From Paracoccaceae bacterium (GTDB lineage Bacteria > Pseudomonadota > Alphaproteobacteria > Rhodobacterales > Rhodobacteraceae), in assembly GCA_017854585.1 (NCBI GenBank), contig JAFMHK010000016.1:1-64000 (forward strand): a stretch of DNA of 64,000 nt, read 5' to 3'. The translations under genes and the position numbers were made by a program. Under the pieces are notes generated by a model that ran no database searches, was not told the DNA's origin, and saw nothing but the letters and a program-made list of their open reading frames with translations. Positions 1 through 64,000 of this stretch are shown here, piece by piece (within the stretch, counting starts at the first letter, position 1; each line of letters opens with the position of its first letter).

Positions 1-54
1 ATCGGCCTTGTGACGGATGCCGGCGGCCCCGCGTTCAATGGAAACGGGGGGTAA
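1..54 (+). CDS. tolR: TolR C-terminal end (partial)
   Basis: The first 17 codons form an open frame that ends in TAA at 52-54 and sits 6 bases before tolA. The residues include IGLVTD, which fits the end of the periplasmic domain of TolR/ExbD proteins. In the Tol-Pal machine TolR is the proton-channel subunit beside TolQ. The assignment rests mainly on the following tolA-tolB-pal-cpoB order; the gene begins before the window. Confidence 0.7.
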   Translation: MGLVTDAGGPAFNGNGG

Positions 55-60
55 TCGGGC

Positions 61-1197
61 ATGGAGATGCGGCGCTCGCTATATGCATCGGGCGGCATGC
101 ATGCCGCGCTGATCTTGTGGCTTGCGATTGATGGGCTGTTTCACCGTGCCGACCCGCCGCCTGACTTCTCCGTCACTGGCGTGACGATCCTGTCGGTTGC
201 CGAATTTGCCGCGATGAGCCCGACGGCAACTGTTATCCCCGCTGCCGTGGAACAACCCGCGGAGTTGACCCAGCCGCCGGAAACGGCCTCCCTTGCCCCG
301 CCCACCGCCGAGGCCCCGACACCACGCCCCTCGCGCCCCGAAATCACCGAGGCGCCCGTGCCCGATCCATTGCCCGTGCCGCCGCCCCCGGCGCCCCAAG
401 CGCAGATCGTCGAACAGACCGCGACCTTGTTGGCGCCCCCCGCGGGCGACCCCACGCAACCGCCATCCGACACCCCGGTGCCCGAGGACATTCCCCGTGT
501 CGCCCCGGTTCCCGCACCCACGCCCGACCCCGAGGTCACGATTGCACCCGAGGTCGTCGCACAACCCGCGCCACCCGAGCAATCGATCGCCGCCGCCGAG
601 GAAGTCACACCGACCGCGCCCGAAGCGGCCACAACTGAAATCGTGACCGAGGCCGAGCGCCCGTCAGGCGGCGCGCCGCTGACGTCGGCGCGACCGACGG
701 CCCGGCCAAATCGCCCCGACCCGGTCCAGACGGCCGCCGTGCAGGAAACCCCGGCTCCCGCACCCGAAACGCCGCAAGCAGCGCCAGCAGATGATGCGGT
801 GGCCGCCGCGATTGCCGCGGCCGTTGCCGAGGCCGCAGCGCCCGCTGCACCCGCCGCGGTCGTGTCGTCCGGCCCGCCGCTGACCAACGGACAGCGAGAC
901 GGCTTCCGCTTGGCCGTCGCGGGCTGCTGGAACGTTGGGTCGCTGTCGACCGACGCCCTGCGGACCACCATCGTCGTCGCCTTTTCGATGAACCGTGACG
1001 GCACGCCCGTCGCCAACTCCGTCCGCCTTGATGGTGTGCTTGAGGGCACGACTGCAGGTGCGCAAAACGCATTTGAGGCCGCACGTCGTGCGATCATCCG
1101 CTGTGGTGGAAACGGTTACGATCTGCCCGAAGAAAGCTATGAGCAATGGCGCGAGGTCGAGGCCGTCTTCAACCCCGAAGGCATGCGGCTCAGATGA
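61..1197 (+). CDS. tolA: Tol-Pal system protein TolA
   Basis: 378 aa. A short cytoplasmic start is followed by one hydrophobic helix (about residues 10-28). A long region very rich in Pro and Ala (about 35-275) comes next, and then a compact C-terminal domain (about 280-378) with two Cys, as in TolA/TonB C-terminal domains. TolA spans the periplasm and links the TolQR proton motor to Pal and TolB during outer-membrane constriction at division. The linker is Pro-rich instead of the long alpha-helix of E. coli TolA. Position between tolR and tolB makes the identity firm. ATG at 67 is an alternative start. Confidence 0.88.
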   Translation: MEMRRSLYASGGMHAALILWLAIDGLFHRADPPPDFSVTGVTILSVAEFAAMSPTATVIPAAVEQPAELTQPPETASLAPPTAEAPTPRPSRPEITEAPVPDPLPVPPPPAPQAQIVEQTATLLAPPAGDPTQPPSDTPVPEDIPRVAPVPAPTPDPEVTIAPEVVAQPAPPEQSIAAAEEVTPTAPEAATTEIVTEAERPSGGAPLTSARPTARPNRPDPVQTAAVQETPAPAPETPQAAPADDAVAAAIAAAVAEAAAPAAPAAVVSSGPPLTNGQRDGFRLAVAGCWNVGSLSTDALRTTIVVAFSMNRDGTPVANSVRLDGVLEGTTAGAQNAFEAARRAIIRCGGNGYDLPEESYEQWREVEAVFNPEGMRLR

Positions 1198-1254
1198 TTG
1201 CCCCATTACCCCGCCCCCAATTTTTCCTGGTCCCTCAGTGGGAGGATTTTTAAG

Positions 1255-2607
1255 ATGATTGCACCATTCACACGCATTGCCCTTGCCGTCGCCGCGTTCG
1301 GCGGTATCGCCGCTTTCGGCCTCTGGGCCGCGCCCGCCGTGGCCCAGAGCGGCCCCCTGCGGATCGAGATTACCGAAGGTGTGATCGAACCGTTGCCCTT
1401 TGCCGCCCCGACCTTCGTCGCCGAAAACGCTGCGGCGGCCGATGCCGCACAGGATATCACCCGCGTTATCGCTGCTGATCTGCGGGGCACCGGCCTGTTC
1501 CGGGAAATCCCTTCAACCGCGCATATCTCAACCATTACGAACTTCTCCAGCCCGGTGCAGTTCAACGATTGGCAGGCGATCAATGCGCAGGCCCTGATCA
1601 CTGGATCGGTGGAACAAAGCGCCAATGGTCAGTTGATTGTCCGCTTCCGCCTGTTCGACGTGTTTTCGCAACAGCCGCTGGGCGAAGGGCTGCAATTTGT
1701 CGGCTCTCCCGATAGCTGGCGGCGCATGGCACATAATGTGGCCGATCAGGTCTATGAACGGTTGACCGGCGAAACCGGATATTTCGATACACGCGTGGCT
1801 TTCATTTCGGAAAGTGGTCCAAAGAACGCGCGGCTCAAGCGGTTGGCGATCATGGATTATGATGGCGCGAACGTGCAGTATCTGACCGATAGCCGCGCCC
1901 TTGTGCTGGCCCCGCGATTTTCGCCCGATGGCAGTCGCCTTCTCTACACCAGCTACGAATCCGGCGAACCACGCGTCTACCTGATGGATGTGGCCACCGT
2001 TTCCCGTCGCCCGCTGGAGACGTTTGTCGCAGGCAACATGACCTTTGCACCGCGTTGGTCGCCGGATGGGGGCCGGGTAGTGTTTTCGGAAGAGCAGGGC
2101 GGAAATACCGATATCTTCATGCTCGACCTTGGTTCGGGCCTTCGGACCCAGTTGACGCAGGCTCCCTCCATCGAAACCGCGCCCAGCTTCTCCCCCGACG
2201 GCACGCAGGTAGTGTTTGAATCGGACCGGTCCGGAACCCAACAGATCTATGTCATGTCCGCCAACGGCGGTGACGCGCGGCGCATCAGCTCCGGCACAGG
2301 CCGTTATGGCACGCCCGTTTGGTCCCCGCGGGGCGATCTGATCGCCTTTACAAACCAGAACGAAGGCCGGTTCCATATTGGCGTGATGCGCACCGACGGG
2401 TCCGAGGAACGCCTGCTAACCGCGTCTTTCCTTGACGAAGGTCCGTCTTGGGCCCCCAACGGCCGTGTCATCATGTTCACCCGCGAAACTGCCGGTGCCG
2501 ATGGCGCGCCCGCACTTTATTCGGTCGATATCTCGGGGCGGAACCTCCAACGGGTGGCAACGCCCGGCATGGCCTCGGATCCGTCGTGGTCGCCTTTGCA
2601 GAACTGA
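1255..2607 (+). CDS. tolB: Tol-Pal system beta-propeller protein TolB
   Basis: 450 aa. ATG at 1255 is chosen because GGAGG lies just upstream (1241-1245) and a clear Sec signal peptide follows (hydrophobic stretch ending in AVAQ near residue 31). An N-terminal alpha/beta domain (about 32-165) precedes a six-bladed propeller (about 190-450) with repeated FSPDG or WSPDG motifs. TolB is the periplasmic partner of Pal and TolA. An upstream in-frame start at 1198 would abut the tolA stop but would spoil the signal peptide. Confidence 0.95.
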
Positions 2608-2697
2608 CCTTTACGGACCCCGCGCCAGTGTGAATTGCGGTGCGCGGGGTCCGATGATACCCTGACCCAAACGCCCCAACTCAACAGGACGAAATTC

Positions 2698-3213
2698 ATG
2701 AGCAGCCTAATTCGCATTTTCACTCGTGCCACCCTTGTGGTCGCCGTTCTGGGTCTTGCCGCATGCGGCCAAGGCCGACTTGGCGCGGGGAACACGACCA
2801 ACCTGAACGGAAGTGGTTTGAACGGCGCAGGTGCGCAGGATCCCTCCAGCCCGGCGTATTTCAACCAGACGATCGGTGACCGGGTGTTGTTCGCGGTCGA
2901 CCAGTCCACGTTGTCTGCCGAAGGTCGCACCATTCTGAACGGTCAGGCGCAGTGGTTGCTGACCAACACCGAGTATGCAGCCCTTATCGAAGGCCATGCC
3001 GACGAGCAGGGGACACGCGAATACAACCTTGCGCTTGGCGCGCGCCGGGCCGCAGCCGTTCAGGAATACCTGATTTCTCAAGGTGTGCCCGCGAACCGCC
3101 TGCGCACGATCAGCTATGGCAAGGAACGCCCGCTGGAAATCTGCTCGGACGAGACCTGCTATAGCCAGAACCGCCGTGCGGTCACGGTTATTTCTGTCGG
3201 CCTCGGGGCCTGA
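2698..3213 (+). CDS. pal: Peptidoglycan-associated lipoprotein Pal
   Basis: 171 aa. ATG at 2698 gives a lipoprotein signal peptide with lipobox LAAC. The mature part is an OmpA-type peptidoglycan-binding domain (about residues 60-165). It contains the EGHADEQGTREYNLALGARR segment, whose Asp and Arg bind diaminopimelate in this family. Pal anchors the outer membrane to murein and is recycled to division sites by TolA/TolB. It lies 90 bases after tolB and 4 bases before cpoB. Confidence 0.97.
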   Translation: MSSLIRIFTRATLVVAVLGLAACGQGRLGAGNTTNLNGSGLNGAGAQDPSSPAYFNQTIGDRVLFAVDQSTLSAEGRTILNGQAQWLLTNTEYAALIEGHADEQGTREYNLALGARRAAAVQEYLISQGVPANRLRTISYGKERPLEICSDETCYSQNRRAVTVISVGLGA

Positions 3214-3217
3214 TCAG

Positions 3218-4045
3218 ATGCGGCTGGCGGTAATGGTCGCGGCGGCGCTGATGATCTCGGCGCCTGCCGCATCGGCGCAAGATAGAACCCAGACCCTGGC
3301 CGACATCCGGCAGGAGTTGTCAATCTTGTTCGTGGAACTGCAACGTCTCCGGGGCGAGCTGAACACAACAGGTGGTGCGTCCGGGGTCGGCGGGGCAGGC
3401 GATGCATTGTCCCGCATGGACGCCCTTGAAACCGAATTGCGCCGCCTCACCAGCCTGACGGAAACACTGGACCTGCGGATCAACAGCGTCGTGACGGATG
3501 GCACCAACCGTGTCGGCGACCTGGAATTTCGCCTGTGTGAGTTGGAGCCCGATTGCGATATCGGCAGTTTGGGCGAGACGCCCAACCTAGGCGGGGTCGC
3601 CGTTACCGGTGGCGCAACCACAATACTTGCTCCCCCCATTTCCAATGGCGGGCCTGCATTGGCCGTCAGCGAACAGGCTGATTTCGATCGCGCGCAGGCC
3701 GCGCTTGATGCGGGCAACCTTGCCGAGGCGGCACTGATGTTCGAAAGTTTCACCAATACCTATTCTGGTGGCCCTCTCAGCACCGAGGCGCATTTTCAGC
3801 GCGGACAGGCCGAAGCGGCCCAAGGTGCATGGAACCGTGCGGCCCGTGCCTATCTGGATGCGTTCAGCGGCGACCCGACCGCCCCACGCGCACCACAGGC
3901 GCTGGTCCGCCTTGGCACCTCGCTAAGTAATCTGGGTCAGCGCGATGAGGCCTGCCTGACGTTGGCTGAGGTCGAAAGCCGGTACCCCGGCGATCCCGCC
4001 ACGTTCGACGCGCGCAATGAGATGGCCCGCCTCGGCTGTTCGTGA
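3218..4045 (+). CDS. cpoB: Cell division coordinator CpoB (YbgF, TPR protein)
   Basis: 275 aa starting at ATG 3218, with a signal peptide ending ASAQ near residue 21. An N-terminal coiled coil follows (about 25-90, which forms the trimer in YbgF). A linker and TPR repeats occupy about 150-275. CpoB is the periplasmic partner of TolA that couples murein synthesis to outer-membrane constriction. It closes the classic tol operon and overlaps tilS by 4 bases (GTGA). Confidence 0.92.
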   Translation: MRLAVMVAAALMISAPAASAQDRTQTLADIRQELSILFVELQRLRGELNTTGGASGVGGAGDALSRMDALETELRRLTSLTETLDLRINSVVTDGTNRVGDLEFRLCELEPDCDIGSLGETPNLGGVAVTGGATTILAPPISNGGPALAVSEQADFDRAQAALDAGNLAEAALMFESFTNTYSGGPLSTEAHFQRGQAEAAQGAWNRAARAYLDAFSGDPTAPRAPQALVRLGTSLSNLGQRDEACLTLAEVESRYPGDPATFDARNEMARLGCS

Positions 4046-5412
4046 ACAAGACATCGCTGCAAGACCGCTTTGCGGGGCAGATGGGGCAGCTTCTGGGGCC
4101 CGAGTTTCCCCCTGATATCGCTCTGGCGGTGTCGGGTGGCGGAGACAGCATGGCGATGCTGGCGCTTTCCCATGAATGGGCGCGGGTGATGGGCACGCGC
4201 CTCTGGGTCGTGACAGTGGACCACGGCCTGCGGTCTGAAAGCGCGACCGAGGCAGCCATGGTCGCAGCCGAATGTGCCGCGCTTGGCCACCCCCACACGA
4301 CGCTCCGCTGGCACTGGGACGGCCAAGGCAACCTTTTGGATGCCGCCCGCCGCGCGCGTCTTTCCCTGATTGATCGCTGGCGCGCTGGTATTGACCACGT
4401 GTTGATGGCCCATACCGCGGATGATGTGGCCGAAACCTTCTTGATGCGACTGGCCCGTGGTTCGGGGGTTTCGGGTCTGGCCGCGATGGCTGCCAAGCGG
4501 GTGGTGCAGCCGCATCGGGGTCCGCCCCCGCCGCTTCCCCTATCTGATGTTACCGCGACGCAGGCCCCGCCGTTGCCCGATCGCCGCGCTGCAGACGTTC
4601 TGGCCTGCGGTATGGGCTTTACGCTGGTTCGCCCGCTGCTTACGGAAACACGCGACGATCTGCGTCACTATATCCGCACGCTCAAGGTCCCGTTTATCGA
4701 CGACCCCAGCAATGATGATCCAAGCTTCGAACGGGTCCGCATCCGCAAGGCGCTGGAAACCCTTGGGATTGATCGCACCGTTCTGACAGCCACGGCCATG
4801 CGCATGGCGCGCGCACGTGAAGCGCTTGTGGCACGGGCGGCCGATGTCGCCAGCCGCATCGTGTCCGAGGCCCGCGCCGGAACTTCCCCCCTTGGCGATC
4901 TGCTTATCGACCGCGATGGCTTTGCCAAGGTCGAGCGTGAAACGCAGCTGCACCTGCTGGCGGCGGCGCTTCAGTGGGTCGCATCGGCAGAATATCGCCC
5001 CCGGTCAGCCCCGTTGGAGGCGTTGCTGGACCGTGCCCTTGCAGGCGGCGGCGGAACACTTCATGGCGCTCAGGTCGCGGTGGGGCGCGGGCATCTTCGG
5101 ATTTTCCGGGAATATGCCGCGCTTGGCTCTCTTGGGAGCGACGCCAGCGTTCCGGGCATCTGGGATGGCCGCTGGCGCCTTTGTGGCAATGGGAAAAAAG
5201 GATGGATCGTGCGCGCGCTTGGCCCTGATGGATGGGCCCAGATCCCCGACAAACCCGCCGATGCGTCGCCGTTCATTGCCGCGCGCAGCTTGCCGGCCGT
5301 GTTTGATGGCGATCGGCTTGTCGCGTGCCCTGCGCTTGGCTTTGGTGCTCCCCTGCCGGTCGACTTCTGCCCAAGGGGCGGCCCTTTCGCCGCATTGGGC
5401 GATTCACATTGA
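4042..5412 (+). CDS. tilS: tRNA(Ile)-lysidine synthase TilS
   Basis: 456 aa. The N-type ATP-pyrophosphatase motif SGGGDS is at residues 31-36. TilS attaches lysine to C34 of tRNA-Ile(CAU), so the anticodon reads AUA. The GTG start overlaps the cpoB stop. A Pro-rich stretch of about 40 residues (about 153-192) sits between the RGSGVSGLAAM motif and VRPLL, where many family members are shorter. The C-terminal substrate-binding region is present. Order tol-pal-cpoB-tilS-ftsH fits alphaproteobacteria. Confidence 0.95.
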   Translation: MNKTSLQDRFAGQMGQLLGPEFPPDIALAVSGGGDSMAMLALSHEWARVMGTRLWVVTVDHGLRSESATEAAMVAAECAALGHPHTTLRWHWDGQGNLLDAARRARLSLIDRWRAGIDHVLMAHTADDVAETFLMRLARGSGVSGLAAMAAKRVVQPHRGPPPPLPLSDVTATQAPPLPDRRAADVLACGMGFTLVRPLLTETRDDLRHYIRTLKVPFIDDPSNDDPSFERVRIRKALETLGIDRTVLTATAMRMARAREALVARAADVASRIVSEARAGTSPLGDLLIDRDGFAKVERETQLHLLAAALQWVASAEYRPRSAPLEALLDRALAGGGGTLHGAQVAVGRGHLRIFREYAALGSLGSDASVPGIWDGRWRLCGNGKKGWIVRALGPDGWAQIPDKPADASPFIAARSLPAVFDGDRLVACPALGFGAPLPVDFCPRGGPFAALGDSH

Positions 5413-5436
5413 AGTTCAGCGCCCCATGTCTATCTT
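5409..5436 (+). promoter_or_regulatory. Possible ftsH promoter
   Basis: TTGAAG (5409-5414) and TATCTT (5431-5436), separated by 16 bases, form a plausible sigma70-type promoter about 55 bases before the ftsH start and overlapping the tilS stop. CCCCAT at 5422-5427 recalls a heat-shock -10 element, but no matching -35 lies at the right distance. This is pattern matching only. Confidence 0.3.
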
Positions 5437-5491
5437 AGGGAAGTGACGGGCGTGGACGTTCCCCCGTCAAAGAATTTTGAGGAGACTTCGC

Positions 5492-7408
5492 TTGGGCAAC
5501 GCGCGAAATATCGCATTCTGGGTCATCTTGTTCTTGCTGATCTTGGCACTGTTCAACCTTTTCAGCGGCGGACAAACGCAGGTGAACACCCGCACCGTGG
5601 CTTATTCCGACTTTGTTCAGCAGGTCCAGAATGGCAGCGTTGTCTCGGCAACGCTTGATGGCGAAAATGTGCAGTTCACCACATCTGACGGCACTTTCGG
5701 CACCATCGCGCCTTTCGATGCTGAAACAACCAATCTGCTTCTGGAAAGCGATGTCCGGATCGAGGCGCGGGCGCAGGAGCAATCGGGCTTCCTGTCGGTC
5801 CTGTCGCTGTGGCTGCCGGTGCTTGTGCTCATCGGCATCTGGATCTTCTTCATGAACCGGATGCAGGGCGGCGGCAAAGGTGGCGCCATGGGCTTTGGCA
5901 AATCCAAAGCCAAGCTGCTTACCGAAAAGCATGGGCGCGTGACCTTTGACGATGTCGCGGGCATTGACGAGGCCAAGGAAGAGCTTGAGGAAATCGTCGA
6001 ATTCCTGCGCAACCCGCAGAAATTCTCTCGGCTTGGCGGCAAGATCCCCAAGGGCGCGCTGCTGGTGGGCCCGCCGGGTACCGGTAAGACGCTTCTGGCC
6101 CGCGCCATCGCAGGTGAGGCCGGCGTGCCCTTCTTCACGATCTCCGGTTCTGATTTTGTTGAGATGTTCGTGGGTGTGGGTGCGTCCCGCGTGCGCGACA
6201 TGTTCGAACAGGCCAAGAAGAACGCGCCTTGCATTGTCTTCATCGATGAAATCGACGCCGTGGGCCGTTCCCGTGGGGCAGGTTACGGCGGCGGCAATGA
6301 CGAACGCGAACAGACATTGAACCAGCTTCTGGTCGAGATGGACGGTTTCGAGGCGAACGAAGGCATCATCATCGTGGCCGCAACCAACCGCCCCGACGTG
6401 CTGGACCCCGCGCTGCTGCGTCCGGGCCGGTTTGACCGTCAGGTTCAAGTGCCCAACCCCGACATCAAGGGGCGAGAGCGTATCTTGGGCGTCCACGCCC
6501 GCAAGGTGCCGCTTGGCCCCGATGTCGATCTGCGCATCATTGCGCGCGGCACGCCGGGTTTTTCCGGTGCTGATCTTGCCAACCTCGTGAACGAATCCGC
6601 CCTGATGGCTGCGCGCTATGGCCGCCGTTTCGTGGTGATGGAAGATTTCGAGAACGCCAAGGACAAGGTCATGATGGGGGCAGAACGCCGCTCCATGGTG
6701 ATGTCCGAGGACGAGAAGAAGTTGACCGCCTATCATGAGGCGGGCCATGCCGTCGTCGGCCTGAACGTGCCCGACCATGATCCGATCCACAAAGCCACGA
6801 TTATCCCGCGTGGCCGGGCACTGGGTCTTGTCCTGTCCCTGCCCGAGCGTGACCAACTCAGCGTCAGCTATCGCAAATATACCTCCAAAATCGCCATGGC
6901 GATGGGCGGGCGCGTTGCCGAGGAACTGGTCTTCGGCAAGGAATACGTGACCTCTGGTGCCGCCTCGGACATTCAGCAGGTGTCAAAAATTGCGCGCGCC
7001 ATGGTCACGCAATTCGGCTATGCCGAAGAGCTTGGGTATGTCGACTATGCAAACGAACAGCAGTCTTATCTGGGAAGCTATGGTGGCGGGGCCAGCCATT
7101 CGGCGGCGACTCAGAAAATCATCGATGACAAGGTCAAGGCCTTGGTCGACGAAGGGTATGAGACCGCCAAGCGTATCCTGACCGAAAAGCGCGACGATCT
7201 TGAGCGTCTGGCTCAGGGCCTTTTGGAATACGAGACGCTGACAGGTTCTGAAATCGGCAAGGTGATCGCGGGTGAACCGTTGAACCGTGGCGAAGGCAAG
7301 GACGATACAGATGTCGGCGGCACGCCATCCATTACGGCCATCCCCAAGATCAAGACCAAGACGAAATCCAAGCCGTCGGGTGATCTGGAGCCGGAACCAA
7401 GCGCCTGA
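5492..7408 (+). CDS. ftsH: ATP-dependent zinc metalloprotease FtsH
   Basis: 638 aa from a TTG start at 5492. This start is preferred over TTG at 5477 because GAGGAG (5479-5484) is correctly spaced for it and the protein then begins (M)GNARNIAFW, as in relatives. Two membrane helices (about 5-23 and 103-122) flank a periplasmic domain. The AAA domain carries Walker A GPPGTGKT at 193-200. The zinc protease motif HEAGH is at 415-419. FtsH degrades misfolded membrane proteins and short-lived regulators. A terminator follows directly. Confidence 0.98.
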
Positions 7409-7431
7409 TCCACCGATTGACGGAATAAGAC

Positions 7432-7471
7432 AAACCCCCCGGTGCCGTGATCCGCGCGCCGGGGGTTTTTC
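7432..7471 (+). terminator. Rho-independent terminator after ftsH
   Basis: AAACCCCCCGG pairs with CCGGGGGTTTTT across a loop of about 17 bases, and the right arm ends in a T run. It starts 24 bases after the ftsH stop, so it separates the tol-ftsH block from the next gene. Confidence 0.8.
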
Positions 7472-7529
7472 TTTGCGCGTGGGAAGCGGCCCGTTTAGGA
7501 TTGGCTGACCACTTTCAAAGAACGACACA

Positions 7530-8015
7530 ATGACCCTTGCCCAATTTGCCCCGATTGCCGACCTGTTGGCCGCACTTGGCGTGATGGTGTCAGTTGCGTT
7601 TCTGGCCTACGAACTGCACCGCACCCGCAAACAGACCGAATTGTCGAACTGGCGCGAACTTCTGGATTCGCTGGTCTCCTACAAGGGGCTTACCCAAGAT
7701 CCGGAGTTCGCGGATCTGGTCGAACGGGGCCATGCCGATTACGCCAGCCTGTCACCAACCGAGAAACGGCGATTTGGGCTGTTTCTGGAACAAGGGATCC
7801 ATGTCGTTGGCAATTTCGTCAAACATAACGACTCCCTCCCTCGCAAGCTGGAGGGGCTGGACGATGCGATGACGAATTACTTCATCGACTGGCTGACAAC
7901 CCCGGGCGGCGCGGCTTGGTTTGCTGAAAATCGCAAGCTTGGGCATTTCATGCCATCGACATATCGTATGCTTGACGGCTTTCTTGCTCGGGGTCGCCAG
8001 ATCACGGACCGATAG
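7530..8015 (+). CDS. Uncharacterised single-helix membrane protein
   Basis: 161 aa with one N-terminal hydrophobic helix (about residues 8-27) followed by a soluble, charged, probably helical domain. The layout recalls the many small bacterial proteins with an N-terminal anchor and a cytoplasmic helical domain, but I do not recognise a named family. It stands alone between the ftsH terminator and the MOSC gene. Codon use is like its neighbours. I assign no function. Confidence 0.7.
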   Translation: MTLAQFAPIADLLAALGVMVSVAFLAYELHRTRKQTELSNWRELLDSLVSYKGLTQDPEFADLVERGHADYASLSPTEKRRFGLFLEQGIHVVGNFVKHNDSLPRKLEGLDDAMTNYFIDWLTTPGGAAWFAENRKLGHFMPSTYRMLDGFLARGRQITDR

Positions 8016-8147
8016 GCGGTTCGCGGCCTTTGCCCAATGCAGATGTCAGCCCGCCTTGATCATGTCCTGACCCCACAGGTTTCGGGTTGTGGTGACCGGG
8101 TTGCTTTCGCATCTTGGCGCGAACCATGAACTGTTTGGAAGCATCCC

Positions 8148-8753
8148 ATGCCTGCCCTCATTCCCACTGATTTTACCGCGAAGATTGTCTGGCTTGGTCA
8201 CAACGCCGACCGTGACGCCGCTTTGGCCACGACACCGCTGACCGAAATGCCCCTGACGTTCGGAGGTCATGACGCTGAAAGCCGTGCGGGTCTGACCCGC
8301 CCCTCAGATAGCCGTGTGCTGTCGCAATACAAACGTGGTACCCCCATTCGGAACACGCGCCAGCTTTCTGTGGTATCCGCAGAAGATCTTGCCGCTATCG
8401 CCGCCGACATGGGGCTTGAGGCATTTGACCCATCATGGATCGGCGCCAGCATGGTGGTGCAGGGCATCCCTGATTTCACTCATATCCCGCCGTCATCGCG
8501 GTTGCAGGGCACATCTGGCACAACATTGACGGTCGATATGGAAAACCGCCCCTGTACGCTGCCGGCCCCCGTGATCAATGCGGCCAGACCGGGGTTTGGC
8601 AAAGCATTCAAGCCCGCCGCCGCAGGGCGGCGTGGCGTCACCGCATGGGTCGAACGTGAAGGCACGTTGCGGCTTGGCGAAACCCTGCGTCTGCATATCC
8701 CTGATCAACCCGTCTGGACCCATCTTGAAGCGGCGCGCGCGGCCCGATCATGA
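8148..8753 (+). CDS. MOSC domain-containing protein
   Basis: 201 aa. The central part contains RQLSVVSAEDL, PSWIGASMVVQGIPDFTHIP and VDMENRPC, typical of stand-alone MOSC (molybdenum cofactor sulfurase C-terminal) proteins; the Cys of the NRPC segment (about residue 130) is the expected conserved cysteine. Family members bind the molybdenum cofactor or carry sulfur, and some reduce N-hydroxylated compounds. No molybdenum gene is adjacent, so the substrate is unknown. Confidence 0.8.
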   Translation: MPALIPTDFTAKIVWLGHNADRDAALATTPLTEMPLTFGGHDAESRAGLTRPSDSRVLSQYKRGTPIRNTRQLSVVSAEDLAAIAADMGLEAFDPSWIGASMVVQGIPDFTHIPPSSRLQGTSGTTLTVDMENRPCTLPAPVINAARPGFGKAFKPAAAGRRGVTAWVEREGTLRLGETLRLHIPDQPVWTHLEAARAARS

Positions 8754-8905
8754 TGCCGCCGTTCCCATTCAGGCCGTTGCGTCGTGCATCGGAAACCCAA
8801 ATGGCGGGCGTGAGGGTGAAAATGTCGGAAATGCCCCTCGGTTTGGGGGGGAAGGGCGATATAGGCCATTAAAACAACTGCACCAGACGCCCACGGGGAA
8901 CGCAC

Positions 8906-10582
8906 ATGGCCTTCAAAACCGACATCGAAATCGCCCGCGAGGCGAAGAAGCGCTCTATTCAGGAAATTGGTGAGAAGCTTGGCATTCCCACCGAAGCCCT
9001 GCTGCCCTACGGCCACGACAAGGCCAAGATCAGCCAAGATTTCATCAATTCCGTGCAAGACCGCCCCAATGGCAAACTGATCCTTGTCACTGCCATCAAC
9101 CCCACCCCCGCAGGTGAGGGCAAGACGACCACCACCGTGGGTCTGGGCGACGGGCTGAACGCGATCGGCAAGAAGGCGGCGGTCTGCATCCGCGAGGCGT
9201 CCCTTGGCCCATGCTTTGGCATGAAGGGTGGTGCCGCTGGCGGCGGCTATGCCCAAGTCGTGCCGATGGAGGATATGAACCTTCACTTCACCGGCGATTT
9301 TCACGCCATCACCTCGGCGCACAACCTGCTGTCGGCGATGATCGACAATCATATCTACTGGGGTAACGAACTTCAGATCGACGAACGCCGCGTTGTCTGG
9401 CGTCGAGTGCTGGACATGAACGACCGTGCCCTGCGCGATATCGTGACGTCGCTTGGTGGTGTTGCGAACGGCTTTCCGCGCCAGACCGGGTTCGACATCA
9501 CCGTCGCCTCCGAGGTCATGGCCATCCTTTGCCTCGCGAATGACCTGAAAGACCTGCAGGAACGTCTGGGCGCGATCATCGTCGCCTACACCCGCGACCG
9601 CGCTCCGATCTATGCCCGCGACATCAAGGCCGACGGCGCGATGACCGTGCTGCTCAAGGATGCGATGCAGCCCAATCTGGTGCAGACGCTGGAGAATAAC
9701 CCGGCCTTTGTCCACGGCGGCCCCTTCGCAAACATCGCTCATGGCTGCAACTCGGTCATTGCTACCACGACGGCCCTGAAGCTGGCGGATTACGTGGTGA
9801 CCGAGGCCGGGTTTGGCGCGGATCTGGGCGCCGAGAAATTCATGAACATCAAGTGCCGCAAGGCGGGCCTTGCGCCCGATTGCGTGGTGCTGGTTGCCAC
9901 CGTGCGCGCGATGAAGATGAACGGCGGCGTCGCCAAGGCCGATCTGGGTGCCGAGAATGTGGAAGCCGTGCAGAAAGGTTGCGCCAACCTCGGCCGACAT
10001 ATCGGCAACCTGAAATCGTTTGGCGTCCCAGTCGTCGTTGGCATCAACCATTTCCACGGTGATACCGAGGCCGAAATTCAGGCCGTGATGGATTATGTCG
10101 CTGGCCAAGGGTCCGAATGCTTCTTGAACCGTCACTGGGCGGAAGGCGGCAAGGGGATCGCTGCGATGGCTGCCCGCGTTGCCGAAATCGCCGATGGCGG
10201 TTACAGCCAGTTCGCGCCGCTGTATCCCGATGACATGCCGCTGTTCCAGAAGGTGGAGGTGATCGCCAAGCAGATCTACCATGCCTCCGAAGTTATCGCG
10301 GACAAGAAAGTCCGCGATCAGCTGAAAGCGTGGGAGGCGGAGGGCTATGGCCACCTGCCGATCTGCATGGCCAAGACCCAATACTCCTTCAGCACCGACC
10401 CCAACCTGCGCGGAGCACCGGTGGGCCACAGCCTGCCCGTCCGAGAGGTGCGCCTTAGCGCGGGGGCCGGGTTCGTCGTGGTCATCTGCGGGGAAATCAT
10501 GACCATGCCGGGCCTGCCCCGTGTGCCGTCCGCCGAGGCGATCAGGCTCAACGACATGGGCAACATCGAAGGGTTGTTCTAG
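8906..10582 (+). CDS. fhs: Formate-tetrahydrofolate ligase
   Basis: 558 aa, full length for the family. The nucleotide-binding segment [12 protein letters not shown] is at residues 66-77. The enzyme makes 10-formyl-THF from formate, ATP and THF in the cytoplasm. It lies one base upstream of folD, which interconverts 10-formyl-THF and methylene-THF, so the two form a one-carbon operon. In marine Rhodobacteraceae this route is used to handle formate and methyl groups. Start ATG 8906 is preceded by GGGGAA. Confidence 0.98.
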
Positions 10583-10583
10583 G

Positions 10584-11483
10584 ATGGCCGCCACGATCCT
10601 TGACGGCAAAGCCTTTGCCGCCACCGTGCGGGCGCAGGTGGCAACCCATGTTGCTGCATTGAAAGCGTCCCATGGCCTGACCCCCGGTTTGGCTGTGGTC
10701 TTGGTTGGTGAAGACCCCGCCAGCCAAGTCTATGTGCGCAACAAGGGCAAGCAGACCGCCGAAGCCGGAATGGCCAGTTTCGAACATAAGCTGGACGCAT
10801 CGACGCCCGAGGCCGATATCTTGGCCATTGTGGACAAGTTGAACGCAGACCCCGCCGTGCATGGCATTCTGGTGCAACTTCCCCTGCCGGGCCATGTGGA
10901 TAGCGCCAAGGTCATCAACAGGATTGATCCCGCCAAGGATGTGGACGGCTTTCACATTTCCAATGTCGGGCTTCTGTCCACAGGGCAAAAGGCGATGGTG
11001 CCCTGCACGCCACTTGGTTGTCTGATGATGCTGCGCAGTCATCTTGGAGACCTGTCGGGACTGAACGCCGTTGTGGTCGGCCGCAGCAATATCGTCGGCA
11101 AACCGATGGCGCAATTGCTGCTGGGCGATAGCTGCACCGTGACGATCGCGCACAGCCGGACACGGGACTTGGCCGCAACCTGCCGGGCTGCCGATATTCT
11201 GGTGGCGGCCGTTGGTCGCCCCGAAATGATACCGGGTGACTGGGTCAAACCGGGGGCGACGGTGATCGACGTCGGTATCAACCGCGTCCCGCACCCTGAT
11301 GATCCGGCCAAGACCAAATTGGTTGGCGACGTCCATTTCGCCAGCGCCGTCGCCGTCGCCGGCGCGATCACGCCCGTCCCCGGCGGCGTCGGGCCGATGA
11401 CAATCGCCTGCCTGCTTGCAAACACCCTGACCGCGTGTTGCCGGGCAAACGGGCTGCCGGAACCGGAGGGGCTGACGGCCTGA
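10584..11483 (+). CDS. folD: Bifunctional methylene-THF dehydrogenase / methenyl-THF cyclohydrolase
   Basis: 299 aa from ATG 10584, one base after the fhs stop codon. The catalytic motif YVRNK has Lys54, matching the general-acid Lys of Fol[28 protein letters not shown] (dinucleotide site) and [10 protein letters not shown] are all present. It oxidises 5,10-methylene-THF with NADP and hydrolyses methenyl-THF to 10-formyl-THF. It is translationally linked with fhs. Confidence 0.98.
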
Positions 11484-11639
11484 TGACACTTGGCCTCCCG
11501 CCTTGTGCGGGGGGCAGATTGTGCGCATGGTCGTTGCGTTCACGTCGAAAGCCGTCAGCATCTTGCGGATTTGGGATAAAGCCGCCGTTGCCGTCCCGCG
11601 CAGCGGGCCGGTGCACGTGGGCTGCAATCACCCATGCGC

Positions 11640-12053
11640 CTAGACGGGGATCATTGTGCCCTGCATCAGAGCGACATCGCGGCGTGTGCCGTCGGCGCGC
11701 TCAACCTCAACGGTGCAGCGCGTGATGATCAGGCGGCGGCCGGGTTTGACCACCTCGCCATGTGCCCAGAGCCGGATACCGTCGGCGGGGGCAATCAGGT
11801 TGATCTTCATTTCCACCGTCATCACCTCTGCGTCAGGCGGCATTACCGTCATGGCGGCATACCCCGATGCACTGTCGCCCAATGCAAACGTGGCGCCGGC
11901 ATGCACAAACCCATGTTGCTGGCTTGAAGCGGGGGTGATCGGCATGAACAAGGTCACGCGGCCTGCATCCAGCGTGTGCAAGCCAGCAGCAAGGGTTTGC
12001 AGCAGACCCTGATTGGCCAGACTCTCGCGGATGCGCGGTTCATTGGTGATCAT
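11640..12053 (-). CDS. PaaI-type hotdog-fold thioesterase
   Basis: 137 aa. HGFVHAGATFALGDSASGYAA is the PaaI-type hotdog signature: a substrate-binding loop followed by the central helix with the catalytic acid. A second strand region (VEMKINLIAPADG) fits the same fold. Such proteins hydrolyse acyl-CoA thioesters; the substrate is not evident. It lies 9 bases downstream of pdeM on the same strand and is probably cotranscribed with it. Confidence 0.82.
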   Translation of the reverse strand: MITNEPRIRESLANQGLLQTLAAGLHTLDAGRVTLFMPITPASSQQHGFVHAGATFALGDSASGYAAMTVMPPDAEVMTVEMKINLIAPADGIRLWAHGEVVKPGRRLIITRCTVEVERADGTRRDVALMQGTMIPV

Positions 12054-12062
12054 CGCCGCACT

Positions 12063-12734
12063 CTATCCGTCGCCGCGTGGCATGGGAATAGGCCGGGGCG
12101 GAGTGCCCAGCAAAATCGCCTGCGCACCGACCGTCATCAACGCCGACAGCGCGGGCCGATCACAGTAGAGGCCACCGGTATAGGTGCCGTAGGCTGGCAG
12201 GATTAGACGGTCCGCATCCACCAGAAAACACCGACGGCTTAGCGTTCTACCGCGCGCCGTCAGCCTTGCCTTGGGGTGGTAATGCCCTGAGATCTCGGCA
12301 GTTTCGCCGGGTATTGCGATGTGACGGAACGTAACGCCGGACAGAGCCAATTCTGCCCGGTAGGTGCCGCCCAGATCCACCGGGCCGGGGTCATGGTTCC
12401 CCGCGATCCACGTCCAGCGCCGCGCCGCCATCAAGCTTGCCAGACGGTCGGTCAATTCCGGGGCCATATCGCGCGCCGCTGCCAGATCGTCAAAGCTGTC
12501 GCCAAGGCAGAGTATATGGGTCGCCGCCGTCGCCGCGATATCGCTGGAAAGTCGGTCCAGCGTTTCCAGCACTTCGTAGGGGGGCAGCATCGGGCCGCCA
12601 CGCCGGGCCATGCGGTCCGATTTGCCCAAATGCAGGTCGGAGACGCAAAGCAGGCATTCCTGTTCCCACCAGAGTGCACCGGAGGGCAGAGCAGTCAGCG
12701 CGGCGTTCGCGAATGTGAAAAGGTGCCCGTTCAT
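12063..12734 (-). CDS. pdeM: Ligase-associated DNA damage response endonuclease PdeM
   Basis: 223 aa from ATG at 12734 (an upstream start gives 12 more residues with no sign of conservation). Calcineurin-like phosphoesterase motifs are SDLHLGK (DLH at 33-35), LGDSFDD (GD at 78-79), GNHD (112-115) and GHYH (150-153). PdeM is usually encoded with a DEXH helicase, an ATP-dependent DNA ligase and an MBL-fold exonuclease. Only the helicase is here, just upstream on the same strand. Confidence 0.87.
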   Translation of the reverse strand: MNGHLFTFANAALTALPSGALWWEQECLLCVSDLHLGKSDRMARRGGPMLPPYEVLETLDRLSSDIAATAATHILCLGDSFDDLAAARDMAPELTDRLASLMAARRWTWIAGNHDPGPVDLGGTYRAELALSGVTFRHIAIPGETAEISGHYHPKARLTARGRTLSRRCFLVDADRLILPAYGTYTGGLYCDRPALSALMTVGAQAILLGTPPRPIPMPRGDG

Positions 12735-12835
12735 GCTTCGTTCGATGCCATGCGATGCGGCCCCGCGCAAGATCGGACGTCATACCAGTGGAAATAAGGG
12801 ATGCCTTGGGCGCTCATATTCGAAGACTAAAGATG

Positions 12836-12885
12836 AAAATAGGTTACAAGAAATCGGAGTTTCGCGATTTTTTGTAACCTATTTT
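12836..12885. repeat. 50-bp palindromic repeat, copy 1
   Basis: Two 21-base arms (12836-12856 and 12865-12885) flank an 8-base loop. They pair at 20 of 21 positions; the odd pair is G opposite T. The left arm begins AAAATAGGTTACAA and the right arm ends TTGTAACCTATTTT. The right arm supplies the last sense codon and the TAG stop of the helicase gene. A second copy is at 46508-46557. The element is far richer in A+T than its surroundings. Confidence 0.85.
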
Positions 12886-15296
12886 GCGAGGGCGGACAGG
12901 CCAGCAACCTCCATCAGGCGCGCCGCTTCTTCGTCCAGCAGGCGTTGATCGGCCAGACCGGCGACAGGTACGCGCCCGGGTTCCAGAAACAGCGGTGCGG
13001 CCAGCGGCGTGACGCGCGTCAGCGGAACATGGTCGATGCGGTCACCGATACGGGCCAGCATCTGTTCGATGCGCCCGAAATCGACCAAGCCGCGCATTGC
13101 CTCATTCCGGGTGATCTCAAGCATGACGTGGTCGGGATCGTATTTGCGCAAGGTGTCATACAAGATGTCGGTGGAAAAGGTCGCTTGTCGCCCGGTTTTC
13201 CTGCCGCCGGGCAGATTGCGATCAACAAGGCCCGCGATGATGGCGCTTTGCTTGAACGTGCGTTTCATCACCGTATTCTCGGACAGCCAACGGTCCATCG
13301 TGGCGACCAGATCATCGCGTTGGAACAGCGGCGCGGGGTCTGTCACGACGTCCAGCCCCCAGATCAGGGTGGCGTAATCGGTGCAGACAAAACCCAACGG
13401 ATGCAGGCCCATCTCCTCCATCCGCTGGGTCAGCAGAAGGCCCAGTGTCTGCTGCGCATTATGGCCCGCGAAGCCATAGGCGCAAAGGTGTTCGCGCCCG
13501 TCATGGGGGAAGGTTTCGACCAGAAGACGGTCACGTTGGGGCAGGCGCGAGATGCGGCGTTGAAGGTGCAGCCAGTCGCGGGTGTGGTGGGGCAAATCGG
13601 GCCAGTCATCTTGCTGGAACATCTTGATGATGCGGTCGGAAAGCTGGGTGGACGTCGCGAACTTGGTCCCCATGAAGGTCGCAATTCTGGGCTGCTTTGA
13701 CGGGGTTTTCGAAACCTCCACCGTAATTTCACGCAAGGTTTCAAACCGGACGACCTGCCCGCCCATCAAGAAGGTGTCGCCCTTGCGGAGGGTGGAGGCA
13801 AAGTATTCCTCTACCTCCCCCAGAGGTGCGCCGCCGCGTGATCGTTGCATCCGCACCTTGAGCTTGTCGGCGTCCACGATGGTGCCGATGTTCATGCGGA
13901 TGCGTTGCGTGCCGCGGGGGTCGCGCAATTGCCATTGGCCATCGGGGCGTTGCAGCAACCGCTGCCAGCGATCATAGGCACGCAGGGCATAGCCACCCGT
14001 GGCGCAAAAATCGAGGCAGCGGTCAAAGGTGGGGCGCGGCAGGTCCGCATAAGCCCCGGCCGAGGTGATTTCCGCATAAAGGTCATCGGCTTGAAACGGA
14101 CCCGCACAGGCGCGGATCAAGATGTGCTGGCACAAGACATCCAGCGGGCCGGACGCGCGCGGATCGCCGTCCAGATCATGTTCGCGCACCGCTTGCAGGG
14201 CCGCGACGCATTCGATGACCTCGAACCGGTTGGCAGGCACGATCAGCGCCTTGGACGGTGCATTATAGCGATGATTGGCGCGGCCAATGCGCTGCACCAG
14301 ACGCTTGACGTTCTTCGGCGCCCCCACCTGAATGACCAGATCGACATCGCCCCAGTCGATGCCCAGATCAAGCGAGCCAGTGCAGACGATGGCCTTGAGA
14401 TCGCCGCGCACCATGGCCTGTTCGACCTTTTCGCGCTGTTCCCGGGCCAGCGCGCCGTGGTGGATGCCGATGGGCAGTTGATCGTCATTCGCGAACCAGA
14501 GCGCGTGAAAGAACAGTTCGGCCTGCGCGCGCGTATTATGGAAGATCAGGGTCGTCTTGTGCTGGCGGACCTGATCAAGCACCGCGTTGATTGCGTATCT
14601 TCCGCCGCCGCCGGACCATGGCGGGTCTTCGTCGATGTGCATCATCTGGATGTCGGGGTCAGGGCCGGGGTCGGCCTGCAGGATCTGGCAGGGATCGGGG
14701 TGGCGCGCAAGAATGCGGGCGATTGCGGACGGATCTTCCACCGTGGCGGACAGGCCGACGCGCCGCAGGCCGGGGGCAAGCGTGGAAAGCCGAGAAAGCG
14801 CGAGCATCAATTGATCGCCGCGTTTGCTTTCGGCCAGTGCGTGGATTTCATCGATGATGACACGCTGAAGCCCGGCGAACATCCGCGGCGCATCTTCGTA
14901 GCTGATCAATAGCGCAAGGCTTTCCGGTGTGGTCAGCAGGATATGTGGCGGGTCGGCACGTTGGCGTTTCTTTTGCGTCGCGGTCGTGTCGCCGGTGCGA
15001 TCCTCGATCCGGATCGGCAGGCCGATGTCGTCGACCGGGGTGCGCAGATTGCGTTTGATATCGGCTGCCAGTGCCTTGAGCGGGCTGACGTAAAGGGTGT
15101 GGAGACCTTGGTGCGTCCCGTCGGCCAGTTCGGCCAGCGAGGGCAGGAACCCCGCCATGGTCTTGCCGCCGCCGGTGGGGGCGATCAGCAATTGGCAGGG
15201 GTCCTTGGCCAGATCCAGCATCTGCTGTTGATGCGGATGGATGGTCCAGCCGCGGGTGCTGAACCATGTGGTGATCTGGGGGGGCAGGACAGTCAT
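12879..15296 (-). CDS. Ligase-associated DEXH-box DNA helicase (Lhr family)
   Basis: 805 aa from ATG 15296. Superfamily 2 motifs are Walker A APTGGGKT (39-46), DEIH (149-152), a helicase C domain with IGRANHRY, and a long C-terminal Lhr-like extension. The length and C-terminal layout match the helicase of the ligase-associated DNA-repair set, a 3'-5' translocase related to Lhr-Core. PdeM lies downstream, but the ligase and exonuclease are absent. Its last codons lie inside a palindromic repeat. Confidence 0.9.
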   Translation of the reverse strand: MTVLPPQITTWFSTRGWTIHPHQQQMLDLAKDPCQLLIAPTGGGKTMAGFLPSLAELADGTHQGLHTLYVSPLKALAADIKRNLRTPVDDIGLPIRIEDRTGDTTATQKKRQRADPPHILLTTPESLALLISYEDAPRMFAGLQRVIIDEIHALAESKRGDQLMLALSRLSTLAPGLRRVGLSATVEDPSAIARILARHPDPCQILQADPGPDPDIQMMHIDEDPPWSGGGGRYAINAVLDQVRQHKTTLIFHNTRAQAELFFHALWFANDDQLPIGIHHGALAREQREKVEQAMVRGDLKAIVCTGSLDLGIDWGDVDLVIQVGAPKNVKRLVQRIGRANHRYNAPSKALIVPANRFEVIECVAALQAVREHDLDGDPRASGPLDVLCQHILIRACAGPFQADDLYAEITSAGAYADLPRPTFDRCLDFCATGGYALRAYDRWQRLLQRPDGQWQLRDPRGTQRIRMNIGTIVDADKLKVRMQRSRGGAPLGEVEEYFASTLRKGDTFLMGGQVVRFETLREITVEVSKTPSKQPRIATFMGTKFATSTQLSDRIIKMFQQDDWPDLPHHTRDWLHLQRRISRLPQRDRLLVETFPHDGREHLCAYGFAGHNAQQTLGLLLTQRMEEMGLHPLGFVCTDYATLIWGLDVVTDPAPLFQRDDLVATMDRWLSENTVMKRTFKQSAIIAGLVDRNLPGGRKTGRQATFSTDILYDTLRKYDPDHVMLEITRNEAMRGLVDFGRIEQMLARIGDRIDHVPLTRVTPLAAPLFLEPGRVPVAGLADQRLLDEEAARLMEVAGLSALAK

Positions 15297-15340
15297 GGCC
15301 CAGACATAGGGCAGGGCAATGAAAAGATCAGCCCATGGTT

Positions 15341-16657
15341 TTAGTGAACGATCACCTCTTGCTTGACATAGAGGTTTTCCCACGCGCGGTCGATCAGGTC
15401 AGGGCGCAACTGGTGCGGGATACCTTCGAAATTGCAGATGGCAATGATCTGATCCAGAAGGAAATTCGCGTGATAGTTGGCGTAGACGTTGTTGACCGTC
15501 GGGTATTTGCTTTTCAGCAAGTGGATCAGGGACGCCTCGTCCAGTGCGATCTTTTTCTTGCGCGCAACCATGGCGAAGATCTTCAGGAACTGTTCCTGCG
15601 TGGGGCCATCGATCTTCACCTTGAAGAAGATCCGGCGCAACGCCGCTTGGTCGAACAACTCGTTTGGATGGAAGTTCGTGGAAAAGACCACCAGCGTGTC
15701 AAACGGCACCTCGAACTTCTCGCCCGATTGCAGGGCAAGAATGTCATAGCCAACCTCCAACGGCACGATCCAGCGGTTGATCAGCGCCTGAGGTGGTTCT
15801 TCCTGACGGCCAAGGTCGTCGACGATGAACACGCCACCGGTTGATTTCAATTGCAGAGATGCCTGATAGGTCCGGCTGACCGCGTTATAGTTGAGGTCGA
15901 GCATCGACAGCGAGAGCTCGCCACCCGTCATCACAGTGGGCCGCGTGCAGATCAGATAACGGCTGTCATAGGCCAGCGCGGTCTTGCGCAGACCGGTGCT
16001 TGCTTCGGTTCCGTCAGACACGACCGTGTGGACGATGGGATCATACATCGTGATGACCTGACCGGCGTAGGACAACGACCGGGGCATGTAGATGGTGTCA
16101 CCCATGGCGGCGCGGATCCCTTCCGCGATGGACGATTTCCCGTTGCCCGGCGGGCCATACATCAAGACAGATCGACCCGATCCGACGGCTGGCCCAAGCT
16201 GGTCGATCAACCCGTCGGGCAAGATCAGGTGGCCCATGGATCCGACCAGCATTTCCCGCGTCAGGTGGATGGAGCGGATCGATTGGCGCTTGGTCTGTTC
16301 CTTGTAATCCTCCAGCGGGACGGGCATCGCGCCGTAGTATTCGGACTGTGACAGCGCATCGAGCGCGCGGGCCTTGCCGCTGTCGGTCAGTTGGAACCCC
16401 ATTTCCGAACTGGAGGTCGCATGCAGCGTGCCGGTTGCCTGAATCAGCGCCTGATCGCGGGCCGCGTCGATCAATTGTTGGGCCAGCGGGATCGGCAGGC
16501 AGATTGCCTGTGCAATCTCGGACGTATGTTCGACGCTTTTGCGGAACATGGTCTTCAACAAGATATCCCGCATCATCACCATGGGCAGTCCGGTATCGGA
16601 CAGCTTGCGCAGCGGTGCGGGGGCAAAGGATTGGGTCTGGGGCGTCTGGATGTTCAT
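15341..16657 (-). CDS. AAA ATPase of unknown role next to the Tad locus
   Basis: 438 aa from ATG 16657. The N-terminal 130 residues look helical and possibly winged-helix. The AAA core has Walker A GPPGNGKS (168-175), Walker B VFIVDD (276-281), and a sensor-like segment FSTNFHPNEL followed by ALRRIFFK. The C-terminal region is a helical lid. It lies 93 bases after the cpaA end, on the same strand as the whole pilus locus, so a role with the pilus is possible but unproven. It is not a known core Tad protein. Confidence 0.75.
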   Translation of the reverse strand: MNIQTPQTQSFAPAPLRKLSDTGLPMVMMRDILLKTMFRKSVEHTSEIAQAICLPIPLAQQLIDAARDQALIQATGTLHATSSSEMGFQLTDSGKARALDALSQSEYYGAMPVPLEDYKEQTKRQSIRSIHLTREMLVGSMGHLILPDGLIDQLGPAVGSGRSVLMYGPPGNGKSSIAEGIRAAMGDTIYMPRSLSYAGQVITMYDPIVHTVVSDGTEASTGLRKTALAYDSRYLICTRPTVMTGGELSLSMLDLNYNAVSRTYQASLQLKSTGGVFIVDDLGRQEEPPQALINRWIVPLEVGYDILALQSGEKFEVPFDTLVVFSTNFHPNELFDQAALRRIFFKVKIDGPTQEQFLKIFAMVARKKKIALDEASLIHLLKSKYPTVNNVYANYHANFLLDQIIAICNFEGIPHQLRPDLIDRAWENLYVKQEVIVH

Positions 16658-16750
16658 AATTTTTGCATCACCGGTGTTGCATCGGGGCACAGAATGCCCC
16701 GCGAATACGGCATGATAAGGGCGTGAACAGCCTGATTTCGCTAAAAATTG

Positions 16751-17257
16751 TCAGGCGGCGCCGTATTGCAGGCCCAAGGCCAGATAGATCAGCAGCGCAC
16801 CCGCCAAGGCCACGCCCATCGGGAAAAGTTTGCCCTGATCCCAAGATGCCCAATCGGGTGTGACGCGGCGCACGGCGGTGACGCGGCTTGCGCCCCGATG
16901 CGTCACCCAAGACCCGACCAGAACCATGGAGAACAGAAGCAGGAAGAACATCCCATCACCGGGGGCCACGAACGGCGCCATTGCGGCGGCGAATTTCGCG
17001 TCGCCTGCGCCAACCAACCCCAGAGACGTGATGACGAACCCGATCACCAGAACGACGGCCAGTTGCGCCAATCGCCAAAGAAAGGAGTCAATCGGAAGCA
17101 GGATCAGACCGCCGACCACAAACACCGCCGTCAGAGCCAGAACCGCCACATTGGGGATGCGCATATCACGCAGGTCCGACATGGCGACCCAGATACCGAT
17201 GGGCAGGACAAAGGGCAGAAACCAGACGGCTTGCAGAAAGGTCAGGGACAACGTCAT
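16751..17257 (-). CDS. cpaA: Prepilin peptidase CpaA/TadV
   Basis: 168 aa with about five membrane helices. The two aspartates of A24 prepilin peptidases are visible: Asp28 in SDLRDMRIPN and Asp86 in GAGDAKF. It is the short form without a methylase domain, as in Tad systems. It cleaves Flp prepilins after the Gly of their leader peptide at the inner membrane. It overlaps the upstream tadD-like gene by 4 bases (ATGA). Confidence 0.92.
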   Translation of the reverse strand: MTLSLTFLQAVWFLPFVLPIGIWVAMSDLRDMRIPNVAVLALTAVFVVGGLILLPIDSFLWRLAQLAVVLVIGFVITSLGLVGAGDAKFAAAMAPFVAPGDGMFFLLLFSMVLVGSWVTHRGASRVTAVRRVTPDWASWDQGKLFPMGVALAGALLIYLALGLQYGAA

Positions 17258-18111
17258 GCACGGATCTCCGTATCAAGGGCGCGCAGGGCGCGCACGGCAG
17301 CATCGAAGTGCTGCGGGTGCGTGTCGATCGCATCGGATAGCAGGCCGCGACCGACATCCACTTCACCTTGACGGATCGCGGCAAGGGCGGCGGTGTGCAG
17401 CAGTTGCGCGCGCTCGATCTGGGTCATGCGGACCAGCGGAAGTTGATAGTTGCCTTGCGCCGCGCGGGCCAGAACCAGATTGTTCTTTGCGGTGAACAGG
17501 TCGGGGTCATAGGTGATCGCTTCGATGAACAACCCTTCCGCGCCTTCGTAATCGCCGCGCGTCAGACGGGAATACCCCCAGTTGTTCAAGACGTTGGCAG
17601 GGCGTGTGGTCAAGCCTACAGCCGTCTCGTAAAAGCTGTCCGCGCGGTCCCATTCCTGATTGCTGTCCGCAATCATGGCCTCCAGCCGGTAGCGTTCGTA
17701 TGTTTCGAATGTCGGCGGCACCAGATCAAGCTGGGCTTCAGCCTCGTCCCAGTTCGAATTGCGGATCAGGGCATCGGCGTAATCGATACGGTCCTGATCC
17801 GTGGCCTCGTTGCTGGCGACGATATCGCGCCAGACAACCTCGCCCTCGGCGGCCCGGCGGGCGCGCACAAGGCTTGTCGCCAATCCGCGCCGCAAATCCA
17901 AACGCTCGGGTGACCCGCGACTGGCTTCGCGGAAATAGTTGACCGCCTCTTCGGGGTCGGCAGCCGTCAACATGATGTTGTTGAGATTGCTTTCATCAAT
18001 GACGTTCAGCGGGTCGATACCGCGGTTCACATCAAGTGATTGCATATCCCCGCAGCCAGCCACGAAAATGGCCAGGCCAAGCGCCGGGATGATCCGGGTG
18101 GTCACACGCAT
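17254..18111 (-). CDS. TadD-like TPR lipoprotein (second copy)
   Basis: 285 aa from ATG 18111, chosen because GAGGG lies 5 bases upstream; ATG 18123 would add four residues. A lipobox (VAGC, Cys20) is followed by tetratricopeptide repeats (about 55-285), including a clear NNWGYSRLTRGDYEGAEGLF unit. TadD is a lipoprotein needed to assemble the outer-membrane part of the pilus. Two adjacent TadD-like genes may represent a split or duplicated function. Confidence 0.82.
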   Translation of the reverse strand: MRVTTRIIPALGLAIFVAGCGDMQSLDVNRGIDPLNVIDESNLNNIMLTAADPEEAVNYFREASRGSPERLDLRRGLATSLVRARRAAEGEVVWRDIVASNEATDQDRIDYADALIRNSNWDEAEAQLDLVPPTFETYERYRLEAMIADSNQEWDRADSFYETAVGLTTRPANVLNNWGYSRLTRGDYEGAEGLFIEAITYDPDLFTAKNNLVLARAAQGNYQLPLVRMTQIERAQLLHTAALAAIRQGEVDVGRGLLSDAIDTHPQHFDAAVRALRALDTEIRA

Positions 18112-18141
18112 CTGCGCCCTCATGCTGCTCGTGCGTTTCGA

Positions 18142-18720
18142 TCAGGGGGTCGACAGAAGAACGTATCGTCCTCCGCCACGACGTACCAAGTCGAAACTGC
18201 TTTCATTATTGTCTTCATCATAACTGATATTTTCCATTCGCGCGATAGCCAAGCGAAGGTTCTCGCGGATAGAGTCCGATTGGCCACTGTCCAGTGCATA
18301 GGCATGGCGAAAGACCTGTCGCGCCTCGCCGTATTCGCCCTGTTCCATCAAGGCGACGCCAAGATTGTTCCACGCAGCGGGGAATTCAGGCGCGACGTCG
18401 GTCGCCTCGCGCAGCAGGGTTTCGGCCTGACCGATCCTGCCAAGCCGCAAATTGGCGGAACCAAGGGCCGTCAGGACATCTGCGGTTGTTCCGTAATCTG
18501 CCCCGGCCCGGTAATAGGCGCGAAGGGCCAATTCATATTCTCCGGCTTCCATCAGGCGGTGCCCCACCAAAAGCGGATCGACGGCATCGCGCAGAACTGC
18601 GGTGCCGTCGGGGGCCTCTGGCCCCGCGTTTATCATGGGGTCCAGCCGGTCACCCTGTGGTGAACAGGCCGAAAGCCCCATGGTCGTGATCAGTGCCAGA
18701 ATGATGAGCCCCCTCATCAA
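18142..18720 (-). CDS. tadD: TadD-like TPR lipoprotein
   Basis: 192 aa. A short signal peptide with a lipobox-like LSAC (Cys19) is followed by TPR motifs (about 55-160), including AAWNNLGVALMEQGEYGEARQ. It lies 9 bases after tadC and 30 bases before the second TPR lipoprotein. In Tad systems TadD acts with the CpaC secretin at the outer membrane. It is shorter than E. coli-type TPR lipoproteins but complete. Confidence 0.85.
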   Translation of the reverse strand: MMRGLIILALITTMGLSACSPQGDRLDPMINAGPEAPDGTAVLRDAVDPLLVGHRLMEAGEYELALRAYYRAGADYGTTADVLTALGSANLRLGRIGQAETLLREATDVAPEFPAAWNNLGVALMEQGEYGEARQVFRHAYALDSGQSDSIRENLRLAIARMENISYDEDNNESSFDLVRRGGGRYVLLSTP

Positions 18721-18729
18721 ACCCTCCTG

Positions 18730-19713
18730 TCAAAAGCCCCCGTTCAGGTTCTGGGAAATCCCGTAAACCGATGGTCCGATCAAGATGATCAGCAGTGGCG
18801 GCACGCAGAACATCATCGTTCCAAGTGTCAGCTTCGTGGGCAATTTGTTGGCCTTTTCTTCAGCCCGCAAAACCCGCTTGTCGCGCATTTCGTCCGCATA
18901 TACGCGCAGTGCCTCGGCGATGGATGTACCAAAGCTGGCTGATTGGATCAGCACCGTGACAAAGCTGTTCACGTCCTGAATATCGACCCGTTCGCCCATA
19001 TCGCGCAGCACCTGCGTCTTGTCTTTGCCCGCCTTCATTTCAAAGGCGATGATTTGAAATTCCTCTGCCAATGCAGGGTACGAGGGTTTGATCTCTTTCG
19101 CCACACGGTTGATGGCCTGATCCAGGGATTGTCCGGCTTCGACGCAAACAAGCATCAGGTCCAGCGCATCGGGGAAACCGGTGGTGATCTCTTCCACCCG
19201 TTTCTGCACCCGTTTGTTGACCCAGTATTTCGGCGCGTAATACCCCACGCAACCCGGGATCAATACCGACAGAATGGATGCCTGCGCCGATCCACCGCCG
19301 CCTGAGAGCAAAACGTAAACCGTCCCCAAAGCCAATCCGGCGATGCCAAGGGCGAACTGTGCAAAGTGGAACGTCTGCACGGCCCCCTTGGACCTGTAAC
19401 CAGCCCGGATCATGGTCATCTGGGCGGCGCTGTATTCATCCTGGTTCTGGGGTTCCAGAAATTGGGCAAAGCGATCAAGCCGCTCGTCCTTGCCACCACG
19501 GCGCAAGCTGCGGGTCGTTTCCGCCTTGCTGCGCCCGGTAACGGAATCGCGCAGCTTCTCCATCGGGTCCTTCTTGCGGAACAAGATGGCGGGAAGTGCG
19601 ATCACCACCAGCAAAAGCCCGAGCACACCCGCGACAATCAACGGACCAAGGTCGCCCAAGCTGGCCGTGATGTAGGCATTGGCGCTGTCGAAAAGGTTGG
19701 TAATTGCGTTCAT
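18730..19713 (-). CDS. tadC: Tad pilus inner-membrane protein TadC
   Basis: 327 aa, type II secretion F-domain protein with hydrophobic segments near residues 23-45, 120-165 and 290-320. The conserved F-domain core (FPDALDLMLVCVEAGQSLDQA) is typical of TadC. With TadB it forms the inner-membrane platform moved by the CpaF ATPase. It starts 8 bases after tadB ends. Confidence 0.95.
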   Translation of the reverse strand: MNAITNLFDSANAYITASLGDLGPLIVAGVLGLLLVVIALPAILFRKKDPMEKLRDSVTGRSKAETTRSLRRGGKDERLDRFAQFLEPQNQDEYSAAQMTMIRAGYRSKGAVQTFHFAQFALGIAGLALGTVYVLLSGGGGSAQASILSVLIPGCVGYYAPKYWVNKRVQKRVEEITTGFPDALDLMLVCVEAGQSLDQAINRVAKEIKPSYPALAEEFQIIAFEMKAGKDKTQVLRDMGERVDIQDVNSFVTVLIQSASFGTSIAEALRVYADEMRDKRVLRAEEKANKLPTKLTLGTMMFCVPPLLIILIGPSVYGISQNLNGGF

Positions 19714-19721
19714 TTTTTGCC

Positions 19722-20690
19722 TCAGACCTTAATGTTGACCATCATGCGCATGAAGATGACGTTCACCCCCAGCATGACCGCCACGACCGCGCAGGCCGGG
19801 ATGAACATGGGGCTTTCCATGACGTCGGCGTAGTAATCAGGTTGTGCTACGTTGATGCCGATCAATGCCAGCACCGGGAAGGCGGACAGGAACATGCCCG
19901 ACCATTTCGCCTCGGCCGTGATGGCGTTGACCTTTCGAAACAGCTTGAAGCGGGCCCGAATCACATTGGCGAGGCCTTCGAGGATCTCGGCCAGATTACC
20001 GCCCGATGTCTGCTGGATGCCCACTGCCACCGCCAGAAAGCGCAAATCCTGCATATCCAGACGTTCAGCCATGGCTTGAATGGATTCCGCGACATCGCGG
20101 CCATAGGCGGCTTCATCCGCGATGATGCCCAGTTCGGACCCAAGTGGGTCGGACATTTCCTTGGCCACGGTGTTGATGGCCGATACGAACGGGTGGCCCA
20201 CGCGCAGCGACCGGACAATCAGTTCAACCGCATCCGGCAGCTGTTCTTCCAGCATGCTCAGCCGCTTCTTGGCCTTGGAGTTGACCCAGTAGAAGACCGC
20301 ACCTACCCCCATGCCCACCGATACCAGCAGGCGAATGGGGAACGACGCACCGGTCAAAATGGTAAGCAACATGAATGACGCGACCGTCAGTCCGGCCATC
20401 ACCATCATCAATTGCGGTGGAGTGAAAGCGATGTTGGCCTTCTGCGCCTTGTCCGCGATCAGCGAATAAAGCGGGATGGTCCGGGTGCCGGTATGCTGGT
20501 CCAGCTCCTTACGAAGTTTGGCCAGAACGTCTTCCCGCGAGCTGCCTTTTTCCAACAGCGACAAGCGGCGGTTTACACGCGCGCTGAGGCTGATGGTTTT
20601 GCCGAACACCATCAGGTAGACACCTTCGACCAGCATGATGACGCCGACGAAGATCCCGATGTAGATAAGTGGCTCGATACTCAGGTTCAT
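19722..20690 (-). CDS. tadB: Tad pilus inner-membrane protein TadB
   Basis: 322 aa, type II secretion F-domain protein. Membrane helices lie near residues 7-27, 95-140 and 270-310. The F-domain stretch (LPDAVELIVRSLRVGHPFVSAI) is present, followed by the QTSGGNLAEILEGLANVIR motif. TadB and TadC are paralogues that form the platform for Flp pilin extrusion. It lies 5 bases after cpaF. Confidence 0.95.
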   Translation of the reverse strand: MNLSIEPLIYIGIFVGVIMLVEGVYLMVFGKTISLSARVNRRLSLLEKGSSREDVLAKLRKELDQHTGTRTIPLYSLIADKAQKANIAFTPPQLMMVMAGLTVASFMLLTILTGASFPIRLLVSVGMGVGAVFYWVNSKAKKRLSMLEEQLPDAVELIVRSLRVGHPFVSAINTVAKEMSDPLGSELGIIADEAAYGRDVAESIQAMAERLDMQDLRFLAVAVGIQQTSGGNLAEILEGLANVIRARFKLFRKVNAITAEAKWSGMFLSAFPVLALIGINVAQPDYYADVMESPMFIPACAVVAVMLGVNVIFMRMMVNIKV

Positions 20691-20695
20691 GATTT

Positions 20696-22150
20696 TTACT
20701 CCGCCGCTGCCGGTTCATAAATGGCAGTGGGCAGTTCATAACCCCACTGTTTGAATCTGTCGGAGTAGTGCGACCGCACCCCGCATGCAGTGAAGCGCCC
20801 GATGATCGTGCCGTCAGGCTTGAGCCCAAGGCGTTGAAAGCGAAAGATTTCTTGCATTGAGATCACGTCACCCTCCATGCCGGTGATCTCGGTGATCGAG
20901 ACCATGCGGCGCGATCCGTCCTGCAATCGCGAGGCCTGCACCACGAGGTTCACAGCCGATGCGATCTGGGCGCGGACTGCCTTGATCGGCATTTCGATAC
21001 CCGACATGGCGATCATGTTTTCCAGACGCGAACAGGCGTCGCGGGCAGAGTTGGCGTGAATCGTGGTCATCGATCCGTCGTGGCCGGTGTTCATGGCCTG
21101 CAACATGTCGATGACTTCTTCACCGCGGGTTTCGCCCACGATGATGCGATCGGGCCGCATCCGCAGGGCGTTGCGCAGGCAATCGCGTTGCGTCACCGCG
21201 CCCTTGCCTTCCACGTTGGGCGGGCGGCTTTCCATCCGGCCTACGTGGGTCTGTTGCAGTTGCAGTTCCGCAGTATCCTCGATCGTCAGGATTCGTTCCG
21301 AGTTGTCGATAAAGGACGACAGCGCGTTCAGCGTTGTCGTCTTGCCCGAACCCGTGCCGCCCGACACGATCACATTCAGCCGGGTTGAAATCGCGGCCTG
21401 AAGAAACGCGGCCATTTCTTCACTGAAGGCCCCGAACCTCACCAGATCGTCAATGGCCAGCTTTTCCTTCTTGAACTTACGGATCGACACGAGCGAGCCA
21501 TCCACGGCGACGGGCGGCACCATGGCGTTGAAACGCGATCCGTCTTTCAGACGAGCGTCAACATAGGGGTTGCTTTCGTCCACGCGGCGACCGACGGCCG
21601 ACACGATCTTGTCGATAATGCGCAACAGGTGGCGTTCGTCCTTGAAGCGCACCTCGGTCAGGGTCAGCTTGCCCGCGCGTTCCACGAACACCCGGTTCGG
21701 GCCGTTGACCAGAATATCGTTGACGGTTTCGTCTTTCAAAAGCGGCTCAAGCGGGCCAAGACCCGTGACCTCATCAAACAATTCCGTATGTAGCGTCTGC
21801 CGGTCCTCGCGGTTCAGCACGATGCCCAACTCATTCAGTTCATCGTTTGTGATGGCGATGATCTCGGCCCGCAGGTCGTTTTCCTTGGCTGTTTCCAAGG
21901 CTGACAGGTTCAGGTTGTCCAGAAGGCGGCTGTGCATCTCGGTCTTGATTTCATCAAGACGCAGGCGGCGTTTCTTTTCCTTGTCCTGTGTGGCGACATC
22001 GGCGGGGGCCGCCTCGGGCGTCATCTGCACGACTTGCCGACGCTGAACCTTGGGCGGTCCACTGGCGGTTGACGGATCGGGCGTTGACGCCGCCGGGGCG
22101 GGGGCATTTGTGGCCAGAGGTTCAGCCGCTTTCTTGTATTTGGAAAACAT
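20696..22150 (-). CDS. cpaF: Tad pilus assembly ATPase CpaF/TadA
   Basis: 484 aa from ATG 22150. A Pro/Ala-rich N-terminus (about 1-60) precedes the secretion ATPase domain. Walker A is GGTGSGKT (264-271), Walker B is RIIVGE (335-340), and the His box includes [11 protein letters not shown] (about 358-368). CpaF is the bifunctional motor of Flp pilus extension and retraction. It is 4 bases after cpaE and 5 before tadB. Confidence 0.97.
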
Positions 22151-22154
22151 TTGC

Positions 22155-23399
22155 TTACCCTCCCGTCGCTTCGCGCAGCATGGCGGCATGCAGGCTGGTC
22201 GCAAGTTTCTGAATTTCCCTGCGCAGCGGATTCTTCTTTGCGGTTTCGCTGAGTGGCAGACCGTGATCGCAGCTTTGCAGCACGGGCCGGCCCCCATCGG
22301 GCAACATGGTGGCGATCTTGACGCCAAGGCTTTCGCTAAGCCGCTTGACCCGTCCCTTGCCGTTCAGGTCGGTCATTCCGGGCGCCCGGTTCAGGACAAA
22401 GTTCACCTTGTCCAAGGGCAGATCTTCCGATTGCAGGGCGCGGATGAACCGGATCGCGTTTTGGGCCGACCGCATATCGAGTTCGAGCACGGCAAAATAG
22501 ACATCGGCGCGCGCCAGAACCGTTTCGGTCCATTGCACCGTTGTCTTGGGCATGTCGATGATGACGATATCGAAGCACTGGGTGGCAAGGTTCAGCAAAC
22601 CTTCCACGTCCTCGGCCGAGATGATGTCGAGCGGCAGCATATCTGCGGGCGCGGTGAAGACGGACAGTTTGTCATTGAAGGCGACCAAGGCCTGCTTGAA
22701 ACCCTCCACGTCCATTGCGGCGACGTCTTGCAACATCTCGAAGATCACTTCGCGGCGCGGCAGGTCCAGAAACGTCGACACGGCGCCTTGTTGCAGGTCA
22801 AAATCGATGATGCATACGGATGGCGCCTGTTTCTTGTCGATATTGGCCAGTTCCCAGGCCAGATTGACGGCAAGTGTCGTCGCCCCCGTGCCACCCGCCA
22901 GACCCTGCACCGCGAAAATGGCGGACCGGGTATCCATCTTGGGGGCGGGATTGACGGTGGGCGCGGCTTTCGCGGCTTCGGGGGTCGGTTCGGGCTGCCG
23001 GATCCGGTCAATCACGTCGCGCAATGCGCCTTCGGGCAGGGGGTAGGGCACGAAATCTTGGGCGCCCAACCGCAGCAACTGGTGCAATCCGGCGGTCGAC
23101 ACGTTGTCGGCGATCAAGATCACGTTCACCTTGCGCGACTTTGCGGCGGTGATGATCTCTCCGATCAGGCCGATATCGCCTTCGTCCTTGCCGTCGACGG
23201 CAATGGCCACGAACTGCAGGTCCATCGCATCGGGTTGGGCAAGGAAGGCGCGTGCTTCGTCAAGGCTCAGGTCGCCCCACGCCTCTCCAAGTTCGACTTC
23301 CATATCCTCGATCAAGAGATCGAAGTTCTGGACATCGCGCGAGATCGTGCATGCCAGAATTGGCGCTGGATCGGATTTCAAAGCAAGTCCGCTACTCAT
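22155..23399 (-). CDS. cpaE: Tad pilus polar-localisation protein CpaE/TadZ
   Basis: 414 aa from ATG 23399. The N-terminal part (about 15-135) is a receiver-like domain. The rest is a MinD/ParA-type ATPase fold with a deviant P-loop GGTGATT (169-175) that lacks the usual Lys, as in TadZ proteins. TadZ places the pilus machine at a cell pole. The upstream gap of 247 bases could hold its own promoter. Confidence 0.92.
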   Translation of the reverse strand: MSSGLALKSDPAPILACTISRDVQNFDLLIEDMEVELGEAWGDLSLDEARAFLAQPDAMDLQFVAIAVDGKDEGDIGLIGEIITAAKSRKVNVILIADNVSTAGLHQLLRLGAQDFVPYPLPEGALRDVIDRIRQPEPTPEAAKAAPTVNPAPKMDTRSAIFAVQGLAGGTGATTLAVNLAWELANIDKKQAPSVCIIDFDLQQGAVSTFLDLPRREVIFEMLQDVAAMDVEGFKQALVAFNDKLSVFTAPADMLPLDIISAEDVEGLLNLATQCFDIVIIDMPKTTVQWTETVLARADVYFAVLELDMRSAQNAIRFIRALQSEDLPLDKVNFVLNRAPGMTDLNGKGRVKRLSESLGVKIATMLPDGGRPVLQSCDHGLPLSETAKKNPLRREIQKLATSLHAAMLREATGG

Positions 23400-23617
23400 T
23401 CCACTATTCCCAATTTGTCCGGCTTTGCCGGCTCGTTTTCTCGGGCAGCGTCCTTTACTGCTCGGAACGCTGATCGTTGGGGGGAACGGCCCTGTGTTTT
23501 GACGCGGCCCACCCGTTGTCACAGATCAACGTGGCGGGGAAAAGCGGCAACAATAGGACGAAAAACGGGATTTTATCTGCAATCTTAGACCCATGGCGCC
23601 TTAAACGACGCATCGTC

Positions 23618-23638
23618 GGCAGCCCAAGGCGGGCTGCC
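23618..23638 (-). terminator. Hairpin after the OmpA-like Tad lipoprotein gene
   Basis: GGCAGCCC pairs perfectly with GGGCTGCC around a 5-base loop, 9 bases past the stop of the OmpA-like gene. There is no U run on the transcript, so it may be a weak terminator or an RNA-stabilising stem. Confidence 0.5.
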
Positions 23639-23646
23639 GCGGGTCT

Positions 23647-24249
23647 CTATTCGGTCGCGCCACCGCCGGTATAGCCCCGGTAGACGATCGCAGCATACTG
23701 CCCATCAAGGACCATCGGGTCGTCGGCGACAAAACCGCTGACCTCTGTCACGGTGCGGCGATTGCGGCGTTCCATCTGTTCGGTGGCGACCACCGGCTGG
23801 GTTTCCCCCAATGAAACCAAGGCATCCAGACGCGAGCGGTTGATGCCTTGACTGACCAGGAAATTGACGGCGGCGCGGGCGCGGCGCTGTCCCAGACGGT
23901 TGTTGTATGCATCCGACCCAACCAGATCGGTGTGTCCATAAACGCTGAACCGCACCTCGGGGAAGTTTCGGATAAAGACTGCCTGCTGCGTCAGGATCTG
24001 GCGCGCTTCGGCATCCAGATCGTCTGAATTGAAGGCGAAGTTTATGGTTGTTGGCACCTCTGCCGCGAATCGCGCAGCCAGATCCGAAACATAACTGCGT
24101 TCGCCGTTATGGATCTGGATGTTGTTCATGGTCGGATTGCCGAAACCACCCTCGTCCAGATGAGAGCCGAGCGGACGCTCGGAGCCGGGTTCGCAGGCGG
24201 ACAGGGCCATCGTGGCGGCCCCGATGATCAGGATATGTTTGGTTCGCAT
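23647..24249 (-). CDS. OmpA-family lipoprotein in the Tad locus
   Basis: 200 aa. Lipobox LSAC (Cys19), a linker, then an OmpA/MotB peptidoglycan-binding domain (about 65-175) with VYGHTDLVGSDAYNNRLGQRRA. It sits between cpaC and cpaE, where many Tad loci have CpaD. It could anchor the secretin to murein. It lies 5 bases after cpaC. The link to the pilus is inferred from position. Confidence 0.88.
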   Translation of the reverse strand: MRTKHILIIGAATMALSACEPGSERPLGSHLDEGGFGNPTMNNIQIHNGERSYVSDLAARFAAEVPTTINFAFNSDDLDAEARQILTQQAVFIRNFPEVRFSVYGHTDLVGSDAYNNRLGQRRARAAVNFLVSQGINRSRLDALVSLGETQPVVATEQMERRNRRTVTEVSGFVADDPMVLDGQYAAIVYRGYTGGGATE

Positions 24250-24254
24250 GTCGC

Positions 24255-25628
24255 TTACTCCATCACATAGCCGTAGGAACCACCGAAGTCCTGCTGCGCC
24301 ACGTCGGCGGCACCCGAGCTGGTCGGCAGGTTGCCGACTGTGCGCCCGAAAAGGAACAATTCAGATTCCGTGGGGATCGCAATACGGTCAGTCGGCAGCA
24401 CCAGCGCCTCGCCCCGCGTGGGGGTAACAAGATGCGCAGTGATGATGATCACCAGCTCGGATTGGTCGCGGCTATAGCTCGTGCTCCTGAACAATGCGCC
24501 AAGAACCGGAAGATCGCCCAGCCACGGCACCTGGCCAATGCTGTCGCGGAAGTCATCTTGCAGCAGGCCGGCAATGGCGAAGCTTTCGCCATCCCGCATT
24601 TCAACCGTGGTCGAGGCCGAGCGGGTGTTCAGTTCGGGCACGCCGGTGGCGGCCTGAATGTCGCCGATGGCGGAAACCTCGGTGGACAGGTTGAGGTTGA
24701 TAATGTCGCCGTCCACCACCGTCGGTGTGAATTCAAGGCTGATACCGAATGGCTTGAACTCAACCGCCACGCCTTCGGCAGTTGATACCGGAATGGGATA
24801 TTCACCGCCGGCAAGGAATGACGCGGTCTGGCCAGAAAGCGTGGTCAGGTTCGGCTCTGCGAGGGTGCGCACCATGCCGTTGGATTCCAGTGCCTCCAGC
24901 AAGATGCCGAATTGCGCGGTGCCGGTGCCAAAGTTGACCCCCAGAACGCCGTTGCGACCGCCCAGGTTTGGCGTCGCAGTGGTTGATGGAAAGGAGGTTG
25001 CGCTGGTGCCTGTTCCCAACTGGAAATCACCGACCGATGCGCTGAAGCTTGACGACAGGCTTTGGCTGACCGAGCGGGACATTTCGGCAAACCGGACCTG
25101 CAGCATCACCTGTTGTGTGCCGCCAACCATCATCAGGTTGGATACACGGCCCGGTGCATAGCGATCGGCCAGTTCCATGGCGTGATCAATGGCCTGCATC
25201 GACCCCACTGTGCCCGATAGCACGATACCATCGTTCGCGGTGCGCACTTCGACCGGTTCGCCGGGAATGATCTCTCTCAACCGCTCACGCAGTTCGGCAA
25301 CATCGGGAACAACCTGAATCTCGACGTTCGCGATCAGGCTGCCATCCGCGCCCAAAAGGGTCATCGTTGTCCGTCCGGGCGCCCGGCCGAGAACGTAGAT
25401 GGACCGCTCGGACAGCGTTGCGATGTCTGCAATGGCCGGGTTGGCGACTGAAAGTTCGGCAAAAAGCGAGTCGCTTTCGACAACGACGGCGCGGTTCATC
25501 GGAACGCGGAGAGATGTCGAGCTTGCCCCCTCCACCACGCGCAGGGTTTGTGCATGGGTTGCGGGCGCCAAACTCATCAGTGCTGCGCAGCCGACAAGGC
25601 ATGCGCGCAAAAGTGTCTTCAAGCTCAT
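24255..25628 (-). CDS. cpaC: Tad pilus secretin CpaC/RcpA
   Basis: 457 aa from ATG 25628, with a Sec signal peptide ending THAQ near residue 27. An N-terminal pilus/BON-like region (about 35-190) is followed by the secretin domain (about 215-420), with VPWLGDLPVLGALFRS and the SELVIIITAHLVTP strand. It forms the outer-membrane channel for the Flp pilus. The 216-base gap upstream holds a hairpin and may hold a promoter. Confidence 0.96.
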   Translation of the reverse strand: MSLKTLLRACLVGCAALMSLAPATHAQTLRVVEGASSTSLRVPMNRAVVVESDSLFAELSVANPAIADIATLSERSIYVLGRAPGRTTMTLLGADGSLIANVEIQVVPDVAELRERLREIIPGEPVEVRTANDGIVLSGTVGSMQAIDHAMELADRYAPGRVSNLMMVGGTQQVMLQVRFAEMSRSVSQSLSSSFSASVGDFQLGTGTSATSFPSTTATPNLGGRNGVLGVNFGTGTAQFGILLEALESNGMVRTLAEPNLTTLSGQTASFLAGGEYPIPVSTAEGVAVEFKPFGISLEFTPTVVDGDIINLNLSTEVSAIGDIQAATGVPELNTRSASTTVEMRDGESFAIAGLLQDDFRDSIGQVPWLGDLPVLGALFRSTSYSRDQSELVIIITAHLVTPTRGEALVLPTDRIAIPTESELFLFGRTVGNLPTSSGAADVAQQDFGGSYGYVME

Positions 25629-25787
25629 TGTGATCCTGCCTCTCTGATCACCGGACCCGTGATTTTTTTGGCCCATTACCATTCACCCTGCCTTAAAAAC
25701 GGAATTCGTTCAAGAATCAGTTGCTTGCAGTGGAAAGTTTATGTGGTTTCCCGGTCACGCCTCGCTGTGGATAGTGAGAATGACTAG

Positions 25788-25811
25788 GCAGCCCACCAGA
25801 TAGTGGGCTGC
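25788..25811 (-). terminator. Hairpin between cpaB and cpaC
   Basis: GCAGCCCAC pairs perfectly with GTGGGCTGC around a 6-base loop, about 33 bases after the cpaB stop. The following transcript is not U-rich, so it may only attenuate or stabilise. It splits the pilus locus at this point. Confidence 0.5.
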
Positions 25812-25844
25812 GTTGTCGGTATTTCTGGCTGTCGACAGGGCCGA

Positions 25845-26666
25845 TCAGTTGATGCAGGGCACCGGTGTGACCACAACCTCGCCGCCACGGCGGTTCCGCA
25901 CGGTGCAAACACGCGGGCCTTGTTCGGCTTCAATCTCGGCCACGCCCAACAGTTGGTTGGTGCTGACCTCGACGTTTTCGCTGACGGTTGTGTCGTTGAC
26001 CCCGACAAGCGCAAGGCTGATCGCGCCGGTCGCCTGTGCCTGGGCCAAGGCTGCAATCTCCTCGGGCGGGGCGGCGATGGTAATTGTGCGCGCAATCACC
26101 GGGTTGTTGCGATCTTCATCAGCGATCTGGTCGATCGCGATGATCTGCACGTTCGACCGGATCAGCCGTGTCATGCTTTCGCCGCCGGCGCTTCCGGTCC
26201 AATAGACGTCGACCCTGTCACCCGGACGCAAGAACCCCGACACGCCCGATGTCACATCAGTGCGCAGCGCGAAGGCGCGCAGGCCCGAACCAAGCCGCGA
26301 TGCGACGCCGGCATCTTCGCCGGGGCCGGTAACCTTGCTGACAAGGATCGGTTCATCGCGTTCCATGGTGCGCAAGACGGTGCGCGGTGCATCATCGCCT
26401 TCGGGGAACAATTCTTCGATGGTTGTAAACGCGCCAAACGGAATATGACCCGATGGCCAGCGAATGGGCGTCACGTCGCTGGGGCGCAAAAGTGAACCAT
26501 AGCTGAGTTGGCGGGTAACCACGTAAACCGTGGTGGTGGGCACAATCGCCCCTTGTTGTTCCGCCAGTGCCGCCTGGTACTGGTCGAACCGCCCCTTGGC
26601 GACATAGACCGCGAACCCGGCCAGTGTAACGCCAACGATCAAAACGAGACCAAATATCAATCGCAT
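25845..26666 (-). CDS. cpaB: Tad pilus protein CpaB/RcpC
   Basis: 273 aa. An N-terminal membrane helix (about 3-23) is followed by an SAF-type domain (about 45-120) and a RcpC domain (about 125-240), including SGFLRPGDRVDVYWT. CpaB is a periplasmic partner of the secretin. The C-terminal two cysteines flank a short basic stretch. It is the first assembly gene after the pilins. Confidence 0.93.
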   Translation of the reverse strand: MRLIFGLVLIVGVTLAGFAVYVAKGRFDQYQAALAEQQGAIVPTTTVYVVTRQLSYGSLLRPSDVTPIRWPSGHIPFGAFTTIEELFPEGDDAPRTVLRTMERDEPILVSKVTGPGEDAGVASRLGSGLRAFALRTDVTSGVSGFLRPGDRVDVYWTGSAGGESMTRLIRSNVQIIAIDQIADEDRNNPVIARTITIAAPPEEIAALAQAQATGAISLALVGVNDTTVSENVEVSTNQLLGVAEIEAEQGPRVCTVRNRRGGEVVVTPVPCIN

Positions 26667-26781
26667 GCTGCCATCCTCTTATTGTGCCAGGCCCGCCCTA
26701 TCTTGATGGACGGCCGCGCATAGATTTTGACCCACCATGCGTCACGATTTTGGCAAAAAGATGGTGGAGAGTAGGGAATGC

Positions 26782-26815
26782 GGTGGCAATGGCACCGTGT
26801 GCGGCCATTGCCACC
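26782..26815 (-). terminator. Hairpin between pilin 3 and cpaB
   Basis: GGTGGCAATGG pairs perfectly (11 bp) with CCATTGCCACC around a 12-base loop, 15 bases after the stop of the third pilin gene. No U run follows, so partial termination or protection of the pilin mRNA end fits better than full termination. Confidence 0.55.
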
Positions 26816-26830
26816 AGCAAAATCATCCGA

Positions 26831-27052
26831 TCAAGGCTCGACGAGGTCGGTGTTGCCAGTGAAGGGGTTGTCGTTGGCGTCGATGGTGTTCAGTTCGCCG
26901 GCGATATCGTTCGACAGGCTTTCAACGCCTGCGGACACAACGGCCATGACAGCCAGGCCCAGACCAACGATTGCTGCGGTCAGTACGACCCAGTCAACGG
27001 TGACGGCACCCGATTCGGACACCAGAAATGTTTTGATGGTTGCGAGCGACAT
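26831..27052 (-). CDS. Flp-family pilin 3
   Basis: 73 aa. A short basic leader ends SESG; cleavage after Gly15 would give a mature pilin starting AVTVDWVV. Asp replaces the usual Glu at mature position 5, and Trp replaces Tyr at 6. One membrane helix forms the pilus core. From SESG to the end it matches pilin 1 in all but three residues, so the duplication looks recent. AGGAG precedes the start. Confidence 0.92.
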   Translation of the reverse strand: MSLATIKTFLVSESGAVTVDWVVLTAAIVGLGLAVMAVVSAGVESLSNDIAGELNTIDANDNPFTGNTDLVEP

Positions 27053-27244
27053 GGCGCTTCTCCTGCTTTAGTAACAACAATGACCGCATGACGATGCGAT
27101 TGGGCACCTTGTGTGCCGACATTGATTGGTATGAATGCAGATTTTGTCGTTCGCAGGGCAACGTCGTGGCACGTGATGGGCAATAAATCGTTAATGTAAC
27201 GGCGATCGCACCCGTGTTTCTTTTTCGTATTTAGATGCTGTGGA

Positions 27245-27439
27245 TCAGAATCCGGTGCGGATATGATCGGTTTCCAATTGCGCGCGGATGTTGGCAGATA
27301 GATTCTGCATCCCATCCCCGATCACATCGGTCATGGCCATCCCCAGACCGACCAAGGCGGCGGTCAGAACAACCCAATCAACAGTTACAGCTCCGCTGTC
27401 GTCATCGCAAAGAAATGCGACGGTTGGCGCAAAATACAT
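27245..27439 (-). CDS. Flp-family pilin 2 (divergent)
   Basis: 64 aa from ATG 27439, with GGGGAG correctly spaced upstream. The leader ends DDDSG, and the core AVTVDWVVLTAA is shared with the other two pilins. After that the sequence differs (TDVIGDGMQNL and a basic end). An acidic leader is unusual because Flp leaders are normally basic. It could be a minor pilin. It lies between pilins 1 and 3. Confidence 0.85.
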   Translation of the reverse strand: MYFAPTVAFLCDDDSGAVTVDWVVLTAALVGLGMAMTDVIGDGMQNLSANIRAQLETDHIRTGF

Positions 27440-27609
27440 GGCGCAACTCCCCAAGGTGAACCGGGGGTGGCAGCCCCGCGGCTAAGCAGACTTGGGCAAT
27501 TTGGCGGCGAAATGTGGCGAAAAGGGGGCAAAGTTACGCAGAAATGATGCATTTTCGACAAATTCTGGAAGCAATCTTTTCTTATTGTTGCCTGATTTCA
27601 AACAAACAC

Positions 27610-27642
27610 AAAAAAACCACGTCCGGAGGGTACCGGACGTGG
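27610..27642 (-). terminator. Strong rho-independent terminator after pilin 1
   Basis: CCACGTCCGG pairs perfectly (10 bp) with CCGGACGTGG around AGGGTA. On the minus strand it is followed by a run of T. It ends the pilin 1 transcript 57 bases after its stop codon, so pilin 1 is probably expressed on its own. Confidence 0.9.
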
Positions 27643-27698
27643 CTTGTTCAATCTGATCAGGTGCGCCCGAGACGGGCGCCCTCAACCAAGTCGTGCGA

Positions 27699-27917
27699 TC
27701 AGGGCTCGACGAGGTCGGTGTTGCCTGCGAAGGGGCTGGTGTTGGCGTCGATGGTGTTCAGTTCGCCAGCGATGTCGTTCGACAGGCTTTCAACGCCTGC
27801 GGACACAACGGCCATGACGGCCAGGCCAAGGCCAACGATTGCTGCGGTCAGAACGACCCAGTCAACAGTCACGGCGCCGGATTCGGATTTGATGAAGTTC
27901 TGGAAAAGGTTGGTCAT
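27699..27917 (-). CDS. Flp-family pilin 1 (probable major pilin)
   Basis: 72 aa. Leader MTNLFQNFIKSESG with cleavage after Gly14, then AVTVDWVVLTAA and one membrane helix. The mature protein has Asp5-Trp6 instead of Glu5-Tyr6. GGAG lies upstream. It is the first gene of the pilus locus, has a strong terminator downstream, and has a CtrA-type site 130 bases upstream, all as expected for the major, cell-cycle-regulated pilin. Confidence 0.93.
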   Translation of the reverse strand: MTNLFQNFIKSESGAVTVDWVVLTAAIVGLGLAVMAVVSAGVESLSNDIAGELNTIDANTSPFAGNTDLVEP

Positions 27918-28046
27918 CTGTCTTGCTCCAAGGTTTGTAGTTGCTCAGGTTTCTCGTTGTCTCGCCTCAGGGGTTCGTTTGTTTCCCCCTTGGGATGAGC
28001 CTGTTTTGACGGGAGATCAGGGCGGGAATGGGGCGCTCGAAAGGAT

Positions 28047-28061
28047 TTAATAGGGATTTAA
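28047..28061. promoter_or_regulatory. Predicted CtrA binding site
   Basis: TTAA (28047-28050), seven bases, TTAA (28058-28061), then C: an exact match to the CtrA consensus TTAA-N7-TTAAC. It lies between pilin 1 and the divergent lytic transglycosylase. In Caulobacter CtrA activates pilA; regulation here is inferred from the motif and position. Confidence 0.6.
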
Positions 28062-28176
28062 CGGGGTTGTTTCGCGGCCAGCGCACAGGCATGATTCCCT
28101 AAAATAGATGGAATTGGCGAAAAAACCCCTTATTCTATTGGGAAAACGCCACAGAGGCAGGACATCGGTAGACATC

Positions 28177-29028
28177 ATGCTCGGTAAATTCGGCTTGATT
28201 GGATTTTTTACCTTCAATCTTTTCTGGGGGGCGATTGCCGCGGCGCAAACCACGGATCCTGCTTACCCGTCGATCACTTTCCGCCGGGTGACGCCACCCG
28301 GCGCGGATTTCACCGGCCCGCGGATCAACATACAGATCGCCCCGCGCGACAATCCGGCCGTGTTACCGCCGCCTGCCGCGCCCGCCGCCGATAGTACCGC
28401 CCTGCCATCCCGTGCGCCCGGTTCACAAGGTGGTGCGCCAGAGGAGTGGTTTTGGTCGATCGTGCCGCCCGACGGCCCGGGCGGCCCGGCCCGGTTTCGT
28501 GATGCCATGGCGCATTTGCGCAATGCCCCCGAGGCCGAGGGTCTGGATGCGCCCCGGCTGAACAGCTTGAACACCTTGGCGGACCGCCACGGCGCCGAGA
28601 TCTTGTTGGCCACGGTGGGAACGCAGGTTTCGCCTGCATTGGTTCTGGCGGTCATGTCGGCCGAAAGTGCGGGGCGCGCCGATGCGGTCAGCAGCGCGGG
28701 CGCGCAAGGTCTGATGCAGCTGATCCCGGCCACGGCGGAACGGTTCGGGGTCGAGGACAGTTTTGACACCGCCCAGAACATCGCGGGCGGCGTCGCCTAT
28801 CTGGATTGGTTGATGGCCGAATTCGACCGTGATCCGATCATGGTCATCGCGGCCTATAACGCGGGTGAGGGGGCCGTGCGTCGCGCGGGCGGGGTTCCGG
28901 ACTATGCCGAAACCCGGCGCTATGTGCCCAAAGTTCTTGCGGCGTGGGACGTCGCGCGGGGCCTGTGCCTGAGCCCGCCAGAGTTGGTTTCGGATGGCTG
29001 CGTCTTTCGGGCGATGACGCGCGGTTGA
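28177..29028 (+). CDS. Secreted lytic transglycosylase (SLT family)
   Basis: 283 aa from ATG 28177. A signal peptide ends near AAAQ (residue 24). A Pro-rich linker (about 60-100) follows, then an SLT domain (about 130-265) with the catalytic Glu163 in VMSAESAGRADA, followed by GAQGLMQLIPATAERFG and the AAYNAGEGAV motif. It cleaves glycan strands of murein to anhydro-MurNAc ends. It diverges from pilin 1 across a shared 259-base region with the CtrA-type site. Confidence 0.92.
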   Translation: MLGKFGLIGFFTFNLFWGAIAAAQTTDPAYPSITFRRVTPPGADFTGPRINIQIAPRDNPAVLPPPAAPAADSTALPSRAPGSQGGAPEEWFWSIVPPDGPGGPARFRDAMAHLRNAPEAEGLDAPRLNSLNTLADRHGAEILLATVGTQVSPALVLAVMSAESAGRADAVSSAGAQGLMQLIPATAERFGVEDSFDTAQNIAGGVAYLDWLMAEFDRDPIMVIAAYNAGEGAVRRAGGVPDYAETRRYVPKVLAAWDVARGLCLSPPELVSDGCVFRAMTRG

Positions 29029-29282
29029 GAGGCATATTGAGAGAGGGGCCTGTGGTGGGAACAGCGTGCGGGTGCCTCCGGCGGGAGTTTTCCGGCCATG
29101 ATGAAGTCACACGCGCGCCTGTTCGATGACGTCGGCGCCTGCCGGATCGCGGGTGGCTGGCGCACTGATGCGGTGCCAAGGGCGGCGGCGGGTGCCCCCC
29201 ACTGGCCCTCGTCATCACCGGAGGGAATGGAACGGATCCCGCAAGACCGCGCCCCGATGCACCATCGGTGTCGCCCGTGACC

Positions 29283-29912
29283 TCAGTCGACGAGGGTCGC
29301 CTGTGTCGCGGCACGCAGTTCGGCCTCGGTCACGCCATCGGCGCATTCCACGATGCGCAGTCCGCCGTCCACCACATCGAGCACGCCCATGTTGGTAATG
29401 ATCCGGTCAACCACGCCTTTGCCGGTGAGCGGCAAGGTGCATTCCTTCAGCACCTTGGATTCACCATGCTTGTTGGCGTGGTCCATGACGACGACCACAC
29501 GGCCAACACCGGCCACAAGGTCCATCGCGCCGCCCATGCCCTTTACCAGCTTGCCGGGGATCATCCAGTTCGCGAGATCTCCATTCTCGGCGACCTCCAT
29601 CGCGCCAAGGATCGCCATTGCGATCTTGCCGCCACGGATCATGGCAAAGCTTTGCGCACTGTCGAAATAGGACGTATGGGGCAATTCCGTGATCGTCTGC
29701 TTGCCGGCATTGATCAGGTCGGCGTCTTCGTCGCCCTCATAGGGGAACGGTCCCATGCCCAGCATGCCGTTTTCCGATTGCAGGGTGACGGTGATCCCTT
29801 CGGGGATGTAGTTGCTGACCAGCGTCGGGATGCCGATGCCAAGGTTCACATACCAGCCGTCCTGCAATTCCTGCGCGGCACGGGCGGCCATTTGATTACG
29901 GTCCCAAGCCAT
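29283..29912 (-). CDS. scoB: 3-oxoacid CoA-transferase subunit B
   Basis: 209 aa. Catalytic Glu47 is in the SENGMLGMG motif of family I CoA transferases. [10 protein letters not shown] and the GGAMDLVAG motif fit succinyl-CoA:3-oxoacid transferase B subunits. With ScoA it moves CoA from succinyl-CoA to acetoacetate. Its start overlaps the scoA stop by one base (TAATG), so translation is coupled. Confidence 0.93.
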
Positions 29913-30616
29913 TATGCGGACTCCCTCTTGCGTGTGGTGCGCTGTTCGATGCGTTTTTCGTGCGGGCCCTGGATCAGGCGGTGGACGTAGATGCCGGGCA
30001 GGTGAATGGCGTCCCCCTCAAGCGAGCCGGTGGGCACGATCTCTTCGACCTCCATCACGCAGATCTTGCCACACATGGCCGCGGGCGGGTTGAAGTTGCG
30101 GGCGGTCTTGCGAAACACGGCGTTGCCGGTTTCGTCCGCTTTCCATGCCTTCACGATCGCCAGATCGGCAAAGATGCCGCGTTCAAGAATATAGTCCTGC
30201 CCATCGAAGGTCTTCACCTCCTTGCCATCGGCAATCACGGTGCCGACGCCGGTCTTGGTGTAAAATCCGGGGATGCCGGCGCCGCCTGCGCGCATTCGTT
30301 CAGCCAACGTGCCTTGGGGGTTGAACTCCAGTTCCAGTTCGCCGCTGAGGTACTGGCGCATGAATTCGGCATTTTCACCGACGTAGGACGACATCATCTT
30401 CCTGATCTGTCGGGTCGCCAGCAGCTTGCCCAGCCCGAAATCATCTACACCCGCGTTGTTCGACGCCACGGTCAGATCCTTGACGCCGCTGGCCACGATC
30501 CCGTCGATCAGAAGTTCGGGAATGCCCGATAGGCCAAAGCCGCCCGCCGCGATCAACATGCCGTCATGCAGCAATCCCTCCAGCGCCTCGGTCGCCGAGC
30601 CATAGACCTTTTTCAT
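29912..30616 (-). CDS. scoA: 3-oxoacid CoA-transferase subunit A
   Basis: 234 aa. The Gly-rich [10 protein letters not shown] motif near residue 21 and [15 protein letters not shown] are typical of the A subunit. The pair lets the cell use acetoacetate, or recycle it during polyhydroxybutyrate turnover. It is the first gene of the two-gene unit and is separated from the HDAC-like gene upstream by 78 bases. Confidence 0.94.
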
Positions 30617-30694
30617 AGGTGTTCCCCTTTGCCAAACTTGGCGGCAAATTGGCCTCTGCCGGGGGGGAAGTCAACGCGGCCAGACCGTGGTGCG

Positions 30695-31801
30695 TCAGGT
30701 TTGCAGGGCGGCTTCCATCTCGGCGATCAAGGTCGCACAGTAGGCATCGAAACGGGGGCCCGGTTGCTGCTTGACGATGCGCGGGTTCAGGGGATCCTCG
30801 GCGGTAATGGTGCTGCCTGAAAGGGCCGCCATCACCGCATGGCCGCAAAACGGTACATGCACCTCGGAATAGCCGCCTTCATGCACCAGTGTCAGGCGAC
30901 CACCGCAGAGTTCAGCCGCAGCCTCCATCACCATATCCGTCATTGCGGCGAACGTATGAGAGCCCGCCATCATCCGGCCAAGCGGGTCGACGCCTGAGGC
31001 ATCGAACCCGCATGCGACGATGATCGCGTCGGGCTGGAACGCATGCAGTTGCGGGATCACCAGCCGCTCCATCGCTTCAAGATAGAGATTATGGCCACCA
31101 CCCGGGGGCAACGGGATGTTGAGGTTGTAGCCATCGCCCGCGCCAGTGCCGCGGTCATCGAAATCGCCGCTGTCCTGCGGGTAGTTGCGTTCCTGATGCA
31201 GCGAAATGGTGAGCACATCGTTCCGGTCGTAGAAGATGCCTTCGGTGCCGTTGCCATGATGCACGTCCCAGTCGATGACTGCGACGCGGTCCACCATCCC
31301 TTCGGCCATCGCGGCCTCGATCGCGATCGCTATATTGGCCAGCAGGCAAAATCCGTTCGGAAAATCAGGCAAGCAGTGGTGACCGGGCGGGCGCGACAGG
31401 GCATAGGCGTTGTCGACGTCGCCCCGCAGGGTCGCGAACAGGGCTTCCTTGGCAAGGCCCGCAGACAGGCAGGCAATGTCAAAACCATCAGGGCCAAAGG
31501 GCGTGCGCAGACCCAGTTCGCCGCCGCCGTCCTTGGACATCTGGCGAAACGCATCAATGTATTCGGCTGGGTGGATCCGCAAAAGGTCGTGTTCGGTGAC
31601 GGGTGGGGCGCTGCGGGTATCAAGCTCTGCGAACAGGCCCGTGACCTCCATCAGGTTCTTGAATCTGCGCTTCGTCTCGGGGTTTTCGGGCAGTCCGCCG
31701 CCGACCAGTGGCTGAACCAGCCCACCGACCTGCGCCATGAAGGCGTAGTTTCCACCTGAATGCCAGAAACACCGTTCGTCCCAGAAAAATCCCGTGGCCA
31801 T
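30695..31801 (-). CDS. Histone deacetylase-superfamily amidohydrolase
   Basis: 368 aa from ATG 31801. Arginase-like deacetylase fold with RPPGHHC (His141-His142), DWDVHHGNG (Asp179 and His181 as zinc ligands), and CGFDASGVDPLG for the third ligand. Bacterial members act on acetylated polyamines, lysine or small amides. No polyamine gene is adjacent, so the substrate is unknown. It resembles the class II group more than AcuC. Confidence 0.88.
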   Translation of the reverse strand: MATGFFWDERCFWHSGGNYAFMAQVGGLVQPLVGGGLPENPETKRRFKNLMEVTGLFAELDTRSAPPVTEHDLLRIHPAEYIDAFRQMSKDGGGELGLRTPFGPDGFDIACLSAGLAKEALFATLRGDVDNAYALSRPPGHHCLPDFPNGFCLLANIAIAIEAAMAEGMVDRVAVIDWDVHHGNGTEGIFYDRNDVLTISLHQERNYPQDSGDFDDRGTGAGDGYNLNIPLPPGGGHNLYLEAMERLVIPQLHAFQPDAIIVACGFDASGVDPLGRMMAGSHTFAAMTDMVMEAAAELCGGRLTLVHEGGYSEVHVPFCGHAVMAALSGSTITAEDPLNPRIVKQQPGPRFDAYCATLIAEMEAALQT

Positions 31802-32033
31802 AATCGCTTCTCCAACGTCGCTTTGCGAAAGTATGGCGGGCGACAGGTGACGGGGCAATGGGTCAGATGGTTTGTGGATGAATTTGGGGATAGATCGCAA
31901 TAGGCCAAGATATGTCGGCCTTATGCGCAAACTGGACAGGCCTGGGTTGGTTTTTGTTGCGTGCGGTCGGTGCCACGGCAATCAAGACGGGATCTTGCGC
32001 GATGCAATGTCCCGGATGCCTTGCCGCATCGGT

Positions 32034-32276
32034 TCAGTCCGTTGCCTCGCGACGCAACCGATAGACGCCTTCGGGAAGATCAAGGGCTGCAGCCAGATCC
32101 TGTAGCTGCACCATGGACAAGGTCACTGTTTGTACGCGGTCAGTGCGTGGGTCCAACTGTTCCAGTGTCACACATTCCGCAAATGCGGTGATGGTCACAT
32201 CCTCCCCAAGGGGGGCGGGCCCTTCATCCACAAGCGTTATGACTGTCGCGTCGAATTCGTGTTCAATTGTAAACAT
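32034..32276 (-). CDS. Small conserved-looking hypothetical protein
   Basis: 80 aa from ATG 32276. Acidic protein, probably beta-rich in its first half (FTIEHEFDATVITLVDEG), with no signal peptide or membrane helix. It lies 42 bases downstream of the DCC-family gene on the same strand. I do not recognise the family. Third-position GC matches its neighbours, which supports a real gene. Confidence 0.6.
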   Translation of the reverse strand: MFTIEHEFDATVITLVDEGPAPLGEDVTITAFAECVTLEQLDPRTDRVQTVTLSMVQLQDLAAALDLPEGVYRLRREATD

Positions 32277-32318
32277 GACGAAAACATAAGGGGGCGGGGT
32301 TGGCGAAACAAGCACGCA

Positions 32319-32696
32319 TCAGTCGGCGCGCCGCTGGCGGCGCAAATGCATCCGGTAAAGAAGTGGCGCAGCCACTTTGTCGTATGCCAGCGCGGAGGCG
32401 GCGCGAAGCCCCGGCAGGTTGACACCCCACGCGAGCCAGCGCCAGCCGCGCAAACCCGACCAAAGCGCCACGAACGCCGGTTGGCCGCTGACGATCTGCC
32501 CGTCGGGCAGGCGTGCGTGGATGCGGCGTGTGGCCTGATCCTCGGTGATGCCCCACCCCGACAGATCGCTGTCGCGCAGGTCGCAAAATACCAGCGGCGC
32601 ACTTTCGTCGGCGGCCTTGCGCGCATACATGGCAACTTCGGCGCTGCAAATCGGGCAACTGCCATTGAACAAGATGGTTGTCGGTTTTTCAGTCAT
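32319..32696 (-). CDS. DCC-family thiol-disulfide oxidoreductase-like protein (DUF393)
   Basis: 125 aa. The N-terminal FNGSCPICSAEV carries the CxxC of the DUF393 family (usually YDGxCxxC; Asn replaces the Asp). Later features are FCDLRDSDL and a C-terminal basic amphipathic part. Members have a thioredoxin-like fold and unknown substrates. It is divergent from the M48 lipoprotein gene. Confidence 0.85.
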   Translation of the reverse strand: MTEKPTTILFNGSCPICSAEVAMYARKAADESAPLVFCDLRDSDLSGWGITEDQATRRIHARLPDGQIVSGQPAFVALWSGLRGWRWLAWGVNLPGLRAASALAYDKVAAPLLYRMHLRRQRRAD

Positions 32697-32800
32697 GTTG
32701 AGAGAACTAGCGTTTACGCCCGATCCGTCAAAAACTCCGTGAGGAGGGGTGGACGATAAGGCCGGGCGCTATAGCGTTGGATAACAACACCGGAGATTCG

Positions 32801-33490
32801 ATGCGCCTGATCCTGACGTTTGCCATTCTGACCCTGCTGTCTGCCTGCGTGACCGCACCGATGTCCCGGTCCGGGCCGAATGGCGCCGTGTCGTCGGAAC
32901 AGGCGATCGCGAATTTCACCGAGGTGCTGGCTCGCGTGGAGCCGGTTGCGGAAAGCGTCTGCCGCACCGAAACGCCGCATCAGAATTGCGATTTCGTGAT
33001 TGTCGTGGAACGTGACACGCGGGCGGGCATCAACGCGTTTCAGACGGTGGATCCGCAGGGGCGGCCCTATCTGATCTTTACCGTCGGTCTGCTCTCCGCG
33101 GCGCGCAATACGGACGAACTGGCCTTTGTCATGGGGCACGAGGCGGCGCACCACATTGCCGAACACATTGCCGCGCAACGCGCCTCGGCCCGCCTTGGCG
33201 CGATCACCTTCGGCGAGATGGCGCAGGCCCGAGGCGAAAGCGCCGAGGCGGTGCGCAGAGCGGCGGAATTGGGAGGGTTTTATGGCTCACGCCGGTTTTC
33301 GCAAGAATACGAGTTGGAGGCGGATGCCATCGGCACCTTGATTGCATGGCGCGCTGGGTATGATCCGTTGCGCGGGGCCGCCTTTTTTACCCGACTGCCC
33401 GATCCGGGAGAGCGGTTTCTTGGCACGCACCCGCCAAACAGCGCACGAACCAGCGTCGTGATCAACACCTTGGCCGGGTTGCAGGGCTGA
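32801..33490 (+). CDS. M48-family metalloprotease lipoprotein
   Basis: 229 aa from ATG 32801. A lipoprotein signal peptide with LSAC (Cys16) is followed by a zinc protease domain with HEAAH (113-117); EYELEADAIGT supplies the third zinc ligand. It looks like a periplasmic relative of BepA/LoiP that would monitor outer-membrane proteins. It lacks a C-terminal TPR domain, so it is the short type. Confidence 0.9.
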   Translation: MRLILTFAILTLLSACVTAPMSRSGPNGAVSSEQAIANFTEVLARVEPVAESVCRTETPHQNCDFVIVVERDTRAGINAFQTVDPQGRPYLIFTVGLLSAARNTDELAFVMGHEAAHHIAEHIAAQRASARLGAITFGEMAQARGESAEAVRRAAELGGFYGSRRFSQEYELEADAIGTLIAWRAGYDPLRGAAFFTRLPDPGERFLGTHPPNSARTSVVINTLAGLQG

Positions 33491-33561
33491 TCCTCAGCAG
33501 GTTGATCCAGATCAATGCCGCCGCGTGCGCGGCCCCGCTAACCTGTTTCAAAGGGCGCCAC

Positions 33562-33837
33562 ATGCCGAAACAGGAGAGACACGTGCTGGGACAAAAGACA
33601 CTGCAGGCCCATGATCGCCTGATGAGCCGGATGGCCGAGACGCTGGGCGCGGATCTGGATGAAGTTGCGATGCGCGGCGATCTTCCGCCAGAGCTCCGGC
33701 TGGACATGTTGAAACGCTGCACCGGATGCAGCGCGCCGGGAGCCTGTTCCAAATGGCTTGATGCGCATGCCACCGCAGACGCGCCACCCAGTTATTGCCG
33801 CAACAGCGATGCGCTTTCGACGTTACGACGCGGGTAA
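33562..33837 (+). CDS. DUF6455-family protein
   Basis: 91 aa from ATG 33562. The order LG-DRLMSRMAETLGADLDE-RCTGCSAPGACSKWL matches the small Rhodobacteraceae DUF6455 proteins. Three Cys (CTGC and AC, plus one near the C-terminus) may bind a metal or cofactor. No function is known to me. It may be cotranscribed with the M48 gene, 71 bases upstream. Confidence 0.75.
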   Translation: MPKQERHVLGQKTLQAHDRLMSRMAETLGADLDEVAMRGDLPPELRLDMLKRCTGCSAPGACSKWLDAHATADAPPSYCRNSDALSTLRRG

Positions 33838-33935
33838 TCGCGCCATCGGCCATCTCTCTCCCTCGCAAGGGTCCCTTCACGCAGGTCACAGCAGACCGGC
33901 GCGCCGCCATATTTCATGAATAAGGATCTGGCGGA

Positions 33936-35303
33936 TCAGACCAACCGACCCCAAAGGTCATATTCACTGGCTTCATCGACGACAACGCTGACGATATCGC
34001 CCGGGCTGAGGGTGGCGTAGCCTTCATCAATGAACAGGTTTCCGTCGATTTCCGGGGCATCCGCCTTGGTCCGGCAGGTGGCGCCTTCACCGTCCACCGT
34101 ATCGACGATAACCTCCATCCGATGCCCGACCTTGGCCTCCAGCTTGGCGGCCGAGATTGCCTGCGCCTTTTCCATGAAGCGCGCGAAACGGTCTTGCTTG
34201 ATCTCATCGGGGACATGATCGGGCAATGCGTTGGACCGAGCGCCGGCGACGTTTTCGTATTGAAAACACCCGACCCGGTCCAGCTGCGCCTCGTCCAGCC
34301 AATCCAGCAGGGTCTGGAACTCCGCCTCCGTTTCGCCGGGATAGCCGACAATGAATGTCGATCTCAGCGTGATATCGGGACAAATGTCGCGCCACGCGGT
34401 GATTTCGTCCAACGTTCTGGCAGCCGCCGCAGGGCGTGCCATGCGTTTGAGGACATCGGGATGGGCGTGTTGAAACGGAATATCCAGATAGGGCAGCACC
34501 AGCCCCTCGGCCATCAGCGGGATCAGTTGCCGCACATGGGGGTAGGGATAGACGTAATGCAGGCGCACCCAAGCCCCGAGAGATCCCAGATCGCGCGCCA
34601 GATCGGTGATATGGGCACGGTGGCCATTCGCCTCTGCGTGCTTGATGTCGACGCCATAGGCGGATGTGTCCTGACTGATTACCAGCAATTCACGCACGCC
34701 CGCATCAACCAGACGCTCGGCCTCGCGGATCACGGCGTGGGCGGGGCGCGATGCCAGCCTGCCGCGCATATCGGGGATGATGCAGAATTTGCACTTGTGG
34801 TTACAGCCCTCGGATATCTTGAGATAGCTGTAATGGCGCGGTGTCAGGCTGATGCCACGCGCCGGCAGCAGGTCGATGAACGGGTCGGGGGCGGGCGGTA
34901 CGGCCTTGTGGACCGCATCCAGAACCTGTTCGTATTGATGCGGTCCCGTGACCGCCAGAACCTTGGGGTGCGCGCCGGTGATGTATTCGGGGTCTGCACC
35001 AAGACAGCCGGTCACGATGACGCGGCCGTTTTCGCGCAGCGCCTCGCCGATCGCCTCAAGGCTTTCGACCTTGGCGCTATCAAGAAAGCCGCAGGTGTTC
35101 ACGATCACGGCTTCCGCGCCCGCATAATCGGGCGAGATGGCATACCCTTCGGCGCGCAGGCGGGTCAGGATGCGTTCGCTGTCAACCAGTGCCTTGGGGC
35201 AACCCAGACTGACCATCCCAATCGTGGGTTGGCCGGGGCGCGGGGCATCCGGGATGCGCGCATTGGCAAGATCGGGGCGGAGCGATGGCGGGTTCTGAGA
35301 CAT
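33936..35303 (-). CDS. rimO: Ribosomal protein uS12 methylthiotransferase RimO
   Basis: 455 aa. N-terminal cluster cysteines at 35, 71 and 100 (SLGCPK, NTCGF, TGCLG). Radical SAM CxxxCxxC at 167, 171 and 174 in [14 protein letters not shown] domain is at the C-terminus. It adds a methylthio group to an aspartate of ribosomal protein S12. The SLGCPKA and YPYPH motifs separate RimO from MiaB. It is a single gene on the minus strand. Confidence 0.97.
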
Positions 35304-35467
35304 GGTCCGGCAGATACCGCGTGTTGGGGCGCGGGGGAAGGGGCGTGGTTCGTTTGGCCCGCGATTTGGCGGCGGTCGGTCGAATTTTTCCTACCGTGCG
35401 CCGATGTTTTTGGTGCGCGGCTGATCGGCTTGGCGTTAAGGTTTGTAAAAACTCGGAGGGCAGTCCC

Positions 35468-37450
35468 ATGCGGTTCATGGCGCGTGTGATCATTGGCATC
35501 ATTTTTCTGGCAGCGGTCGGCCTTGGCAGCCTGTTTCTGATCCCAAGCGAGAGGATTGCGGCGCTGGCGACGGATCGGCTGGCGTTGTCGACGGGGCGTT
35601 CGGTGGTCATCACCGGGACGGTGCGACCGACGCTGTGGCCCTATCTGGGCGTTCGGGCCGAAGGGTTGCGGATTGGCAATCCCGATTGGGTCGACGCCGG
35701 GCCCTTGTTGCAGGCCGAGGCGCTGAACCTTGGGGTCAACTGGTCGGCGCTGTTGTCGGGGAATATTCGGCTGGAACAGGCACAGATCGACACGCCGGCC
35801 ATCACGCTTGTTCGGGCTGCCGATGGCCGGACCAGTTGGGATTTCGGCGGATCTGCGTCCGCCCCCACGACGGGCCAGGGCGGTGGCAGCGGCCTTGCGG
35901 TGCTTGGGTTTGACCGGGCCGAGGTTGCGAACGCGTCGTTGCGGTATCTGGATATGGAAACCGGGCAGGACGTGACGATCACCGATCTTGATGCCGTGCT
36001 TGGCCTGCCTGATGCGGGTGGCCGCGCTACGGCCGAGTTGCGCGGAATCGTCAACGGAACCGCCTTGGGCATCACTGCGGCGATCGACGGTTTGGCGGGG
36101 TTCATTGATGGCGAGGTGCACCCCGTTTCCCTTGCCATGGATTGGTCTGGCGGTGACATGCAGTTCGATGGCCGCGCCAGTCTTGCACCGGCCGCTGAAG
36201 GGCAGTTGCGCCTGAATGCAACCGATCTGGCCCCGGTGCTTGCCATCGTTGAGGCGGCAATGCCGACGCTGCCGCAGGGGTTCGGGCAAGATCGCATCGC
36301 GGTTGCCGGTGACGTGACGCTGACCAACGAGGGCAGTTTCCATCTGCGGAACGGGTTGGTCACATTGGATGACGCCGCATTCGCGGCGGCGCTTGATGTG
36401 ACCCAAGGCGCGGATCGTCCGATGCTGCGCGGCACCTTGTCTGGCGGGGCGTTGGATTTGGCGGTTTTGACCGGATCGGGAGATGCCGGTGCCGCACCCG
36501 CCGTCGGTTGGTCGCGCGACCGGATCGATGTCAGCGGCCTGTTCGGGGTGGATGCAGATCTTGGCTTGGCCTTTGCCAGTCTTGATTTCGGCAGCGCGGA
36601 GGTCAGCGATGTGGACGCGCGCCTGACGTTGGATCGGGGGCGGCTGGTTCTGGATATGCGCCGGGTCAGGGCCTATAGCGGCGTGATTGCGGGCCAATTC
36701 GTGGTCAACGGGCGCAGCGGCCTTTCGGTTGGCGGCGACCTGTCAGCCAGTCAGGTGCAGCTATCGCCGCTGTTGCGGGCCTTTGCCGGTTGGGACCGGC
36801 TGGAAGGCACGGGTAACGCCAGTCTGCAGTTTCTGGGTGTCGGCAACGACTTGGCCACCATCATGGACGGATTAAGCGGTGATGGCGATATTTCGCTGGG
36901 CGCAGGTGCGATCCTTGGGTTCGACTTGGCCGGGATGATCCGCAATTTCGATGCGGGCTATCAGGGGGAAGGCGCACGCACCGTCTATGACAGCATCACG
37001 GCCAATTTCACCATCGCCGATGGCGTGGTGCAGAATGACGACCTGCTTCTTGATGCGCCATGGGGCGAGGTCACGGGCGCGGGCGGCACTGATCTGGGCG
37101 CGCAGACGGTGGATTATCGCGTCATCCCGGCAACCACGGTGGCCGAAACCGGGATCCGCGTTCCGATCTTGATCACCGGACCTTGGGCCAATTTGCGGTT
37201 CCGCCCCGATCTTGAGTTTCTTGCCCAACAAGAACTCGGCGCGCAGGCCGCCGCATTGGAGGCCGAAGCGCGTCAGCGGTTAGACGCCGAGGCCGCGCGA
37301 CTTGAGCAAACGGCGCGTGATCGCGCGAATGCGCTGCTTGGCACCCAGATCGAATCCGGCAATACCCGTGATCAGATCGAGGATAGTCTTGAACAGCGCC
37401 TGCGTGATGAGGCCGACGCACAGTTGCGTCGGCTATTGGGTGGCAACTGA
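35468..37450 (+). CDS. AsmA-family protein
   Basis: 660 aa from ATG 35468 (GGAGGG upstream). One N-terminal helix (about 5-25) is followed by an AsmA N-terminal domain with PYLGVRAEGLRIGNPDW. A long beta-rich, lipid-groove-like region and a second AsmA domain (about 470-590) follow. The end is an Ala/Arg-rich coiled coil. AsmA-like proteins are thought to move phospholipids between membranes. The lytic transglycosylase lipoprotein gene starts 11 bases later. Confidence 0.9.
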   Translation: MRFMARVIIGIIFLAAVGLGSLFLIPSERIAALATDRLALSTGRSVVITGTVRPTLWPYLGVRAEGLRIGNPDWVDAGPLLQAEALNLGVNWSALLSGNIRLEQAQIDTPAITLVRAADGRTSWDFGGSASAPTTGQGGGSGLAVLGFDRAEVANASLRYLDMETGQDVTITDLDAVLGLPDAGGRATAELRGIVNGTALGITAAIDGLAGFIDGEVHPVSLAMDWSGGDMQFDGRASLAPAAEGQLRLNATDLAPVLAIVEAAMPTLPQGFGQDRIAVAGDVTLTNEGSFHLRNGLVTLDDAAFAAALDVTQGADRPMLRGTLSGGALDLAVLTGSGDAGAAPAVGWSRDRIDVSGLFGVDADLGLAFASLDFGSAEVSDVDARLTLDRGRLVLDMRRVRAYSGVIAGQFVVNGRSGLSVGGDLSASQVQLSPLLRAFAGWDRLEGTGNASLQFLGVGNDLATIMDGLSGDGDISLGAGAILGFDLAGMIRNFDAGYQGEGARTVYDSITANFTIADGVVQNDDLLLDAPWGEVTGAGGTDLGAQTVDYRVIPATTVAETGIRVPILITGPWANLRFRPDLEFLAQQELGAQAAALEAEARQRLDAEAARLEQTARDRANALLGTQIESGNTRDQIEDSLEQRLRDEADAQLRRLLGGN

Positions 37451-37461
37451 CGGGAATGACG

Positions 37462-37938
37462 ATGAAACCAGTCTTGTTTGTTTTGGCCGCCTTGATGCTG
37501 GCCGCATGCGGCGGCGGCCGCGATGCCAGTGCGCGCAATCAGGGGCTTTATCCCGGCGAGACGCAGGAAGTCCGCGCGCTGATCAATGAATATGCAGTGG
37601 TGCACGATATTCCGCCCGCGTTGTTGCACCGCGTTATCCAGCGCGAAAGCGATTACCGCGCGGATGCGCGCAACGGCCCCTACTGGGGCATGATGCAGAT
37701 CTTGCCGCAAACCGCGCGCACCATGGGCCATCAAGGCCCGCCCGATGAACTGTTGGACCCGGAGGTGACGCTGACGTATGCGGGCCGTTATCTGCGCGGT
37801 GCCTGGCTGGTAAGCGACGGTGATATCGATGAGGCCGTGGGCTGGTATGCGCGAGGCTATTATTATGAAGCGCGCGATCGGTGCTTGCTGGTGGAAACCG
37901 GGCTGAACGCACGTGAGGTCGCGCGCCATTGCAGTTAG
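37462..37938 (+). CDS. Lytic transglycosylase lipoprotein
   Basis: 158 aa from ATG 37462; the in-frame ATG at 37456 is too close to the GGGA site. Lipobox LAAC (Cys16). A compact SLT domain follows, with catalytic Glu62 in IQRESDYRADA and GMMQILPQTARTMG. It is small for this class but carries the core motifs. It probably acts on murein at the outer membrane, and is likely cotranscribed with the AsmA gene. Confidence 0.88.
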   Translation: MKPVLFVLAALMLAACGGGRDASARNQGLYPGETQEVRALINEYAVVHDIPPALLHRVIQRESDYRADARNGPYWGMMQILPQTARTMGHQGPPDELLDPEVTLTYAGRYLRGAWLVSDGDIDEAVGWYARGYYYEARDRCLLVETGLNAREVARHCS

Positions 37939-38134
37939 CGCGATGCGCTGCGGCCTGACCTCTGCGATGCGGCCATGCCGACGGTTTTGCGCAGCATCAC
38001 CAAGGTCTTCGGGCCATCGGCTTTCCCGTTGACGGGCGCGCCGTGAAAAAGGCCCGCACAGTCTTTCCCGTTGCCATTCAGTCTTGTGTGACCCACCAAT
38101 CGGGGTGCCGTTTTCGCGGGCTGGGGAATGCCAC

Positions 38135-39523
38135 ATGGACAGTTTTGAAACCGACTACCTTGTCGTTGGCGCGGGGGCGACAGGGCTTGCCTTTGCGGAC
38201 GCGTTGCTTTCGACGTCCGATGCGCATGTCACGCTTGTAGATCGGCGCGACAAGCCGGGCGGCCATTGGAACGACGCCTATCCGTTCGTCCGCCTTCATC
38301 AACCGTCCTCCTATTATGGCGTCCCATCGCAAAGTCTGGGCCACGCAAGGGTGGATCAATGCGGTCTCAACAAGGGGTTCGAAGAACTTGCATCGGGCCA
38401 AGAGGTGGCGGCCTATTTTCACGCGGTGATGCGCGATCGACTGCTGGCATCTGGCCGCGTGCGTTTCTTGCCCATGACCGAACATCTGGGCGATGGGGAT
38501 GTGCGGCAATTGCTGTCAAACAAAACAACCCGGATCAACGTGCGCCGCCGGTTGGTTGACGCAAGGGTTTGCGAAAATGGAATTCCGCTGACCCATCACA
38601 GAAAATTTCAGGTCGCCGACGGCGTTGCCTGCATCCCGCCGAACTTTCTTCAGCATAGGGCGCACGAACACGGCAATTTCACGATATTGGGTGCGGGCAA
38701 GACCGCCATGGACAGCGTCATCTGGCTGCTGGAGAACGGGGCGGACCCCGCACAGATCCGTTGGGTCGTGCCGCGCGATCCGTGGATGATCAATCGCGCG
38801 TTCTCGCAGCCAAGCGCGGCATTTTTTCATCAGAACTACGGTGGCACGGTGCGCCAAATGGAAGCCCTGAAAGAGGCTGCTTCAATCGACGATCTGGCCG
38901 ATAGGATGGAAAGTGCCGGATTGTGGATGCGCCTTGATCCGGCGGTGCGCCCGGGCATCATGCACGGCGCCACGGTGTCCCTGCCCGAACTTGCCCGGCT
39001 GAGGGAAGTCCGCGACATCATTCGCATGGGCCATGTCGAAACCATCGAGCCTGACAGGCTTGGCCTTGTCGATGGATCATGCCGTGCGAAGGTCGACACG
39101 CTGTATGTTGATTGCACCGCGCGGGCACTGGGCCACACCGGCACGTGGCCAATCTTCAACGACGATCGGATCGCACTGCAGATGATCCGTATTTATCAGC
39201 CCACGTTCAGCGCGGCTTTGCTTGCCAAGATCGAAACGCTGTCTGACAGCGACAAGGTCAAGAACGCGCTTGCGACACCAATTCCCATGACAGACACGGT
39301 TCAAAGTTGGGTCGTGTCGCAAGTTGCACATGCAAAGAACCAATTCGCATGGTCGCAAAATCCAGAGATCAAATCCTGGATCCAGACCTGCCGTCTTGAT
39401 GGCTTTGGACGGGCCGCAAGAGATGTGGATCGCAGTGATCCAGAGGTTCAGGCGGTTTTTGCCCGCCTCAAGGATATGTGGGTTCCGGCATTTGCCAATA
39501 TGCAGGCGCTTGCCGCCGCATGA
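38135..39523 (+). CDS. FAD-dependent oxidoreductase, substrate unknown
   Basis: 462 aa. Residues 7-30 form a Rossmann FAD site (VVGAGATGLAFADALL). DRRDKPGGHWNDAYPF and HQPSSYYGVPS follow. A second dinucleotide site, ILGAGKTAMDSVIWLLENG, lies near 195. The layout resembles flavin-containing monooxygenases and similar NAD(P)/FAD proteins. It is monocistronic, with a terminator after it. I cannot name its substrate. Confidence 0.82.
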   Translation: MDSFETDYLVVGAGATGLAFADALLSTSDAHVTLVDRRDKPGGHWNDAYPFVRLHQPSSYYGVPSQSLGHARVDQCGLNKGFEELASGQEVAAYFHAVMRDRLLASGRVRFLPMTEHLGDGDVRQLLSNKTTRINVRRRLVDARVCENGIPLTHHRKFQVADGVACIPPNFLQHRAHEHGNFTILGAGKTAMDSVIWLLENGADPAQIRWVVPRDPWMINRAFSQPSAAFFHQNYGGTVRQMEALKEAASIDDLADRMESAGLWMRLDPAVRPGIMHGATVSLPELARLREVRDIIRMGHVETIEPDRLGLVDGSCRAKVDTLYVDCTARALGHTGTWPIFNDDRIALQMIRIYQPTFSAALLAKIETLSDSDKVKNALATPIPMTDTVQSWVVSQVAHAKNQFAWSQNPEIKSWIQTCRLDGFGRAARDVDRSDPEVQAVFARLKDMWVPAFANMQALAAA

Positions 39524-39528
39524 CACAC

Positions 39529-39578
39529 CGGGCAGGAAACGGCCTTGCGACCGCCTCCTTGCCCGTCTGATCCTTTTT
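39529..39578 (+). terminator. Terminator after the flavoprotein gene
   Basis: CGGGCA pairs with TGCCCG, with further shorter paired blocks inside, and the right arm is followed by TCTGATCCTTTTT. It sits between the convergent flavoprotein and gcrA genes and could serve the plus-strand gene. Confidence 0.5.
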
Positions 39579-40182
39579 ACCGACGCCTGTCGCGGCGGGC
39601 CGACATCGGCTGGAACGCGACGCCCACATGTGCCTCGCAATAGGGTTTGCCCTGTTGCACGGGCAGCCCGCAGAAATAGAAATCATCCGTCGCAGGGTCA
39701 CCGATGGGCCATTTGCACGTCCGCTCGGTCAACTCCATCAAGCTGATCCGCTTGGCGTGTTTCTCCACTTCGCTCACTTTCGCGAGCGCTTCGGGGGAAA
39801 TTTCGTTGGCGGACGGTTGTGGCGGCAGCGGTTGGCCTGCGGGAACGATCGGCTTGCGCAGATGCGTCACGTTGGTCGTGCGCGGTGCAGGTGGGGCTGG
39901 TTCGACCTCGGGCGCCGATTCGGGCGCCGCTGCGGGCTTGGGGTCCGGTGCGGCCGGTTTTGCAGCGACAGGTTTGGCCTCAACCTCCTTGGCGGGGGCC
40001 GCAGGTTTGGTCGTCGCCGCAGTCGCGGGACCGGTCGCGCGGTTGGACAGCCCCAGACGGTGCACCTTGCCGATCACCGCATTGCGGGTCACACCGCCCA
40101 ATTCCTTGGCGATCTGGGAGGCCGATTGACCTTCGCCCCACATTTTCTTCAACGTCTCGACGCGTTCGTCGGTCCAGGACAT
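39577..40182 (-). CDS. gcrA: GcrA cell cycle regulator
   Basis: 201 aa. The N-terminal 45 residues are the GcrA DNA-binding domain (SWTDERVETLKKMW, then a helix-turn-helix with VTRNAVIGKVHRLGLSNR). An Ala/Pro-rich linker follows (about 50-125). The sigma70-interacting C-terminal domain has CKWPIGDP and YCEAH. In Caulobacter GcrA activates promoters methylated at GANTC and works in the same circuit as CtrA. Confidence 0.97.
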   Translation of the reverse strand: MSWTDERVETLKKMWGEGQSASQIAKELGGVTRNAVIGKVHRLGLSNRATGPATAATTKPAAPAKEVEAKPVAAKPAAPDPKPAAAPESAPEVEPAPPAPRTTNVTHLRKPIVPAGQPLPPQPSANEISPEALAKVSEVEKHAKRISLMELTERTCKWPIGDPATDDFYFCGLPVQQGKPYCEAHVGVAFQPMSARRDRRR

Positions 40183-40309
40183 GCCGTCCCTCCTGATCGT
40201 TCATACCCATGCAGCCCTCGCATATGGGCACATGGACATTGGATTGAAAGCCCTATTCTAAAGGCATGGCACGCAGAGACAAGACGCCAACGTGAAAGGC
40301 AGGACCAAG

Positions 40310-41122
40310 ATGACGGATAGAACGCAGATTGCAGGCATGGGTGTGCGCCGCTTCGGGCGGGTGAATTGGCTGGGTCTCTATACGCTCACCATGCGCGAGG
40401 TGATGCGCTTTGCCACCGTCTGGACCCAGACCCTGTTGGCCCCGCTCGTCACGTCGGGCCTGTTCATGTTGATCTTTTCACTGGCGATCGGAGGGCAGCG
40501 CGGCGATGTGATGGGGGTCAGCTTCCTGCATTTCATCGCGCCGGGCATCTTGATGATGACGGTCATACAAAACGCATTTGCCAATACGTCATCCTCCATC
40601 GTCATCTCGAAGGTGCAGGGAAATATCGTGGATACCCTGATGCCCCCGCTCAGCGCGGCCGAGTTGGTCACCGGTTACATCATCGGGGGCGTCGCGCGCG
40701 GGGTCTGCGTGGCGGTTGCTATCACCCTTGTCCTGTTCCCGATCATCGGGCTGGGCGTGGCGCACCCGATCTGGGCGCTGACCTTCGTGATCCTTGGCGC
40801 GGCGTTTCTTGGCGCGCTTGGTCTGGTGGCGGGTATCATCGCGCAGAAATTCGACCAGATCGCGGCGATCACCAATTTCATCGTCATCCCGCTCAGCTTT
40901 CTGTCGGGCACGTTCTATTCGGTTCAGTCGCTGCCCGGCTGGCTGAACACGCTGACCCACTGGAACCCGGTTTTCTATCTGATCGATGGCGTCCGCTATG
41001 GCGTTCTGGGCGTGTCCGATAGCGCGCCGCTCAAGGGTTTGTTTGTGTCGGGTCTGGCGACGCTTCTGGTCACGGCGCTGGCTTGGTGGTGGTTCAAGAC
41101 GGGCTATCGGCTGAAAGGCTGA
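40310..41122 (+). CDS. ABC-2 type transporter permease
   Basis: 270 aa with six predicted membrane helices and the ABC-2 core LMPPLSAAELVTGYI and PLSFLSGTFYSVQSLPGWL. This is the membrane subunit of an exporter. No ATPase subunit is next to it, so its partner is encoded elsewhere. ATG 40310 is chosen; a GTG at 40292 is an alternative. It converges on the EamA gene, with 19 bases of overlap at the ends. Confidence 0.9.
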   Translation: MTDRTQIAGMGVRRFGRVNWLGLYTLTMREVMRFATVWTQTLLAPLVTSGLFMLIFSLAIGGQRGDVMGVSFLHFIAPGILMMTVIQNAFANTSSSIVISKVQGNIVDTLMPPLSAAELVTGYIIGGVARGVCVAVAITLVLFPIIGLGVAHPIWALTFVILGAAFLGALGLVAGIIAQKFDQIAAITNFIVIPLSFLSGTFYSVQSLPGWLNTLTHWNPVFYLIDGVRYGVLGVSDSAPLKGLFVSGLATLLVTALAWWWFKTGYRLKG

Positions 41123-42030
41123 CGGCGCGACCGGGCTTCGCGCCATGCCAACAGTGCGGCCCCCGCGATGATGATCAGCGCGCCCAGAATGCTCAGTCCC
41201 GTTGGGCTGACCCCGAATATGGCAAGGTCATACGCGGCCGCGAACACCAGTGTCAGATAGGAAAACGGGGTCACGAAACTGGCTTCGGCGCGGCGCATCG
41301 CATTGATGAAGCAGGCTTGGGCGCAGGCCATCAGCAAACCAAGCGCGGCCAACGCGCCCCATTGTGCCATGGTCGGGGCCTGCCAGACGAACAGAACCGC
41401 GATACTCGAGATGACCAGCCCGATTGCGTTGTTCACCAACAATACCTGTAGTGGACCCTCGCGTCCCGCCAGCCGCTTGATGAAGATCAGTTCCAACCCC
41501 AACAACGCGGCCGCCCCCAGCGCCACCAGTGCCCCGGCCTGCACCGCCTCGGCGCCCGGGCGGACCAGCACCATTGCCCCGGCAAAGGCGATGGCCGCCG
41601 CCAGCCACCGCCACGGCCCCACCCGTTCCCCCAGAAGCGGAATGGCCAGCAACATGCAGAACACCGGGTTGAGAAAGCTGATGGCCGTGGCATCCGACAG
41701 CGGGATCATCGCCGCCGCCGCAAACATCAGGGTTACACCACCCCAGCCACAGGCAGTCCGCGCAATGTGGGTTTTGAAGTCGGGCCGGGTCAGGGCCGGG
41801 CGCAACACCGCCAGCGCTGCCGAAATCGCCACGAAGGCAAAGACGAACCGCCCGTGACTGACCTGCAGCGGGTGCAACGGCGTGCCCAGCGTGTCGGTGC
41901 CAAGCGCCTTGGCTAACAGCGTCGTCGCGGCGAGGAACAGAGTTGCCGCCAGCATGAACAGGACCGCGCGGGGGCGATCCTCGGTCACTTGGGGCGCTTG
42001 TGCGACGGGCGGGGCAGAGGGCACTGTCAT
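41104..42030 (-). CDS. EamA/DMT-family transporter
   Basis: 308 aa from ATG 42030. Ten hydrophobic segments form two EamA repeats (about 25-150 and 165-300). The family exports amino acids, metabolites or S-adenosylmethionine. The stop lies inside the end of the convergent ABC permease gene. The substrate cannot be read from the sequence. Confidence 0.9.
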   Translation of the reverse strand: MTVPSAPPVAQAPQVTEDRPRAVLFMLAATLFLAATTLLAKALGTDTLGTPLHPLQVSHGRFVFAFVAISAALAVLRPALTRPDFKTHIARTACGWGGVTLMFAAAAMIPLSDATAISFLNPVFCMLLAIPLLGERVGPWRWLAAAIAFAGAMVLVRPGAEAVQAGALVALGAAALLGLELIFIKRLAGREGPLQVLLVNNAIGLVISSIAVLFVWQAPTMAQWGALAALGLLMACAQACFINAMRRAEASFVTPFSYLTLVFAAAYDLAIFGVSPTGLSILGALIIIAGAALLAWREARSRRQPFSR

Positions 42031-42072
42031 ACCAACCCGATGGGGCTGGCGCGACGTGGTTGTCAACCGTGA

Positions 42073-43005
42073 TCAGATGAACTGCAGCGTCAAGAATCCC
42101 GCATACAGCGCCACGAACACGCCGCCCTCGGCGCGCGTGATGCGCCATCCCGTCACGGCCGCGCCGATCATCAACACCGTCGCCCCCGCCATGATCCAGA
42201 CATCCACGGTCATGATCTGTTCGGGTATGTTGAGCGGTGACACCACGGCCGTCACGCCCGAAATCCCCAGAACGTTGAAGATGTTCGAGCCGATGATATT
42301 GCCAAGCGCCAGATCGCCCTGCCGTTTGATGGCCGCCGTGACCGATGTGGCCAATTCCGGCAGCGATGTGCCAATCGCCACAAGCGTCAGGCCGATCACG
42401 GCCTCCGATACGCCCGCTGCGGCGGCAAGTTCGATTGCCGCGCCCACCAGCAGGTCCGCGCCCCAGATCACGCCGCCGATGCCCAGCAGGGCCAGCGCCA
42501 TCCCCATCGGCAAGCGCATGTTGGGGATCACGACCTCATCGGCCGGGTCGATCTGCCCGCTGCGATACGCCCAGACCGTATAGGCCACCAGCAACAGGAT
42601 CAGGATGACGCCGCTTGTGCGCCCGATCTGACCGGTCATGGCAATGGCGATAAAGACGGCTGTCGCGCCGATCAGCGCCAGCCCATCGCGCTTGAACCCT
42701 GCCTTGGCCACGGCCAAGGGCGCGATCAGTGCGGCGGCCCCCAATATCAGTAGGATGTTGGCGATGTTGCTGCCCACGACGTTGCCCACCGCCACTCCGG
42801 GGGACCCCGCAAGCGCCGCCTGCAGGCTTGCCATCAGCTCTGGCATAGACGTTCCGAACCCGACCAGCGTCAGGCCGATGACCATGGGCGATACGCCCAG
42901 CCGCCCCGCCACGGTCGCCGCTCCGCGCACCAGAAATTCACCACCGACCAGCAACAGGCCGAGGCCACCAATCAACGTCAACCAGATCATGGTATTGTCC
43001 CACAT
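42073..43005 (-). CDS. Calcium/sodium antiporter (CaCA family)
   Basis: 310 aa with about ten membrane helices in two inverted repeats. The alpha-1 motif GFGTSMPEL is followed by NVVGSNIANI; the alpha-2 motif AIGTSLPELATS is followed by NIIGSNIFNVL. This matches bacterial YrbG-type exchangers, which extrude Ca2+ or other cations against Na+ or H+. It is 42 bases upstream of the EamA gene on the same strand. Confidence 0.94.
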   Translation of the reverse strand: MWDNTMIWLTLIGGLGLLLVGGEFLVRGAATVAGRLGVSPMVIGLTLVGFGTSMPELMASLQAALAGSPGVAVGNVVGSNIANILLILGAAALIAPLAVAKAGFKRDGLALIGATAVFIAIAMTGQIGRTSGVILILLLVAYTVWAYRSGQIDPADEVVIPNMRLPMGMALALLGIGGVIWGADLLVGAAIELAAAAGVSEAVIGLTLVAIGTSLPELATSVTAAIKRQGDLALGNIIGSNIFNVLGISGVTAVVSPLNIPEQIMTVDVWIMAGATVLMIGAAVTGWRITRAEGGVFVALYAGFLTLQFI

Positions 43006-43143
43006 CTGGCCCGGTTCGGGCCAGTCATCAGGCCTATATGGCGTAGGTTCGAGGCTTTGTAAGGGGTGCCTGCTACTCGGTCAGAAAACCACCGATCGGC
43101 CGTGTGATAAGGCCGCATAGGCGCGCCTTTCCTGCCACGATTG

Positions 43144-44070
43144 TCAGACACCCAAACACCACCGCATGATCGCCTTTTGCGCGTGAAGCCGGTTCTCGGC
43201 CTCGTCGAAAATGACCGAATGCGGGCCGTCCATGACCGCCGATGTCGCCTCATCCTCGCGGTGGGCGGGCAGGCAATGCATGAACAGCGCGTCGGGTTTT
43301 GCTGCCGCCATCAAGCGCTCGTTTACCTGATAGCCACGCAACTGGTTGTGGCGGCGTTCCTTGGCTGATTGGCTGTCATGCATGCTGACCCACGTATCGG
43401 TCACCACCAGATCTGCGCCGGCCACGGCCTCCATCGGGTCGCGGATGATCTCGATCTTGCTGCCCTTGGCGCGGGCCTCTTCCAGAAAGATGTTCTCGGG
43501 GTCCAGCGTGGGGGGGCCGGTGAACGTCAGGTCAAATCCGAACTGCCCCGCCGCATGGGCGAAGCTGGCAAAGACGTTGTTGCCGTCGCCGGACCATACC
43601 ACCTTCTTACCCCGGATGGGGCCGCGATGTTCCTCGAAGGTCAGGATGTCGGCCATGATCTGGCACGGGTGGGTCCGGTTCGTCAGCCCGTTGATGACCG
43701 GAACCGAGGCATATTCGGCCATCTCCAGCAGCACGTCTTCCTCGAACGTGCGCAGCATGATCAGATCCACGTAACGGCTGAGCACGCGGGCGGTGTCGGC
43801 AATGGTTTCGCCGTGACCCAGTTGCAGGTCGGCACCCGACAGCACCATCGATTGCCCGCCCATCTGGCGAACGCCGACATCAAAGCTGACCCGTGTTCGG
43901 GTCGATGGTTTTTCGAAGATCAGTGCGACCATGTAGTTCTTGAGCGGCTGGTCATCGTCAAGCGCACCCTTGGGGCGGCCATCGCGGGCGGTCTTCATTG
44001 CCGCCGCATGATCAATCATGGCCCGAAGATCGGTGGGGTCTGTTTTGTGAATATCAAGAAAATGCGTCAT
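43144..44070 (-). CDS. argF: Ornithine carbamoyltransferase
   Basis: 308 aa from ATG 44070. Carbamoyl-phosphate motif STRTR (56-60), HPCQ, and the ornithine motif FMHCLPAHR are all intact. It makes citrulline in arginine biosynthesis. It is the last gene of an argD-GNAT-argF unit, although 87 bases with a strong inverted repeat separate it from the GNAT gene. Confidence 0.97.
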
Positions 44071-44099
44071 CAGTTGGAACCTTGCGGATGTGGAAGGCG

Positions 44100-44155
44100 G
44101 TGGGGGGCTGATTGCCCCCCACACCCCCCATGAGTATTTGGACCAAGAAAAAGGG
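44100..44155. repeat. GC-rich inverted repeat with a recurrent-looking tail
   Basis: GTGGGGGGC pairs perfectly with GCCCCCCAC around TGATT (44100-44122). It is followed by ACCCCCCATGAGTATTTGG and an A-rich stretch. I recall similar C-run plus GAGTATTT segments as common between Rhodobacteraceae genes, but this is the only copy I see here. It may be a terminator-like or REP-like extragenic element. Confidence 0.5.
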
Positions 44156-44157
44156 GA

Positions 44158-44673
44158 TCAGGCTGTTTTCGCCATTTGTCGTCGATACGTCATGACCAGC
44201 ACCATGTCGCCATCGTCGCAGACCCGTTCCGCGACGGGAACAAACCCGGCCCCCCTGTAGGCGGCGAGGGCGCGGGTATTGGTTGGGTCGGCGTCGACCA
44301 CGATGGCGCTGTAGCCCTTGGCGATCAGGTGCTCGGATCGTTGATGCAGATAGCGTTTGACGTGGCCCTGACCCAGATAGGCGGGATCACCGAGGAACGT
44401 ATCAATCGCCCGCGCGTCGCGGGGTTGGTCGGCAAATTGCGGCGCGGGCCAGTGATGCGCGGGATAATCCTGCACAAAGGCAAAGGGGTTGCCGTCAAGT
44501 TCCACGATGCGCATCACCGTTGGGCCATTGCCGAAGTCTTCTTCCATCAGGGCGATTTCGATCGCGCTGTCACCCCACCAGCCGCCGACGTGGGGCTGGT
44601 CAAGCCACCCCCTGATCAGAGGATAGTCGGCCCGGGTCAGCGGGCGAAAGGTGTAGCGGTCATTCTGCGGCAT
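44158..44673 (-). CDS. GNAT acetyltransferase, AAC(6')-like
   Basis: 171 aa from ATG 44673. N-terminal FRPLTRADYPLIRGWLDQPHVGGWW and FLGDPAYLGQGHVKRYLH fit the GNAT branch that contains aminoglycoside 6'-acetyltransferases and siderophore acetylases. The acetyl-CoA loop is LGQGHVKRYL. The start overlaps the end of argD by 14 bases, so translation is probably coupled to argD. Chromosomal operon position suggests a housekeeping substrate; resistance is not implied. Confidence 0.85.
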   Translation of the reverse strand: MPQNDRYTFRPLTRADYPLIRGWLDQPHVGGWWGDSAIEIALMEEDFGNGPTVMRIVELDGNPFAFVQDYPAHHWPAPQFADQPRDARAIDTFLGDPAYLGQGHVKRYLHQRSEHLIAKGYSAIVVDADPTNTRALAAYRGAGFVPVAERVCDDGDMVLVMTYRRQMAKTA

Positions 44674-45853
44674 TGGCCTGTGCCGCCACCGCCGTGGCAG
44701 CGCGGTCCAGCCGCAGCACCGCCTCGGCGATATCATCATCGCCGATGGTCAGCGCCGGCAGCACCCGCACGACGTTGTCGCCGCCCGGAACAACCAGTAA
44801 TTCCTGATCATAGCAGGCTTTCACGACCTCGGCGTTCACCGGCTTGCATTTCAGGCCGATCATGAAGCCTGCGCCGCGCACTTCGGTAAAGACATCGGGG
44901 TGGCTGGCCACCAGCCCCTCCAGCTTTTGACGCATCATCCCGGCCCGGCGGTTCACATCTTCCATGAAGCCGGGACGTGTCATTTCCGCCATGACCGCCG
45001 CGCCGACGGCACAGCCAAGCGGGTTGCCGCCATAGGTCGAGCCGTGCGTGCCCGGTGTCATCCCGCTGGCCGCGCGTTCGGTGGCCAGCAGCGCCCCCAA
45101 CGGATAGCCGCCGCCGATGCCCTTGGCGACCATCATGATATCTGGCGTGATGCCTGCCCATTCATGCGCGAACAGCTTGCCGGTGCGGCCCATGCCGCAT
45201 TGAATTTCATCAAGGATCAGCAGCAATCCGTGTTCGTCGCACAGATCGCGAAGCCCTTTCAGGCACTGGTCGGGCACTTGGCGAATGCCGCTTTCACCCT
45301 GCACCGGCTCCACCATGATGGCGCCGACATCGGGGCGGGCGGCGGCGGCGCGCAGCGCATCGTGATCGCCAAAGCCAAGCTGTTCGAAACCCGGCAACAG
45401 CGGGCCGAACCCCTTGGTCAGTTTTTCCGACCCTGCGGCGGAAATTGCAGCCATGGAGCGGCCATGAAACGCGCCCTCGAAGGTGAGCATTGTCGTCCGC
45501 TCGGTCTGGCCCTGATCGTACCAGTATTTCCGCGCCATCTTGATCGCCAGTTCCGCCGCCTCGGTGCCCGAGTTGCAGAAGAAAACGGTGTCGGCAAACG
45601 TGTGTTCCACCAACGCCTCGGCGAGGGCCACCTGTTCCGGAACGGTATAAAGATTTGATGTGTGCCAAAGCTTTTCCGCCTGCGCTTTCAAGGCTTTGAC
45701 CAGAATCGGGTTGCAGTGGCCAAGCGCCATCACCGCGATCCCCGCGCCCAAGTCAAGAAAGCGTCGTCCGTCCGCCTCGATCAACCACGATCCTTCGCCT
45801 TTGACGAAGGAAAGCGGTGCGCGCGAATAACTGGGCAGGACGGGAGAGATCAT
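44660..45853 (-). CDS. argD: Acetylornithine aminotransferase
   Basis: 397 aa from ATG 45853 (AGGAG upstream). Class III aminotransferase with the PLP Lys in MMVAKGIGGGYPLGA and the preceding DEIQCGMGRTG motif. It converts N-acetylglutamate semialdehyde to N-acetylornithine. It heads the arg unit and shares the strand and order argD-argF that is common in alphaproteobacteria. Confidence 0.96.
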   Translation of the reverse strand: MISPVLPSYSRAPLSFVKGEGSWLIEADGRRFLDLGAGIAVMALGHCNPILVKALKAQAEKLWHTSNLYTVPEQVALAEALVEHTFADTVFFCNSGTEAAELAIKMARKYWYDQGQTERTTMLTFEGAFHGRSMAAISAAGSEKLTKGFGPLLPGFEQLGFGDHDALRAAAARPDVGAIMVEPVQGESGIRQVPDQCLKGLRDLCDEHGLLLILDEIQCGMGRTGKLFAHEWAGITPDIMMVAKGIGGGYPLGALLATERAASGMTPGTHGSTYGGNPLGCAVGAAVMAEMTRPGFMEDVNRRAGMMRQKLEGLVASHPDVFTEVRGAGFMIGLKCKPVNAEVVKACYDQELLVVPGGDNVVRVLPALTIGDDDIAEAVLRLDRAATAVAAQANAAE

Positions 45854-45883
45854 TGGCAAACTCCTGTGAATAACAAGGTTCCG

Positions 45884-45912
45884 GATTGCCCGAAACCACG
45901 TCTCAAGTCAAA
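45884..45912 (-). promoter_or_regulatory. Possible argD promoter
   Basis: On the minus strand TTGACT (45912-45907) is followed after 17-18 bases by a weak CAATC-type -10. It lies about 30 bases before the argD start codon. The -10 match is poor. Confidence 0.3.
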
Positions 45913-45930
45913 TGATGCGCGTTTATGGGG

Positions 45931-46419
45931 TCAAGTGGCGGCCATGATGATGCAGGTTGTTGACCCCGTTGCGTAAAGCCGACCGTCATCGGCGCCGCGA
46001 ATGGTTCCTTCGGCCACGCCAGTCGATCTGCCCGCGTGGCTGACCACGCCTTGGGCCAGAACAGGGGTGCCAACGGGAATGGGGCGCGTGATATTCACCT
46101 TGTATTCCAATGTGGTATAGACTGATCCGCGCGGGACCTTGGTCATCACCGCGCAGGCCATGGCGCTATCCAGAAGCGTCCCGTACCAACCGCCATGAAT
46201 GGTGCCCGTGGGGTTCGTGTGATCAAATTCCGGGGTGCCGCGAAACACGACGCGGCCATCCTCAACCACGTCCACCCGGTAATTCAGCACCCGCGAAATC
46301 GGCGGGGCAGGCAACAGGCCGTCGCGCATCTGTTCCATGAATTCCATGCCGCTGAGGCTTAGCAGTTTCTCGCGGCTGATCAGTTGGGACAGGGTGTCGA
46401 CATACATGGCGTTGTGCAT
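45931..46419 (-). CDS. PaaI-type thioesterase
   Basis: 162 aa. HTNPTGTIHGGWYGTLLDSAMACAV is the PaaI/4HBT hotdog signature, with HGG and the following Asp. YTTLEYKVNITRPIP fits the next strand. It should hydrolyse acyl-CoA thioesters of unknown type. It is unrelated by close identity to the other hotdog gene in this window. The second copy of the palindromic repeat lies about 90 bases upstream. Confidence 0.87.
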   Translation of the reverse strand: MHNAMYVDTLSQLISREKLLSLSGMEFMEQMRDGLLPAPPISRVLNYRVDVVEDGRVVFRGTPEFDHTNPTGTIHGGWYGTLLDSAMACAVMTKVPRGSVYTTLEYKVNITRPIPVGTPVLAQGVVSHAGRSTGVAEGTIRGADDGRLYATGSTTCIIMAAT

Positions 46420-46507
46420 TCCCGGACAGTTTCCACGACACGATCATCCCGCCACGAACCAGCCGCGGGCCGCAACCCCGTGCGTGGTGATTTCCGGGCG
46501 CAACGCA

Positions 46508-46557
46508 AAAATAGGTTACAAAAAATCCGGAAATCCCGAATCTTTGTAACCTATTTC
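46508..46557. repeat. 50-bp palindromic repeat, copy 2
   Basis: AAATAGGTTACAAA (46509-46522) pairs perfectly with TTTGTAACCTATTT (46543-46556). The stem continues less well inward to a 4-base loop. The left arm matches the left arm of copy 1 at 19 of 20 positions. It sits between metF and the thioesterase gene, 77 bases past the metF stop. Confidence 0.85.
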
Positions 46558-46633
46558 TGTCCTCGGTCAGAGGCGATTGCCGGGCTTTGGGCGGCCGTCA
46601 CGCCTTGGGGTCCGCCTGTGTCACGAGACAGGC

Positions 46634-47500
46634 TCAGGCGACCTGCGCCAGCGCAACGCGCGGTGTGACACCCAATGCCGCGCAAACCTGACGGGTCAGG
46701 TCGGGCGTGTTGAGCGTGTAGAAATGCAGGTCGTTGACGCCGCCCTTGATCAGGTTGGAACAAAGCTCGGTGCACAGCACGGTCGACAGCAGGTCTTCGC
46801 GGTCGTCCCGCGCCGCTGTCGCATACGCTTCGTCCAGCCATTGCGGAATGACGGCCCCGCAGCTTTCGGCAAACCGGCGGATGCGGATCCAATTGCCGAT
46901 CGGCAGGATGCCCGGAATGATCGGTGCAGTGATCCCGGCATCGGCGCAGGCATCGCGGAAACGAAAGAACGTGTCGGCCTCGAAGAAGAACTGCGTGATG
47001 GCGGACGATGCCCCGGCGTCGATCTTGCGCTTCAGGAAGTCGACGCAAGCGGCCATGTCAGGGGCATCGGGATGCGGATCGGGATAGGCACCCACGCGCA
47101 ACTCGAACTTACCCGTCTTTGCCAAGGCCTCGATCAGTTCGACGGAACTGGCAAAGCCATCGGGATGCGGGACGAAACGGCCGGAATTGCCGGCGGGATC
47201 ACCGCGCAGGGCCACGATCTGCGTGACACCGGCGGCGGCATAGCTGTCGGCGATTTCAAGCGTTTCGCTGCGCGTCGCGTCCACGCAGGTCAGATGTGCG
47301 GCCACATCGACCCCGAAATTGGCGTTGATGGTTTTCACTGCTTCGTGGGTCAGGGTGCGGGTAGTGCCGCCCGCGCCATAGGTGACCGACACGAAACTGG
47401 GCGCCAGCGGAGCCAGAACCCCAAGCGTGTCCCACAGCTTGAATGATCCCTCCAGACCCTTGGGGGGGAAGAACTCGAAAGAGACGTTTGGCGTGGTCAT
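46634..47500 (-). CDS. metF: 5,10-methylenetetrahydrofolate reductase
   Basis: 288 aa from ATG 47500. FEFFPPKG starts the TIM barrel; VTYGAGGTTR, LRGD and ITQFFFEADTFFRF are typical flavin and substrate motifs. It makes 5-methyl-THF for methionine synthesis. It is divergent from a metR-like regulator across 93 bases, an arrangement known from methionine genes. Confidence 0.95.
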   Translation of the reverse strand: MTTPNVSFEFFPPKGLEGSFKLWDTLGVLAPLAPSFVSVTYGAGGTTRTLTHEAVKTINANFGVDVAAHLTCVDATRSETLEIADSYAAAGVTQIVALRGDPAGNSGRFVPHPDGFASSVELIEALAKTGKFELRVGAYPDPHPDAPDMAACVDFLKRKIDAGASSAITQFFFEADTFFRFRDACADAGITAPIIPGILPIGNWIRIRRFAESCGAVIPQWLDEAYATAARDDREDLLSTVLCTELCSNLIKGGVNDLHFYTLNTPDLTRQVCAALGVTPRVALAQVA

Positions 47501-47593
47501 GGCGATTCTGATCCTTGATCTGTTGGGCATAGGTGTCGCATACAGTTGGTCTTGCGACAAATTCATAACTCTCAACATCAATATGAGTTTCAC
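47501..47593. promoter_or_regulatory. metF/metR divergent control region
   Basis: 93 bases between divergent starts. Two short inverted repeats overlap: AACTC (47567-47571) with GAGTT (47585-47589), and TCATA (47563-47567) with TATGA (47582-47586). LysR proteins bind such interrupted dyads, but neither matches the E. coli MetR box exactly. No SAM riboswitch is evident. Confidence 0.45.
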
Positions 47594-48502
47594 ATGCATC
47601 TTGAGTTTCGCCACCTGCGCACGATCAAAGCTATTCACGACGAGGGTGGGTTGGCCAAGGCCGCGGATACGCTGCACATCACGCAAAGCGCGCTGAGCCA
47701 TCAAATCAAGGGGTTGGAGGCACAGGCGGGGGTCGAATTGTTCGTGCGCCGGGCCAAACCCCTGCGGCTGTCGGCGGCGGGAATGCGGCTGCTGCGGCTG
47801 GCGGAAGAGGTGCTGCCGCGCATCGCGGCGTTGGAAGATGAGTTCAGCGGGCTGATTTCTGGTAAAACCGGGCGGTTGCACATTGCCATCGAATGTCACG
47901 CCTGTTTCGACTGGTTGCTGCCGGTGTTGGAGGCGTTCCGCAAAGCATGGCCCGATGTCGATGTGGATATTCGTCCCGGCCTGCAGTTCGAGGCATTGCC
48001 CGCCCTGCAACGCGAAGACGTGGATCTTGTGATCTCGTCGGACCCGGAAGAGATGTCGGGCGTCGATTTCACCCCGCTGTTTGATTATGAACCCGTCTTC
48101 GTGTGCGCCAAGGAACATCCGCTTGCGGCCAAGCCGTTCATCGCGGCCAGTGATTTCGCCGACCAGACCTTGATTACTTATCCTGTCGATCGCTCGCGAC
48201 TGGATGTGTTCAGCCAATTGTTGTTCCCGGCCGGGGTCGAGCCGAAGGGGATCAGGCAAGTCGAACTCTCGGCCGTAATCTTGCTTTTGGTGGCGTCCAT
48301 GCGCGGTGTCGCGGTGTTGCCGGATTGGGTGGTGCGTGATGCGGCAGCCAATGGGTCCATCGTGACGCGACCCCTGACCGAGAAGGGGCTGACGCGCAGG
48401 CTTTACGGTGCCACGCGCAGTGATGACACGGGCAAACCCTTCATGTCGCATGTCCTCAAGCTGTGCCGGACCGAGCCGCCCAAGCTGCAAAGGCGCGCTT
48501 GA
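47594..48502 (+). CDS. metR: LysR-family regulator, MetR-like
   Basis: 302 aa from ATG 47594. The N-terminal winged helix (about 1-60) includes HITQSALSHQIKGLEAQAG. The effector domain (about 90-290) includes IAIECHACFDWLLPVLEAFR, a MetR-specific stretch that binds homocysteine. Divergent metF supports the role as activator of methionine genes. Confidence 0.9.
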   Translation: MHLEFRHLRTIKAIHDEGGLAKAADTLHITQSALSHQIKGLEAQAGVELFVRRAKPLRLSAAGMRLLRLAEEVLPRIAALEDEFSGLISGKTGRLHIAIECHACFDWLLPVLEAFRKAWPDVDVDIRPGLQFEALPALQREDVDLVISSDPEEMSGVDFTPLFDYEPVFVCAKEHPLAAKPFIAASDFADQTLITYPVDRSRLDVFSQLLFPAGVEPKGIRQVELSAVILLLVASMRGVAVLPDWVVRDAAANGSIVTRPLTEKGLTRRLYGATRSDDTGKPFMSHVLKLCRTEPPKLQRRA

Positions 48503-48615
48503 GCGGCGAAATATGTGCGAAAACCAAGGCAAAACTCCGCTGAAAAGGTTTGCGCCCTTGGCACGGGGCGGACGCGGGGATATACGCGCGGCCTGATCCG
48601 CAAAAGGTGTTTCCC

Positions 48616-49413
48616 ATGCAAGGCTCTGCCAATCTCAACGTCATGCTCAAGGCCGCGCGCAAAGCGGGTCGGTCTTTGGTCAAGGACTTCCGCGAGGTCG
48701 AGAACCTGCAGGTGGGAACCAAGGGCCCCGGAGATTTCGTTTCGCGGGCCGATACCGCCGCCGAAGCCATCCTGAAAGATGAGTTGATGGGCGCGCGCCC
48801 CAACTATGGTTTTCTGGGCGAAGAAGGCACCCAGATCGAAGGCAAGGACCCGACGCGCCGCTGGATCGTGGACCCGTTGGATGGCACCACGAATTTCTTG
48901 CACGGCATGCCGCATTGGGCCATTTCGATTGCCCTTGAACACAAGGGTGAGATTGTCTCGGCCGTGGTGTTCGACCCGGCGAAGGACGAGATGTTCTATG
49001 CCGAAAAGGGCGCAGGCGCCTGGATGAACGATAGCCAGCGGTTGCGGGTATCGGGCCGGACAAAGATGATCGAAACGGTTTATGCGACCGGCCTGCCGTT
49101 TGGCGGCGCGAAATATCTGCCCGCTTGCCTGCAGGATCTGGCGCGGCTGTTGCCCGTGTGTGCCGGTGTGCGGCGCTGGGGGGCCGCGTCGCTTGATTTG
49201 GCTTATGTCGCGGCGGGCCGTTTCGATGGCTATTGGGAACGCGGCTTGCAGCCATGGGACATCGCCGCGGGTATCTTGATCGTGCGCGAGGCTGGTGGCT
49301 TTGTCGAACCGATCCGTGAAGGTCAGGACATGCTGGCCGACGGGAATGTGGTTGCTGGGGCAGCCGGTATCTTTGAGCCGTTTGCCAACATCATCCGTGA
49401 TCGCGAAGCCTAG
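48616..49413 (+). CDS. suhB: Inositol monophosphatase family protein (SuhB)
   Basis: 265 aa from ATG 48616. Metal motifs are GEEG (Glu69-Glu70) and WIVDPLDGTTNF (Asp86, Asp89), with WDIAAGILIVREAGG later. It hydrolyses inositol phosphates and, in SuhB, also supports rRNA transcription. The last four bases overlap the convergent pcs gene. Confidence 0.92.
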   Translation: MQGSANLNVMLKAARKAGRSLVKDFREVENLQVGTKGPGDFVSRADTAAEAILKDELMGARPNYGFLGEEGTQIEGKDPTRRWIVDPLDGTTNFLHGMPHWAISIALEHKGEIVSAVVFDPAKDEMFYAEKGAGAWMNDSQRLRVSGRTKMIETVYATGLPFGGAKYLPACLQDLARLLPVCAGVRRWGAASLDLAYVAAGRFDGYWERGLQPWDIAAGILIVREAGGFVEPIREGQDMLADGNVVAGAAGIFEPFANIIRDREA

Positions 49414-50099
49414 GCGCGATCAGTGACTTGTTGCACCACCCCTGCGGCCAGCAGGTACAACGAAGTCACCGTGATGCAGGCCGTCAGCGCAGGGTTGGCG
49501 GCGAAATCCGTCCACGCGGCATAGCTGATGCCGCCGGTCCAGATCAGTGCAAGGCTGAGTGACAGCGGCCGCCACCGTGCCGTCCGGATCGGGTGAATGA
49601 ACTTGATCGGTGCGAACATGGCGATGGTCAGTATGATCACCAGCCCAAGCGCGACCCACCACGGCGGCCCGATCACCAGCAGGGCAAGCACCAGCATGTT
49701 CCAGCAGCCGGGAAACCCGGCGAAGCTGTTATCGGCGGTCTTCATCCGTGTATCGGCGAAATAGAGCGCGCTTGCGAATGGGATGAGAAGCACGACGATC
49801 CAGCCGCTCCAGCCCGGCACCAGGCCCGATGCATAAAGCGCATATGCCGGTATCATCACGTAGGTCAGAAAGTCGATAATCAGGTCCAGCAGCACGCCGT
49901 CGATCTCTGGCGCGTGCTGTTTGACGTCAAACCGACGCGCCAAGGGGCCGTCGATGCCGTCAACCACGAAGGCCACGGCCAGCCAGATGGCCATGCTGGC
50001 CCAGTCGTGCTGCATCGCTTCCAGCAAGGCCAGCATCGCGAGCGATGCGCCAAGCGCGGTGAACAGATGGACAGAATACGCAGTCAGGTGTTTCGACAT
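49410..50099 (-). CDS. pcs: Phosphatidylcholine synthase
   Basis: 229 aa from ATG 50099. Eight hydrophobic segments. The CDP-alcohol phosphotransferase motif is VDGIDGPLARRF followed by EIDGVLLDLIID, with the Pcs-type spacing. It joins choline and CDP-diacylglycerol at the inner membrane. Its presence indicates phosphatidylcholine made from external choline. An upstream ATG at 50138 is an alternative. Confidence 0.93.
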   Translation of the reverse strand: MSKHLTAYSVHLFTALGASLAMLALLEAMQHDWASMAIWLAVAFVVDGIDGPLARRFDVKQHAPEIDGVLLDLIIDFLTYVMIPAYALYASGLVPGWSGWIVVLLIPFASALYFADTRMKTADNSFAGFPGCWNMLVLALLVIGPPWWVALGLVIILTIAMFAPIKFIHPIRTARWRPLSLSLALIWTGGISYAAWTDFAANPALTACITVTSLYLLAAGVVQQVTDRA

Positions 50100-50148
50100 G
50101 ACGCGCGGTTTGCCGTGTTCCGAGCCTGAGTGCAACATAACTGTTACA

Positions 50149-51072
50149 TCAGGCTTTCGGGTGGGCGGCATCATAGACCGCCAGAAGCCGCGCGGTATCC
50201 ACGGCCGTATAGGCCTGCGTGGTCGATAATGAGCTGTGCCCCAGCAGTTCTTGTATCGCGCGCAGATCGCCGCCCGCATCCAGCAGATGGGTTGCAAAGC
50301 TGTGCCGCATGGCGTGCGGCGTGGCGGTGGCGGGCAGGCCCAGTTGCATGCGGGCCTGTTCCATCACTTTGGCGATAAGACGGGGGTTCAACGGGCCGCC
50401 GCGAATGCCGCGAAACAGCGGCGTGCCGGGCGCAAGGTCATGTGGCTGAAGGCGCACGTAGGTTGCAACAGCACTGCGCGCGACAGGCAGAACCGGCACC
50501 TCGCGTTCCTTGCCGCCCTTGCCGCGAATGCGCAGCGTATCGGACATGGGGTGGGCGGCGGCATCAAGGCCAAGCGCCTCGGATATGCGCAAGCCGCAGC
50601 CATAGAGCAGCGTGACGACAGCCGAATCGCGCGCAGACACCCAGTCGCGTGCGTCTTGCGCACCGATGGTGGCGATCAGGTCTCGCGCCGATCCCTCCGA
50701 GACCGGGCGTGGCAGGCGGCGCTGATGTTTCGGCGCGCGCATGGACAGAACCGTGGTGGCGTCGAACCCTTCACGCTCTGCCCACCACCCGTAGAAGGAT
50801 TTGACGGCGGACAACCGGCGCGCCAACGATCGCGCACCGACACCGCGCCGACGCTGATCGGCCATCCATGCGCGCAGATCGGGGGTGGTGATGGTGCGCA
50901 ACGCATCGGGGCCGGGTGTGCCGCCGGTATGCTGGGACTGAAACGCCAGAAATCCCGCAACATCGCGGCCATAGGCATCAACCGTCGCCTCGGCCGCGCC
51001 AAGGATGGCGCGGGCATGGCGAAGCCAGTTGTCCATCAGGTCGCGGGCCGCAGGAGAGATCGCAAGGCTCAT
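50149..51072 (-). CDS. xerC: Tyrosine recombinase XerC
   Basis: 307 aa. Catalytic residues are Arg162 (CGLRISEAL), Lys185 (GKGGK), His253 and Arg256 (PHAMRHSFA), His279 (LGHSSL) and Tyr288. It resolves chromosome dimers with XerD at dif. It is 5 bases from the DUF484 gene, a pairing also found in gammaproteobacteria. It is not part of an integron or phage. Confidence 0.95.
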   Translation of the reverse strand: MSLAISPAARDLMDNWLRHARAILGAAEATVDAYGRDVAGFLAFQSQHTGGTPGPDALRTITTPDLRAWMADQRRRGVGARSLARRLSAVKSFYGWWAEREGFDATTVLSMRAPKHQRRLPRPVSEGSARDLIATIGAQDARDWVSARDSAVVTLLYGCGLRISEALGLDAAAHPMSDTLRIRGKGGKEREVPVLPVARSAVATYVRLQPHDLAPGTPLFRGIRGGPLNPRLIAKVMEQARMQLGLPATATPHAMRHSFATHLLDAGGDLRAIQELLGHSSLSTTQAYTAVDTARLLAVYDAAHPKA

Positions 51073-51077
51073 GTGCC

Positions 51078-51806
51078 TTACGCCAGATATTTGCGCATCA
51101 GCCGTTCAAAGACCCCGGTGAAGAAGGTGAGCAGGTCGGTGCCTTGGGACGGGCGGAACTGGTGCGGATCCTCGGCCCCCATCACCAACAGGCCCGGCAG
51201 GCGGCCAGACCCAAGGTCAAGGACCAACAGCGCCTCGGATTTGATCCACGCGGCGTCATTGCCGAAAATGCGTTCGGGCGTATCGCCGACCTGACGCAAG
51301 GTAACGGGCTTGTGCGGGACATCACGCCCGCCGGTCAGGTAGGACCGGATAAAGCCGGGCGCGACCACCGTCAGGACATCTTCAAGCTTTTGCACCTTGG
51401 GGGCTTCAGTGTCCGTCGCCTCGGGGCTTTCCAGCACGAGGCGGATGCGATCAACGCGCAAGGTGCCGGCCACGTCGGTGCCAAGCGCCTTGAGAAATGC
51501 GGTGAAATCGGGCTGATCCAGCAGGGCCAGCACGGCGCGGTGGATCTGGTTGGTGCCGGCAAGGTTTTCATAGGCCGCCGCGATAACGCTGCGGTGCGTA
51601 TCTTCCAGACGGTCGAGGCGATTTTCCAGCCGTTCCATGGCGATCCCGCGCATGTCGACGATGTTTCCGCCCATCAAACGGTCATTCGCGGCGATCAGCG
51701 CGCGCATCAGATCACGATCTTCAAGGATCAATTCGGGGTCGGACAAGACGCGATCGCGCCAGTCCTTGGTCAGGGGCGCAGCATTGGCTGCGGTGTCACT
51801 GCTCAC
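51078..51806 (-). CDS. DUF484 family protein
   Basis: 242 aa. An N-terminal coiled coil (about 15-80, with ALIAANDRLMGGNIVDMRGIAMERLENRLDRLE in shape) is followed by a GAF-like domain (about 85-240). DUF484 proteins are typically encoded directly upstream of xerC, as here. Their function is unknown to me. The long gap upstream (180 bases) includes its promoter. Confidence 0.85.
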   Translation of the reverse strand: MSSDTAANAAPLTKDWRDRVLSDPELILEDRDLMRALIAANDRLMGGNIVDMRGIAMERLENRLDRLEDTHRSVIAAAYENLAGTNQIHRAVLALLDQPDFTAFLKALGTDVAGTLRVDRIRLVLESPEATDTEAPKVQKLEDVLTVVAPGFIRSYLTGGRDVPHKPVTLRQVGDTPERIFGNDAAWIKSEALLVLDLGSGRLPGLLVMGAEDPHQFRPSQGTDLLTFFTGVFERLMRKYLA

Positions 51807-51929
51807 GTTGATGCCTCAATATTCTTGTTTTGCTTTGGGTCCGTATATACGACCGGGCAACCAATTTCGCCCCCAAATTTCGCGGTCGGCCGAAAATTGG
51901 CGGGGGCGTGGCAGACAGGCCGCCCTTTC

Positions 51930-51962
51930 CAACAAGAACGGCCCCCGCCATGACGAGGGCCG
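51930..51962 (-). terminator. Possible terminator after the transaldolase-like gene
   Basis: CGGCCC (51939-51944) pairs with GGGCCG (51957-51962), with extra partial pairing inside, and TTCTTGTT follows on the minus strand. It is placed 25 bases after the stop. Confidence 0.45.
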
Positions 51963-51986
51963 CGCGATCAGGATAAAGTGGGTGAT

Positions 51987-52640
51987 CTAGAGGATTTTCT
52001 GACCGGTCTTGGCCCAATCGGCCATGAATTGATCCAACCCCTTGTCGGTCAAGACGTGGCTGGCCATGGCCTTGATGACCGCAGGCGGTGCCGTGGCCAC
52101 ATCGGCCCCGATCAGGGCGGCGTCCTTCATGTGGTTCGCGGTACGGATCGAAGCCGCGAGGATCTCTGTGGGGAAGTCATAGTTGTCATAGATTGCGCGG
52201 ATGTCCGCGATCAATTCCATGCCATCGATGTTGAGATCGTCCAAACGCCCGATAAAGGGCGATATGAAGGTCGCGCCAGCCTTGGCGGCCAACAGCGCCT
52301 GATTGGCCGAGAAGCACAGCGTCACGTTGACCATGCGGCCCTCGCCCGACAGCACTTTGCATGCCTTCAGGCCATCCCACGTCAGCGGCACCTTGATCGC
52401 GATGTTTTCGGCGATCTTGGCCAGTTCGCGGCCTTCGGCGATCATGCCTTCCGCGTCGAGCGCGACGGTTTCGGCGCTGACCGGGCCGGCGATCAGGGCG
52501 CAAATCTCGGCGGTGACTTCCTTGATGTCGCGACCCGATTTCATGATCAGCGATGGGTTGGTTGTGACACCATCGACCATGCCGAGGTCATTGAGTTCGC
52601 GGATGTCGTCAATATCTGCGGTATCCACAAAGAATTTCAT
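51987..52640 (-). CDS. Transaldolase / fructose-6-phosphate aldolase-like protein
   Basis: 217 aa, the short subfamily. The Schiff-base Lys83 lies in AIKVPLT, and VTTNPSL and SPFIGRLDD are conserved. Short members include transaldolase TalC and F6P aldolase; sequence alone does not separate them. It is divergent from priA over 75 bases, which hold a small inverted repeat (GTTAG and CTAAC). Confidence 0.9.
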
Positions 52641-52715
52641 GGGTGCGGTTCCTTTCATGTGGCAGCCGTGATCAGTTAGCGGTCTTCTAACCCAACGGCC
52701 GGGCAGCGGGAAGTC

Positions 52716-54908
52716 ATGAGCCAAGAGTATTTTGACGAGGGAGAGTTGGTCGGCGTGCTGACGGCCGAACCGCTGGACCGGGTGCTTGATTACAAGGCAC
52801 CTGAAGGCGGCTGTTGGCTGGGCGCGTTCGTGGAGGTGCCGTTGGGCCCTCGTAAGGTGCTGGGCGTTGTCTGGGGCCAAGGGCGCGGCGATTGGGATAT
52901 CGCGAAGGTGCGATCCGTGCGTCGCGTGCTGGATGTGGCGCCGATGCGGACCGAACTCCGCGAGTTTCTGGAGAAGGCGGGCGCGTATACCCTGACCCCG
53001 ATGGCCGCGATGTTGCGTCTTGCCACCCGCGCGCCGGGGTTGAGCGACCCGCCCTCGATGCGCAAGATCTACCGGCTGGGTGCGACAGAGCCTGACCGCA
53101 TGACCGATGCGCGCCGCCGCGTGTTGGAAACCCTCGCGGAATACGGCGGGCTTGGTTTCACGTTGAAGGAACTGTCGGATCTGGCGGGCGTGACGGCATC
53201 CGTCGTCAAGGGGCTGGCCGCCCAAGGCGCGGTGGAGGAGGCCGACACCCCCCGCGATACGCCGTATCTGCCCCTGAACCCCGCGCTTCCCAGCAAGGCC
53301 CTGACCCCTGATCAGGAATTGGCCGCGAAAGTTTTGCGGGAGGCGGTGCGGTCGGGCGCGTATGGCACGACCTTGCTGAAGGGCGTCACCGGGTCGGGCA
53401 AGACCGAGGTCTATCTGGAGGCCGTGGCGGCGTGCCTGAAGGCCGGGCGGCAGGCGTTGGTCTTGTTGCCGGAAATCGCATTGACCAACGAGTTCATTCA
53501 CCGGGTTGAAGAACGGTTCGGCCACCCGCCCGCCGAATGGCATTCTGGCGTTACGATGACCGAACGCCGTCGGTGCTGGAAAATGGTGGGGCAGGGCGCG
53601 GCGCAGTTCGTCGTGGGCGCGCGGTCGGCCCTGTTCCTGCCGTTCCGCGATCTTGGCCTGATCGTCGTGGATGAGGAACACGACACATCCTACAAGCAGG
53701 AGGACGGCGTCCTTTACAACGCGCGCGACATGGCGGTTTTGCGCGCGTCACTGAACAAGGCGCAGGTGGTGCTGGCGTCGGCGACGCCGTCGTTGGAAAG
53801 CTGGGCGAACGCCGAGGCCGGGAAATACGCGCGCCTTGACCTGATGGCGCGGTTTGGCGCTGCCAAGATGCCGGAAATGGCGGCGATCGACATGCGCGCC
53901 GAGGATTTGCCGGGAGGGGCGTGGATTTCACCCGCACTGCAGGGCGCGGTGCATCAGCGGTTGCGCGACGGGGAACAGAGTCTGCTGTTCCTGAACCGTC
54001 GCGGCTATGCTCCCGTGACACTGTGCCGGGCCTGCGGCGAGCAGGTTGGCTGCGACCATTGCGACGCGCGGATGGTGGAGCATCGGTTCCAGAAACGGCT
54101 GATGTGCCACCAGTGCGGCGAGACAAAGCCGGTGCCTGACATCTGTCCAAGCTGCAAGGTCGAGGGCAAGATGGCGGCTGTCGGTCCGGGCGTCGAACGG
54201 GTGGCCGAAGAAGCCGCCCGGTTGTTTCCGGATGCAAGGATGGCGATCTTGTCATCGGACCTGTTTGGGTCGGCCCGCGCGCTGAAACAACAGATCGAAG
54301 ACATTGCCGCCGGCGACACCGACATCATCATCGGCACGCAATTGGTGGCAAAGGGGCATAACTTTCCGCGCCTGACGCTTGTCGGTGTGGTGGATGCCGA
54401 TCTGGGCCTGCAAGGGTCGGACCTGCGCGCGGCGGAACGCACGTTTCAATTGATGCGGCAGGTTGCCGGGCGGGCAGGGCGCGCGGACAGGCCCGGACAG
54501 GCGTTGTTGCAGACGTTTCAACCGGAACACCCGGTGATCCGGTCGATCCTTTCGGGGGACGAGGAAGGGTTCTGGCGTGCCGAAGCGGCCGAGCGCGAGG
54601 CGACGGCGATGCCACCTTACGGTCGACTGGCGGGCATCATCATTTCCAGCCCCGATGCGGCGGCGGCGTTTGATCTGGGCACATATCTGGCGCGCAACGA
54701 TGGCGTGCTGAGGGCGCTGGGCGCGGTGGTCTATGGGCCCGCGCCCGCCCCGATTGCACGGGTGCGGGGGCGGCACCGGGTGCGTCTGTTGGTCAAGGCC
54801 CCCAAGGCGGCGGCCCTGCAAGGCGCGATCACGCAATGGGTTGGCGCGGTCAAACTGCCGCGCGACGTGCGGCTATCTGTGGATATCGACCCGCAAAGCT
54901 TCTATTGA
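52716..54908 (+). CDS. priA: Primosomal helicase PriA
   Basis: 730 aa. DNA-binding N-terminus, Walker A GVTGSGKT (223-230), DEEH (319-322), then a zinc-binding region with paired Cys ([31 protein letters not shown]), and helicase motifs ending [13 protein letters not shown]. PriA restarts stalled forks outside oriC. A full set of motifs is present. Start ATG 52716. Confidence 0.97.
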
Positions 54909-54973
54909 TAAGCGGTTTTCAGGGGCCGTCCGGCCCGTTAAAACCCGGCGAAACGCCAATAAGGGAATTCGAC

Positions 54974-56059
54974 ATGACCGCCCCCATCCGCCCGCAGCCC
55001 GGCATCATGGACATCCAGCTCTACAAGGGTGGGGCCAATACGATCCCGGGTCATGCAAGGCCGCTCAAGCTCAGCTCGAACGAGAACCCGTTCGGACCAT
55101 CCCCCAAGGCGGTTGCGGCCATGGCGATGACATTGGGCGCGATGCATCGCTACCCCTCGACCGATCATGCGGCGCTGCGTGCGGCGATTGCCGATGTGCA
55201 TGGTCTGGATGCCGACCGGATCATCTGTGGTGTCGGATCGGACGAGGTGCTGAACCTGCTGGCGATGGCGTATGCCGGGTCGGGCGATGAGGTGTTGTAT
55301 ACCGAACACGGATTTTCGCTGTATCGGGTCTTTGCGCTTGGCGTGGGGGCCACCCCGGTGGTCGCGCCCGAGGTGGAGCGGCAGGTCGATGTCGATGCGC
55401 TTCTTGCCTGCGTCACCCCCGCCACGCGGCTGGTTTATCTGACCAACCCCGGCAACCCGACAGGAACCATGATCGACGTGGACAGCATTGCGCGGCTGGC
55501 CGATGAGCTGCCGCAGGACTGCTTGCTGGTCATCGACGGTGCCTACGCAGAGTTCGTGGAGGACTATGATGGTGGCGCCGCGATCGTGGAGGCGCGCGAA
55601 AACGTCGTCATGACGCGCACGTTTTCGAAGATTTACGGACTGGGCGGGTTGCGCGTGGGCTGGGGCTATGCGCCGCCGCATGTAATCGATGTTCTGAACC
55701 GCATACGGGGGCCATTCAATCTGTCGAACGTGGCGCTGGCCGGGGCCGAGGCTGCGGTGCACGACCGCCAGTTCGTGCAGGATTGCGCCCGCGTGAACGC
55801 GACCGAGCGTGCGCGGCTGCAGGGCGGTTTGCGGCAATTGGGGATCGGGTGCGATGACAGCCACGCCAATTTTGTTCTGGCCCGATTCGCCGATGAGACC
55901 GAGGCGCTGGCGGCGGACGCGCTGTTGAAGGCGCACGGCATCATCGTGCGGATCGTCAAGGGTTACGGATTTCCACAGGCGTTGCGCATTACGGTGGGGC
56001 GCACCGATGACGTGACCCGCGTATTGGACGTGCTGGCGCAGGTCAGGGGCGCGGCATGA
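54974..56059 (+). CDS. hisC: Histidinol-phosphate aminotransferase
   Basis: 361 aa from ATG 54974. Class I/II aminotransferase with LSSNENPFGPS, NPGNPTGT, the PLP-binding Lys219 in TFSKIYGLGGLRVGWG, and a final Arg in LRITVGR. In alphaproteobacteria this enzyme may also serve aromatic amino acids, which fits overlap with tyrA by 4 bases (ATGA). No other his gene is in the window. Confidence 0.94.
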   Translation: MTAPIRPQPGIMDIQLYKGGANTIPGHARPLKLSSNENPFGPSPKAVAAMAMTLGAMHRYPSTDHAALRAAIADVHGLDADRIICGVGSDEVLNLLAMAYAGSGDEVLYTEHGFSLYRVFALGVGATPVVAPEVERQVDVDALLACVTPATRLVYLTNPGNPTGTMIDVDSIARLADELPQDCLLVIDGAYAEFVEDYDGGAAIVEARENVVMTRTFSKIYGLGGLRVGWGYAPPHVIDVLNRIRGPFNLSNVALAGAEAAVHDRQFVQDCARVNATERARLQGGLRQLGIGCDDSHANFVLARFADETEALAADALLKAHGIIVRIVKGYGFPQALRITVGRTDDVTRVLDVLAQVRGAA

Positions 56060-56991
56060 GCGTGATCTACAACCGCGTCGCCCTGATCGGCCTTGGGTTG
56101 ATCGCGGGGTCCATGGCCCATGCGATGCGACGCGCGGGACTGGCGGGGGAAATCGTGGGAACCTCGCGTTCTGCGGAAACGCGGGCAGTCGCGGCTGAAA
56201 TCGGGCTTTGCGACCGGATCACGGAGACCGCCGCCGAGGCGGTCGTCGGTGCCGACCTGGTGGTGCTGGCCGTGCCGATCGGTGCGATGGCCGCAGTGGC
56301 CGAAGAGATCGGACCATATCTGGCGCCGGGCGCCACGGTGACCGACGTAGGGTCGGTCAAGCGCGAGGTGATCGTGCAGGTGGCGCCCTTTTTGCCGGAC
56401 ACGGTGCATTTCGTGCCTGCGCACCCATTGGCGGGAACGGAACATTCCGGCCCGCGTTCGGGTTTCGCCACGCTTTTTGACGACCGCTATACCTTGCTGA
56501 CCCCTGTCGAGGGCACGGAGTTGGAGGCAACGGCCAAGCTGCGCACCCTGTGGGAAGGCTGCGGTGCCCGTGTGGAGGAGATGGACGCCGATCACCACGA
56601 TCTGGTCTTGGCCGTAACGAGCCACACGCCGCACCTGATCGCGTACACCATGGTTGGTGTCGCCGATGATTTGCGCCGCGTGACCGATAGTGAAGTGATC
56701 AAGTATTCCGCCGCCGGTTTCCGCGATTTCACACGGATCGCGGCCAGCGACCCGACCATGTGGCGTGACATATTCCTGTCGAACAAGGACGCAACGCTGG
56801 AGATCTTGGGTCGTTTTACCGAAGAACTGTTTGCCCTGCAGCGCGCCATCCGGACCGGGGACGGCGACCATCTGCACGCCTATTTCACTCGGACGCGGGC
56901 CATACGCCGTGGCATCATCGAGGCCGGACAGGATACTGACGCACCGAATTTCGGGCGCACAACGGTCAAGAAGGAATTGCCCGGCGGATGA
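56056..56991 (+). CDS. Prephenate/arogenate dehydrogenase (TyrA family, TyrC type)
   Basis: 311 aa. NAD-binding GLGLIAGS (12-19), the prephenate dehydrogenase core LPDTVHFVPAHPLAGTEHSG, and a helical C-terminus. No chorismate mutase or ACT domain. It catalyses the step to hydroxyphenylpyruvate or tyrosine; which substrate it prefers cannot be told. It overlaps hisC and the extensin-like gene by 4 bases each. Confidence 0.93.
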   Translation: MSVIYNRVALIGLGLIAGSMAHAMRRAGLAGEIVGTSRSAETRAVAAEIGLCDRITETAAEAVVGADLVVLAVPIGAMAAVAEEIGPYLAPGATVTDVGSVKREVIVQVAPFLPDTVHFVPAHPLAGTEHSGPRSGFATLFDDRYTLLTPVEGTELEATAKLRTLWEGCGARVEEMDADHHDLVLAVTSHTPHLIAYTMVGVADDLRRVTDSEVIKYSAAGFRDFTRIAASDPTMWRDIFLSNKDATLEILGRFTEELFALQRAIRTGDGDHLHAYFTRTRAIRRGIIEAGQDTDAPNFGRTTVKKELPGG

Positions 56992-58058
56992 GGGGACTGG
57001 GGCAGATCGCGATGCTTGCCTTGCTGGTGCTGGGCGCGCCGGCATGGGGTCAAGCGCCGGATCGGTCACCACTGCCACAATTGAGGCCCGGCGGCGAAAA
57101 CGCGGCGGCCGCGATCCCGGCCTTGCTTCCGGCCCCGGCTGCACAGCCCACGGTGACGATCCGCGAGATCGTGGCGGGTGCCCAAGCGCCGGCGCGGTCC
57201 CTGCGCCCGCCGGTTCGGCCCGGCGGCACCACGGCCACCGCCGTCGCCATGGCCTTGCCCGCAGCCGTGATTGCGGCGATTGGGGCGGCCGAACTGCCGA
57301 TGATTGATGCCCCCGACGCGCGCGAGGCCCGCGAGGCCCGCGTAGGAGGCGGCTTCCTGGGTGGTATCTTTCGCCCCGCGAACCTGTCCCGCGCGGCCGA
57401 CCGTGTTGCGGGGGCAACGCATTTGGCGGTGGTGCAATCCCTGCGCCCGCTGGTGCGCCCGGATGGATTGGAAGGGCGAGTGCGCGCCAGCGCCACGCGC
57501 CTGACACCGGGCCGGGTTACACAACCCGGTATCCGTGGCGCGCTGTGTGGGGTTTCAGGTATCTTGGGTGAAAGTCTGGAACCGGTGACAGGTCGGATCA
57601 GCGGTTGCGGGATTGCCGAGGCGGTGCGTGTGCGCGAAATCGACGGCATCACCCTCAGTTCACCGGCGACGGTCAATTGCGATACCGCGCGCGCCCTGCA
57701 AGTGTGGTTGCAGGACGGCGCGATTCCAGCCGTTGGCCGGCGTGGCGGCGGTGTGGCATCCCTGCGGGTTGTTGCATCCTATTCCTGCCGCAGCCGAAAT
57801 TCGCAGGCCGGTGCGCGGTTGTCGGAACACGCCACCGGCAATGCGATTGATATTGCCGCCATCGGGTTGGCGAATGGTTCGGAAATTGCCGTGCTGAGCG
57901 GGTGGGAAGACCGCCGGGAGGGCCCGGTTCTGCAGGAAATGCACCGATCGGCCTGCGGCACCTTTGGAACGGTGTTGGGACCAGATGCGGATCGGTTCCA
58001 TCAAGACCATTTCCACTTTGATGTGGCCAGCTACCGGTCGGGATCTTACTGCCGCTAG
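56988..58058 (+). CDS. Extensin-like C-terminal domain protein
   Basis: 356 aa. A signal peptide ends near WGQ (residue 22). A low-complexity Pro/Ala region (about 25-175) follows. The extensin-like domain is about 185-356, with several Cys and a metal site resembling D,D-carboxypeptidase folds: SEHATGNAIDIA and FHQDHFHFD. It is probably a periplasmic murein or wall-linked hydrolase. Overlaps tyrA by 4 bases. Confidence 0.85.
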   Translation: MRGLGQIAMLALLVLGAPAWGQAPDRSPLPQLRPGGENAAAAIPALLPAPAAQPTVTIREIVAGAQAPARSLRPPVRPGGTTATAVAMALPAAVIAAIGAAELPMIDAPDAREAREARVGGGFLGGIFRPANLSRAADRVAGATHLAVVQSLRPLVRPDGLEGRVRASATRLTPGRVTQPGIRGALCGVSGILGESLEPVTGRISGCGIAEAVRVREIDGITLSSPATVNCDTARALQVWLQDGAIPAVGRRGGGVASLRVVASYSCRSRNSQAGARLSEHATGNAIDIAAIGLANGSEIAVLSGWEDRREGPVLQEMHRSACGTFGTVLGPDADRFHQDHFHFDVASYRSGSYCR

Positions 58059-59050
58059 CGCAGGATCAGCCGGGGGGCGGCGCCAAGGGGCAGCGGCCCC
58101 AGAAAGACGCGCCCACCTGCAAATCGGAGCGTCGCGTCGATATCGGAATCGCGCCCCGACATTCCCGCGATGATGCCCAACATCCCCTCGACTGTGCCGC
58201 GCATCCGTTCGGGCAATACGCCGGCGTTTTGCGCCATCTCCACCATCTGCCGCCAGTTTTCCGCCCGCACGGCGATATCCCCGGTGGGAATGCCCTGTGC
58301 GTCGACCTCAAGGCTGCCCGATGCGCGCAACAAAAGCTCGCCCCATACGGCGCGAAGTTCGGTCAGATCCAGCCGCGAGATCTGAGGGCGTGTGGTTTCG
58401 ATGGCAGAGAGGTCCCATTGCCGGGTGAACTGCATCTGCGCATCGTAGAGCAGGCCGTCCATCACCGCAGGTAACAGACCGGCTGGGTTCAGGAGCGTCG
58501 CGATGTGATCTGGCGGGTTCAGGCCGCTGGCGGAGAACAGCACCTGATAGACCGCGTCACCGCCATGCGTCACGTTCAGGGTGCCGCTGTCCAATGCGGT
58601 GGTCCAACCCGCACTGCTGGAAATGGCCACGTCATCCATGACGGTCCGAGACGCATCCAGCGCCATGTTGGCACCTGACTGCACGTCCAGTTCGGCGGTT
58701 ATGCCAGCGGCGGTGATGTCCAGCCGCTCAAAAGGGGAGGCCAATGTCTGCGTCTGCGGCCAGATGGCGGTGATGCGATCGGCACGGAACAGCGTTTGTT
58801 CCAGTGTAAAGCGCGGCGCGATCCACGCCCATCCGGTTTCGGGGTCCGCCAGTTGCAGGCCCGTGATGTCAGTGGTGAATCGTGATGGAAAACCCGAGGT
58901 GGCCAAGCCGTCGTATTCCACCAGCCATCCGTCGGCGGCGCGCCCATCCAGCCATCCGGACGCCAGATGCCGGGTTGTTGCCGCGCCCGCGAACCAGAGC
59001 CCGGTGGGCACCGCGAGGACGAGCGCAACCAATATCCCCAATCGTTTCAT
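58055..59050 (-). CDS. DUF2125-family protein
   Basis: 331 aa from ATG 59050. A signal peptide or N-terminal anchor (about 5-22) is followed by a beta-rich protein with YDGLATSGFPSRF and PRFTLEQTLFRAD, typical of DUF2125 proteins of alphaproteobacteria. No function is known to me. It converges on the extensin-like gene with a 4-base overlap, and diverges from the ChaC-like gene. Confidence 0.87.
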   Translation of the reverse strand: MKRLGILVALVLAVPTGLWFAGAATTRHLASGWLDGRAADGWLVEYDGLATSGFPSRFTTDITGLQLADPETGWAWIAPRFTLEQTLFRADRITAIWPQTQTLASPFERLDITAAGITAELDVQSGANMALDASRTVMDDVAISSSAGWTTALDSGTLNVTHGGDAVYQVLFSASGLNPPDHIATLLNPAGLLPAVMDGLLYDAQMQFTRQWDLSAIETTRPQISRLDLTELRAVWGELLLRASGSLEVDAQGIPTGDIAVRAENWRQMVEMAQNAGVLPERMRGTVEGMLGIIAGMSGRDSDIDATLRFAGGRVFLGPLPLGAAPRLILR

Positions 59051-59117
59051 GGCCTGATGCCCTTCACCTTCATGTCTGCTCCGCATATAGCGGGGCATTG
59101 GTGAAAGGACCATTGCA

Positions 59118-59660
59118 ATGGCGTCGGCGGGGTACTGGGTTTTTGGTTATGGATCGTTGCTGTGGCACCCGGGTTTTCCCGTGGCCGAGGCGCGATTGGC
59201 CCGGATGCACGGCTGGCACCGAAGCTTTTGCATGTCATCGATCCACCATCGGGGAACCGATACGCACCCCGGTCTTGTTCTGGCACTGGACGCGCAATCG
59301 GCGTCGTTTTGCGATGGGTTGGCCTTGCGGGTTGATGCGGCCCACGCCGAGGCGACCTTGGAATATCTGCGCGACCGGGAACTTATTTCCTCAGCCTACA
59401 TAGAGACTTGGCAATCAGCCGAATTTCACGACGGCGGCGTAGCCGACATGCTGACCTATGTGATCAACCGCGACCATGAGCAGTATGTGGGCGGCCTGAG
59501 CCTTGAGGCGCAGGCCGAAATCATCGCAAGCGCCACCGGGGGGCGCGGCCCCAATGACGAATACCTCTACAATACCGCCGCCCATCTGACCGAGATCGGG
59601 TTGGCGGACCCGGATCTGGACTGGCTTGTCGCCCGTGTCCGCGCGATGAATTTCACCTGA
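59118..59660 (+). CDS. ChaC-like gamma-glutamylcyclotransferase
   Basis: 180 aa. WVFGYGSLLWHPGF is the GGCT-fold signature with the glutamate-binding loop (GYGSLLW at 10-16). The ChaC-type spacing to DGLALRVD and YLYNTAAHLTEIG fits enzymes that break glutathione into 5-oxoproline and Cys-Gly. The catalytic Glu is probably in LEYLRDRE. It is a single gene between the DUF2125 and motor-like genes. Confidence 0.88.
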   Translation: MASAGYWVFGYGSLLWHPGFPVAEARLARMHGWHRSFCMSSIHHRGTDTHPGLVLALDAQSASFCDGLALRVDAAHAEATLEYLRDRELISSAYIETWQSAEFHDGGVADMLTYVINRDHEQYVGGLSLEAQAEIIASATGGRGPNDEYLYNTAAHLTEIGLADPDLDWLVARVRAMNFT

Positions 59661-59740
59661 CGCCATCGCTGCCTGTTGGCATGTGCCGCCAAGCCCTATA
59701 GGGTCTGCCAAGACAAAAACATCAGTGGCGAAACACAGCC

Positions 59741-60946
59741 ATGTCGAGCAGACCAGACACCCTTCTGTTTACCCGTCCCACGAGTCAGATCGTGGTGATG
59801 TTGGTTATTTGCGGTCTGGCTGGCGGGCTTGGCGCCTTGGTGTGGCCTGCGGTGCAGCCGGTGTTTCTGGCCAGCCCCTATTTGAATGGCACGATCGGCG
59901 TGGTGTTCGTGGTGGGCGTGCTGGCGTGCTTCTTTCAAGTGATTCAGTTGTTTTCTTCGGTCGCGTGGATCGAGGGGGTGGCTGCGGGCGGTGCGGGCGT
60001 TGATACCGACAAGCCGCCCTTGTTGCTGGCGGCGATGTCTGGCGTGTTGCGCGCGCGCGGCAGCCGGATGCAGCTGACCTCGACCTCGTCGCGATCGATC
60101 CTTGATTCAGTCGGGTCGCGGATGGAGGAAAGCCGCGACATTACCAGATATATTGCCAACCTCCTGATTTTTCTGGGCCTGTTGGGAACCTTCTTTGGGT
60201 TGGCCACGACTGTTCCTGCGGTGGTCGAAACGATCCGCAGTCTGCAGCCGACCGAGGGCGAACAGGGGATCGCGGTTTTCGGACGTTTGATGGACGGGCT
60301 GGAAGATCAGTTGGGCGGCATGGGCACTGCCTTTGCGTCGTCGCTGCTGGGTCTTGCTGGGTCGTTGGTTGTGGGGCTGCTGGAGCTTTTTGCCGGCCAT
60401 GGCCAGAACCGGTTCTACCGGGAGATGGAAGAATGGCTGACCACGATCACGCGCGTCAGCTTTTCCTCGGGTGAGGGGGAAGGCGGCGGGTTGGATCGCA
60501 GCGCGATTGCCACCGTTCTGGATCACATGGTCGACCAGATCGACACCCTGCAAAGCCTTTTCGGGCAGTCCGAAACCCGCCGTATTGCGACGGAAGAACG
60601 GCTGCTGGATCTGGCGGAGTCAATTGACGGTCTGACCCTGAAGCTGGGGCCGGCGCCAGTTCAGGCGACCGAGCGGTTGGCGGCGGCCCAAGAACGTCTT
60701 TCCGAGGTTTTGGAGGCGGGGCAGGCCGAACAGGGTCTGGACAGCGAAAGCCGGATGCGCCTGCGGTCCATTGATGTGCAACTTCTGAAGATCTTCGAAG
60801 AATTGGGTGCCGGTCGGCAGGATGAAGTGACCGCACTGCGCAGTGACCTGTCCGAACTGACTGCGGCACTGCGGGAACTGACCGCCGTCGCTACACCCGA
60901 AGAACCCCGCCCGCGCCGGGTTCGTCCCGCGCCAACCGGGGAGTAA
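59741..60946 (+). CDS. MotA/TolQ/ExbB-type proton channel protein with long C-tail
   Basis: 401 aa. Four predicted membrane helices: about 20-42, 50-72, 136-158 and 188-212. The last pair carries NLLIFLGLLGTFFGLATTVP and GTAFASSLLGLAGS, the channel-lining signature of MotA/TolQ/ExbB. A cytoplasmic tail (about 215-401) is partly coiled coil, longer than in TolQ. It is followed after 6 bases by the MotB-type partner. It is distinct from the TolQR set at the left edge. ZorA-like layout, but no Zorya effector genes nearby. Confidence 0.88.
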   Translation: MSSRPDTLLFTRPTSQIVVMLVICGLAGGLGALVWPAVQPVFLASPYLNGTIGVVFVVGVLACFFQVIQLFSSVAWIEGVAAGGAGVDTDKPPLLLAAMSGVLRARGSRMQLTSTSSRSILDSVGSRMEESRDITRYIANLLIFLGLLGTFFGLATTVPAVVETIRSLQPTEGEQGIAVFGRLMDGLEDQLGGMGTAFASSLLGLAGSLVVGLLELFAGHGQNRFYREMEEWLTTITRVSFSSGEGEGGGLDRSAIATVLDHMVDQIDTLQSLFGQSETRRIATEERLLDLAESIDGLTLKLGPAPVQATERLAAAQERLSEVLEAGQAEQGLDSESRMRLRSIDVQLLKIFEELGAGRQDEVTALRSDLSELTAALRELTAVATPEEPRPRRVRPAPTGE

Positions 60947-60952
60947 GGCGAG

Positions 60953-63058
60953 ATGGCGTTTCATCGCCGCTCTGCTGATCGGTTCGGTGGCGCGATCTGG
61001 CCCGGTTTCGTCGACGCGATCACCGCATTGTTGATGGTGATGATCTTTGTGCTGACCATTTTCATGGTCGTGCAATACGTGCTGAACGAAGAGATTTCGA
61101 CGCAAGATACCGAGCTGACCGAATTGAACGCGCAGTTGAACGAGCTGGCGGATGCCTTGGGGCTGGAAGAAGGCCGCGCGGCACGTCTGGAAAGCCGGGT
61201 CGCGACCCTGACGGGCAATCTGAACACGGCGGAAGACAGGCTTGCGGCGCAGACGGCGCTGGTTTCATCCCTCACGGCGGAAACTGCCGCGCAGGCCGCG
61301 CGGATCGTAAGTTTTGAAGAACAGGTGGCGGGCCTATTGGCCGCCAACCGCGATCTGGTGGCGTCAGGCGATGCCGCCGAGGCGGAACTGGCCGAGACGA
61401 TGACGCGCGCCGAGGCTTTGAACCTGGCCCTTGCCAGTGCCCGGTCCGAGATTGATGCGGCTGCGGAAACTGCGCGTCTGGCCGCAGCGCAGCGTGCGGC
61501 ACTTGAGGCGCTGGTCGCGGACTTGCAAGCAGATATGGCCACGCGGGAAACATCGCTGGCACAAGCCTTGGCCGCATTGCAGACCGAAGAGGAGCGCGCG
61601 GCGCAGATGTCAGGGCAGGTTGCAGCATTGCAGGCCGACCTGACCGAAGCCGCAGCCGCACGATTGGCTGAACAGGCCGCAGCGCAGGCATTGCAGGCGC
61701 GGCTGAGCGATGCGGAAACCGCATTGAGCGCGGAAGAAACCGCGCGCCTGACCGAGGCCGCCGCCGCCGAAGCCCTGCGCGCCCGACTGACCGAGGCGGA
61801 CGCCGAGTTGACGGCCATGACGCTGGCGCTGGAGGAACAGCGCCGCGCGGCGGAGGAAACGCTGACCCTGCTGGCGGCGGCGGATGCCGCGCGCGGCGAT
61901 CTGGCCGCGCGTCTGGCCGCAGCTTTGGCACAGGCCGAAACCGCCACGTCACTGCAAGAGCAATTGTCCGTGGCGGAAGCGGAGGCCGCTCGCTTGGAGG
62001 CCACGCTTGGCGACAGCGCGGATGAGATGAGCGAATTGGAGCGTCAACTGGCGCTTGCACTGGCCCGGATCGAGACGACGGAGGCAGACGCTGCTGCTCG
62101 GCTGGCCCAGTTGGAGGCCCGGATTGCTGCCGCCGAAGCAGAGGCCGCAGACGCCGCAGGCGCCCTGACGGAAGGGGCCACGCAGATGTCGGCGCTGGAA
62201 CAACAATTGGCCGATGCGCTTGCCGCCCGGTTGCGTGCCGAAGCTGCGTTGCGGACGGAAATGACCGATGCGGAGCGGCAGGCGGCCCTGCTTGCGCAGG
62301 CCAACACGGAATTGGCCCAGGTTCAGGCCCAATCCGCCGCCGGGCAGCGGCAGGTCGCCTTGTTGAACGAACAGGTGTCGGCCCTGCGCGATCAGTTGGG
62401 TGGGTTGCAGGTGTTACTGGATGCGTCTGCCGCGCGGGATGCGGATGCCGACGTGCAGATCGACACGCTGGGGTCGCGGTTGAATGCGGCGCTGGCGCAA
62501 GTGGCTGCCGAGCAGAGCGCGCGCGCCACGCTGGAGGCGGCGGAGGCCGAGCGGTTGGCCGAGGAAGCCCGGCGACTGGAACTGGAGGCGCAGGACCTTG
62601 AGCGCTATCGGTCGGAATTCTTTGGGCGGTTGCGGGAACTTTTGGAAGGGCGCGAGGGCGTTCGCATCGATGGTGACCGCTTCGTGTTCTCGTCGGAGGT
62701 CTTGTTTGAGCCCGGTTCTGCCGAGTTGGCCCCAGAGGGGTTGGAGCAGATCGAAAACGTGGCCGCTTTGCTTGCCGAAGTTGCGGATGATATCCCTGAC
62801 AGCATCGATTGGATCATCCGTGTCGATGGCCACACCGACAACATCCCGATCCGCAACAGCCCGCAATTCGCGAATAACTGGGAGTTGAGCCAGGCGCGCG
62901 CCTTGTCAGTGGTGCTGTATATGTCCGAGGAATTGGGCATACCGCCATTCCGACTGGCCGCGACGGGATTCGGAGAGTACCGACCGTTGAACCCTGCCGA
63001 TACCGAGGAAGCCCGCGCGCAGAACCGGCGGATCGAGCTAAAATTGACCGAACGCTAG
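60953..63058 (+). CDS. MotB-type OmpA protein with a very long coiled coil
   Basis: 701 aa. A short basic N-terminus and one membrane helix (about 14-44) contain Asp21 in WPGFVDAITALL, placed like the proton-carrying Asp of MotB, TolR and ExbD. About 500 residues (about 46-548) of Ala/Glu/Leu-rich heptads follow. A peptidoglycan-binding OmpA domain (about 555-701) has VDGHTDNIPI and NWELSQARA. With the upstream gene it makes a stator-like pair. Its role is unknown; the coil length is unusual. Confidence 0.9.
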   Translation: MAFHRRSADRFGGAIWPGFVDAITALLMVMIFVLTIFMVVQYVLNEEISTQDTELTELNAQLNELADALGLEEGRAARLESRVATLTGNLNTAEDRLAAQTALVSSLTAETAAQAARIVSFEEQVAGLLAANRDLVASGDAAEAELAETMTRAEALNLALASARSEIDAAAETARLAAAQRAALEALVADLQADMATRETSLAQALAALQTEEERAAQMSGQVAALQADLTEAAAARLAEQAAAQALQARLSDAETALSAEETARLTEAAAAEALRARLTEADAELTAMTLALEEQRRAAEETLTLLAAADAARGDLAARLAAALAQAETATSLQEQLSVAEAEAARLEATLGDSADEMSELERQLALALARIETTEADAAARLAQLEARIAAAEAEAADAAGALTEGATQMSALEQQLADALAARLRAEAALRTEMTDAERQAALLAQANTELAQVQAQSAAGQRQVALLNEQVSALRDQLGGLQVLLDASAARDADADVQIDTLGSRLNAALAQVAAEQSARATLEAAEAERLAEEARRLELEAQDLERYRSEFFGRLRELLEGREGVRIDGDRFVFSSEVLFEPGSAELAPEGLEQIENVAALLAEVADDIPDSIDWIIRVDGHTDNIPIRNSPQFANNWELSQARALSVVLYMSEELGIPPFRLAATGFGEYRPLNPADTEEARAQNRRIELKLTER

Positions 63059-63061
63059 CGC

Positions 63062-64000
63062 TTAGTTGAGGGAAATTGAGGTGCTGCGTGCGCTGATCAC
63101 GGCCCCGTCGCGGATCAGGTCGATCGTGCCTTCATAGGCACCGGCGGGCCATCCGCCATCCGGCATGCGTCTTCCGGCGGCGCGAAATGCCTGCGCTTGT
63201 GTGCGTTCAAGGGCAACGGACAGGGAATGCACCACATCCCCGTCGGGGCCGGTGATTGTCAGCGTGATCGTGTCACCCGCCTGACCCGAATGAAAGAAGC
63301 CCCATAACACCAGTGCCGGTGCCGACCGGCCAAGCGCGGGTGCGTCGGCGGTGCCTGCAACCACCGAGCCGAGTGTGGGGACGGCGTCGGCAAAGCCCGC
63401 GGACATGACATCACCGCCGGAAAGAGGCAAACGCCACACTGGCGTGGCCCCGACCCCGCAGGCAGCAGTGTCGGACGGGTCAAACGGGTCGATGACGGCA
63501 CCGTTTCTGCGCAACGTGATATGAAGATGGGGAAAGGCGGTGCGGCCTGAATACCCCATTCTGCCAAGCGGTTGACCCGCGACGACCTGTTGGTTTTCGG
63601 CCACCTCAATGCTGCCTTCGGCCATGTGGCAGTATTGCGTTTCCCAGCCATCGGCATGTGCGATGAGCACACCATTTCCGCAATCTTGCCCGTCAGGCAT
63701 GCCGACCAGTCCTGTATCGGGTACGGTGTTGCGTATTGCGCGAACGACGCCGGGGGCCGCAGCCAGCACGCTCCAGCCCTGTTGAAGCGCCTGCATGTCG
63801 GCGACACGGATATCAGTGCCTTGGTGCCCATCATAGCTTTGCGCGCCACAAGTGAAATCGCGCGCATCCGGGCCCGGGTCTCGGTCCACCAATTGCTGGA
63901 TGAAACAGGTATCGCCGAGGTCGCAATCCAGCGGCAGCATCAGTGAAATCCCTTGGGCTGCGGCGTTGAATGGCACGCAGCCCGCAAGCGCTCCAATCAG
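63062..64000 (-). CDS. M23-family murein peptidase (start outside the window)
   Basis: The frame stays open past the right edge; the upstream residues LIGALAGC resemble a lipobox or the end of a signal peptide, so the GTG at 63976 is not the start. The domain has metal motifs HQGTD and HLH of LytM/M23 endopeptidases, with Cys pairs around them, and a beta-rich C-terminal part. It cleaves peptide cross-links or acts as a murein-binding factor. It converges on the motor-like pair, with 3 bases between stops. Confidence 0.88.
   Translation of the reverse strand: MIGALAGCVPFNAAAQGISLMLPLDCDLGDTCFIQQLVDRDPGPDARDFTCGAQSYDGHQGTDIRVADMQALQQGWSVLAAAPGVVRAIRNTVPDTGLVGMPDGQDCGNGVLIAHADGWETQYCHMAEGSIEVAENQQVVAGQPLGRMGYSGRTAFPHLHITLRRNGAVIDPFDPSDTAACGVGATPVWRLPLSGGDVMSAGFADAVPTLGSVVAGTADAPALGRSAPALVLWGFFHSGQAGDTITLTITGPDGDVVHSLSVALERTQAQAFRAAGRRMPDGGWPAGAYEGTIDLIRDGAVISARSTSISLN

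Follow-up and report, generated by a model that had tools for sequence, protein, structure and literature searches.

The window analyzed here, a 64 kb stretch of DNA, carries three Flp-type pilin genes on the minus strand, pilin 1 (72 aa; 27699-27917), pilin 2 (27245-27454) and pilin 3 (26831-27052), of which pilin 1 was assigned by its tad context and by alignment with relatives. RcpC/CpaB, secretin and OmpA-family genes lie downstream of the pilins, and the neighborhood is, by its gene content, a tad locus. The three pilins matched no Pfam family at E ≤ 0.001 and no NCBIfam pilin model at E ≤ 10. They carry a GAVTVDWVVLTAA segment in which the early acidic residue is Asp; aligned over 11 sequences, this GAVTVD-type segment comprises a glycine, a hydrophobic segment and an early acidic residue. 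Divergent from pilin 1 is a lytic transglycosylase gene with an SLT domain (28177-29028, plus strand; PF01464, E 9.7e-26). A homologue stands divergent to the pilins at 51 of 61 loci, the window included, and at 50 of 57 further loci.

The 260-base gap between pilin 1 and the transglycosylase contains a CtrA-type site, TTAA-N7-TTAAC (TTAATAGGGATTTAAC; 28047-28062, plus strand), which an exact pattern search returned as the sole match in the 64 kb window. A sequence-only reading had placed a perfect CtrA-type site at 28047-28061, and the site is indeed present: TTAA-N7-TTAA without the final C occupies these positions on the plus strand, and the full pattern extends to 28062. The distances claimed for it agree with the gene coordinates, as the pilin 1 start (27917, minus strand) lies 130 bases from the site and the transglycosylase start (28177, plus strand) about 115 bases from it, with another in-frame ATG earlier, at 28108. 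No second CtrA-type site was found in the gap at one mismatch or fewer, a threshold at which more degenerate sites, such as the upstream sites of Caulobacter itself, could be missed.

Between this site and pilin 1 lies a conserved pilin core promoter of about 60 bases, delimited by family alignment at 27990-28049 on the minus strand (the profile match itself spans 27990-28036). It starts where the CtrA-type site ends, the pilin-proximal TTAA of that site touching its conserved A-rich upstream edge, and it consists of repeats and a -10-like element. The consensus obtained by iterative profile fitting reads AAatG.aC.a.....GCCcAA.Tcc.GCCccAaTccg.gGGC.atAT...c.CAT.Ccaa, and its columns are periodic at 11 bases (0.147 at lag 11, the runner-up among lags 5-19 reaching 0.053). 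In the window, all on the minus strand, the first conserved repeat of 11-base period is GCCCCATTCC (28025-28034) and the second, 11 bases further, is GCCCTGATCT (28014-28023), the two together forming GCC-N8-GCC. A putative -10-like element (28002-28007; family consensus about TATAT) lies inside GTCAAAACA, and from its spacing the transcription start of pilin 1 is predicted at 27995. With this predicted start as zero, the CtrA-type site would occupy about -67 to -52, centered at about -59.

The core promoter was first seen by aligning 14 of the gaps, and a first profile fit was accepted at 53 of 56 loci. The scanning profile was built without three loci (L053, L062 and L070), and a pilin near the secretin was absent at five (L056, L080, L084, L094 and L098). 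After re-estimation, the profile exceeded 15 bits at 75 of 693,970 positions scanned. All 74 positions above 18 bits precede a pilin start, at a distance of 62-101 bases with the exception of one at 306 (L070). With this profile, trained on these same loci, 54 of the 56 score above 18 bits ahead of a pilin, the exceptions being L052 and L062. Several genomes have a further core promoter before the second, third or fourth pilin; in the window, no core promoter above 18 bits precedes pilin 2 or pilin 3.

A sequence-only profile, R1, was made from 50 loci, with L053, L060, L062, L070, L078 and L102 left out of the alignment. At E ≤ 0.001 it matched 135 places in 104 of 148 family genomes, and for 113 of these places, in 99 genomes, the next 420 bases of DNA encode a GAVTVDW-type pilin segment. 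The core promoter therefore precedes a pilin in 99 of the 148 family genomes. Of the other 22 places, 21 are weak (21-26 bits) and precede other genes, and the remaining one is followed too soon by the end of its contig. Under these strict filters 44 of the 148 genomes have no R1 match, and five more have a weak non-pilin match alone. The match in the window (27.6 bits, E 8.1e-6) is the sole one in its source genome at E ≤ 0.001; it is among the weaker ones, and its distal repeat is degraded.

The association held beyond the training loci. In held-out genera, the first-round profile, applied unchanged, scored above 15 bits at 43 of 57 loci and above 20 bits at 37, the best opposite-strand score being 2.6. 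Three of the 43 have unusual distances (L232, L274 and L278), and three of the 14 loci lacking the element (L234, L235 and L240) are truncated where their contigs stop. Thirteen strong R1 sites (at least 26.6 bits) lie away from the secretin-linked training loci, and 12 of them lead into a pilin: 11 have a pilin frame and one (L193) a pilin segment, while the contig of the thirteenth (L203) ends 61 bases past the site. Outside the family, six genomes had a match among 289 of the class, a set that includes some of the family, and none of these six sites leads into a pilin.

The weak matches form a separate observation: across genera, a small number of gene types repeatedly follow them, a hint at a small shared regulon. 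By labels assigned from reading the sequence, these are a 41-aa membrane peptide (L208, L215), a basic peptide of 45-50 aa (L206, L289), a cpaE-like gene (L223, L224) and a gamma-glutamyltransferase-like gene (L204, L213). Two of the 21 weak sites lead into cpaE-like genes within a tad operon.

Several other accounts of the core were considered and set aside. A sigma-54 promoter was rejected by eye, and the TGA-N8-TGA reported for CenR does not match the core. Reading by GcrA/CcrM is not convincing, with GANTC in 14 of 53 sites against 9.2 in shuffled sequences. Coding on the opposite strand was suggested by a CAT conserved at positions 52-54 (69 of 90 loci); the frames, however, vary widely in length, from 1 to 118 aa. 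A sigma-70 consensus scan over 27900-28200 returned no promoter for pilin 1 or the transglycosylase; a structured leader RNA was not indicated in the window (z -0.8), and Rfam gave no matches. Among the papers listed by literature searches, none describes this conserved promoter in its title or the opening lines of its abstract.

Upstream of the core is a second conserved element, which we take to be IHF-type on the basis of the IHF consensus WATCAANNNNTTR (WATCAA-N4-TTR). The IHF test, the TTAA cluster counts and the masking test below were run on the 90 loci whose core scores more than 20 bits. WATCAA-N4-TTR occurs in 34 of the 90 at one mismatch or fewer, against 1-9 at other spacers, and in 68 at two or fewer, against 14-40; 28 of the starts fall at -48 to -46 relative to the core. 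Read in this way, the element is a predicted IHF site present in many relatives. The pilin promoters share with IHF sites the sequence, the N4 spacing and an upstream AT-rich block, and the IHF-type site has a fixed place at -47 in the family. The candidate window copy, AATCATGCCTGTG (28084-28096, minus strand), stands at this position and differs from WATCAANNNNTTR by two mismatches. The AT-rich block upstream of the core scores low in the window (3.4), compared with more than 8 in 76 of the 90 loci. The source genome has four HU/IHF-family matches; a 238-aa open frame (G000:C35:63557-63724) has a partial HU/IHF-type match.

TTAA clusters were also seen at -60, -37 and -14 from the core, of which -37 and -14 recur in held-out genera and -60 hardly does. 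Held-out TTAAs at -38 to -36 number 8 of 36 against 1.1 expected. A phased CtrA array at these clusters was rejected: the sequences around -37 read TTTCA-N6-TTAA, and these sequences and the spacer test identify the -37 cluster as the TTR end of the IHF-type site. It was therefore dropped as evidence for CtrA, and from the clusters only the N7 excess outside the IHF block was kept. The -60 cluster sits in the AT-rich block adjoining the IHF-type site. The -14 cluster occurs in 12 of the 90 loci (e.g. L066, L092, L109 and L239), often with an A-tract 11 bases on, and neither IHF nor CtrA is a clear explanation for it.

The CtrA-type pattern itself is enriched at one spacing. In the source genome, the distinct places of TTAA-Nk-TTAAC number 0, 1, 1 and 4 for N3 to N6, 8 for N7, 1 each for N8 and N9, and 0, 1, 0 and 2 for N10 to N13. 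The ten other spacings thus average 1.1 places (11 in total) where N7 has 8 (Poisson P about 2e-5), so that the false-discovery rate for the motif is about 14%, a background risk of roughly one in seven for the window site. Over 41 family genomes, N7 gave 626 hits and N9 122, counted on both strands with near-palindromic places counted twice, and N7 exceeded N9 in all 41. By these counts the motif class is in use in the source genome, and the N7 spacing is selected both there and in the family; the window site is likely functional as a motif. Four of the other exact places (L046 5091, L047 5062, L044 5001 and L048 5180) have as neighbors a MshEN-glycosyltransferase, a TPR-glycosyltransferase, Hint-domain proteins and an acyltransferase, the last of these near a chpT-like gene.

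The distribution of the site among relatives differs from that of the core. The secretin was searched in 149 family genomes and matched in 129; upstream regions were compared at 60 loci, then at 57 more, and at the best 80 named loci of a longer list. Among those best 80 matches the nearest by secretin are Roseobacter sp. HKCCD6576-2 and Alterinioella, followed by Roseicyclus, Roseibacterium and Nioella records, and an exact TTAA-N7-TTAA was found in none of the 20 nearest named loci, L127 being too short for a reading. At pilin promoters, exact N7 TTAA pairs occur in 6 of 117 loci against a shuffle mean of 0.88, and 6 was reached in none of 200 shuffling rounds; the loci are related and some are near-duplicates, so these counts are not independent. 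With the IHF block masked in the 90 loci, exact N7 pairs number 3, where 14 other spacers give 1 in all; pairs at one mismatch or fewer number 17, against a mean of 4.6. As judged from these counts, CtrA-type sites at pilin promoters recur, yet come and go between lineages, and the window site seems to be a local addition that is younger than the adjoining promoter.

A site that is not conserved could also be a chance match in an AT-rich promoter, its pilin-proximal TTAA being no more than part of the conserved A-rich block with which the core starts. This block does overlap the half-site, and a TTAA cluster elsewhere in the pilin upstream regions proved to be part of the IHF-type site. A reversed-pattern control in the source genome is also less favorable, with 8 rows against 12 for the CtrA pattern, and in some other, AT-rich genomes it exceeds the CtrA pattern (e.g. 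132 against 5 in G014); we judge this control the weaker one because it counts another tetranucleotide (AATT). Against a chance origin, only 0.42% of dinucleotide shuffles of the 260-base gap (n = 20,000) contain TTAA-N7-TTAA, and whole-window shuffles contained it in 5 of 100 rounds and the TTAAC pattern in none of 100. Together with the genome-wide N7 enrichment, this makes a chance match unlikely in our view.

Candidate regulators are encoded in the source genome. CtrA in the source genome matches the NF045991 equivalog at 423.1 bits (cutoff 350), and a ChpT-like protein was found by PF10090. The gcrA gene that had been noted in the window is there by its PF07750 match, with the NCBIfam GcrA model reaching 160.5 against a cutoff of 280. 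The source genome also encodes a ChvI-like protein, in a neighborhood that reads pckA-chvI-chvG-hprK-rapZ, gene names that we assign presumptively by sequence signatures; a match to a curated ChvI model was not obtained for this protein. A close counterpart, at 66% identity or more, occurs in 54 of 61 family genomes, and the other seven have weaker regulators only.

An 11-base direct repeat suits a reader of the OmpR family, judging from the spacing, and ChvI is an unproven lead within that family. That the core repeats are ChvI boxes and that ChvI drives the pilins is possible but doubtful. ChvI autoregulates its own promoter, and among 30 chvI upstream regions there was no conserved copy of the core; the forward GCC-N8-GCC pattern occurs in 12 of the 30, four times at -143 to -136 and otherwise scattered. 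A block resembling TTAGCCATTCCTT is conserved, in several genera, between chvI and the pckA-like gene next to it (L297, L300, L301, L303 and L306). R1 found no match in four genomes (G001, G004, G015 and G057) that encode both a tad secretin and a ChvI-like protein of 71-78% identity. The seven genomes with no close ChvI-like match have no R1 match either, but most of them also lack a close tad secretin, and the shared absence is therefore no test. What favors ChvI, besides the regulator encoded in a suitable neighborhood, is the spacing of the repeats: the GCC-N8-GCC of the core coincides with the ChvI consensus of S. meliloti, which PMC9731502 quotes as N-GCC-N8-GCC and which likewise has GCC repeats at an 11-base step. 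The pilin core differs from that quoted consensus in being longer, with positions conserved as A, T or C and a -10-like element at a fixed place, and in having no conserved copy before chvI in the family. Caulobacter ChvI has been reported with a different motif, and 11-base steps are found with other OmpR-type regulators too, such as CenR with its TGA-N8-TGA (PMC9275681, as excerpted).

We favor, with moderate confidence, a two-layer promoter for pilin 1, in which an old OmpR-type/IHF core is joined by a young upstream CtrA modulator. The old layer, common to roughly two in three of the searched family genomes, would consist of the 11-base repeats over the -35 region and the -10-like element, with an IHF-type site upstream in many of these genomes. 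A winged-helix response regulator of the OmpR family most likely binds the repeats side by side and recruits RNA polymerase, and IHF would bend the DNA upstream of the core. In the young layer, phosphorylated CtrA most likely binds the perfect site and modulates expression of the pilin, perhaps also of the divergent transglycosylase, which would tie pilus production in the lineage of the window to the CckA-ChpT-CtrA relay as well. The adjoining family-wide promoter is probably the main switch for the pili.

It is improbable that the CtrA-type site serves the divergent transglycosylase and not the pilin. The site does lie between both genes, and its TTAAC end points toward the transglycosylase, but it borders on the pilin core, and about 115 bases separate it from the start of the transglycosylase; the consensus scan, which recognized no promoter for either gene, is a weak test of the matter.

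With regard to the family as a whole, we consider it somewhat more probable than not that the Flp pilins of Rhodobacteraceae, dispersed ones included, have a dedicated and deeply conserved promoter, made up of an IHF site, tandem 11-base repeats read by an OmpR-family regulator other than CtrA and a -10-like element, onto which lineages gain and lose TTAA-N7-TTAA. CtrA is the textbook regulator of Flp pili in Caulobacter, and these results suggest that the conserved part of the control in this large family lies elsewhere, with CtrA as an optional addition. The conserved pilin promoter is a more interesting object than the CtrA-type site: it provides a sequence handle for pilin genes distant from the tad secretin and a bait for its regulator.

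The earlier expectation that pilus production is tied to the CtrA phosphorelay survives for this lineage as plausible, given the motif, the encoded CtrA and ChpT-like protein, the selected N7 spacing and the Dinoroseobacter-type precedent of D. shibae tad, but it does not generalize: the nearest relatives lack the site, tad is not repressed in the P. inhibens mutants, and the core is of a different kind. The parallel drawn with Caulobacter pilA holds insofar as a TTAA-N7-TTAA-type motif precedes an Flp-type pilin gene in both (PMC11264516, in the part available), and, by the predicted start, would not extend to position. In C. crescentus, pilA is described there as driven by a CtrA site overlapping -35, with sites further upstream that reduce and delay expression. 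Four CtrA sites are given for pilA, as against one in the window, which is a perfect consensus and would lie upstream of -35, not on it, next to another type of core promoter. This placement resembles that of the upstream reducing sites, and we therefore do not commit to activation. A Caulobacter-like arrangement, in which CtrA binds over the pilin promoter as its chief direct activator and the core is secondary, would be favored by the perfect consensus, by the pilA precedent and by the CtrA dependence of D. shibae tad (PMC12363192, as excerpted). We regard it as quite unlikely nonetheless, in view of the predicted position at -67 to -52, the single site in the gap at one mismatch or fewer, the conservation of the core and not of the CtrA-type site, and the relay mutants of P. 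inhibens, in which the same excerpt describes no tad repression.

A close published system is the tad pilus of D. shibae, also of the Rhodobacterales, for which PMC6473078, in the part available, gives an in silico CtrA site at the tad gene Dshi_1127 and describes the pilus genes as the group that rose last once autoinducer had been added. According to the available part of PMC12363192, mutants of the CtrA phosphorelay showed repression of a tad cluster in D. shibae exclusively and not in P. inhibens, a comparison in which, as cautioned there, media and methods differed. A CtrA layer that is gained and lost on a constant core would therefore account for a tad cluster that responds to CtrA in D. 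shibae and not in P. inhibens.
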